Shown: positions 1 to 36,447 of the stretch, one piece after another | Numbering within the stretch: position 1 is the stretch's first letter | How the letters are laid out: the number at the start of each line of letters is the position of its first letter | IMG/VR virus record: IMGVR_UViG_3300047157_000035 | Coordinates: 1-36,447 of that record | Source of the DNA: a virus | Strand: one strand, 5' to 3' | Length of the DNA: 36,447 nucleotides | Program-made: the position numbers and the translations under genes | The notes under the pieces: generated by a model | The model's database searches: none | Told to the model about the DNA's origin: nothing | The model's input: only the letters and a program-made list of their open reading frames with translations

Positions 1-121
1 TAATTACAATGTACAAGTAAATAAACCAAAAGCTAAATCTTATGCCAATCAGAGAACTTACAAGAGTAAAGGTGGTACGTACACTAATCCAAATAACAAA
101 TCCTATACTGGAGGTAGATAA
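1..121 (+). CDS. C-terminal part of Gly-rich virion-region protein split by the window ends
   Basis: Open from base 2 to a TAA at 119-121, whose last base is the A of the next ATG (TAATG). The 39 residues are rich in Asn, Lys, Tyr and Gly. This is the end of the gene that starts at 35819: the last two bases of the window (GT) plus base 1 (T) form a Val codon, and the frame continues at base 2. The joined reading is 750 nt, or 249 aa. The neighbours on both sides are internal virion protein genes. Function is not recognised. Confidence 0.85.
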   Translation, partial: NYNVQVNKPKAKSYANQRTYKSKGGTYTNPNNKSYTGGR

Positions 122-1161
122 TGGCTAATCAAGGACTTCCCGGCGGACAAACAACTCCACCAAACATAAACAGCCTAGCCGCTCAAGGCATACAAGGTGC
201 AGGATTAGGTTCTGCGGCAGGAATGGCATACAATCCTAGTCAAGTAGGTGTAGCAGGTACTAGTGCATCAGTAACACCAACTAATGTTGCAGGTACAAAC
301 GTCACAGGTACAAATGTTACAGGTACAAATGTGACTCCACAATCTTTAGCAAATACTAATTTAAGTGCATATACAAACCCTTTTGATAATGCTGTAGTAA
401 AAGCAAATGAGGCAGATATATTACGTGGTGCTAATATGGGTTTAAATACTTTACAAGGTCAAGCACAAGCCGCAGGTAGTTTTGGTGGTAGCAGACATGG
501 TATTGCAATGGGTGAAATAGGTAGAGATACTCTTAGTCAATTAGCACAAGCTTCAGCAGGACTGAGACAAGCAGGTTACCAAAACGCACAAAATGCCGCT
601 TTTCAAGATATAGGCAATAACTTTCAAGGTCAACTTGCTAATCAAGCTAATAATTTACAAGCACAAGGAATGAACCAAGGTAATAACTTACAAGCACAAT
701 TAGCTAACCAAGGAAATGCATTACAAGCAGGACTAGCAAACCAATCTGCAAACATGCAGGGTCAGTTGGCTAACCAACAAGCTGGAATGGGTGATATATC
801 AAATCAAATGCAAGCTAGTTTAGCCAATCAACAAGCAGGACTTGCAGGCGCACAACAGAGACTAGGTGCGGCAAACCAGTTAGGACAAGTTTCTAATCTT
901 GGATTTAACATGGGTCAAACTGTTAACAATAACTTGGCTATGCAAGGCGCACAACAACAAGCAATGCAACAAGCTTTGTTTGATGCGGCACAACGTCAAT
1001 TTAGAGGCTACACAGGACAAGGCGCAAACACTCTTGGATATGTTAATCAAGCACTTGGACAAACGCCTAATGTTGGTACAACAACTAAACAAGAAACTAA
1101 ACAAAATGGAATATTTGATTACTTAACTGCAATGAGTAATAGCTTTACTGGAGGTAACTAA
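121..1161 (+). CDS. Gln/Asn/Ala/Gly-rich virion-associated protein
   Basis: This 346-aa protein is almost devoid of hydrophobic runs. Residues about 50-70 carry a short tandem repeat of the type TNVTG, and residues about 165-250 carry imperfect repeats built on QAQLANQ and NLQA. It lies in the internal virion protein cluster, before the 508-aa and 773-aa proteins and the portal, and is coupled by TAATG overlaps on both sides. A small membrane-interacting or ejected internal protein is possible. The family is not recognised; the role is inferred from position only. Confidence 0.75.
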   Translation: MANQGLPGGQTTPPNINSLAAQGIQGAGLGSAAGMAYNPSQVGVAGTSASVTPTNVAGTNVTGTNVTGTNVTPQSLANTNLSAYTNPFDNAVVKANEADILRGANMGLNTLQGQAQAAGSFGGSRHGIAMGEIGRDTLSQLAQASAGLRQAGYQNAQNAAFQDIGNNFQGQLANQANNLQAQGMNQGNNLQAQLANQGNALQAGLANQSANMQGQLANQQAGMGDISNQMQASLANQQAGLAGAQQRLGAANQLGQVSNLGFNMGQTVNNNLAMQGAQQQAMQQALFDAAQRQFRGYTGQGANTLGYVNQALGQTPNVGTTTKQETKQNGIFDYLTAMSNSFTGGN

Positions 1162-2687
1162 TGTCACTTGGTAATAGAGCTTTAGGCATAATGGGCATGA
1201 TTGGATTAAGCGGTCTTGCTGATAAAGACGAAGAGCAAACTGCACCGCAAGAAGGTGGTAGTGGCATGGGCATGGGTCTTGGCAATGTTATGACTAACAT
1301 GAGTAATTCTTTATTTAAAGGCATGAGTCAAGAACAAGTCTACAGAATGGGGCAAGGGTTTAACACTTTACGTTTTGAGCCTGATGACAGAATGGCGGCT
1401 AATTTTGAGTCTAGACTTGACGCCATGGACAAAGAAAAAAGCGCTACAGCCGCAAGAACAAACGCTGTAAATGCTCTTTTAAACATGAAATCAGACGAAT
1501 ATCCTAATGGAAGAACAGATTTAGCCGCACTTGTTAAGCAAGGAGTAATGCCCGGTGCAGATGCAATAAAAGAAGCAATTAAAAAGACTAAACCAAGCGC
1601 ATTACAAGAAAAATTGGCAATATTTAGTGACCCAGCTAATCCATATAACCTAACTACAGCACAACAAAAACTTGGTATAAATAATACGCTAGGCATAGCT
1701 GTTACAAAAAGTGATTTACAAGATAAACTCGATATTTACAAACAAATGAGTGCTGATGGCACGTTAACACCTGATATGAAAGAGTTATTGGGTATACCAA
1801 AAACAGTACAAACTAAGTTTGACCAAGATTGGGCAAATTTAACTTTATTTGCTGAACAAAATGGTATGAAGCCGGCTGAATTAGCTGAAAAACAACTCGC
1901 TCTTATTACTGGTGTACAACCTAATGATGGCGTAACAGCCAAAATGCGTGAAATGGATTACAGAGCCGAGCGTGCTGGTTTAGTACCGGGAACTGATAAA
2001 TATAAAGACTTTTTCTTAAACTTTGGAAGTGGTGAATCTAACATTGATATTGATATAGATAATTCTGACCCTACTGCGGCTGTAAACGCAGATTATTTGA
2101 AAAAAATGCAAGAAGGATATGTTGAAAAAGATTTAGAACAAATTGCGGCAGTTGAGTTAGCAGTTAAAAATATTCGTAAAGTTGACCAAGTTTTAAATAT
2201 ATTGAACGCTGAAGGCGCACAAGCAAACTTGGGTTATTTGTCTGATTTTCACAGTACCGTTGATAGAGTCATGGCAAGCCTTAAGTTGTCTAAAGAAGCG
2301 GCAAAGAGCGCAACCTATGACCAACGTTTAGAGGCATTATTAGGTAGTGATGTATTTGGAATGATTAACATTCTTGGTATTGGTGCTAGAGGATTAGATA
2401 CACCAGCAGAAAGAGACTTTCTTATTGAAGTTATGACTGGTACAAGAAAACTAACGCCTGACGCTTTAAAAGAAATGACACTTTACAGACGTAAATACTC
2501 TCGTTTAGTTGTTGAGGAATATCATAAGCGTTTAGATAATGGTTATTATGCTGATGCAAATGCGGTACGAAAATTGCCGAGATATGATTGGGTTAAACCA
2601 TTGCCGGCATACGAACCTATGAAGTTAGACGAAATAATAACACCTTCAGACAAAGATATTTTAGACCTTTACATAATAAGGACTTAA
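1161..2687 (+). CDS. Internal virion (ejection-type) protein
   Basis: 508 aa with a Gly/Met-rich N terminus (residues 1-50), then mostly helical, charged sequence. Near residue 405 it has the motif GIGARGLDTPAERDFL followed by a helical segment, a signature I know from internal/ejection proteins of marine podoviruses. The same motif occurs twice in the 30709 gene. The start ATG overlaps the stop of the upstream gene, and the downstream gene begins 2 bases after this stop. By position between internal proteins and portal it is likely packaged in the virion and ejected with DNA; that role is inferred. Confidence 0.7.
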   Translation: MSLGNRALGIMGMIGLSGLADKDEEQTAPQEGGSGMGMGLGNVMTNMSNSLFKGMSQEQVYRMGQGFNTLRFEPDDRMAANFESRLDAMDKEKSATAARTNAVNALLNMKSDEYPNGRTDLAALVKQGVMPGADAIKEAIKKTKPSALQEKLAIFSDPANPYNLTTAQQKLGINNTLGIAVTKSDLQDKLDIYKQMSADGTLTPDMKELLGIPKTVQTKFDQDWANLTLFAEQNGMKPAELAEKQLALITGVQPNDGVTAKMREMDYRAERAGLVPGTDKYKDFFLNFGSGESNIDIDIDNSDPTAAVNADYLKKMQEGYVEKDLEQIAAVELAVKNIRKVDQVLNILNAEGAQANLGYLSDFHSTVDRVMASLKLSKEAAKSATYDQRLEALLGSDVFGMINILGIGARGLDTPAERDFLIEVMTGTRKLTPDALKEMTLYRRKYSRLVVEEYHKRLDNGYYADANAVRKLPRYDWVKPLPAYEPMKLDEIITPSDKDILDLYIIRT

Positions 2688-2689
2688 TA

Positions 2690-5012
2690 ATGGCAACTGC
2701 AACCGCACAACCTACTTTTGAAGAGTTACAACAAGGCATAATCAGGGCGCATAAAGCTGAAGACTTTGCGGCGGCACAACGCATGGCAGAGATACTTCAA
2801 GAATTGTATCCGGAGGGTAAGGTTGAGGTTACACCTCAAAATTTAGTTGATGAAGCACAATTTGCCTCAGAAGAGCTTGGCGATGTTGAAACAGCCGCAG
2901 AACAGATAACTAATACAACAAGACCTGTTAATTATATTGTCGCAACTGGTGAACCGGGTGAAGTAGTAACTGAAAATCCAAACGGTATTAGAAGTTATGT
3001 GAAATCAAGAAGCTAGAATTGTTAGTGAAGACCCCGGCGTTATAGAAGCGGCATTAGCCTATTTTGAAGGGGCAAGTGATTTAAACCCTGTTGAATTACA
3101 CAAACGTCAACAAGCAAAAGATAGTTTAACTACATCAGAAAAAATTCAAGGTATGACTGGCAATGTGTTACAAGGTGTTTTAGGCACAGGTAGTAGATTA
3201 GATGAAACACTTGGCGGTGTTACAGATGGTGTAAATTGGTTATATCAACAAGCTAACAGGTCTTTTCCATATACACAAGGTGTTTTTGAAAGTGGTGATA
3301 CATCACCAAATAATAATTTATTACAAACTGGTGATGAAGCCAAAGCACGTTACAAAGAAGTAGATGCTCGATTTGACACAGCTTATCCGGGCGTATCTAT
3401 GGGTGCTAATTTAACTGGTGCAATTGGTAGTGGTGTAGCACTTGGCACAACAAGACCAGCACAAAAATTGTATTCATGGATTAATGGATTACCAACTTGG
3501 CAAAAAATTGTTGGAACTATAGGCGCTGGAGGTGCAGGAGGTTTGCTTGAAGGTATTCTATACGGTAGTGGTTTAGATGAGTCTGATAATAATAAATCAT
3601 CATATCAAAACGCTAAAGATATGGGTACGTTAGGAATATTTACTGGAGCTGGAGGCGCTGTATTACCAATACCATTTATAGCTGGATGGATAAGAATTAG
3701 ACATGGATTAAAAGATAAATCTGTCGAACAGATTGGCGAAATTATGGATATTAGTCCGGAAGCTAGTAATGTAGTGCGTACTGTGCTTGACGATACTGGC
3801 TCTAGTTTAGAAGATATGACAGATAGAATAGCAAAAGCTGGTAAAGATGGAATGATAGCTGATGCAGATAAAGCTACAGAAGTTATTACAGATGCAGTAG
3901 CAACTGCTGGCGGCGGTTCAGCTTCTACTATTGCTAGAAATGTTGAAGAAAGAACAACTAGCGCGTTTAAAGATTTAAATACGTCTATGGATACAAACAT
4001 AGCAAAATTGCCACCAATGAAAGACGCTCCTGAACTTAAACAAGACGTTGTTGAATTAGCTAAAGCATCAGCAGAAAAATCTAGACCAAAAAGACAAGCC
4101 GCTTATGACAAATCATACAATTTTAATGTAGATTATTTATCTGACGCTGGTACACAAATAACACAGTTGTTAGATGAAATAGACCCAGCAATGATGACAC
4201 AAGTGTTAAGAAACATTAATGGCAGTATCAAAAAAGCTGGTGGTGACACTACACAACTTGCACTTAAAAAGAGTCTTAATATTGAAGGTAAAGAAGTCAT
4301 TGAATTAGCTGAACTACCTACAATGAAACAACTTGATTTTATTAAAAGAGAATTAAGTAGTATTGCTTACGAATCACCGGGTGTTATGAAACCGGGTCAG
4401 TTAATTCCAGTAAGAGGTAAAAATGCAAATGATGCTCTAGACCTACGTTACAGATTATCAGAATTGCTAAAAGGCATGAACCCAGCTTATCGTGAAGCAG
4501 TTAAATTAGGTCAAGATAAAATAACACGAGAAAATGCGCTTGATGTTGGTAGCCGCATGTTAAGAACAGATGTAACGCCACAAGAAGTAGCGCGTTTAAT
4601 GAAAGAAGCTGGTGAAGCTGAAAAAGAGATGGCAAGGTATGGTTTACGTTCTAATCTTGACCAAATGATTTCTAGGATTAAAGGTTCTCCAACAAGACAA
4701 ATGGATTCTAAACAATTAGACGTTTTATTTAGAGAGTTGTCAAGTGATGACAATAGAACAATTCTTAAATCAGTATTAGGAACAAAAGAATACAAAAAAT
4801 TAGTAAAAATGTTAGATAGAGCAGAGACAGCTATTCACTTTAAGGCAGTTGTAGCTGAAAACTCTAAGACTGGCATTAGATTGCAAACTAATCAAACTAT
4901 TAATGAAGCCGCCGCACAACCTGTGCGTGACGCACTAGGGGAGGCTCAACCATTTGTAGCTACTAGAGAAATACTTAAAAAAATAAATCAAAGTAGATTG
5001 AATGACAGATGA
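2690..5012 (+). CDS. Large internal virion protein, one apparent frameshift near 3003
   Basis: Two open stretches (2690-3016 and the frame ending at 5012) join into one 773-aa product if one extra base near 3003 is ignored. The downstream frame is open well upstream of its first ATG and continues the same style of sequence. The N terminus (FEELQQGIIRAHKAEDFAAAQRMA) resembles the helical start of phage ejection/internal proteins. A Gly-rich hydrophobic segment lies around 3420-3700 and long helices follow. The stop overlaps the portal start at 5002. An ejectosome-type function is inferred; the extra base is probably a sequencing error. Confidence 0.7.
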
Positions 5013-7096
5013 TGAGGTTCAAGACATAGTTAAAGACGCTTTGAGTGAAGCAACATCTTTTGTTGAAAGTGAAATTGCTGAAGATCGTATTAAGTCACAA
5101 CGCTATTTTGAAGGTGAAGTAGACATTGGTCAAGAAGATGGAAGATCAAAAATTGTAGCTACAAAAGTTCGTGATACTATAAGAGCAATTAAACCAAGTT
5201 TAATGCGTGTGTTTTTATCTTCTGAACATCCAGTTGAGTTTATACCTACTAGCCAAGAAGATGTTAAAAGCGCAGAACAAGCCACTAAATATTGTAATTA
5301 CAAATTTCAGCTGAACTAAATGGATACACGCTTTTAAATGATGCTATACATGATGCCTTAATTAAAAAAACAGGTGTATTAAAAGTTTGGTGGGAAGATA
5401 ACACAGATGAAGAATTTTTTACTTTACGAATGTTACTGAAGAAGAAATGTTAGCTATTGTTAATGAAGCCTGATGCTACAGTCATTGAACAATCTATGGA
5501 AATGGCTATGGAGATGGGTGAAGATGGCATGGAAATGGAAACACCTGAATATTCATTAAAAGTAAGCTATCAAAAAAGAAAAGGGCAAGTTATGCATAGA
5601 ATCAGTACCACCTGAAGAATTTTTAGTAGATCGTAACGCTAAAATCTGTAGAAGATGCATATGTAGTTGCTCACAGAACAGAAATGCGAGTAAGCGATCT
5701 TGTTACAAATGGGTTATGACTTTGAAGAAGTAAGTAATTTGTCAGGATTGTCATCAGATGACACATATACAGATTCAGAAGCATTTGAGCGTAAAGGTTA
5801 CGAACAAGATGAAGAAGAATTCTACTAGCAGACATAAGCATGAAAAAAGTTGCTGTTACTGAAGCCTACATGAAAATGGATAAAGAAGGTACAGGTGTTG
5901 CTTCAATGTATAGAGTATTAATGGCAGGTGGTGATAACAAATTATTAGAGTGTGAGCCATATGGTGAAGTGCCATTTGCAGTATTTGAAATTGATCCTGA
6001 ACCACACACATTCTTTGGTCGTAGTGTTGCAGACTTAGTAATGAATGATCAAGACTCTTCTACAGCTATGTTAAGAGGAATGTTGGACAACGTAGCATTA
6101 ACAAACACGCCTAGACAGGGTTATGTACAAGGTCAAGTTAATGTAGACGATTTAATGAACAACGAGATAGGTGGTCATTAGTTAGAATGAAATCACCACA
6201 AGCGCTTGTAGATATTGCAACTCCTTTTGTCGCAGGTCAGGTATTAACTGCGATGCAATACATGGACGATGCTACTGAAGCTAAATCAGGTGTAAGCAGA
6301 GCTTCTATGGGTCTTAGACCCTGATGCCTTACAAAATACCTCTGCTACTGCGGCTCGTCTACAAGCACAACAAGGTTCAGCACAAATAGAAAGTTATGGC
6401 TCGAAATATTGCAGAGGGTGGCGTTAAAAGATTATTTAAGCTAATGCTACACCTACTTAGTAGAAAATAGCTGTGAAGAAACTATGATGCGTTTATCAGG
6501 TGAATTTATACCTGTTGATCCACGTTCTTGGAATATAGGTATGGATATGACTGTAAATGTTGGTGTTAGGAACTGGCAGAGAAGAATCAAGAGTAGCAGC
6601 ATTAAATCAAGCTCTTACTATGCAAATGCAAATATGGTCAACTTATGGCGCTCAAAACGGTTTAGTTACAATGACAGGCATTAGAAATACACTTGGTGAT
6701 ATGTTAGGCATTACAAGGTATTAAGAATGTTGATCGTTACTTTAATCCAATGACTCCTGAAACAGAACTATGTTAATGCAACAACAACTGAACAACAAGC
6801 ACAAGCTGAACAATCCAATTAACTGAAGCAGAAGCACTTAGTACAAGCAGAACAATACAAAGCAGATAAGAAAGCTGAAATGGATATGTTGAAACTACAA
6901 ATTGATGCACAGAAAGCTATTGCAGTTGATGATAGAGAGCGTGATAAGATGGACCAAGACCTTATTAATTAAAGCAGCTGAAATATTAGGTGAATATGGT
7001 ACTAAAGTTGATGTTGAAACTATTAAAGGTGCACAACAAGAAGCTAGATACCCACAAGAATCACCAGCACAAGCAGTAACTGGAGGTAGGTTCTAG
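5002..7096 (+). CDS. Portal protein (head-tail connector), multiple frameshifts
   Basis: The dodecameric portal forms the DNA entry/exit vertex of the capsid. The N-terminal 105 residues are intact and contain the portal-type segment ending IKPSLMRVF, with acidic helices before it. After 5319 the frame is broken about every 60-100 bases by single-base indels, but protein-like sequence continues across frames (for example GVLKVWWEDN near 5370, PPEEFLVDRNA near 5615, PEPHTFFGRSVADL near 6000). It ends GGRF and stop at 7094-7096. The span corresponds to about 695 aa. It lies directly before the scaffold and an SU10-type capsid gene. An SU10-type portal is the best guess; frameshifts look like sequence errors. 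Confidence 0.82.
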
Positions 7097-7372
7097 TGGC
7101 AAACAACTTATCAATTGTTGAAAAAATCTGCTAGAATGAAGACATTACAGGCTGATGACACGTTTCAGTTAGCCTTAAAAGAGATTACAGATCAGCAAAT
7201 AGCTGTGTTTGTAAACGCTGATTCGACAACGGATCAGCGAGAGGAGGCACACGATATGATATGTGCGCTTAGAAAGATTGATGATTATTTCGACTCCGTA
7301 CAAACGGATGAAGCAATGTACAATCGCAAACTTAAAAAGGAGAATCAGCACCGTGAGCGAAACGACGACTGA
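7096..7372 (+). CDS. Small protein between portal and scaffold
   Basis: About 91 aa if the GTG at 7096 is used. This GTG overlaps the portal stop (TAGTG) and is preceded by GGAGG. One extra A in the run around 7124-7129 breaks the frame before an intact stretch that starts with MKTLQADDTFQ. The protein is helical and charged with an acidic/basic C terminus, and its end overlaps the scaffold start at 7353. I do not recognise a family; position suggests a head morphogenesis helper. Confidence 0.6.
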
Positions 7373-8363
7373 AACCCCAATAACTGGACATAGATAGTGC
7401 TGTAAGTAGCATTGTTAGCTCCTGAAGAAACAACTGAAGAAACTGTAATAGAAGAATCTCAGGAAACAGAAGAAATATCTGATGAGGCTGAAGTTGCTGA
7501 TGAAGTTGAATTGAAGAAGAAGATAACAGAAGAAGAAGCTGAAGAAATTGAAGCCTCTGATCTGAGGATGACGAAGACCACAATAGAGGATGCCAGTCCA
7601 AGAGCCTTCAAAGATATTACTGTCAAAGTAGATGGACAGGAAAACTGAGGTAACCTTAGAGGACTTAAAGCAAGGCTATAGTGGACAAAAGTACGTCCAA
7701 CAAGGTATGCAAGATGCATCAGCACAAAAGAAAGAAGCTGAACAAGTTTATGCAGCCTTGACTAATGAACGTCAGCAAATAGCTGAGTTATATAACCAAC
7801 TCCAACAAACTGGTAATATGCACAGCTCCACCTGTGAAACCTACAAAAGAATTGTTTGATGCCGACCCTATCGGGTACATGCAAAAAAACATTGAGTATG
7901 AAGAAGCAGAGTGGGCAATATGATGCAGCAAATGGAACAATTGCAACAGGTTGCACAACAAACAAGTGAAGCTCAAGCAACTGCAAAACAAGCGTATTTA
8001 CAAGAACAAATGCAAATATTACAAAAGTGAAATTCCTGATTTTGCAGACTCTAAAAAGCAACTGCACTAAAGGAACGTTTGGTTATTACAGGAACAAATC
8101 ATTATGGTTACACTAATGATGAAATTTCTCAAATAACTGATGCAAGAGCGATTAAAGTCTTACACGATGCTATGAAGTATCAGGATATTATTTCAAAGGC
8201 AAGTCAAAGGCTAAACAAAAACTAAGTCTGCGAAACCCATGTAATAAAGCCGGGTGCTAAGAAAATGGCAACGCCAAATGCTAAAATACGTTCACGCCAA
8301 AAGGCAAAACTTAGGGATTCAGGCTCAATTGATGATGCTCTGAATTTAATTTTAAACTCATAA
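7353..8363 (+). CDS. Capsid scaffold-like protein, frameshifted
   Basis: Starts at GTG 7353, preceded by AAGGAG at suitable distance, and ends at TAA 8361-8363, just before the capsid gene. The reconstructed product is about 335 aa: a very acidic N-terminal third (runs of E, ETEEIS, EEEAEEIE around 7420-7560), a Gln/Ala-rich coiled-coil middle (7700-8030), and a basic C-terminal end. This composition and the place between portal and capsid fit internal scaffolding proteins, which template procapsid assembly. At least five indels break the frame. Family assignment rests on composition and order. Confidence 0.7.
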
Positions 8364-8375
8364 TGGAGAAATATT

Positions 8376-9336
8376 ATGTCGCAACCAGCGAACACATTCG
8401 ACAGTTATGACGTAAAAGGTATTCGTGAGGACTTAGAGAACGTTATTTATGACATCTCTCCTGAAGAAACTCCTTTTTACTCATCGTTGAAAAAAGTAAA
8501 AGCAAGTAACACATACCACGAGTGGCAAACTGATTCATTACGTTCAAGTGCGGCTAACGCTCACATTGAAGGTGACGATACAGCAGGTGAAGCAAGAACT
8601 GCTACTACTCGTTTAGGTAATTACACACAAATCTTTAAAAACGCAGTTATCATTCCTGATACTGATGAAGGTTTGGACAAAGCAGGTAGAGCGGCTGAAA
8701 TGGCTTACCAAGTGCTTAAAATTGCTAAAGAGCAAAAGCTAGACATTGAGAAGGCTTTGTTTGATAACAATAAGTACGAAGTAGGTTCAGCATCTGCGGC
8801 ACGTGAACTAGCAGGATGTGGAGCATACGTGAAATCTAATGTTGCTAACATTGGTGGTTCAGGTGGTGCAAACCCTACTGGCTCAGTACCGGGTAACACA
8901 GCTCGTACAGATGGTACAGCTACTGTGTTTCTCACAAGCAGACTTCGATACTGTTATGCAAGTCTATTTGGGAAGCAGGTGGTAACCCTGATACGGTTTA
9001 CCTAAGTGCGTTCCAAATGAACAAGGCACTAGATTTACAGGTTATAACAACCAACGCTCTCACATTGAAGCGACTAGCAAGACTGTTGTTAAAGCTGTAG
9101 ACATCTACGTGACTCCGTGGGGAACAGTTGAATTTACACCAAGCAGAGAGAACAGAGGTAGAGATGTTTGGATTATGGATTCAGATATGTGGGCATGTGG
9201 TGTTCTTAGACCTACTAAGAATACTGAGTTAGCTAAGACTGGTGACTCAACTAAACGTCAAGTGCTTACAGAGTTAACGTTAATCTCTAAAAATGAAGCG
9301 GCATCAGGACTAGTTGCTGATTGTACAACTTCATAA
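8376..9336 (+). CDS. Major capsid protein, SU10-type (DUF5309-like), frameshifted in the middle
   Basis: Forms the icosahedral shell. The N-terminal 180 residues are intact and carry the typical start (NTFDSYDVKGIREDLENVIYD, then PEETPFYSSLKK, EWQTDSL) and the segment IFKNAVIIPDTDE of SU10-like capsid proteins. The C-terminal part from about 9060 is also intact (VTPWGTVEFTPSRENR, VWIMDSDMW, SKNEAASGLV). Two to four single-base indels between 8925 and 9050 separate them. The reconstructed size is about 319 aa, normal for the family. A strong Shine-Dalgarno (GGAG) precedes 8376 and a stable hairpin follows at 9352-9386. Confidence 0.9.
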
Positions 9337-9347
9337 TCTGAGGTAAA

Positions 9348-9391
9348 CTATAAGTGTGGGGAGTCCTCCTTAATCTCCCCACACTTTATAA
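9348..9391 (+). terminator. Stable hairpin downstream of the capsid gene
   Basis: AAGTGTGGGGAG at 9352-9363 pairs perfectly with CTCCCCACACTT at 9375-9386 (12 bp, 11-nt loop), and flanking TATA sequence can extend it. A short T-rich tail (TTTAT) follows. It sits 15 bases after the capsid stop and before the next start at 9400. It may act as a weak terminator or as an RNA-processing/stabilising element that sets capsid mRNA apart from downstream genes. Confidence 0.65.
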
Positions 9392-9399
9392 AGGAAAAT

Positions 9400-9690
9400 A
9401 TGAAAATAAAAGAACAAGTACGATACAATCGAAAAGACGATAAAATTGAGATTGCACGTACATTTGATGCACAACCTAGCCTAGACAGAGCAGAGGATTT
9501 ACGTAAGGCAAAAGTTGGTATGACTGGAGAAAATCGTTTAGTAGGCTCTATACCTTTACACATTATGGCTCAATGGTGCAAAGATGCAGGTGTACAATGG
9601 AACGATATTGAAGCTCGTAAAGAAGTTGTCAGAAAAAACATATTAAGTGGAGAGTTTGACAAATTTCGAGTATGGCAAGGCACATTTTAG
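9400..9690 (+). CDS. Small protein downstream of capsid, conserved type
   Basis: 96 aa, intact, with Shine-Dalgarno AAGGAAA before the ATG. Charged N-terminal half (YNRKDDKIEIARTFD), then a likely helical domain with GSIPLHIMAQW and WNDIEARKEVVRKN. Proteins of this look commonly follow the capsid gene in marine podoviruses, but I cannot name a function. It could be a small head-completion or tail-interface protein. The next gene starts 9 bases downstream with an AGGAG site. Confidence 0.7.
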   Translation: MKIKEQVRYNRKDDKIEIARTFDAQPSLDRAEDLRKAKVGMTGENRLVGSIPLHIMAQWCKDAGVQWNDIEARKEVVRKNILSGEFDKFRVWQGTF

Positions 9691-9699
9691 GAGAGCTAA

Positions 9700-10594
9700 A
9701 TGGCTGATACAACTACTACAACTTATTCTTTAACTAAGCCTGAAGTTGGTGCTAGTGAAAGTTCTTGGGGTACAAAAATTAATACGAACTTAGATTCGTT
9801 AGATAACCTATTAGATGGAATGGCAGTTAAACTCAATTGACTCAGACCAATATGTGGATGGAAGTATTGACCTTGAACATATATCTAGTGAATCTGTAGA
9901 CGAAGATAATCTTAGTATATATCTAACGCAGGTACTAACGGACAATTTCTTAGTAAACAATCAGGCAACACATGGTGGATTAACTTGGGCAGACAGTATC
10001 ATGAAGGTGAAGATTTTATTCCCGATGGTTCGGTTATGGCTTTCTTTCCAAGCTAGTGCAGCACCAGCAGGGTGGACACAAGTTACATCACAAAATGATA
10101 AGGTACTAAGAGTTGTATCTGGTACTGGTGGTGGTACAGGTGGTGACTTGGGCGGTTAATGACAGCAGGTAACAACTTCATCTCACGGTGGACACGCTCA
10201 CACGTCAGCGGCACATACTCACTCGCATACTTTAGCTGCTGGTGCAGCATAGTCATAACTTATCTAGCCGCCGCACACACATTAACTACTAATCACATAC
10301 ACATACTCACAGTCATAGTAAGTGCTAGTTACAATCAGTTGCTACTGTAATGTTTGTAGACAATTATCATGGTGGTATTGTTCAGCATATAAGAGTTCAG
10401 GCAAGTACAAGCACAGGTAGTACTGGTGGTGGCTGGTTCTCACTCACACATCTGTCAGGTTCAATATCGAGTGGAGGAGATGGAACAATTAGCTCAACAA
10501 CTCCGGGAGATACTGGTTCAGTGCAGGTTCACACACGCATACAATAGCCGCACCACAGTATATTGATATGATTATTTGTAGCAAAGACGCATAA
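9700..10594 (+). CDS. Tail fibre protein with collar-type and His-rich region, frameshifted
   Basis: The start at 9700 is preceded by AGGAG. The N terminus (TYSLTKPEVGASESSWGTKIN, LDSLDNLLDG) is the usual beginning of marine phage tail-fibre proteins. Around 10020-10085 lies a phage collar-like motif, PDGS followed by SSAAPAGW. After it, when indels are ignored, comes a His-rich stretch (HGGHAHTSAAHTHSHTL near 10170-10230 and further HTH motifs to 10320) that in known fibres binds metal along a trimer axis. It ends SKDA and TAA 10592-10594. About six indels break it. A host-recognition adhesin role is inferred from the family. Confidence 0.78.
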
Positions 10595-10603
10595 GGAGAT
10601 AAT

Positions 10604-11027
10604 ATGGCAACATTAACAATAATAAAAGACGATAAATGGGTAACTGTAGATGGTTATGGATGTACATTAGATTCTGTATCATTATCTGCAAATGTTCACG
10701 CTATTCAATGGGATGGTTCAGCAGGATGGATTGAATATAATGATGGTACTGCTAATGAAACAATTAGACAGTATTTCAGCATATTCTACTATTACAGATG
10801 ACCACGCTACTAAAAAAGCAGCAGAAGCCAAAGCTGTTAGCAGAAGCCGAAGCATGCAGAAACAGCTTTAGAAGCTACATATGGGTGGAAAAGACAATAA
10901 TGATGAAACTACTAGTTATGCTTCTGTTGGCGACCAGTTAGACCAGCAATATCAAGATGCAGTAAATGGAACAACTACTTGGAAAGATGGTATAGCAGCA
11001 GTTAAGGCAGCACATCCAAAACCATAA
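10604..11027 (+). CDS. Small tail-fibre-associated protein, frameshifted
   Basis: Good Shine-Dalgarno (AAGGAGATAAT) before ATG 10604. The N-terminal 65 residues are intact (MATLTIIKDDKWVTVDG, HAIQWDGSAGWIEYNDG). A Lys/Ala-rich helical stretch and an end AVKAAHPKP and TAA at 11025-11027 follow after several indels. Similar short proteins usually follow collar-type tail fibre genes in marine phages and may help fibre assembly. That role is an inference from position. Confidence 0.6.
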
Positions 11028-11035
11028 AAATAAAA

Positions 11036-11069
11036 TATCATATGCTGTATACTAATACAGCATATGATA
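11036..11069 (+). repeat. Perfect 15-bp inverted repeat covering a start codon
   Basis: The arm at 11036-11050 is the exact reverse complement of 11055-11069, with a 4-nt loop ACTA. The ATG of the oxygenase gene (11064-11066) lies inside the right arm. Read leftward, the hairpin is followed by a T-rich tract (TTTTATTTTTA), so it could also be a leftward terminator. Read rightward it has no T-tract, and would be expected to hide the start codon of the next gene. Confidence 0.8.
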
Positions 11070-11613
11070 GAAAGTAAATATAAAATTATTGATAATGCTT
11101 TACCACCTGATGTTTTTTAGAGAGGTAAGTAATTATATTATGAGTGCAGGGTTTCCTTGGTATTTTCAAGACTCTATAGCAAATGCACCTGAAGATGAAA
11201 TTCTAGATAGTAAACAAAAACCATGGAATTTTTATATGTCTCATAGAAGTTATGGTAATGAAACACCTGCATCATATGGTAATGAAATGATTTTTGAATC
11301 GCCTAATATCTGGAACATATTCCAACCAATATTAAAACTTCTTAAAGTAAAAAGTCTTATAAGAGTTAAATGTAATATGTATTTAAGAACTCCTGAAATA
11401 ATACACAGTCCATCTCATATTGATTTTAATTACGAACATAAAGGTGCATTGTTTTCTATTAATACAAATAATGGAGCAACTGTACTAGAAGATGGAACTG
11501 AAATAAAAAGTGTTGCAAATAGATTATTGTTGTTTGATGCAAGTAAGCCACATCACAGCACAACAACATCAAATGCAAATAGACGAGTTAATGTAAATCT
11601 TAATTATTTCTAA
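11064..11613 (+). CDS. 2-oxoglutarate/Fe(II) oxygenase-like protein, one frameshift
   Basis: Reading from ATG 11064 gives MIESKYKIIDNALPPDVF, then an extra T in the T-run near 11114-11119 shifts to the frame that runs to TAA 11611-11613 (about 182 aa). Iron-binding triad candidates are visible: His-x-Asp in SHIDF (11416-11424) and a distal His in KPHHST (about 11550), followed by Arg in RRVNVNLNYF, which could bind 2-oxoglutarate. Double-stranded beta-helix oxygenases of this kind occur in many marine phages, and their substrate is usually unknown. It follows the tail fibre genes. Confidence 0.75.
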
Positions 11614-11833
11614 TGCCAAAAGGTAAAAAAGAATTAGAAGTAGAGTTTACCTGTCCTCTTGGAAGTGAATGTGAAGAGATAAGAATAATAAAATTTACAG
11701 GTGTATGTGGTATACAAAAGTTAGTGGCACAGACCCAAATACAGGTGATACAGTAGATGATTGGTCTTGTGCTATAAGCTGGATGCCTACATTACAATTA
11801 GAAATGTCTAAAACTAACAGAGGTAATGTCTAA
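11613..11833 (+). CDS. Small Cys-containing conserved phage protein, frameshifted
   Basis: ATG 11613 overlaps the oxygenase stop (TAATG). MPKGKKELEVEFTCPLGSEC is followed, after about two indels near 11680-11705, by CMWYTKVSGTDPNTGD and WSCAISWMPTLQLEM, ending at TAA 11831-11833. The product is about 73 aa with Cys residues spaced like a small metal- or disulfide-stabilised domain. I recognise the C-VSGTDPNTG-WSCAI-W-P pattern from many phage genomes, where it has no assigned function. Confidence 0.65.
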
Positions 11834-12411
11834 CAGATTGCGCAACAACATTGTGAAAAATAGCTTTGGTATTGTTGCATGTTTTTGGATTATTTTTGTA
11901 TTACCTGTAATGGCAGTAGACGAAAGCTCAATAACGCAGAATACAACATCTACGGTGACTACAAACGGTACAAACGAAACGACAGTTAAATCTCCTCCAC
12001 CAAGTGCCATATCTCCAAACGTAGGTGGTAACAACTCAGACCTTATGTACTATCTCATCTAGTGGTGCTTTAGGCACTCAAATATTATCCTTGAGCCTTG
12101 GTGCTACATATACAGAGGCAAATTGTCTTAGTTGTTAAAAAAGGCAAGGATGCTATGATCAGCCGGTATGAAGGTGGCCGCAGTAGTCTTTTGTGTCAAG
12201 ACCCTGCAGTGGTATTTCAAGCCATGAAAATGGCAGGAACGAGTTGCCCATATGAGGATTAATAGGCGATGCGAGCGCAAGAGCTGCATGGGAAGTACAC
12301 ACAGAAGACATACCTATAGAAACACGTGAACATGAAAAGTCTGCACAGGAGAAAAGAGATGATGCTCTCAAGATTATGGGTGCTGTTGCTTCTGCTATCT
12401 TACTCTTTTAG
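11826..12411 (+). CDS. Exported phage protein with signal peptide, frameshifted
   Basis: Overlaps the previous gene end. N terminus: basic start, hydrophobic segment FGIVACFWIIFVLPVMA (signal peptide, cleavage probably after VMA), then a Thr/Asn-rich stretch and SPPPSAISPNVGG. After the frame breaks near 12045 it continues DLCTISSSGALGTQIL, then GMKVAAV-LCQDPAV-F, CPYEG and a C-terminal hydrophobic segment ending at TAG 12409-12411. About 194 aa. This type of exported protein is frequent in SAR11-phage genomes; function unknown. It is first of a block of four Sec-type proteins. Confidence 0.65.
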
Positions 12412-13149
12412 CGTACACGCATACACTTTCGGATACACACCTAACGTAGCAATTAGTGGCTTAGAATGGACAATGACTCCTACTTATTTAGGTGCTAATG
12501 GTATTGGTGGTATGGACGTATCAGGAGTTACCTACAAATACACACCAATTAAAAACAAAGAAGATGATATACGTTGTTACTTTAGAAAACGATAAAGTAG
12601 GTGGTGGCTATGTGTTTCAAGATGTACAAGATTGGTCACAGCGTGAAGGTGGTATAGAAATAAGAAGAACAATTGCATTACCTTATTTACCTATTGCAGT
12701 ATTTGGTGATGGTAGGCTTAAACAAGAAGGCACAGGCAGTATAGAAAATGCAGATGTTAGATACATATATAGATTTGATTCTTGTTTTGATCCACAAAGT
12801 GACCCTAACTGTCCTGGTTATGTAAAGCCTAAACCCCCACCTTTGCCTGAGATACCTGATTATGATGCATTGCAAGATGAGTCAGTAGCTATTGCACAAA
12901 AAGAAACAGATAAAGAGTTATTAGAAAGAAGATGAACAAGCTAAAGATGAAGATGATGAAGAAGAAGATGAAGAGTCATTAGAGTCTCTTTTAGCTGATA
13001 CAGACAATGCACTTACTATTGCAAATGAAATATCACAGTCAGCATATTACAAGTTACTTAACAATGTAACTAATTTAACAAACTATTATGTGTATACAAT
13101 ACCTGATAACTATTACCCTGATACTGTAGCTTTACAAGGTGGTATATAG
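12359..13149 (+). CDS. Exported protein with Pro/acidic regions, frameshifted
   Basis: Start chosen at ATG 12359 because AGGAG lies just upstream and the next residues form a signal peptide (LSRLWVLLLLLSYSFSVHA, cleavage likely after VHA). The mature part has a beta-rich N-terminal domain (to about 12790), a CFDPQSDPNCPGY Cys pair, a Pro-rich linker (KPKPPPLPEIP), a strongly acidic segment (12950-12990) and a helical C terminus ending at TAG 13147-13149. Two indels (near 12575 and 12930) split it. About 263 aa. Possibly envelope- or surface-directed; family function unknown. Confidence 0.65.
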
Positions 13150-13226
13150 TGGATAATAGGAGAGCATTAAGGAGCTTATCGCAAGATGCGAGAATGAATG
13201 AAATGATAGAGGAGCAATACAAATGA
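13149..13226 (+). CDS. Very short translationally coupled peptide gene
   Basis: 25 aa from GTG 13149 (overlapping the preceding stop as TAGTG) to TGA 13224-13226, which overlaps the next ATG at 13223. The peptide is charged and helical (MDNRRALRSLSQDARMNEM). The double stop/start overlap suggests either a real mini-gene or a coupling element carrying ribosomes to the exported-protein gene downstream. Support is positional only. Confidence 0.4.
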   Translation: MDNRRALRSLSQDARMNEMIEEQYK

Positions 13227-13716
13227 AAAAACTATTAATCGCACTTAGCTTAATCCTTAGTGCAACACCAATCATAGCAGCAGATATTGATGGCACTGTT
13301 GAATCAAGATGCACCGTAGCAACTACAGTACCAGGAAATATGGTAACCCAAATGCTTATACGCTTACAACTTGACCCTGCTAGTGCGGGTCAAGTACCAG
13401 TTATTAGATTTGATACTACTTTAGCTAACGCTTATTATGCACAAGTAACTTACCCGACAAGTTTTAGCTCAAGTCCATCATTATCAGATAATGTAACTTG
13501 GACTGGTGCTGTAACTCTTAAAGCACATGGTGAAAGTGGAATGTCAGGTTATCAAGCGGCATCAGTACTACAACTGGTGCAATGCGTTCTTATCCACTTA
13601 GCGTGGCAGGAAGTGCTTGGTTTCAAAGTACGTCTGTAGCTGTATATGGTGGTAACAGAGCATTTCCAGGTGGTGCTTACAAGGCTGTAGTTTTAGCTGA
13701 ATGCGTAGCTCAGTAA
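13223..13716 (+). CDS. Exported Ser/Thr/Ala-rich protein, one frameshift
   Basis: GAGGAG precedes ATG 13223. A clear signal peptide (KKLLIALSLILSATPIIAA) precedes a beta-rich mature domain of about 143 aa with one Cys near the start (VESRCTV) and one at the end (VLAECVAQ), probably a disulfide. A single extra base near 13569 breaks the frame; the other frame gives TTGAMRSYPLSVAGSAWFQS and ends at TAA 13714-13716. The layout loosely recalls pilin or spore-coat-U-type beta domains, but I cannot claim homology. Confidence 0.6.
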
Positions 13717-13720
13717 TATT

Positions 13721-14071
13721 ATGTTTGTTACTGCTAATTACGCAGTACATAGTCACGAGCAAACACCTACCTATCCAAAGTGGAAGTTAGTGGAGTAATG
13801 AAGTAAAGAAAACAACTATCAGGTTGTGGAACTCTCGACCTGATATAGAGTATTATGAGATAGGAGTATTTGATGGGGATTGGAAACCAATACCTTTTGT
13901 TACAGCTTATAAATTCTCCCTGTCAAATATTTAAAAGAAGTAAAGTTTGATATATACATTACAGAAAGTAACATAGAAGAAGCTAGATACGTTTGTAGTT
14001 TGTCTAAATTAAGGAGTAGCAATGAGAGTCAAACATTGTTAGTTACTAGGATATGTTCAAAATTCAAATAA
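13721..14071 (+). CDS. Exported chaperone-like small protein, frameshifted
   Basis: The start is uncertain. The hydrophobic leader is best read one frame away from the ATG at 13721 (LCLLLLITQYIV), so an indel probably lies near 13725. The mature part reads RLWNSRPDIEYYEIGVFDGDWKPIPF (13825-13895), then ILPVKYLKEVKFDIYI and RYVCSLSKL, ending TRICSKFK at TAA 14069-14071. The pattern NSR-DIE-YEIGVFD-DW is one I know from marine phage gene clusters of unknown function. The beta-rich appearance recalls periplasmic chaperone N-domains, a weak inference. Confidence 0.5.
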
Positions 14072-14483
14072 AATGGTTATTGTTATTTATGTTAAGCACA
14101 CAAGCTGTAGCAAATAGCAGTACATCTCTTAACTTGCAATTGCCTAGTGGTGGTTAGTTTTGGTACAGATAGCATTAAAGCAGGTGATTTAGATTGTAGT
14201 AACTAGTATTGGTGGTGCAACTGTATTTGATGTTGGACTTACTGGCATTGTTAATAACGCTGTTGCTCCTATTATTGGTAAAGAAGACCCACTTAACCCA
14301 CAAACTAAACAGTTAGGTGTTTACGCAAGAATTGTAATACCGTTAGATGCACCAAGAGAACGAATAAATTGTAACACTTTGTATCAACTGGAGCTTCAAA
14401 GACGTAGGCTAGAAGTTGAAAAGTTGCGCCAAGAAATAGAACTGTTAAAATCTATGCAACAAGGAGATGGATTTGACAACTGA
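14053..14483 (+). CDS. Exported protein with C-terminal coiled coil, frameshifted
   Basis: Starts inside the end of the previous gene. A signal peptide (FKIQIKWLLLFMLSTQAVA) is followed by SSTSLNLQLPS. After indels near 14153 and 14195 come a Gly-rich domain (GGATVFDVGLTGIVNNA), GVYARIVIPLDAPRERINC, and a C-terminal coiled coil (LELQRRRLEVEKLRQEIELLK), with the stop at 14481-14483. About 143 aa. This is also a recurrent marine phage gene type. It ends the block of exported proteins and overlaps the next start at 14467. Confidence 0.6.
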
Positions 14484-14943
14484 TTTAGGTGACAAGGTAG
14501 CAGAAATAGAAGGTTTAGTTGATAAAAGACTAAAGCTAGGAAGTCTAAGGTTTACATACACTCAGCTAGTAGGAGCATTTGCCCTTCTGTCTACGATAGT
14601 TGGCTCACTCTATGGAGGGTTCTTAATGTACCAAAAAGTGGAAGGAATCGCAAATTTGGACTTAGGGGCAATTCAGTCTGCAATGACAAGTACATCGGCT
14701 GATGTGCTAAGAGTAGAAGAAGTAGCTAAAGAAATTAAAGTTGAGCTAAAGGAAGACCTTGCTAGATTACGCACAGCACAATATAATCTTGAGAACAGGA
14801 TTGATTCTAAGCTTCAGTCTATAGATGTACGCATTACTACAATGGACAATAAGCTTGATAAATTTGACATACAGCTTGATGATACAGAAGAGAAGCTAAT
14901 GAAACGCATACAGCAGTCATTAGACAATCCACTAAGTAACTGA
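14467..14943 (+). CDS. Membrane-anchored coiled-coil protein (holin-region)
   Basis: 158 aa with one transmembrane segment (about residues 36-58, VGAFALLSTIVGSLYGGFL) and a long charged coiled coil from about residue 80 to 150. I know this arrangement from SAR11-type phage genomes near lysis genes. Start ATG 14467 has GGAG five bases upstream. It is followed by two more membrane protein genes, so a role in lysis or envelope disruption is plausible but not shown. Confidence 0.65.
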   Translation: MDLTTDLGDKVAEIEGLVDKRLKLGSLRFTYTQLVGAFALLSTIVGSLYGGFLMYQKVEGIANLDLGAIQSAMTSTSADVLRVEEVAKEIKVELKEDLARLRTAQYNLENRIDSKLQSIDVRITTMDNKLDKFDIQLDDTEEKLMKRIQQSLDNPLSN

Positions 14944-14959
14944 TAACATAGGAGATATT

Positions 14960-15007
14960 ATGCCAAAAAGAAGAGGAAACAAAAAGCCACCTGTTAAGAG
15001 GTACTAA
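14960..15007 (+). CDS. 15-residue highly basic peptide gene
   Basis: MPKRRGNKKPPVKRY from ATG 14960, preceded by GGAG (AGGAGATATT), ending TAA 15005-15007 whose last base starts the next gene. Nine of 15 residues are Lys, Arg or Pro. The clear ribosome-binding site and tight coupling favour a real mini-gene over chance. No function can be given. Confidence 0.5.
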   Translation: MPKRRGNKKPPVKRY

Positions 15008-15204
15008 TGGAAAAACATACACATCATATGCAAATGCAATTAGACAAACAACAACGACAAATTAATGACCTCTACAAAGATGTAAGAGAAATAAAAAACA
15101 TGAACCTAAAATTTATGTCTATGGGTAAAGGATTACTAATAGGCTTTGGTGTCATGGTAGCTTCAGATTTTGGTATAGGCGAAATAATAATGAAGCTTTT
15201 ATGA
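15007..15204 (+). CDS. Small membrane protein, C-terminal TM
   Basis: 65 aa: a His/Gln-rich soluble N terminus (EKHTHHMQMQLDKQQRQIND), a short helical linker and one hydrophobic segment (MGKGLLIGFGVMVASDFGIG). The start overlaps the basic peptide stop, and the end overlaps the next start by four bases (ATGA). Size and a single TM fit a class III-like holin or a holin partner; this is inferred from the neighbourhood. Confidence 0.6.
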   Translation: MEKHTHHMQMQLDKQQRQINDLYKDVREIKNMNLKFMSMGKGLLIGFGVMVASDFGIGEIIMKLL

Positions 15205-15641
15205 TTGCGTTCCTTACAAACATAGCACCAATAGGCTTAGGCTTTATTGCTAAATTGTATGCATTAAAAAGTCAAGCGGCTTCTGACCAACAGAAGTTAA
15301 TGATAGAAAACTTACAAGCTCGTAACGATTCAATTAATCAAGCACGTCAAATGGCAGAGAAAGAGTCTCCTATGGCGGCTATGAACCGGCGAGTCATAAT
15401 TTTTGTAATACTAGCACTTGTTATATTTACACAAGTAGCACCAGTCATATTTAACGTGCCAACAATCGTACCTACTGTTAAGGAAGGTTGGAGCATATTA
15501 GGGATGTTTCAGATAACTCCAGATGTTGTAGAGTATGTAAAATTAGAAGCAGGTTCAGTAGTCAAAATGGACGAATTATTCAAATGGGCGTCTATGATTA
15601 TTGAGTTTTATTTCGGAGGTCAGCTCGCCAAAGGGCGTTAA
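15201..15641 (+). CDS. Holin-like membrane protein
   Basis: 146 aa with a hydrophobic N terminus (IAFLTNIAPIGLGFIAKLYAL), a Gln/Lys-rich helical stretch, a strong TM at about residues 66-92 (NRRVIIFVILALVIFTQVAPVIF), and an amphipathic C-terminal end with WASMIIEFYFGGQLAKGR. This resembles the three-TM holin type (GTA_holin_3TM-like) of marine phages. Holins open the inner membrane at lysis. No recognisable endolysin is adjacent, so the assignment is moderate. Confidence 0.6.
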   Translation: MIAFLTNIAPIGLGFIAKLYALKSQAASDQQKLMIENLQARNDSINQARQMAEKESPMAAMNRRVIIFVILALVIFTQVAPVIFNVPTIVPTVKEGWSILGMFQITPDVVEYVKLEAGSVVKMDELFKWASMIIEFYFGGQLAKGR

Positions 15642-15653
15642 TAAGGAGAAACT

Positions 15654-16150
15654 ATGGCAATAAAAATAGAATACAAAGACATGCCACACATGAAACCTGT
15701 ACCAATGGAAACAAAAAGCAAAGGTTTGTTTGGTGGTATTTGGTTGTGGATAGCAACGACAAGAAAATGGGAGATTACAAAAGACTGGAAATATGCAATT
15801 ACGCATGAAGGCAATTCTCATCCAACTTACTATGTAATACCTAAAGGATTTGTTTTTGATGGTGCTAGTGTGCCTAAATTTGCACGTTCTTGGTTAAGTC
15901 CTATGGGTGTCCTTGCTTTCAGGTGGTTTAGTCCATGACTGGTTATACAAGTATCGAGTCATTAAACTTAGGTGGCAAGAAAGGTCATACTGAAAAGAAA
16001 ACACAAAAGTATGCTGATGAGTTGTTTAGAGATATTTGTATTGACGTTAATGGATTTAAATTAATTAATTACATAGCTTATTATGCATTAAGACTTGGTG
16101 GGTTTATGGCTTGGAACGGACACAGAAAAAGAAATCTGAAACCTGTTTAA
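15654..16150 (+). CDS. DUF1353 protein, two apparent frameshifts
   Basis: Two open stretches (15654-15938 and the frame ending at 16150) plus a middle frame make one 164-aa DUF1353-type protein: VIPKGFVFDGASVPKF, then GGLVHDWLYKY in the third frame (15919-15951), then KYADELFRDI and YYALRLGGFMAW. One extra T at about 15917-15919 and one extra base between 15950 and 15985 restore it. DUF1353 proteins often sit next to holin genes and have no known activity. The start has AAGGAG upstream. Confidence 0.75.
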
Positions 16151-16154
16151 TTAA

Positions 16155-17450
16155 ATGGTTGCTGATATACAATTACCTGATAGGTTAATTCCTGTCTTTG
16201 AAGGCAAAGCTCGAATACGTGGTGCTTATGGAGGACGTGGTTCAGGCAAGACAAGAAGCTTTGCTTTAATGACAGCAGTCTTTGGTTATCGATGGGGTAT
16301 GTCAGGTGTAAGAGGCACAATACTTTGTGGTCGTGAGTTTATGAACTCGTTAGGTGAGTCTTCTATGGCAGAAATTAAATCTGCAATATTGAGTGTTGAT
16401 TGGCTTGCAGATTATTATGAAATAGGTGAAAAGTTTATAAGGTCAAAAGATGGCAATATAACTTACACTTTTGCTGGATTAAGACGTTCACTAGATAGTA
16501 TCAAATCACAATCACGAATATTAATAGCTTGGGTTGATGAAGCTGAGTCAGTTAGTGGTAGGGCATGGGATTTGCTTATGCCTACAGTACGAGAAGAAGA
16601 TAAAAGTATTGGTTTTAACTCTGAAGTATGGGTGACATGGAATCCTGAGTCTAAATATTCAGCTACACATGAAAGATTTAGAGAAAAGTTTCCAAGTGAC
16701 TCTAAAATAGTGCAAATGAATTGGCAGGACAACCCATGGTTTCCTACAGTTCTTGATGACCAAAGATTAGAAGACAAAGACAAACGACCTGAGTCATACG
16801 AGCATATATGGGAAGGTGGTTATCTTGTATTTAGTGAAGGTGCATACTATTCTGCTGAATTACGCAGAGCTAAAGATGAAGACAGAATTACAAAGGTCAG
16901 ATATGACAGAGCCAAAGGTGTAATTACAAGCTGGGATTTAGGAATAGGAGACAGTACATCTATAGTATTTGCACAGTTTGTAGGAGCTGAGATACACATT
17001 ATTGATTACTATGAGGCTAGTGGTGTAGGACTAGAGCATTATGTTAGAGTGTTGCAGGACAAAGGTTATGTTTATGACCAACACGTATTGCCACACGATG
17101 TCAGAGTAAGAGAGTTAGGTTCAGGTAAGTCACGTATTGAAATGCTAGAAGATTTAGGAATACACAACATAGAGATAGCACCATCATTACTTATTGACGA
17201 TGGCATACAACAAGTCAGAACAATGCTAGACAAATGCTATTTTGATGATAAAGAATGTGAAAAACTTATTGATTCATTACTTGCTTACAGTAGAGACTGG
17301 GATGACAATGGTAAGACATGGAGGATGAGACCAAGACACGATTGGAGTTCACATGGTGCAGATGCAATGAGGTACTTGGCTATAGGTTATCGACCATTTA
17401 ACGAAAACTGGGATAAACCAATAAGAAGAAAACTTAAAGGTGTTGTTTAA
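16155..17450 (+). CDS. terL: Terminase large subunit
   Basis: DNA-packaging motor and nuclease, 431 aa, normal length. The ATPase domain has Walker A GGRGSGKT at residues 26-33 and Walker B LIAWVDEAES around residue 125-132, with an aromatic/Gln-rich coupling region after it (WVTWNPES). The nuclease domain shows the first acidic site in ITSWDLGIGDST (about residue 257) and the last in HGADAMRYL (about residue 401). No good Shine-Dalgarno is seen. It is the last gene of the rightward block; its TAA abuts the stop of the leftward 17451 gene with no gap. The small subunit is far away at 27726. Confidence 0.95.
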   Translation: MVADIQLPDRLIPVFEGKARIRGAYGGRGSGKTRSFALMTAVFGYRWGMSGVRGTILCGREFMNSLGESSMAEIKSAILSVDWLADYYEIGEKFIRSKDGNITYTFAGLRRSLDSIKSQSRILIAWVDEAESVSGRAWDLLMPTVREEDKSIGFNSEVWVTWNPESKYSATHERFREKFPSDSKIVQMNWQDNPWFPTVLDDQRLEDKDKRPESYEHIWEGGYLVFSEGAYYSAELRRAKDEDRITKVRYDRAKGVITSWDLGIGDSTSIVFAQFVGAEIHIIDYYEASGVGLEHYVRVLQDKGYVYDQHVLPHDVRVRELGSGKSRIEMLEDLGIHNIEIAPSLLIDDGIQQVRTMLDKCYFDDKECEKLIDSLLAYSRDWDDNGKTWRMRPRHDWSSHGADAMRYLAIGYRPFNENWDKPIRRKLKGVV

Positions 17451-17705
17451 TTAAATATTTTTTAAAGCATGTTTCATTAATTCTCTTTCTTTAACCTTAG
17501 CTAATTCATCACGTTCTTTTTGTGTGCCTCTAGGTTTGCCACCATTTTTTGGATTGTGAGGCTCAAAAACTTTATCAGGATGAGTATGTCTATTTAAACG
17601 GTTTCTAGCGGCAGACTCTGTCACTTGTAATTTACAAGCTAATTGCCTGACTGTTATTGTTTGACCATCATCAAGTATATAGCTTTTTGTCCGTAATTTT
17701 CCCAT
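17451..17705 (-). CDS. Small HTH DNA-binding protein
   Basis: 84 aa, last gene of the leftward block. A helix-turn-helix is visible in TVRQLACKLQVTESAARNRL (about residues 18-38), followed by a Lys/Arg-rich helical C terminus. Upstream are two 8-bp direct repeats around an inverted repeat (17716-17756) that could be its operator. Convergent with terL, with back-to-back stop codons. Probably a regulator; an alternative is a DNA-binding packaging accessory because of the position next to terL. Confidence 0.6.
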   Translation of the reverse strand: MGKLRTKSYILDDGQTITVRQLACKLQVTESAARNRLNRHTHPDKVFEPHNPKNGGKPRGTQKERDELAKVKERELMKHALKNI

Positions 17706-17715
17706 GCTTAAAAAA

Positions 17716-17756
17716 CTCGTACAGTAAAATTCTCACTCATAATTTTAGCTCGTACA
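17716..17756 (-). promoter_or_regulatory. Candidate operator upstream of the HTH gene
   Basis: CTCGTACA occurs at 17716-17723 and again, exactly repeated, at 17749-17756 (33 bp apart, close to three helical turns). Between them AAAATT (17726-17731) and AATTTT (17741-17746) form an inverted repeat. The element lies 11 bases upstream of the HTH start at 17705. Operator function is inferred. Confidence 0.35.
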
Positions 17757-17775
17757 ACAGAACTGTCGCTTATAA

Positions 17776-17892
17776 TTATAGGATGTACCTTTCGTACTGA
17801 GCAAACCACATAGCTATATACAATGCTGACCCAGTAATTACCCAAATACACATATGTTTTATAACCTTAGCGGCATTGATTAAATCTTTCAT
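17776..17892 (-). CDS. Small single-TM membrane protein
   Basis: 38 aa from ATG 17892, with GAGGAG upstream; the ATG overlaps the stop of the preceding gene (ATGA). A short basic N terminus (MKDLINAAKVIKH) leads into one transmembrane helix (MCIWVITGSALYIAMWF). No family recognised. Ribosome-binding site and coupling support it as real. Confidence 0.5.
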   Translation of the reverse strand: MKDLINAAKVIKHMCIWVITGSALYIAMWFAQYERYIL

Positions 17893-18080
17893 TTATTCTC
17901 CTCAATTAAATTATTAATTAATGCATGGCGAGTATCAATAAAAACTTCAAGTCTTTTAGCTAACTCTTTAGCTTCATCATCACCCTGAAGCAACACACTT
18001 AAAATATCCATAGCCTTTTCCCCGGTAGTCTCCTTGTCTGCAAATTGCATTAAATCAACATCAGTAAATTTATTTTTCAT
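17889..18080 (-). CDS. Small acidic helical protein
   Basis: 63 aa. The N-terminal part (VDLMQFADKE) resembles the start of anti-sigma-factor-type zinc-binding helices, but no Cys/His ligands follow, so the similarity may be superficial. It overlaps the upstream gene end and the downstream start, within a chain of coupled small genes behind SSB. Function unknown. Confidence 0.5.
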   Translation of the reverse strand: MKNKFTDVDLMQFADKETTGEKAMDILSVLLQGDDEAKELAKRLEVFIDTRHALINNLIEENK

Positions 18081-18255
18081 CTATTAACCTTTGCAACAAC
18101 TGTTGTTTTTCTCTATGTTCATGTAAGAGATTATATTCACGTTCTTTTTTGTCAGGCATCCCTAGTGTCATCAACAACATTGAAAGACCTGCTGACACTA
18201 ATCCTGTTCCAATTAATGCCAGTAAAGGTACAGTAGTCTCAAGCAAGAATGTCAT
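18070..18255 (-). CDS. Small membrane protein with charged C-terminal helix
   Basis: 61 aa from ATG 18255, chosen because GAGG precedes it; a TTG four codons upstream is a poorer start. One TM (TVPLLALIGTGLVSAGLSMLL) followed by a very charged helix (KKEREYNLLHEHREKQQLLQRL). The topology is like an inner-membrane spanin subunit, and a small lipoprotein gene lies two genes upstream. The spanin idea is speculative. Confidence 0.5.
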   Translation of the reverse strand: MTFLLETTVPLLALIGTGLVSAGLSMLLMTLGMPDKKEREYNLLHEHREKQQLLQRLIDEK

Positions 18256-18424
18256 AATTTTCCTCAATCAATCTTGTCATTGATTTTCTTTTGTCTAATT
18301 CAACACCAAGTTTTCGCATAGATTTTTCTAATTCTTTTTTAGTAAATTCTTGTGCAATATATTCCTTGTTCATTGATACTGAAATGTACGGTCTAAATTT
18401 ATTTTTAGGTTTCCAGTTAAGCAT
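18239..18424 (-). CDS. Small charged protein, unknown
   Basis: 61 aa, rich in Lys and Glu, predicted helical in the C-terminal half (FTKKELEKSMRKLGVELDKRKSMTRLIEE). Starts at ATG 18424 with AAGGAG upstream; the end overlaps the next start. No recognised domain. Part of the small-gene chain downstream of SSB. Confidence 0.5.
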   Translation of the reverse strand: MLNWKPKNKFRPYISVSMNKEYIAQEFTKKELEKSMRKLGVELDKRKSMTRLIEENYDILA

Positions 18425-18434
18425 AGTCTTCTCC

Positions 18435-18653
18435 TTAATCTACATCTATTGGTTTATCAGTTAAGAAACCCTCACACATTGATGGGGTCTCACTCTTACA
18501 TATTAGCTGTTCATTGCCAATAACATCAGGTGGTATAAGCAATGGGTCTTCCTCAGCTAATCTGTCTGTTAATGCACTACAGCCGGACGAAATTATTGCC
18601 ACAGCTAAAGGCAAAACGTAAAGTATTGTAAGTATGCTAGAACGGAATGTCAT
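18435..18653 (-). CDS. Small putative lipoprotein
   Basis: The start is set at the ATG at 18653, inside the SSB coding end, giving 72 aa; an ATG at 18668 is also possible. The N terminus is hydrophobic and ends in a lipobox-like AIISSGC, then a short mature part with PLLIPPDVIG and two further Cys (LICK, SMCEG). It could be an outer-membrane lipoprotein, perhaps the o-spanin partner of the 18070 protein. That pairing is inferred only from neighbourhood and topology. Confidence 0.5.
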   Translation of the reverse strand: MTFRSSILTILYVLPLAVAIISSGCSALTDRLAEEDPLLIPPDVIGNEQLICKSETPSMCEGFLTDKPIDVD

Positions 18654-19083
18654 CTTCAAATCCATCATTTGCTACAGGTGTTATTGGTTGTTGAGAGGGC
18701 GTAGGTTCGTCATATCCGCCAAATTCAGGTTCACCCTTAGGCTCACCTTTACTGTCTAACAATTGTAACGCAGAGTTAAATCCGGAAAGTTTAACCTCAG
18801 TTACATATTTTTTTTGACCAGTATTGTCTTCATAACTTCTGTGAGTAAGCTGTCCTTCAATGTACATTTTAGAACCTTTACGTATTTGAAGCTTCTGACA
18901 AATATCTGCTAATTTATCAAAGACTACGACTCGATGAAACTCAGCCTTGGTCTTTTTCTCACCAGTAGACTTGTCTGTCCAGCTTTCATTCGTTGCTAAA
19001 TTAAGCAAAGCTATTGTTGTCTTAGCATGTTTATACTCTACGTCTTTAGTAAGATTTCCAACGAGTATTACTTTGTTTACCAT
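18637..19083 (-). CDS. ssb: Single-stranded DNA-binding protein
   Basis: 148 aa, bacterial/phage SSB type. The OB-fold begins VNKVILVGNLTKDVEYK and includes FHRVVVFDKLADICQ and GSKMYIEGQL. A low-complexity Pro/Gly/Gln tail ends in the acidic DDIPF tip that recruits partner proteins. It coats ssDNA during replication and recombination and probably works with the annealing-type protein upstream. A 102-nt leader with hairpins separates it from that gene. Shine-Dalgarno AAGGAG is 7 bases before the ATG. Confidence 0.95.
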   Translation of the reverse strand: MVNKVILVGNLTKDVEYKHAKTTIALLNLATNESWTDKSTGEKKTKAEFHRVVVFDKLADICQKLQIRKGSKMYIEGQLTHRSYEDNTGQKKYVTEVKLSGFNSALQLLDSKGEPKGEPEFGGYDEPTPSQQPITPVANDGFEDDIPF

Positions 19084-19185
19084 TACATCTCCTTAAATTA
19101 AATTAGGTGGTTACTTAACGGTAACCAATCGGTAGCGTTTGTCTTTAACTTACGAGGCTAGGATACCCCGACTTCAGCGTAGGTG
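19084..19185 (-). promoter_or_regulatory. Hairpin-containing 102-nt leader before ssb
   Basis: An unusually long gap for this otherwise overlapping gene chain. A 7-bp stem (19108-19114 with 19121-19127, loop TTAACG) lies just upstream of the ssb ribosome-binding site. A second 5-bp stem (19181-19185 with 19189-19193) encloses the stop codon of the upstream gene. No sigma70 promoter is evident. It could be an autoregulatory site for SSB or an RNA-processing site; inferred. Confidence 0.4.
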
Positions 19186-19830
19186 CTACACCTCTGAGTT
19201 CTTTTTGGCAAAATCAGTTGCCGCTTCTACATTACGTTGATGCTTTGCTTCTTTTTTATCTTTAGCCTCCTGAGCTAATCTAACACCACGTTCTGTCATG
19301 TATGAAGATTCGTCTGACCGTAGCTCTTTCCATACAGCAGTCTTCAATGGTACATTGCCTTTAAAATTAGTAAGAACTTCTAGTATACCTTCTTCATCTT
19401 CTTGCTCAATAGCCATTGATAAAGCTGTAGAAATGTAAGCAACTGCTGATTTCATAGTCAGCTCATGCATAGCAATGTGTGATTGTTGCAACTGTGCATT
19501 CTGTACCTCCTCATAGCTGGCAATTTCACCGCTAGGCATTAGACCGATACCAAAAGCAAGACAGCGCCCAATTGCGGATGTCTCTGCACATTCAACATGA
19601 GAGGTTTTATTAATATTGTTAGCACCCTCTACTTCTCTAGCATGACCAGTACCTCTGATTACACCATCAACAACAGCGTGTGCTTTAAAGATTACAACAC
19701 CATCTGCATCTTTAACCATCTCAGTTAAAATTTGCCCATTCTCGTACATTTCTTTAAACTTGTGAACACGATTAACCACCATGGCATAATCTGCTCCACC
19801 TTGTACCTTAGTTGTCTTTACATTCGCCAT
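19186..19830 (-). CDS. Single-strand annealing-type recombination protein (Erf/Rad52-like candidate)
   Basis: 214 aa. The core block ATGHAREVEG-type sequence (here GTGHAREVEGANNINKTSHV) followed by ECAETSAIGRCLAFGIG at about residues 60-96 matches the conserved block of many phage annealing-protein candidates (GHA-E-G--INKTS-E--ETSA-GR-LA). The C-terminal third is helical and Lys-rich, as in many annealases. It lies directly before ssb, its expected partner. The start overlaps the HTH gene stop upstream. Exact superfamily (Erf, Rad52, Sak) cannot be fixed from the sequence alone. Confidence 0.65.
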   Translation of the reverse strand: MANVKTTKVQGGADYAMVVNRVHKFKEMYENGQILTEMVKDADGVVIFKAHAVVDGVIRGTGHAREVEGANNINKTSHVECAETSAIGRCLAFGIGLMPSGEIASYEEVQNAQLQQSHIAMHELTMKSAVAYISTALSMAIEQEDEEGILEVLTNFKGNVPLKTAVWKELRSDESSYMTERGVRLAQEAKDKKEAKHQRNVEAATDFAKKNSEV

Positions 19831-20069
19831 TATCTATTCTCCTTATTTTTCATACCTAGATATTGATACTTTGCCCATGTGCATGGTGTACCAAATTTGT
19901 TTTTGCCTTTTACTATTTCAGTTGGCTCTACAAACATATGACCTTCATCTTTTAAATCAAATATAACAGCCGCTAATCTTGTGATGCTATAAGTTTCATC
20001 AGCTTGTCTATGTGTTATAGTTCCATTAGTTCTAACAAAAGCTAAGACCTGTTCTTTTTGGGTACTCAC
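19830..20069 (-). CDS. Helix-turn-helix protein (HTH_39-like)
   Basis: 79 aa from GTG 20069, preceded by AAGGAGAG. Q-VLAFVRTNGTITHRQADETY, then ITRLAAVIFDLKDEGH, is the typical two-part winged-helix pattern of small phage HTH proteins. The C terminus forms a likely wing (FGTPCTWAKYQYLG). It starts inside the end of the 20066 gene and runs into the annealase gene, so it is co-expressed with recombination functions. Regulator or DNA-remodelling accessory. Confidence 0.65.
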   Translation of the reverse strand: MSTQKEQVLAFVRTNGTITHRQADETYSITRLAAVIFDLKDEGHMFVEPTEIVKGKNKFGTPCTWAKYQYLGMKNKENR

Positions 20070-20212
20070 GATTTACTCTCCTTATTAGTAAATTTGTCAA
20101 ATCCAGCACGCTCTTCTTTGTACTCATCATAAGCTGGGTGTTCTTGATTATCTAACTCCTGTAAATTTTCTTCAGAGTTAATCTCATCGTAATAGTAATC
20201 TGATATGCTCAT
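20066..20212 (-). CDS. Small acidic protein
   Basis: 48 aa from ATG 20212 with TTAGGAG upstream; the stop overlaps the GTG of the next gene. Strongly acidic and Tyr-rich (ISDYYYDEINSEENLQELDN). Such small acidic phage proteins can act as DNA mimics or host-protein inhibitors, but nothing here proves it. Confidence 0.55.
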   Translation of the reverse strand: MSISDYYYDEINSEENLQELDNQEHPAYDEYKEERAGFDKFTNKESKS

Positions 20213-20214
20213 TC

Positions 20215-20529
20215 TTATACTCCTAAATCAAAAGATAAGCGGTCTTGTAATATGTCCGCAATTGGTTTTTTGAAATCATAATCGTATGGCTCATCATTGT
20301 AAGGGTCAATGTATCTGTAATTACTAAGCGCTATTAAATTTTCAATAGCTTCAGCAAGTATTAAAACATTGTTAACTTCAAGTGTTTGGTCTAAGTCATG
20401 TACGATATGCTCAACTTCCATAACAATGTTGTCAGCGTCAGTCATACACGCATCACGTGCATCATCAAAGTTTGCTTCCCATTGTGACTGCCATTCGTCA
20501 CCAGCTCTTAATTCTTTTGCAGTCTCCAT
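20215..20529 (-). CDS. Acidic helical protein, unknown
   Basis: 104 aa, rich in Asp and Glu, with helical segments (ANFDDARDACMTDADNIVMEVEHIVHDLDQTLE) and a Tyr/Asp-rich stretch (YRYIDPYNDEPYDYDF). The start overlaps the stop of the basic 20529-20675 gene. No domain recognised. Second gene of the transcription unit from the promoter at 20719. Confidence 0.6.
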   Translation of the reverse strand: METAKELRAGDEWQSQWEANFDDARDACMTDADNIVMEVEHIVHDLDQTLEVNNVLILAEAIENLIALSNYRYIDPYNDEPYDYDFKKPIADILQDRLSFDLGV

Positions 20530-20675
20530 TATTTACCTCCAGCTTTTTTAGCTTGTCTAGCTAGTTTTCTACGAACCTCACGAGAACCTACTAAAACACT
20601 CTTGGTAAATTTCTTACCCTGACCAAATGCTAACTGTGCAAGCTTGGCTTTTTTTGGATTATCTACTTGTGGCAT
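20529..20675 (-). CDS. Small basic protein
   Basis: 48 aa, strongly basic (KKAKLAQLAFGQGKKFTK, REVRRKLARQAKKAGGK), probably nucleic-acid binding. AAGGAGG lies just before the ATG at 20675. It is the first gene after the promoter at 20719-20747 and overlaps the next start by TAATG, so it heads the recombination/SSB unit. Confidence 0.6.
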   Translation of the reverse strand: MPQVDNPKKAKLAQLAFGQGKKFTKSVLVGSREVRRKLARQAKKAGGK

Positions 20676-20706
20676 ATTGCCTCCTTATTTGTTATGTGAT
20701 TCAATC

Positions 20707-20747
20707 AATCACGAAGTGAGTATATCAGAAACGATATATAAAGTCAA
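20707..20747 (-). promoter_or_regulatory. Leftward sigma70 promoter P1 with overlapping dyad
   Basis: On the minus strand TTGACT (20742-20747), a 17-bp spacer and TATACT (20719-20724). The 15-bp dyad ACTCAC TTC GTGATT at 20707-20721 begins in the -10 and crosses the expected start site. This is the same geometry as P2-P5, but with C/G as the variable arm pair. Drives the 20675 to 17451 unit (SSB, annealase). Confidence 0.8.
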
Positions 20748-21031
20748 CCTAAATTTAATAAGAACTCTTCCGAGTAATTAGTATTAGATAAAACTTTATC
20801 GTAATGTAAGTTAAGAATTACGCAACCATCATCAAGAACCATGTGACTCATAATTCCAAGAGTTTTAAGCTGGCTTACCTCACTTAGTTTTAAGCCATTC
20901 TGTTGTAATATTGAACGCTCACTCTCAACTCTATCATCATCGCCCCAAAGAGACACACACACCATCTCCTTATCGTTCCATCTGTAATCTGCTACGTTAA
21001 TTAATTTAACTAGTAAGTCAGTAATATTCAT
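20744..21031 (-). CDS. Hypothetical early protein
   Basis: 95 aa, mixed alpha/beta look (MVCVSLWGDDDRVESERSILQQNGLKLSEV). The start overlaps the stop of the 21028 gene (ATGA) and the stop overlaps the P1 -35 element. Third gene of the P2 unit. No family recognised. Confidence 0.6.
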   Translation of the reverse strand: MNITDLLVKLINVADYRWNDKEMVCVSLWGDDDRVESERSILQQNGLKLSEVSQLKTLGIMSHMVLDDGCVILNLHYDKVLSNTNYSEEFLLNLG

Positions 21032-21324
21032 GCGAACACCTCTATGCCTTTGTCACTACGAACATCTTTTTTTAAGACTGCACCAATAATATCCCAATGC
21101 GCTTTTGACGTTTCAAGAAAATCTAACCCGGCTTCTAACCATTTTTTGTGGACTTTAACACGTTGTGCAATACTCGCTTCTCTCATGTAATGCCTGTACT
21201 CATATGCCCAAAAATATGTCATGCCAAGATAGTTAGGTGTGCCAACAAAAGTCTCATCAAGTTTGATTAGAGCATCAGTAGCATCCCATGATATTGTGTT
21301 TAAGTTGATTGAATATGTAGACAT
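21028..21324 (-). CDS. Hypothetical early protein
   Basis: 98 aa with many aromatic residues (LGMTYFWAYEYRHYMRE) and a helical C-terminal half. AGGAG lies 8 bases before ATG 21324. A GC-rich hairpin (21342-21359) separates it from the upstream gene of the same unit. No recognised domain. Confidence 0.6.
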   Translation of the reverse strand: MSTYSINLNTISWDATDALIKLDETFVGTPNYLGMTYFWAYEYRHYMREASIAQRVKVHKKWLEAGLDFLETSKAHWDIIGAVLKKDVRSDKGIEVFA

Positions 21325-21341
21325 AGTATCTCCTAGTTTGT

Positions 21342-21359
21342 GGGGAGGTTGCCCTCCCC
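21342..21359 (-). terminator. GCAA-loop hairpin between cassette genes
   Basis: In the leftward transcript GGGGAGG pairs with CCTCCCC around a GCAA tetraloop (GNRA type). No T-tract follows; the next ribosome-binding site is about 10 bases on. More likely an mRNA-stabilising, processing or partial-termination element than a full terminator. Same family as hairpins at 21918, 22162, 22533 and 24318. Confidence 0.6.
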
Positions 21360-21366
21360 GGTTAAA

Positions 21367-21798
21367 TTACTTGTCAGCTCTAGCTTGAGTAACTTCAAAC
21401 GCTTCAGCACCTAAACAAACCTCGCCTCTGTCGTTAAGCATAAGGTGTTCTAGTGCCGCACTTTGCTCGATGTCTTTTTGCTCTGCTGAAATGTGAGCTT
21501 GACCAAGTGTAATTACACCAAGCATAACAAAGTCTAACAAAATTTTTACTGGAGGAACTTGACCATTGCTTCTCCACACAACAATGCCATCAACAAATTT
21601 AGCATCGTTCCATTTTGTCTCAATTGAATCGTCATAAGAATAAACGTGAGTGCCATAATCAACAACTTGAATATCTTTTGCAAGTAGAACATCGCCAGTA
21701 AAAGTTAATGGAAACTGTTTCCTGTGGTCAGTCATTCCTAATTCTTGTTTCTTGTAAAGGTTACTTGCAATATAAATTTCGTTTGGTAATGTGTTCAT
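21367..21798 (-). CDS. Hypothetical early protein
   Basis: 143 aa, first gene after promoter P2; start ATG 21798 with TAGGAGATACAA upstream, the cassette-type leader. Beta-rich first half (FPLTFTGDVLLAKDIQVVDYGTHVYSY), a hydrophobic stretch (VKILLDFVMLGVITLG), and an acidic C-terminal part. No family recognised. Confidence 0.6.
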   Translation of the reverse strand: MNTLPNEIYIASNLYKKQELGMTDHRKQFPLTFTGDVLLAKDIQVVDYGTHVYSYDDSIETKWNDAKFVDGIVVWRSNGQVPPVKILLDFVMLGVITLGQAHISAEQKDIEQSAALEHLMLNDRGEVCLGAEAFEVTQARADK

Positions 21799-21836
21799 TT
21801 GTATCTCCTATGGGTTAAAAGTGTGTAATTCATCTC

Positions 21837-21877
21837 AATTACGAGGTAATTATACAACATTTGAGACCATGTGTCAA
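21837..21877 (-). promoter_or_regulatory. Leftward sigma70 promoter P2 with overlapping dyad
   Basis: TTGACA (21872-21877), 17-bp spacer, TATAAT (21849-21854): full consensus on the minus strand. The dyad AATTAC CTC GTAATT (21837-21851) spans the 3' half of the -10 and the start site, with T/A as the variable arm pair where P3-P5 have G/C. The leader then carries CACTTTTAAC and TAGGAGATACAAATG-type sequence shared with P3 and P5. Confidence 0.88.
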
Positions 21878-21908
21878 GCTTTATTTAATTAAATAGAATA
21901 AATAAATT

Positions 21909-21933
21909 AAAAAAAAAGGGAGGTTGCCCTCCC
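21909..21933 (-). terminator. Rho-independent terminator, leftward
   Basis: In leftward RNA GGGAGG and CCTCCC (21918-21923 and 21928-21933) close a GCAA tetraloop and are followed by nine T (21909-21917). It ends the P3 unit after the 21942 gene and directly precedes the P2 promoter. Confidence 0.85.
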
Positions 21934-21941
21934 CGGTTAAT

Positions 21942-22139
21942 TTATAGTGTGTCAATTATTTCTTGGTTGCAAGCTATGTATCGTTTGCAGATTTTTCTAT
22001 ATTGCTTAACATCTGCCTTGCTCCAGTTAGAAAAAATAGTTTCAAAACTCCAAAAACTGCGACCATATTTTTGATGAAACTTTTGAATTTCTAAATCAAT
22101 TGATTCTTTTTCTGCATTTAATTTATCAATATTTGTCAT
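21942..22139 (-). CDS. Hypothetical small early protein
   Basis: 65 aa, helical and charged (IDKLNAEKESIDLEIQKFHQKY), with aromatic residues near the middle (SFWSFETIFSNWSK). GGAG precedes ATG 22139. Lies between a hairpin (22162) and the terminator at 21909. No family recognised. Confidence 0.55.
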   Translation of the reverse strand: MTNIDKLNAEKESIDLEIQKFHQKYGRSFWSFETIFSNWSKADVKQYRKICKRYIACNQEIIDTL

Positions 22140-22161
22140 TAAATTATTGCTCCTATTTTGT

Positions 22162-22179
22162 GGGGAGGTTGCCCTCCCC
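22162..22179 (-). terminator. GCAA-loop hairpin between cassette genes
   Basis: The same GGGGAGG-GCAA-CCTCCCC hairpin as at 21342, again without a T-tract, placed between the 22188 and 21942 genes and just upstream of the latter's ribosome-binding site. Likely RNA stability or processing element. Confidence 0.6.
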
Positions 22180-22187
22180 GGTTAAAA

Positions 22188-22424
22188 TTAACGTATATAT
22201 TTAAAGCCTCTGTCCATTGTTATTTTTCCCGGACTTTGACCTGCTTCTAATAAATTAAAATATTCTGTTGGTGTCATATTTTTAATTAAAAAAGTGATAA
22301 AACGTTTAGCTATATTTCTGTTGTATTTAAATCTACCAACAAATTCACCACGTTCACCATTCAAAAAATCATAAGTCAAATATTCACCATCAAAATTAAA
22401 TTGGTCTCTGTTAAATCTATTCAT
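22188..22424 (-). CDS. Hypothetical early protein
   Basis: 78 aa, first gene of the P3 unit, start ATG 22424 with AGGAGATACAA upstream. Aromatic-rich N terminus (FNRDQFNFDGEYLTYDFLNGERGEF), then a basic helix (NIAKRFITFLIKNM) and a Gly/Lys end. No family recognised. Confidence 0.6.
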   Translation of the reverse strand: MNRFNRDQFNFDGEYLTYDFLNGERGEFVGRFKYNRNIAKRFITFLIKNMTPTEYFNLLEAGQSPGKITMDRGFKYIR

Positions 22425-22464
22425 TTGTATCTCCTATTTAAGTTAAAAGTGCCATCAAGTTCTC

Positions 22465-22505
22465 AATGACAAGGTCATTATATCATAATTGATATGTTCT
22501 GTCAA
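22465..22505 (-). promoter_or_regulatory. Leftward sigma70 promoter P3 with overlapping dyad
   Basis: TTGACA (22500-22505), 17-bp spacer, TATAAT (22477-22482), extended by TG one base before the -10. The dyad AATGAC CTT GTCATT lies at 22465-22479 in the same position as in P1, P2, P4 and P5. Drives the 22424 and 22139 genes. Confidence 0.88.
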
Positions 22506-22525
22506 ATTAAATAGAAAAATAAATT

Positions 22526-22551
22526 AAAAAAAGGGAGGCTGTTAACCTCCC
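22526..22551 (-). terminator. Rho-independent terminator, leftward
   Basis: GGGAGG (22546-22551 read leftward) pairs with CCTCCC (22533-22538) across a 7-nt loop and is followed by seven T (22526-22532). It ends the DUF932 gene unit and lies just upstream of P3. Confidence 0.82.
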
Positions 22552-22568
22552 CGGTAGATTGTGTTACG

Positions 22569-23375
22569 TTACGCCGCAAGCATCTCAGTAAGCAATGGAA
22601 GGACTTTTCTTACCTTAGCCTCACGATTGTATATCGTAGCAACTTTGTTAGCCTCATTCTTAAATTTGGCGTGACTAGACCAGTCAGTCAAAGTGTTAAA
22701 CAATGCCCAAACAGTAGTACCCATTTCAGCTTTGTATTTAAGAAATGTTTCCTCAAGTAAAACCTGAAGTCTGTCGCTCTTGCCAGCTACCTGTTCGAAA
22801 ATTTTAGTAGCTGTAGCATTTGTAATACCTGTCTTAGCATACTGTTGCCAAATTTTAACGTTAGCTTCGTAGACCTCAAGAGCTGTCTCCATTTTAGCTA
22901 TAGCAACATCAGTATCTAGCGTGCTAGTGTGTTTAGCACTATATGAAGACAATGAATCGACTACAACCTGACCGTTCATACAAGCTAATCTAACAGCGCC
23001 TAGCATAGACATAAACTTCCAAGTACCATCACATGAGTTAAGCACCATAATTTGAAGCTGGACAAAGTCACCAACATCAACTGCCATTTCATGAGCTGGG
23101 AAAGTATAAACAACTTTAGTCTTAGCTCCATTGTGTGAGTAGTGGATTTTTTTAGTCATGCCAGTTCTGTCTAAGTTCGACTTCATAATTACATCGTGGA
23201 ACTGAGGCATGATGTCAGCATCTTGAACTAGATTATAGTTTTTACCAACAACTGCAATTGGCTCACCAGCTTCATTAACAATAGCTTTGTGTGTCTCTAC
23301 AGTTTTCTCAATCCATTCTTTTTTTGTAAATAAGCTTTGCTCATAAACTCTTGGGTATTCATTTACTATTTCCAT
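22569..23375 (-). CDS. DUF932 phage/plasmid protein
   Basis: 268 aa, usual size for DUF932. The visible family pattern includes AIVGKNYNLVQ-type sequence near residue 45 (AVVGKNYNLVQDADIM), a beta-rich middle, GAVRLACMNGQVV, and SSYSAKHTS about residues 125-150, then a helical C-terminal half. DUF932 proteins are common in phages and plasmids; no activity is established. It has its own promoter (P4) and terminator, so it is probably made in quantity. Start ATG 23375 has AGGAGATACAA upstream. Confidence 0.82.
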   Translation of the reverse strand: MEIVNEYPRVYEQSLFTKKEWIEKTVETHKAIVNEAGEPIAVVGKNYNLVQDADIMPQFHDVIMKSNLDRTGMTKKIHYSHNGAKTKVVYTFPAHEMAVDVGDFVQLQIMVLNSCDGTWKFMSMLGAVRLACMNGQVVVDSLSSYSAKHTSTLDTDVAIAKMETALEVYEANVKIWQQYAKTGITNATATKIFEQVAGKSDRLQVLLEETFLKYKAEMGTTVWALFNTLTDWSSHAKFKNEANKVATIYNREAKVRKVLPLLTEMLAA

Positions 23376-23422
23376 TGTATCTCCTATAAGTTAAAAAGTT
23401 GTCTCGCCATCAAGTATGTCTC

Positions 23423-23463
23423 AATGACGAGGTCATTATATCAGTATCTAATTAAATAGTCAA
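23423..23463 (-). promoter_or_regulatory. Leftward sigma70 promoter P4 with overlapping dyad
   Basis: TTGACT (23458-23463), 17-bp spacer, TATAAT (23435-23440) with TG extension. The dyad AATGAC CTC GTCATT is at 23423-23437. The leader to the DUF932 gene is about 55 nt and ends in the cassette-type ribosome-binding site. An AT-rich stretch containing TTTAATTAAA flanks the -35. Confidence 0.86.
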
Positions 23464-23474
23464 GCTTTATTTAA

Positions 23475-23771
23475 TTAAACAGGTGTATCAGTTTTAAACC
23501 ACTTGTCACTAACATCACCATCATCATTTTTGACAGTCCAATATTGAGTAGTAAAACCTAATATGTCTCTGTCTTTTTGTGCATATCTTTTTTCAACTAA
23601 TGTGACTTCACCAATATATGCATCATCCATCATCCAATAATGATAAAGTTTAACTCTGTTGCCAACTTTAAAATCTTCATAATTATTTTTTGATGGTGCA
23701 AACATTTTGTCTTCATCTTCAGTCATTAATTTGTCAAGTGCATCACTTAATATATTTACTGCTTTAGTCAT
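23475..23771 (-). CDS. Hypothetical early protein
   Basis: 98 aa, helical acidic start (NILSDALDKLMTEDEDKM), then a beta-rich SH3/KOW-like part (KVGNRVKLYHYWMMDDAYIGEVTLVEKRY) and WTVKNDDGDVSDKWF. The beta part resembles small barrel domains but no family can be named. Last gene of the P5 unit; its stop lies a few bases before the P4 -35. Confidence 0.6.
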   Translation of the reverse strand: MTKAVNILSDALDKLMTEDEDKMFAPSKNNYEDFKVGNRVKLYHYWMMDDAYIGEVTLVEKRYAQKDRDILGFTTQYWTVKNDDGDVSDKWFKTDTPV

Positions 23772-23780
23772 TTGTATCTC

Positions 23781-23963
23781 CTATTTTATAATCCAAGCCT
23801 GTTTTTCTACGTTAGAATGACAGACACCACACGCTATTGCTGACCATGAAAAATGATAAACTGTAGCGAATTTGAAACATAGTGGACAGATAATTTGTTT
23901 ACCATCTGCCCCAGCTCTAGTATGTTTGTCAACATACTTTGTATTGTGTGTAATCGTATACAT
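23781..23963 (-). CDS. Small zinc-ribbon-like protein
   Basis: 60 aa with two Cys pairs (CPLC and CGVC) separated by about 17 residues, a typical zinc-ribbon arrangement, plus His in the first third. The ATG overlaps the upstream stop (TAATG). Possibly binds nucleic acid or protein; ligand spacing is the only evidence. Confidence 0.6.
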   Translation of the reverse strand: MYTITHNTKYVDKHTRAGADGKQIICPLCFKFATVYHFSWSAIACGVCHSNVEKQAWIIK

Positions 23964-24292
23964 TATTTTTTATTACCAGTTCGCATGCCAATGCTAAAAA
24001 TATTCTTAGCCGCACTATCAAGACAATCAGTAATCTCATGTACAGTTTTATCAAGTTGCTTAATGTGTTTAATCAATATATCAATTTTTTCTTGTTGGTC
24101 TGTAATAACCATTTGTTGTTTTTGTATAACTTGAAAAACACTTCCATTTGGAAAACGTGTCATGTCATCTATAGCTATGTTGCCATTATTATCGAAAGCT
24201 TCAGAACCCCAGCCATTTTTAATGTCAAATGCTCTGTCAAGTCTTTCGTCCATGTCACGTATATCGTCTGAATAAATACTAAGTTCTATCAT
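23963..24292 (-). CDS. Hypothetical coiled-coil protein
   Basis: 109 aa. N-terminal acidic part (YSDDIRDMDERLDRAFD), a Gly/Asn segment, then a long helix with heptad spacing (VIQKQQMVITDQQEKIDILIKHIKQLD) and an end with KNIFSIGMRTG. Lies after a UUCG hairpin and has AGGAG upstream of its ATG. No family recognised. Confidence 0.55.
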   Translation of the reverse strand: MIELSIYSDDIRDMDERLDRAFDIKNGWGSEAFDNNGNIAIDDMTRFPNGSVFQVIQKQQMVITDQQEKIDILIKHIKQLDKTVHEITDCLDSAAKNIFSIGMRTGNKK

Positions 24293-24317
24293 TTAAATCT
24301 CCTAAAAGTTAAAGTGT

Positions 24318-24335
24318 GGGGAGGCGAACCTCCCC
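24318..24335 (-). terminator. UUCG-loop hairpin between cassette genes
   Basis: In leftward RNA GGGGAGG and CCTCCCC enclose UUCG. The stem is identical to the other cassette hairpins, but the GCAA loop is replaced by another very stable RNA tetraloop. No T-tract. Placed between the 24343 gene and the 23963 gene. Confidence 0.6.
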
Positions 24336-24342
24336 GGTTAAA

Positions 24343-24627
24343 TTACTTGATGCCTAACCTTATCATTTCTTTCTGCTCCCATCTTGAAACCATCATGCTT
24401 AGTTCAGCTTCAGTTGGGTCAAGGTCATCTAGGTATAAATCAGCTTCAACAAAATTCCAGTTTACAACACCGGCTGAGTCAACGTTTTCAGCTCTAACTA
24501 CTGACCTGTTAAATGCGTCCTGTAGTATGTGTCTACGAGCCTGACCTTTAAGCATACGCTCTTTAGAATCAAGCCTAGCAAGTTCAATGTCATCTAGTTG
24601 GTTGTTGATAATATCTAATGTGTTCAT
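24343..24627 (-). CDS. Hypothetical early protein, first of the leftward block
   Basis: 94 aa, helical and charged (NNQLDDIELARLDSKERMLKGQARRHIL), with an acidic C-terminal half (EADLYLDDLDPTEAELSMMV). First gene after P5. Function not recognised; as the promoter-proximal gene of the leftward block it may be among the first expressed. Confidence 0.6.
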   Translation of the reverse strand: MNTLDIINNQLDDIELARLDSKERMLKGQARRHILQDAFNRSVVRAENVDSAGVVNWNFVEADLYLDDLDPTEAELSMMVSRWEQKEMIRLGIK

Positions 24628-24665
24628 TCTAGCTCCTATGGGTTAAAAGTGCCACCGTTTATCTC

Positions 24666-24706
24666 GATGACAGAGTCATTATATCAGATTAGATACGTTC
24701 TGTCAA
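24666..24706 (-). promoter_or_regulatory. Leftward sigma70 promoter P5 with overlapping dyad
   Basis: TTGACA (24701-24706), 17-bp spacer, TATAAT (24678-24683) with TG extension: full consensus. The dyad AATGAC TCT GTCATC (24666-24680) has one arm mismatch. First promoter of the leftward block, next to the large noncoding region. Confidence 0.87.
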
Positions 24707-24814
24707 ATTAAATAGAAAAATAAATACAAATAGTTTGCACTAAGTTTTTTCTCAGGGTATGATTCGAGTCTTGGTTTAGTGTTTTTTGGGTAAGCTTACA
24801 ACCCGGAAAGCACA

Positions 24815-24876
24815 AACCCCCTGAGGTGGTTGACGTCTCAGAGGGTTCATTAAACTGGTGTTTGCCCACCGTTCTG
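24815..24876 (-). ncRNA. Candidate small RNA with terminator hairpin
   Basis: The promoter at 24883-24910 would start transcription near 24876 leftward. The transcript contains a small hairpin GGTG/CACC (24857-24870) and ends in an 11-bp stem (24837-24847 with 24815-24825) that is continuous only in this direction, because the single mismatch becomes a U-G pair. It is followed by GTTTGTGCTTT. There is no reading frame of note. Length about 60-75 nt. Predicted from promoter plus terminator only. Confidence 0.5.
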
Positions 24877-24882
24877 TAGAAG

Positions 24883-24910
24883 ATTATACCATCTCACAAC
24901 AACTTGGCAA
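24883..24910 (-). promoter_or_regulatory. Leftward promoter for candidate small RNA
   Basis: TTGCCA (24905-24910), 16-bp spacer and TATAAT (24883-24888) on the minus strand. It lacks the dyad found in P1-P5, so it would be regulated differently. Confidence 0.6.
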
Positions 24911-25317
24911 GTATCAGGATACGAGAGGTGATATGTCTAGCCGATACATGCTTCACTCAGACCTCTATAAATATTAAAGAGAATCAGCAATCGTATTCCA
25001 TAGCTGTTGATTGATGATAGGTTACTATCGTAGAGTGCAGAAGGCTGAGTACCTATTACAAGGTAGCGATGACTCTAACCTGACTAGCTGTAATGGTGTT
25101 AGGCTCGGATGATACTGCGAAGGCTTTATACCGATGAGAATCTCTAGTTTAGTCTAGGCTATTCTAGGGATTTCTTTACCCGAAACTCCCAGCTCAGGCA
25201 TTACCCGATAAGTTAAAAAGCTCTTTAAAAGGGATTTATCCCTCTGCTTTGTTTAGGAGAGTCTCCGAAGGAGAAGTCAGTACAAGAAAAAAAACAAGTA
25301 CCATACAGTATCTTTAT

Positions 25318-25326
25318 TGATATAAT
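25318..25326 (+). promoter_or_regulatory. Extended -10 promoter for the rightward block
   Basis: TG-A-TATAAT at 25318-25326, with no good -35 at 17 bp. It would start transcripts about 20 nt before the HTH gene ATG at 25353. Its leader has no clear Shine-Dalgarno. The first rightward gene follows directly. Confidence 0.6.
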
Positions 25327-25352
25327 AGAATCTTTTTCAATATATAATTCTT

Positions 25353-25559
25353 ATGAAGAAAGCAATCTATTACCATTCAATTCCAGCAGAAATCAAGAAA
25401 TTAGGCATCACACAGAAAGAATGTGCAGAGTTACTTGGATGTTCTTTATCAGGTCTAACTCATCGTATTGCCGCAAACAAACAACAGCTACATTGGGCAA
25501 TTTATGGAGTCTCAAATTATTTAGGCACAGTAGATAATTTGCAACGTGATGTCGAATGA
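25353..25559 (+). CDS. Small HTH regulator candidate (Cro/CI-like position)
   Basis: 68 aa. KLGITQKECAELLGCSLSGLTHRIA at about residues 15-40 is a helix-turn-helix of the lambda-repressor/Cro type. It is the first gene of the rightward block, divergent from P5, which is the classic place for a regulator that reads operators in the intergenic region. The dyads across P1-P5 are plausible targets. No Shine-Dalgarno is visible before the ATG. DNA-binding is inferred from the HTH. Confidence 0.65.
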   Translation: MKKAIYYHSIPAEIKKLGITQKECAELLGCSLSGLTHRIAANKQQLHWAIYGVSNYLGTVDNLQRDVE

Positions 25560-25710
25560 AGAAGTTGCTGAGACAATTCATAATCTTATGGCATTGCTAA
25601 CCAAGATTGAAGACAAGCAATTAAAATCAGACTTGGAAGACCAAATCATTTCTTTGTGTGACCAGCTTAAATTTACTATGATTATGGATAAGCTTAAAAA
25701 TGAGAAATGA
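25549..25710 (+). CDS. Small helical protein
   Basis: 53 aa from ATG 25549, which overlaps the HTH gene end; the stop overlaps the VRR-NUC start. All-helical with heptad-like spacing (AETIHNLMALLTKIEDKQLKSDLEDQIISL). No family recognised. Coupling on both sides supports it as real. Confidence 0.5.
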   Translation: MSNEEVAETIHNLMALLTKIEDKQLKSDLEDQIISLCDQLKFTMIMDKLKNEK

Positions 25711-26056
25711 TGAACATGAAGTACAAAAAGCTATATGTCAATATTTAGACATCAGGAAGATTTTTTATTTTGCTATACCTAATGGTGGTAAACGCAGTAA
25801 AAGTGAGGCAGGAAAATTTAGAGCTGAAGGTGTAAAAAGTGGCATACCTGATTTATGTTTATTGATGAATGGCATTGCTTTTTTTTTAGAGGTCAAACGT
25901 CCAAAGAATGGCAAAACACCTAAAGGTAGATTGACTGCTAACCAACAAATTATGATAGAAAAATTAGAAGACGCTGGTTCAGACACAGCAGTAGTATATT
26001 CAGTTGCTGATGTCATAGGACAACTTATTGACTGGGGATTTAATGAAACAAAATAG
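25700..26056 (+). CDS. VRR-NUC domain nuclease
   Basis: 118 aa, a stand-alone VRR-NUC protein of usual size. Catalytic features: Glu in HEVQKAICQYL (residue about 7), IPNGGKR near residue 26, GVKSGIPDL with Asp near residue 51, and FFLEVKRP (E-x-K) near residue 63, then TANQQ. These nucleases cut branched or flapped DNA and fit with the neighbouring recombination genes. It overlaps the YbcO-like gene start. Confidence 0.9.
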   Translation: MRNDEHEVQKAICQYLDIRKIFYFAIPNGGKRSKSEAGKFRAEGVKSGIPDLCLLMNGIAFFLEVKRPKNGKTPKGRLTANQQIMIEKLEDAGSDTAVVYSVADVIGQLIDWGFNETK

Positions 26057-26333
26057 AATCACTAAGTCAGCTCGCAATGAAGCATGCACCCTAAAATTAG
26101 ACCGGTGCTTAGGCAAGGGAGAGACCACAGTCTTTGCCCACAAAAATACAGATGGAGTTGGCATTAAAGCAACTGATGAATTAGGTAGAGATATAGGTTT
26201 TTATTCATGTTTCAATTGTCACACCAGTTATGACCAAGGTCATGAGTATTACAGCAAAGAATTTATGGATGAGGTTGTAGAGTTTGCAATACGTGCGACT
26301 GATAAAAAACTGAAAGAAAAAGGTTTAAAGTGA
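26043..26333 (+). CDS. YbcO-like (DUF1364) nuclease
   Basis: 96 aa. Start at ATG 26043, preceded by GGGG at good spacing. RITKSARNEACTLKL, then ETTVFAHKN and YSCFNCHTSYD, match the DUF1364/YbcO pattern, in which Cys and His residues bind metal in a small HNH-like beta-beta-alpha fold. These proteins are found with phage recombination genes. The stop overlaps the next GTG start (GTGA). Confidence 0.85.
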   Translation: MKQNRITKSARNEACTLKLDRCLGKGETTVFAHKNTDGVGIKATDELGRDIGFYSCFNCHTSYDQGHEYYSKEFMDEVVEFAIRATDKKLKEKGLK

Positions 26334-26767
26334 ATACCTTTGAAGAAGACTTAGAAGATGGACACAATGCAGAACAAGATGTCTTAAAATTATTACAGAC
26401 CCAATATCCTAGTGCAGTTATTATTCCGGGTTACTGTAAAGAAATGGATATATACGTACCTGAAAAACACAAACGTTATGAAGTTAAAAAAGATTTTAAG
26501 AGTAAGTACACAGGAAATTTAGTAGTAGAGATTGGAATGTATGGTAAGCCTTCAGCGTTGATGACCAGTAAAGCTGACACATGGGTTTTTGTTACACCAA
26601 ATCAATATGGATTTATAGAGAGAGAAAGAGTTAAAGATTGCATCATAGAAAATAACTTAGAATACAAAACGTTTGTTGGTAATGGTGATACAGTATCTAA
26701 GAATGCTTATCTAATCAAACAAGAATTGCTTTTTAAATATGCTTATAAAATTGTAAACTATGAGTAA
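26330..26767 (+). CDS. PD-(D/E)xK nuclease-like protein
   Basis: 145 aa from GTG 26330. Helical start with Glu (GHNAEQDVLKLL), then EMDIYVPEKHKRYEVKKDFKSK, where the Asp and E-x-K are placed as in the PD-(D/E)xK active site, and VVEIGMYGKPSALMTSKADTWVFVTP, another typical part of this fold. Probably a nuclease working with the VRR-NUC and YbcO-like proteins. Start overlaps the upstream stop. Confidence 0.7.
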   Translation: MNTFEEDLEDGHNAEQDVLKLLQTQYPSAVIIPGYCKEMDIYVPEKHKRYEVKKDFKSKYTGNLVVEIGMYGKPSALMTSKADTWVFVTPNQYGFIERERVKDCIIENNLEYKTFVGNGDTVSKNAYLIKQELLFKYAYKIVNYE

Positions 26768-27200
26768 TAAACTACAAAGAATTTTAAAGAGAGACAAACC
26801 TAAAGCTGATATATTAGAGAACATGACTCGCACTTGGTTTAAAAATTCTGATGCACCTGAAGCTATTGTAACTATTAAACCTAATACCGCATCACGCTCA
26901 GTTAAACAAAACGCATTCTATTGGCGCATAGTTTCTATCATTGCTGATGACACAGGAAACTCACCTGATGCACTCCATACATATTTTAGCAGTCAATTTT
27001 TAGAGCCTTTAATTGAAGAAGTTAACAACAAACCAGTAGTAGTGATAAAATCGACTACAAAGTTAACTGTAAATGAAATGTCAAAGCACTTGTTAAAGGT
27101 TGTAGATTTCGCAGATGACTTAGGAATACGACTTGACTTGCCGGATGATTGGAGAGGTCTAGTAACTGCGGAGGTAGAGAGTGGAGACACAGGAGCTTAA
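26760..27200 (+). CDS. NinB-like recombination protein
   Basis: 146 aa. The family look is in SVKQNAFYWRIVSIIADDTG, DALHTYF, STTKLTVNEMSKHLLKVVDFADDLGI and LPDDW, which parallels NinB (Orf) of lambda-type phages, a protein that binds ssDNA and SSB and assists annealing recombination. The presence of SSB and an annealase candidate in the genome fits this. Overlaps both neighbours. Confidence 0.75.
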   Translation: MSNKLQRILKRDKPKADILENMTRTWFKNSDAPEAIVTIKPNTASRSVKQNAFYWRIVSIIADDTGNSPDALHTYFSSQFLEPLIEEVNNKPVVVIKSTTKLTVNEMSKHLLKVVDFADDLGIRLDLPDDWRGLVTAEVESGDTGA

Positions 27201-27363
27201 AGAATTTCATATAAGAGAGACTGATACATTGCCATACTTGTACATTGCTTTACTAGAGTATTGTTCTGAGCTTACAGGTGAAACGATAAAAGATATAGAT
27301 ACACAAATGGCTTGGACTATACTTGGAGATAATTTTCCTACAGGAGAAAAACTAAATGGCTAA
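27181..27363 (+). CDS. Small hypothetical protein
   Basis: 60 aa from GTG 27181 with AGGTAGAGA upstream. Contains a helical segment (LPYLYIALLEYCSELTGETI) and an acidic C-terminal half. It overlaps the NinB-like gene end and the next start. No family recognised. Confidence 0.5.
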   Translation: METQELKEFHIRETDTLPYLYIALLEYCSELTGETIKDIDTQMAWTILGDNFPTGEKLNG

Positions 27364-27514
27364 GATTGGATTGTATGATAACATTCACGCTAAACGTAAA
27401 AGAATCAAAGCTGGTAGTGGTGAGACAATGAAACGTAAAGGTGCTAAGGGTAGACCAACTGCCATGAACTTTAGACAAGCCGCTAAGACTGCAAAGAACC
27501 GAGGTATTAGATAA
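27356..27514 (+). CDS. Small basic conserved phage protein
   Basis: 52 aa, very basic: GLYDNIHAKRKRIKAGSGETM, then KGAKGRPTAMNFRQAAKTAK. I recognise the G-L-NIHAKRKRI-AGSGE-M pattern from many marine phage genomes, where it is usually found near terminase or head genes with no assigned role. ATG preceded by AGGAG; stop overlaps the next ATG (TAATG). Confidence 0.7.
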   Translation: MAKIGLYDNIHAKRKRIKAGSGETMKRKGAKGRPTAMNFRQAAKTAKNRGIR

Positions 27515-27726
27515 TGGGTGCGCCAGTTAGAAAAGGAGACAATCCAAGGAGAGCGGCTTTCTTACAACGCATGGGAAAGATGAAAGGAGCTGAATATAAA
27601 GATGGTGAAGCAACTCCATTGCTTAAAAGTCTTAGAGCATGGGGAGCTTCAAGTAAAGCTGATGCAGTTGCTAAAGGTAAAGCAATTAGTAAAAGAAATG
27701 CGGCTAAAAAAACTAGGACAGCATAA
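27514..27726 (+). CDS. Small basic protein, related in style to its neighbour
   Basis: 70 aa: GAPVRKGDNPRRAAFLQRMG, then GEATPLLKSLRAWGASSKADA and a Lys/Ala-rich end. The composition and the adjacent basic gene suggest a pair acting on nucleic acid, perhaps condensation or packaging. Start and stop overlap neighbours (TAATG on both sides). Confidence 0.6.
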   Translation: MGAPVRKGDNPRRAAFLQRMGKMKGAEYKDGEATPLLKSLRAWGASSKADAVAKGKAISKRNAAKKTRTA

Positions 27727-28121
27727 TGGCTAGACCCACAATATATACTGAGAAGCTTGAAGATAAAATGCTAGAAGAGATAGCCTCAGGTCGAAGTGTC
27801 ATCAGTTTATGTAGAGAGGAAGACTGGACACCGAATGCAGATACTTGGTATCGCTGGATGTATAAGATAGATGGATTATCCGATAGATACACGCGCGCGA
27901 AGTCAATCAGCTCAGAGTTTCATGCTGACCAAATTTTAGCTATTGCAGATGAAGCAGACAATCAAACATTTCAGGTTGCACGCTTACAGATAGATGCAAG
28001 AAAGTGGGTAGCTAGTAAGCTCGTGCCTAACAAGTATGGAGAGAAGACACAGATAGACCATACAAGCTCTGATGAGACCATGAAGCCAACGACTATTCAA
28101 TTAGTTTCAAAGGCAGACTGA
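27726..28121 (+). CDS. terS: Terminase small subunit (Sf6 gp1-like)
   Basis: 131 aa, usual length. N-terminal HTH-like part (LEEIASGRSVISLCREEDWTP then TWYRWM), a central helix pair with ADEADNQT, and the characteristic C-terminal VARLQIDARKWVASKLVPNKYGEKTQ. TerS recognises the packaging site and feeds DNA to TerL. It lies more than 10 kb from terL in the window and at the opposite end of the rightward block, an uncommon split. The stop overlaps the next ATG. Confidence 0.9.
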   Translation: MARPTIYTEKLEDKMLEEIASGRSVISLCREEDWTPNADTWYRWMYKIDGLSDRYTRAKSISSEFHADQILAIADEADNQTFQVARLQIDARKWVASKLVPNKYGEKTQIDHTSSDETMKPTTIQLVSKAD

Positions 28122-30652
28122 TGGCTGGTCTATTAGATGAAATTAAAGATGGAATAAGTGAAGGCTTAGGTAATCTGTGGGATGGTGTCAGCGATTTTGC
28201 TGGTGGTTTGTTAGAGGTTAGTCCTGAACGCCAAGCTGAAGTAGACAAATACTATGCAGATTTAGACGCTTTAAGACGCACATTACCGCAACACGCTTGG
28301 AGATTTAAAGAACCATCTACTGACCCAAACAAAGCAAAGCGATTTATTGAAAGAATACCTACTGGTCTTGCTGGTGCGATGGATGAAGCACGAACAATAT
28401 TCTCAACACCTCAACACGTGGCAAAAGGTGCAATTGATTTAGGAACTGGTGGTCTGCTTAATTTAGTAGGAGCTGAGACAATTGGAGAGGAACAACGTGC
28501 AGTAGCTGATGCATTTGGTGGTGTGGTTAAAGCTACGTTTGAAGATTGGGATAGCTTTAGCAATGCTGTAGCAAATAACCCTGTAGAAGTATTATCTATC
28601 ATGGCTGGTGGTGGTATGACTACAGCTAAGTTAGCTTCTTTAGCAAACAATACAGCGCTCAAACCAGCTATCAGAAACACACTATATACTTTGTTAGGTG
28701 ATGACCCAGTTGACTCAATAATGACTGGTGTATTTAAGTCTAATCTAAACCCTAACCTATCAAATTTAGGTCAAAGCAAATTACCCATTACTGTTTTCCA
28801 AGGTAACGAAAAGGGTGCAATCTTTACAAAGATGGACATGAACAAGATTGGTACTAACTCAGGCACTAAACGTCAGGGTCATGGTCTATATGTATCAGAG
28901 AACAAAGACACCGGTAAAAACTTTGCTAGATATGATTTTGATATGATGAGAGAAGCAAAACTATTATCTGAGATTGAGACTAACACGCCACTTGAAACTA
29001 GAATATGGGATGACTTAGCAACAGGTGTTTATCCGGACACAATTCGTAAAGAATTAATGAAGGATGTTACTATCAAGAAAGACTCAGCACAAATGGCAGA
29101 AGCAAATAAAATCTTGAGAGAAGTTGAAGAGAGATTTGATACTGCTATGAGCCAACTGTATGAAATAGATTTAAGTGATAAAGCTGTATCTCGAATGATA
29201 CGCAGAGAATTACCATTGACAGGTCAACCGAATAATGTCCAAGCATTGATGCGCCAAAACGGTATGAAAGATACGGATACAGGTGCAGATTTTTATGAAG
29301 CATTAACAGAAGAGTTTGCAGATAAAGTAGGTGGGTTTGGTGCTGAAAAAGCGGCTTCTGCTTATTTATACGAAAACGGTATACCGGGGTCAAAATTTGT
29401 AGATGTTGATGGTAATAACAGAGCTATGTCTGAAGGAAAAGCCGACCCTAAAGCAAACAATTACGTCTTGTATTCTACTGACACCTCAAAGATATTAAAA
29501 AGACAAGACATTCCTATTACTGAAAACACAGGTGACAGAATAGGTATTACATCAACTATTGGTCAAGAAATAGACACAAGATTTGCTACTAGAAAGTCAG
29601 ATAAAGACAGACTTCAGAAAGGTGTTATGGATGTGCAAACTGAATTAGAAGGCACTAACAATATAATTGTCGGTGAGCAAAGTATTGTAAATTCAGAAGG
29701 CTATCCTTTTGTAGGCACTATGTCGGATGGTTCTGCTGGTAGTGGAATAATTACAAGTGTCAATGGCTCTAGTGTTGTAGTTGATGGTAAAGGAGTCAGA
29801 AGAACTGGTGGTCAAGAACATATGCTGATACCTGAAAATGTAGACCGAGGTATCTTGTGGGCGTCTGCTAAAGATGCTGTAGGTAAAATAGCTAAATCAG
29901 CTAATCAAGCAAGACAGTTATACAAGAAAGACCCATTGCTATTACCATTTAGTATGTCACCAACAGGTTCAGACTTTAGTAATCCCATTACCCAAACAAT
30001 GCTTAACTCTGCAATCAATGGCTTAGACGCTAAACAGATTGCTATATTAGATGACCTTATACGAACTACATCAAAAGAAAGTGTTAAGAATTCTAAGGGT
30101 GAATTTTATATACGCTCTATTAATAAAAAGTGGCGTGGTACTAATTCAAAGAATCCATTAGAAGGCACAACAGGTTCTGAAAGAAAAGAGATAGCTCGTA
30201 TCATTGATGTAAACTTTAGAACAAGTAGAGGTACTAGAGGAAGTGTTGACTATGACATAGGTGGTAAATTAGTCAAAGGTCAAAACAATGGTGTAGTGTC
30301 ATATCCTACAGCACGATTAGCAAACGCTGACGAAAAACAATTAAACAAGAAAGAAGGCACACTACAAAATGTTGGGTTACTTAACATGCAAGAATTGATA
30401 GGTAAAGAGAAACCAATAACAGAAGCTTATGACACAGTTATCAAAGGTCAGCCAGTTTCTATGTTGCCTGAGAAAGAACGCAACATTAGTATTCTAGATT
30501 TGTTTGACAATACAAAAGCAGATGGTTCGCCAATGACAGCAGACAACATGACAGATAGTGACTTTAGAAAATTAACTATGCAGAATCCACCTATTGGTTT
30601 AATCACACATGACATATTAATGAACCTAAGCAAAAAGGGATTGTTAGATTAA
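28121..30652 (+). CDS. Large virion protein with ADP-ribosyltransferase-like domain
   Basis: 843 aa. Residues 1-200: helical N terminus with Gly-rich hydrophobic stretches, similar to other ejected internal proteins. Residues about 220-275: ITVFQGNEKGAIFTKMDMNKI, then GTKRQGHGLYVSEN. Residues about 408-466: AYLYENGIPGSKFVDVDG, then NNYVLYSTDTSKIL. These blocks match the phage ART-like pattern (HG-F-KFD--KIG, GHGLYFAE, GIPGIRYLD, NYVVFDD). The first block has FQG where YHG is usual. The C-terminal 350 residues have no recognised fold. Likely ejected into the host; enzymatic activity is unproven. Confidence 0.75.
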   Translation: MAGLLDEIKDGISEGLGNLWDGVSDFAGGLLEVSPERQAEVDKYYADLDALRRTLPQHAWRFKEPSTDPNKAKRFIERIPTGLAGAMDEARTIFSTPQHVAKGAIDLGTGGLLNLVGAETIGEEQRAVADAFGGVVKATFEDWDSFSNAVANNPVEVLSIMAGGGMTTAKLASLANNTALKPAIRNTLYTLLGDDPVDSIMTGVFKSNLNPNLSNLGQSKLPITVFQGNEKGAIFTKMDMNKIGTNSGTKRQGHGLYVSENKDTGKNFARYDFDMMREAKLLSEIETNTPLETRIWDDLATGVYPDTIRKELMKDVTIKKDSAQMAEANKILREVEERFDTAMSQLYEIDLSDKAVSRMIRRELPLTGQPNNVQALMRQNGMKDTDTGADFYEALTEEFADKVGGFGAEKAASAYLYENGIPGSKFVDVDGNNRAMSEGKADPKANNYVLYSTDTSKILKRQDIPITENTGDRIGITSTIGQEIDTRFATRKSDKDRLQKGVMDVQTELEGTNNIIVGEQSIVNSEGYPFVGTMSDGSAGSGIITSVNGSSVVVDGKGVRRTGGQEHMLIPENVDRGILWASAKDAVGKIAKSANQARQLYKKDPLLLPFSMSPTGSDFSNPITQTMLNSAINGLDAKQIAILDDLIRTTSKESVKNSKGEFYIRSINKKWRGTNSKNPLEGTTGSERKEIARIIDVNFRTSRGTRGSVDYDIGGKLVKGQNNGVVSYPTARLANADEKQLNKKEGTLQNVGLLNMQELIGKEKPITEAYDTVIKGQPVSMLPEKERNISILDLFDNTKADGSPMTADNMTDSDFRKLTMQNPPIGLITHDILMNLSKKGLLD

Positions 30653-30681
30653 TTGATTACAAAGAAAAGAAATGATATACT
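30653..30681 (+). promoter_or_regulatory. Rightward sigma70 promoter inside the virion gene block
   Basis: TTGATT (30653-30658), exactly 17 bp, TATACT (30676-30681), with TG one base before the -10. It lies in the only real gap (56 bp) of this region, just upstream of the 30709 gene and its AGGAG site. Unlike P1-P5 it has no dyad at the start site. Confidence 0.75.
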
Positions 30682-30708
30682 TACGCTTAATTAAACAGGA
30701 GACACAGC

Positions 30709-31483
30709 ATGGCGCATGTTAGCGGACATAATCCAAATAGAACCTCGTTTGAGCAAATCCTTGCAGAGTTAACAGAAAAATATAGAGGCTTAACTGGCGG
30801 CGTAATGGATGGTAACAGAGGCATAGATACTCCAGCAGAACGAGAGTTTTTACAAAACGCAATGAATTCCGATGGTTTTGATACTGACGCTGGTTTGATG
30901 GATGCATTAAATAACTATAAAAATACAAACAGTTATACGTTTGATGTAGATGGTAATACAGAAGGTTATACATTTACTGGTGATGGTTTAAGTGATGATG
31001 CAATTCAAAGAATGCGAGACATGCAAGGTATTACTGCTTACGGTCTTGAAGACCCACTTAAACACAATAGGTAATCTAGGAATCGGAGCTAGAGGTTTAG
31101 ACACACCGGCTGAAAGAGAGTTCTTAGCTAATACAATGAACAGAGACCCAGTTTTAATGCCCGGTAGAACACCAACAATACCGGATGTAGTACCGGCTGG
31201 TATGCACCGAATGCCTGATGGCTCACTAATGAATGATTCTGACATGAATTATGCTGGAACTGGAGAGATGAGTCCTAACCCAACTGTTGTAGACCGCAAC
31301 GCATTTAACAGACAATTTGCGGCGCTAACCAACGAAGAAAAATCTAGAGTTGAAATGATGATGTCGCAAATGAATGACCAACAAAAGGCAGACTTTGCGG
31401 CTGGTCTTACTGGAGCGCCATTAAATGGTTACGCTGTTCAGGATGAAAGATATGATTACATGAGACGAGGAGGTCGCTTCTAA
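30709..31483 (+). CDS. Internal virion protein with duplicated motif, one apparent frameshift
   Basis: The open frame from 30709 stops at 31074, but the frame ending at 31483 continues the protein if one A in the run at about 31053-31055 is extra, giving 257 aa. Two copies of one motif are present: RGIDTPAEREFLQNAMN (about residues 41-57) and GARGLDTPAEREFLANTMN (after the frameshift). The same motif is in the 1161 gene. The C-terminal part is helical (LTNEEKSRVEMMMSQMND). Probably a small internal virion protein; the stop overlaps the adaptor start. Confidence 0.65.
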
Positions 31484-32109
31484 TGTCTTTATCTAATTAC
31501 ACAGGACTAAAAGCTTCTATAGCTGACTTCCTAAACAGAGATGACCTTACAGCAGTAATACCTGATTTCATTACATTGGCTGAGGCACAAATAAACAGAG
31601 ACATTAGACACTTTAAGATGGAAGCAAGGTCTAGTGGTCAACAGTCAGCAAACGATGAGTATATGCAAACTCCTGCTGATTGGATAGAAACAATAAGATT
31701 ACATCTCACAGGCACAGGAACTACAGTTGTTAATTTAGTTTCTAGAGATGCTATGGCTGACAAACGTCAAGCTCAGAGTGATGCCACAGGAACACCAATA
31801 ATGTACACACACGCAGATGGACAATTTCAATTGTACCCAACTCCGGGAAACGACACAGATTTTGAGTTGCTTTACTATCAGAAAGTACCATCCCTTAGTA
31901 GTAACTCAGATAATTGGCTTTTGCTAGAAGCACCTGATGTATACCTCTACGGAGCGTTACTACACTCAGCACCGTATTTAGCAGAAGACCAAAGGGTAGC
32001 AGTTTGGGCGCAGATGTATTCTGCCGCAGTTGCTAGATTAAATGAATATTCTGACAATGCACGTTTTAGTGGGTCAGGATTAACACTTAAAGTGAGAGGA
32101 TTAGTATGA
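31483..32109 (+). CDS. Head-tail adaptor protein (SU10 adaptor-like)
   Basis: 208 aa. YTGLKASIADFLNRDDLTAVIPDFITLAEAQINRDIRH is the classic start of phage adaptor proteins; then ADWIETIRL, YTHADGQFQLYPTPG and FELLYYQKVPSL, and a C-terminal helix EAPDVYLYGALLHSAPYLAEDQR. Adaptors form a ring below the portal and connect to the nozzle. It is well placed with an SU10-type capsid. Start overlaps the upstream stop. Confidence 0.88.
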   Translation: MSLSNYTGLKASIADFLNRDDLTAVIPDFITLAEAQINRDIRHFKMEARSSGQQSANDEYMQTPADWIETIRLHLTGTGTTVVNLVSRDAMADKRQAQSDATGTPIMYTHADGQFQLYPTPGNDTDFELLYYQKVPSLSSNSDNWLLLEAPDVYLYGALLHSAPYLAEDQRVAVWAQMYSAAVARLNEYSDNARFSGSGLTLKVRGLV

Positions 32110-32489
32110 GTTTTTCAAACTTCTTAGAAACAGAGATATTAGACCACGTCTTTGCAGGTGCGGCTTACACAGCTCCAACTACAAAATACTTAGCGTTGTT
32201 TACAGCATTAGCAGATGGCGAAGCAGGTTCAGTTACTGAAGTAAGTGGTGGTGGTTATGCACGTCAATCAGTTGCATTTACAACGTCAGGTAACACTACG
32301 TCTAATAACGCGGCAGTAGAATATCCTACAGCTACAGCTAACTATGGAACAGTAACACACGTTGGTGTTTACGATGCTTCATCATCAGGTAACTTAATGG
32401 CTTATGCGGCTTTATCGTCAAATAAGACTATTGAAACTGGTGACGTGTTTCGTGTGCCATCAGGTGACCTAGACATTACACTTAACTAA
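32106..32489 (+). CDS. Small virion/tail structural protein
   Basis: 127 aa. FSNFLETEILDHVFAGAAYTAPTTKYLALFTA is a recurring start of small phage tail proteins (Gp80-like type); the rest is beta-rich (GGGYARQSVAFTT, VTHVGVYDASSSGNLMAYAAL, DVFRVPSGDLDITLN). Probably decorates the tail or neck. Start overlaps the adaptor stop. Confidence 0.75.
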   Translation: MSFSNFLETEILDHVFAGAAYTAPTTKYLALFTALADGEAGSVTEVSGGGYARQSVAFTTSGNTTSNNAAVEYPTATANYGTVTHVGVYDASSSGNLMAYAALSSNKTIETGDVFRVPSGDLDITLN

Positions 32490-32497
32490 TTAAGTAA

Positions 32498-33733
32498 ATG
32501 GCTTTTGAGTATGGTGAATCGTATTTCGGTTTACGGTCATTTGGCTCAAGTGCAGGTGATGTAAAGGATGCTTCTGCTACAGTAACTGCTACTTCAGGTG
32601 CTAATGGTGTAAATTGGATTGTCAACTTAGGTGGCGATGCTTCTACGACTGTAACATCTAGTGCCACTTGTAGTGGTGAAGTAGTGATTATTGAAGATAC
32701 TTCTTCTCGTCTGTATGGCGATTGGCAGTATGGTGTCGGTGTGTTTGATGGTGATGACAACTTACAAACAGTAGTCACAGCAACGTCAAGTGCAACAGCA
32801 GACAGTCAGCGTGTAAGAATAGCTTCGGCAACTTCAACTGTTGCTTCAGGATTTAGTGCAAATGCCAGACGTATTCCTAATGGCTCAGTATTAATTTCAG
32901 GTGGTTCAACGACTACAATCAATACAACAGCAAATGGTACTAGACGTAGAATAGGTACTGCTACATCAACTACAACATCTAGCATAACTGAGAGTGTGAT
33001 GCGTGTTCGCACAAGTCCACAAACAGCTAACGCAGTTGTTACAACTAGTGCAATTGGTGTGTTTGCTATTACTGCATCATCAACAATAACTGTTGCATCA
33101 ACAAGTGCGGCGATATGTAATCGTGTTAGATTTGGCTCAGGTGTACCTACAGCAGTAGCCAGTATTACTGTACTCGGATTTGCTACAAGGGGTGGAATTG
33201 CATCAACGAGTAGCACTCATACAAATGAGGTAACTGTTGCTAGTGTGAGTGGTGCTAATAAATACTTTATAAATGGCGTACAACAAGAAGCACAATTCTT
33301 AGTTGAAGGCAACACGTATGTGTTTAATTACCCATCAGGACATCCGTTAAGATTTTCTACTACCTCTAATGGTACACATGCGAGTGGAACAGAATACACA
33401 ACAGGAGTAACACACAACTCATCAACGCAGTCTACAATAGTTGTAGCAGATGGAACGCCTGACTTATATTACTATTGTTCTCTGCATTCAGGAATGGGTG
33501 GCACAGCAACAACACCAAACAATTCTACAAACTCAAGTATTACAAGTGATTCAGAACAAATATTTCAAGGTCATGCAGTTACACAACCTGAAGCAAGTAT
33601 TACAGCAACATGCAACAGAGTACATCGTGTCGGTGGTATAGTATCATCTACATCAGGAACAGCTACAATTGGTAGAGAGAAATGGGAGTTAATAACTAAT
33701 AACTCTGTAACTTGGACACAAATAGCGGCTTAA
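32498..33733 (+). CDS. Ser/Thr/Ala/Val-rich virion protein with cupredoxin-like domain
   Basis: 411 aa. The first 250 residues are repetitive beta-type sequence rich in Ser, Thr, Ala and Val (IASATSTVAS, TSTTTSSITES). Residues about 266-340 form a plastocyanin-like domain: NTYVFNYPSGHPLRFST and later PDLYYYCSLHSGMGG. His (in GHPL), Cys, His and Met are spaced as in type 1 copper sites. The remainder is again repetitive. Likely a tail or fibre-type surface protein; copper binding is inferred from residues. It lies between the small tail protein and the nozzle gene. Confidence 0.7.
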   Translation: MAFEYGESYFGLRSFGSSAGDVKDASATVTATSGANGVNWIVNLGGDASTTVTSSATCSGEVVIIEDTSSRLYGDWQYGVGVFDGDDNLQTVVTATSSATADSQRVRIASATSTVASGFSANARRIPNGSVLISGGSTTTINTTANGTRRRIGTATSTTTSSITESVMRVRTSPQTANAVVTTSAIGVFAITASSTITVASTSAAICNRVRFGSGVPTAVASITVLGFATRGGIASTSSTHTNEVTVASVSGANKYFINGVQQEAQFLVEGNTYVFNYPSGHPLRFSTTSNGTHASGTEYTTGVTHNSSTQSTIVVADGTPDLYYYCSLHSGMGGTATTPNNSTNSSITSDSEQIFQGHAVTQPEASITATCNRVHRVGGIVSSTSGTATIGREKWELITNNSVTWTQIAA

Positions 33734-33734
33734 T

Positions 33735-35222
33735 ATGGCATTAATACCTTTACAATTACCACCGGGTCAATACAGAAACGGTACTGATTTCGATGCTTCT
33801 AACAGATGGAGAGATGCTAGTCTTGTTAGATGGCTTGATGGCTCTTTACGACCAGTAGGTGGATGGACAAGCAGAAAGACAAGTGCCTTTGCATCAGCAC
33901 CTAGAGCAATGCTAACTTGGTTAGATAACTCTAGTGATTCTTATTTAGCAGGTGGAACATATAACAAACTTTATTATGTAAATCCTTCACAGACAGTATA
34001 CGATATAACACCATCAGGTTTGACAGCAGGTAATTTAAACGGTGCGTTAAATGTAGGTTTTGGTGGTGGTTTTTACGGTTACACTAATTATGGTCGTGCG
34101 CCAACTTCATCAGGTATATATGCAAGAAGCTACAACTTGGTCACTAGACACATGGGGTGAATACCTTATGGCTTGTTCATCTAAAGATGGCAAGATATAT
34201 GAATGGCAATTAAACACAGGAGTTGTAGCACAGGTAGTAGCTAATGCACCAGTCAATAATAAAGCTTTAGTTGTTACTGAAGAACGATTTGTGTTTGCAC
34301 TTAGGTGCAGGTGGTAATCCTACGAAAAATAGCAATGGTGTGACCAAGAAAACAATACGTCATGGACACCTGCAGCAACTAACCAAGCAGGTGATTTTGA
34401 GTTACAGACAGTAGGTCAAATAATGTGTGGTATTACGCATGAGAGGTCGAACGCTTAATTCTAACTGATAACGGATGCACATTTAGCAACAATATTCAGG
34501 TGCGCCATTTGTATATGGTTTTGAAAGAGTAGGTACAGCTTGTGGTGTTGCATCAAGACGTGGCGCTGTAGCAATTGATGAAGGTGCATTTTGGATGGGG
34601 CAGAATGGATTCTTTACATTTGATGGTTCAGTAGCAAGTGAAATTACAATGTGAAGTATCTGATTATGTATTTGATGACATGAACCCATCGCAAATTAGT
34701 AAAGTGTATGCAGTACACAACTCACAACATAGTGAAATATGGTGGTTTTATCCTTCAGGAACATCAACGGAGAACGATAGATATGTGGCATTAGATTACA
34801 AAGAAGGTCATTGGACAACTGGTGAATTAGACAGAACAGCAGGTGTTGACCAAGGTGTGTTTGAAAATCCTATATGGGCAGATGCTAGTGGTAATCTTTA
34901 CAACCAAGAAGACAGGTTACACACATGGCACAACAAAACCATTTGCTGAGTCAGGCTCAATTACTTGGTAATGGTGATAGCATTATGAAAGTTACACAAC
35001 TTATACCTGACGAAAAAACACAAGGACAAGTAGAAGTTACATTTAAGACACGTTTTCATCCTAATGATACTGAGACCTCACATGGCGCATTTACGCTTGG
35101 TAATCCTACAGATGTACGCTTTCAGGGTAGACAAGTGCGTATTAAAGTACAAGGTACAGGCAATGAAAACTGGAGATCAGGGCATTATGCGAATAGAAGC
35201 AAATGCAGGAGGTAGGCGATGA
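33735..35222 (+). CDS. Tail nozzle/stabilisation protein (P22 gp10-like candidate), frameshifted
   Basis: Starts MALIPLQLPPGQYRNGTDF, then WRDASLVRWLDGSLRPVGGW, a frequent opening of podovirus nozzle proteins. The first 141 residues are intact; single-base breaks occur from about 34150 to 35000. Later blocks are recognisable: SEIWWFYPSGTSTENDRYVA, GHWTTGELDRTAGVDQGVF, RFQGRQVRIKVQGTG. It ends MRIEANAGGRR and TGA 35220-35222. Size about 495 aa, beta-propeller-like. Function inferred from family look and the place after the adaptor. Confidence 0.75.
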
Positions 35223-35434
35223 GTGTTGCAAATCCTCCACCACCTTTAGGAAAAGATTGGAAACCTTGGGGTGAGCGATTAATGCGTTTATTACAACTAC
35301 AAGAAACAAATTACAGTTTTATAACTGCAGATAGTAAAGCTACACAAGATGGCATTATTATGTGGGATGAAGCTCAGGATTGCCCTGTAGTTTCTAAAAA
35401 TGGAGCTTGGATTAGGATAAAATTAGATCCATGA
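35219..35434 (+). CDS. Small conserved virion-region protein
   Basis: 71 aa: a Pro-rich start (ANPPPPLGKDWKPWGERL), one helix with RLLQLQETNY, and a small beta part (DGIIMWDEAQDCPVVSKNGAWIRI). The pattern is common after nozzle genes in marine podoviruses. Starts inside the nozzle gene end with AGGAGG upstream; its stop overlaps the next ATG. Possibly a fibre or tip accessory. Confidence 0.65.
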   Translation: MSVANPPPPLGKDWKPWGERLMRLLQLQETNYSFITADSKATQDGIIMWDEAQDCPVVSKNGAWIRIKLDP

Positions 35435-35817
35435 ATATAGAAGAAGAATTAATAGATGTAAAGAATGGATAGAGTCTGCTTTAAATAAAGGCGGCGATAC
35501 TCATGACTTTAAAGACATTAGTTGATGGGATAATAAGTGGTCATATGCAACTATGGATAGGGGTCAAACGGTTGTGCAGTAACTGAAATTGTAGTGTATC
35601 CTAATAAGAAAGTGCTACATGTATTTCTTAGCAGGCGGAGATAAAGGCTATGGAATTAGAACAAATTACTGACATGCATGATGATGCAATGGCATTTGGG
35701 AAACATTACAAGGCTGTGATAGGAATGACTGTCAATACAGGAAGAAAAGGTTGGAAAAAAGTTCTTGAATCTAAAGGTTGGAAAGAACAGTTTACAACAT
35801 TATTAAAGGAGTTTTGA
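35431..35817 (+). CDS. GNAT-fold-like small phage protein, frameshifted
   Basis: ATG 35431 overlaps the upstream stop. MNIEEEL, KEWIESALNKGGDTHDFKDI, DGIISGHMQLW, AVTEIVVYPNKKVLHVFLAGG and GRKGWKKVLESKGWKE follow one another across frames with about five indels, ending KEF and TGA 35815-35817. About 127 aa. The pattern belongs to a widespread phage family with a GNAT-like fold found among virion genes; substrate and role are unknown. Confidence 0.65.
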
Positions 35818-35818
35818 C

Positions 35819-36447
35819 ATGAGTGGTGGTGGCGGAAAAGGTGGCGGCAAAAAAACAACTACAGAAACTACAGTTCCTGAGTGGATAAGAGCGCCAGCAG
35901 AAAGAAACCTACAAAGGGCAGAAGCCTTACAACAAATCGAGTACATGCCATATTATGGTGCAGAAGTTGCGGCTTTTAATCCAAATCAAGAAATGGCATT
36001 TCAAAACAATGCCAATACTGCGGCGGCATTTGGTTTGTTAGCTCCTACAGATGCAATGGCTGGTATGCCTACTCCAACGACATATGACAATGGTATGAAA
36101 GGTTACAGCTCAATACCAATCTACGACCAAGCTAAAAAAGATTTAGCGGCTAACTACGGTGATACTGTAGACGCTTACGATGCGTTATTTGGTAACGCTG
36201 TACCGGCTAATGTAGCAAGTTCATCAGGAGGTGGAGGCGGACGAGGCGGAATAGGTATTAGCTTTGGTGGTCAACAGCCACAATTGTCACAAGCAGAACG
36301 AATGGCACAAACCTATGCAAACGTCAAAGTAGGCGAAGATGCGAATGGTAATTCAATATATGGTTACACAGGTCAAGATGAACGTGCTACTGGTGGTGTA
36401 AATATGTCAAGAGCAGGTATTAGGTCAGGCACAACAGAGCCAAAAGT
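35819..36447 (+). CDS. N-terminal part of Gly-rich virion-region protein, continues at base 1
   Basis: ATG 35819, preceded by AAAGGAG, runs off the end after 209 codons plus two bases. Gly-rich start (SGGGGKGGGKKTTTE), then helices (APAERNLQRAEALQQIE), YMPYYGAEVAAFNPNQEMAF, a Gly-rich linker and QAERMAQTYANVKVG. Together with 1-121 it makes a 249-aa protein with no frameshift. This opening (basic Gly run, then a Trp/Ile-rich start of a helix bundle) is common for small internal or DNA-contacting phage proteins next to ejection proteins. Function unknown. Confidence 0.8.
   Translation, partial: MSGGGGKGGGKKTTTETTVPEWIRAPAERNLQRAEALQQIEYMPYYGAEVAAFNPNQEMAFQNNANTAAAFGLLAPTDAMAGMPTPTTYDNGMKGYSSIPIYDQAKKDLAANYGDTVDAYDALFGNAVPANVASSSGGGGGRGGIGISFGGQQPQLSQAERMAQTYANVKVGEDANGNSIYGYTGQDERATGGVNMSRAGIRSGTTEPK

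Follow-up and report, generated by a model that had tools for sequence, protein, structure and literature searches.

What keeps the two arms of a start-site dyad matched when their sequence changes from one promoter to the next? The question is raised by five leftward promoters (P1-P5; Table 1) in IMG/VR record IMGVR_UViG_3300047157_000035, a virus record analyzed here over its whole stretch of 36,447 bp (the window). The window encodes a large subunit Terminase_3 and a SU10-type adaptor and belongs to an uncultivated marine phage that, being small and carrying these two proteins together with podovirus-like genes, is not T4-type. Its leftward block codes for SSB, a winged-HTH protein, a DUF932 protein and many small unknown proteins. 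Comparison of the DNA of this block with a phage collection found no DNA similarity, and an Rfam search gave no match at gathering thresholds.

Table 1. Positions of the promoters, start-site dyads, RNA stem-loops, terminator-like hairpins and candidate regulator in the window.
Feature	Coordinates	Strand	Sequence and pairing	Location, predicted role or predicted +1
P5 promoter	24678..24706	-	TTGACA-17-TATAAT	drives ORF 24343-24627 and following genes
P5 dyad	24666..24680	-	AATGAC-TCT-GTCATC, 5/6 pairs	+1 = 24671
P5 RNA stem-loop	24651..24671	-	GUCAUCG-AGAUAAA-CGGUGGC, 7 bp with G.U pairs	from +1
P4 promoter	23435..23463	-	TTGACT-17-TATAAT	drives DUF932 gene 22569-23375
P4 dyad	23423..23437	-	AATGAC-CTC-GTCATT, 6/6	+1 = 23428
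P4 RNA stem-loop	23406..23428	-	GUCAUUGAG-ACAUA-CUUGAUGGC, 9 bp	
Terminator-like hairpin and T run	22532..22552	-		between DUF932 gene and P3
P3 promoter	22477..22505	-	TTGACA-17-TATAAT	drives 22188-22424 and 21942-22139
P3 dyad	22465..22479	-	AATGAC-CTT-GTCATT, 6/6	+1 = 22470
P3 RNA stem-loop	22451..22470	-	GUCAUUGA-GAAC-UUGAUGGC, 8 bp with G.U pairs	
Terminator-like hairpin and T run	21917..21934	-		between 21942-22139 and P2
P2 promoter	21849..21877	-	TTGACA-17-TATAAT	drives 21367-21798 and following genes
P2 dyad	21837..21851	-	AATTAC-CTC-GTAATT, 6/6	+1 = 21842
P2 RNA stem-loop	21825..21842	-	GUAAUU-GAGAUG-AAUUAC, 6 bp	
P1 promoter	20719..20747	-	TTGACT-17-TATACT	drives operon: 20215, 19830 (winged HTH), 19186, ssb (18637)
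P1 dyad	20707..20721	-	ACTCAC-TTC-GTGATT, 5/6	+1 = 20712
P1 RNA stem-loop	20696..20712	-	GUGAUU-GAUUG-AAUCAC, 6 bp	
68-aa lambda-repressor-like HTH protein	25353..25559	+		candidate dyad reader, by inference only

Analysis of the minus strand bore out what the preliminary description had reported of the promoters themselves: five σ70 promoters with 17-bp spacers and the boxes given in Table 1, each with a 6-3-6 dyad that takes in the final three bases of the -10 and extends over the start. Pairing is complete in P2, P3 and P4, and P1 and P5 each lack one outer pair; at the third arm position the pair is T-A in P2, G-C in P3, P4 and P5, and C-G in P1, as described. When promoter-like sites were listed on both strands of the whole window, arm matches of 5-6/6 occurred only at P1-P5, all others having 1-4. 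P1-P5 form a five-copy 69-nt repeat family with 61-87% identity, which at the level of sequence establishes them as one cassette family; because they are paralogous copies, their five dyads are not independent observations. N4-type hairpin promoters, which are used by a virion RNA polymerase, were rejected as a model since the boxes are those of σ70, and the ORFs covered by Pfam and PHROGs scans included no RNA polymerase gene.

Comparison promoters were obtained from 43 IMG/VR loci that contain relatives of the DUF932 protein. Collection by -35/-10 and ribosome-binding-site context, with the dyad ignored, gave 85 candidates; manual removal of those from unrelated loci, and of matches that were probably coding or non-homologous, left 70 distinct promoters. 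Homologous promoters were not found in the cultured relatives Octadecabacter DB virus 2, HTVC106P and Venkman. The +1 was assigned from the 6-nt discriminator and the pyrimidine/purine step at -1/+1, which places it at the G of GTNATT, 6 bases past the -10; a pyrimidine precedes this G in all clusters but one.

The preliminary description proposed that the partner base changes together with the variable base so that pairing is conserved. In the relatives' promoters the third arm position shows each of the four Watson-Crick pairs, and 18 of the 19 AC...GT cluster representatives are matched, compared to 8.1 expected from permutation (18 being reached in 0 of 5000 permutations, uncorrected for relatedness). 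The same 21-bp pattern sought in 85,000 bacterial and archaeal genomes was matched in 24 of 78 instances, near chance, and host promoters were rejected as the source of the cassettes because these genome matches behave like chance; in the records of eight relatives, full dyad-motif matches were confined to the cassettes described here. The covariation scan agreed with the proposal in its matched pair types, but not in its point changes: two alone were seen at the variable base, both TAC...GTC (one in the L039/L041/L042 type, the other in L058), and both break the dyad while sparing the RNA stem described below. A change of pair at one genomic site is, moreover, accompanied by an altered spacer, an altered leader and often a different neighboring gene. 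For example, L006 and L007, whose DUF932 shares 98% identity with that of the window, have a different first cassette and gene, with a T-A cassette at the position of the window's G-C P5. Pair switches between relatives therefore look like cassette exchange, and of the compensation originally proposed the matching of pair types remains, whereas the switches would be exchanges among duplicated cassette lineages.

A hairpin at the 5' end of the transcript had also been suggested, formed by the two arms of the dyad. The left half (-9 to -4) lies upstream of +1 and is not transcribed, so an RNA hairpin between the two arms is impossible in promoter-initiated transcripts and was rejected. A 5' hairpin is nonetheless strongly supported with different arms: the partner of the right half (+1 to +6) is a third half-site copy that lies about 12-20 nt downstream and is absent from the preliminary description. 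Nearly every cassette has the half-site copied again 3' of the dyad, as in GTAATT-GAGATG-AATTAC, GTGATT-GATTG-AATCAC and GTCATT-GAGAGAAA-AATGAC. Of the 70 relatives' promoters, for which no dyad criterion was used, 60 have a stem of 5 bp or more whose start falls exactly 6 bases past the -10, compared to a shuffle expectation of 10.4 on average and 20 at most, and the count climbed from 34 to 60 between offsets 5 and 6. In ViennaRNA minimum-energy folds of stretches that excluded the ribosome-binding site, +1 was paired in 66/70 promoters (mean z -2.29). The pair at +1 is retained in 26/26 clusters, four pair types occur at +3, and G.U wobbles are present; permutation of right arms gave 4.77 +/- 0.10 pairs compared to the 5.35 observed (0/5000 reached this value), with kinship ignored and third arms picked by best pairing.

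Changes within the stem show both wobble and compensation, as in P3 (GUCAUUGA/UUGAUGGC) and P5 (GUCAUCG/CGGUGGC), and the dyad-breaking P5-type change GTCATC has a matching third arm (GGTGGC or GGTGAC). Compensatory changes that conserve the stem were found at two sites in the relatives. At the syntenic P1 site, most relatives have GUGAUU/AAUCAC and L021, L031 and L040 have GUUAC/GUAAC, with the +3 and +5 pairs altered with compensation, the flanks and loop recognizable and the DNA dyad down to 2/6; at the site after DUF932, L021 has AUGUUU/AAACAU and L029 has AUGUUC/GAACAU, with no dyad at either. Since the stem is kept at these two syntenic promoters with new sequence and no dyad, the predicted RNA hairpin is a structure conserved independently of the dyad. 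Given the +1 assigned above, it starts at the extreme 5' end, as expected of stabilizing stem-loops.

The absence of the dyad from the homologous promoters of L021, L031 and L040 counts in part against the preliminary description, although other relatives keep it. The reverse case also occurs: A-T cassettes keep all 6/6 pairs of the dyad with no more than a 4-bp RNA stem, and L034 and L099 retain a perfect dyad without a clear stem. Dyads without stems and stems without dyads indicate two separable elements that have one arm in common. With the 4-bp stem of the A-T type, the lack of a good stem in L034, L035 and L099 and the lack of any in L041+4602, the stem is not obligatory.

The same start-site dyad was found in a second, unrelated group of T4-like phages, whose DnaB-type helicase is ~70-73% identical to those of cyanophage S-SSM4 and Methylophilales phage Melnitz. 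Several promoters of this group have the form TTGAC-17-[GT]ATAAT-TAC-NNN-GTAATTGAGA, and the dyad is present at >15 distinct promoters; its central three bases vary freely, the third arm pair is always T-A, and a downstream arm is not consistently present. A motif scan found none in Melnitz and no full match in S-SSM4, which had one non-promoter-like match with one mismatch. This recurrence favors a protein-binding DNA site, as judged from sequence comparison, and points to either a common regulator or strong convergence.

The DNA dyad fits a family of operators, as had been suggested, because it occurs only at promoters, its 3-bp center varies, it is retained where the RNA hairpin is missing, and it turns up again in the second phage group; a symmetric site with a variable center that overlaps the promoter is what an operator would look like. 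Relaxed contact of a protein at the variable base, the form of operator originally put forward, would not on its own explain why the two N positions match. The candidate reader in the window, the HTH protein encoded at 25353, has an AlphaFold model with a pLDDT of 75, the best PDB matches of which are XRE/Cro/Aca folds (E ~0.25-1, none significant). The protein is equally conserved in relatives with and without dyads and its recognition helix is invariant, so its presence was rejected as a predictor of the dyad, and there is no dyad at its own promoter. Coordinated control of the leftward block, another suggestion of the preliminary description, is plausible because the element is common to all five transcription units.

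We propose, as the fairly probable explanation, that P1-P5 are interchangeable promoter cassettes that combine an operator-like start site with an mRNA-protecting 5' stem-loop, comparable to the promoter early stem-loop (PeSL) cassettes of T4; from the patterns above we infer the start site, the protection of the mRNA and the role of the dyad as an operator. Host RNA polymerase would start at the assigned G, and the mRNA would open with the stem-loop, +1 being its first paired base, followed by an A/U-rich spacer and an AGGAG ribosome-binding site. Such a 5'-terminal stem would leave no unpaired 5' base, so that 5'-end-dependent decay (RppH, then RNase E) should slow, whichever gene follows; 5' hairpins are known to stabilize mRNA and to impede RppH (reviewed in PMC3997798). 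In DNA, the right half would mirror the end of the -10 to give a 15-bp symmetric site from -9 to +6, most likely an operator for a dimeric repressor, either the HTH protein 25353 or some other protein, and repressor binding would block open-complex formation, such that all five units would switch together. The cassettes would have been duplicated and swapped between sites and phages, often beside terminators, in which case the pair type (T-A, G-C and C-G, with A-T in relatives) would mark the cassette lineage. Together these parts would make up a compact reusable module (strong promoter, operator-like start, ribosome-binding site and an mRNA protected at its 5' end) that has been copied onto several units and traded between phages.

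Other explanations account for part of these observations. That the palindromes arose by chance at copies of one promoter gains something from the paralogy of P1-P5, which leaves fewer than five independent observations, but it is very improbable given four matched pair types across relatives compared to the 24/78 background and the recurrence in unrelated phages. Selection of the dyad for pairing, whereby a non-template 6-3-6 hairpin in the scrunched complex or pairing of nascent RNA with the left arm would aid polymerase escape, agrees with the four Watson-Crick pairs and the 18/19 matched clusters and with a location exactly over the initial bubble. This explanation seems improbable, however, since the only two changes within synteny break pairing, the pair of the T4-like group never varies, and promoters with weak boxes (TTCCCT, TCCAAA) keep the dyad, which therefore does not track promoter strength. 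We give similarly little credence to the idea that the right half is under two selected pairings, one with the DNA half next to the -10, perhaps through a hairpin of the non-template strand or pairing of nascent RNA in the initiating complex, and one with the downstream RNA arm; if true, an exchangeable phage promoter would link escape from the start site to protection of the mRNA. Nothing supports the DNA cruciform of the preliminary description, for which 6-bp arms are short.

Alternatively, the RNA hairpin alone might be selected, the dyad being a by-product of inverted copying of the -10/discriminator (quasi-palindrome template switching) with few origins. All three arms copy AATNAC, the lineages are few with cassette swaps accounting for switches between relatives, and the dyad has disappeared from sites with a rebuilt hairpin (L021, L031 and L040). 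We nevertheless consider this origin unlikely, because the A-T, L034 and L099 cassettes hold a perfect dyad with a weak hairpin or none, and the unrelated phage group keeps its dyad at all those promoters while the center varies, which implies selection on the dyad. It is also possible, if doubtful, that the stem-loop serves translation or binding of a protein to RNA instead of mRNA stability: the hairpin is immediately upstream of the ribosome-binding site, and GA at +7/+8, where the loop starts, is invariant in every hairpin cassette, including those with different stems. On the other hand, the stem does not include the ribosome-binding site, which follows it downstream, the analysis turned up no RNA-binding candidate, and GA persists in T4-like promoters that have no hairpin, suggesting that it may be a feature of the DNA or of initiation.

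Returning to the cassettes with operator-like start and protective stem-loop, each part resembles a known system. XRE/Cro/Aca-type operators are likewise short symmetric sites with a variable center over the -10 and +1, and the window phage encodes a conserved lambda-repressor-like HTH protein; in contrast, the half-sites here covary at one base, more than a standard homodimer operator requires, and the HTH protein is a candidate reader only. PeSLs are promoter-terminator cassettes of T4-type phages that are linked to gene shuffling (Arbiol 2010, Comeau 2014, as summarized in PMC4503421). As far as that summary describes them, the similarity lies in repeated early-type promoters among small variable genes, for P2 and P3 beside terminator stem-loops, in apparently exchangeable modules, and the genes between the window's cassettes are patchy among relatives, in line with shuffling of flanking genes. 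Compared to PeSLs as summarized there, the window phage is not T4-type, its promoters have a start-site DNA dyad and a 5'-terminal mRNA stem-loop, and a clear T-run terminator adjoins only P2 and P3 of the five promoters. By analogy, the cassettes would act like a PeSL combined with a 5'-stabilizing stem-loop, and we do not claim that they are PeSLs. The stabilizing stem-loops of ompA and papA (Emory 1992, Bricker and Belasco 1999, cited in PMC3997798) are similarly placed, at or near the extreme 5' end and just upstream of the ribosome-binding site. Relative to the account of them given in that review, one stem design here serves at least five units from the predicted +1, and its 5' arm doubles as half of the start-site DNA dyad.

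The GATAAT-TAC-NNN-GTAATTGAGA family of start-site dyad promoters, with a 6-3-6 symmetric site running from the end of the −10 across the inferred +1, is common to unrelated T4-like phages (L298, L303, L289, L302 and others). Each T4-like genome contained several copies, and the variable dyad pair was T-A in every one. The GA dinucleotide at +7/+8, invariant in the leaders of the five leftward σ70 promoters P1–P5 and in all cassettes with a predicted 5′-terminal mRNA stem-loop, was also invariant in these promoters. Most cassettes (P1–P5 and relatives) contained TATC or TCTC ~9–12 bases 5′ of the −10, often accompanied by TG directly 5′ of the −10; cassettes with poor −35 boxes also contained this spacer motif.

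The internal cistrons likewise carry a hairpin before the ribosome-binding site, since near-identical GGGGAGG/CCTCCCC copies lie directly 5′ of this site at three internal genes. These hairpins are possibly processing or stabilising elements.

Non-coding DNA of ~400 bp separates two gene blocks. Comparison of 33 distinct sequences revealed strong conservation of this region and the leader, including long invariant stretches, and possibly marks a structured phage RNA; Rfam gave no match at threshold. The conserved promoter at the region's edge is directed toward P5.

Coordinates of hairpins, non-coding region and edge promoter
Feature	Position	Strand	Remark
GGGGAGG/CCTCCCC hairpin	21342-21359		no T run
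GGGGAGG/CCTCCCC hairpin	22162-22179		no T run
GGGGAGG/CCTCCCC hairpin	24318-24335		no T run
Leader	24710-24885		
Non-coding region	24900-25310		
Promoter	24910	(-)	TTGCCA-16-TATAAT
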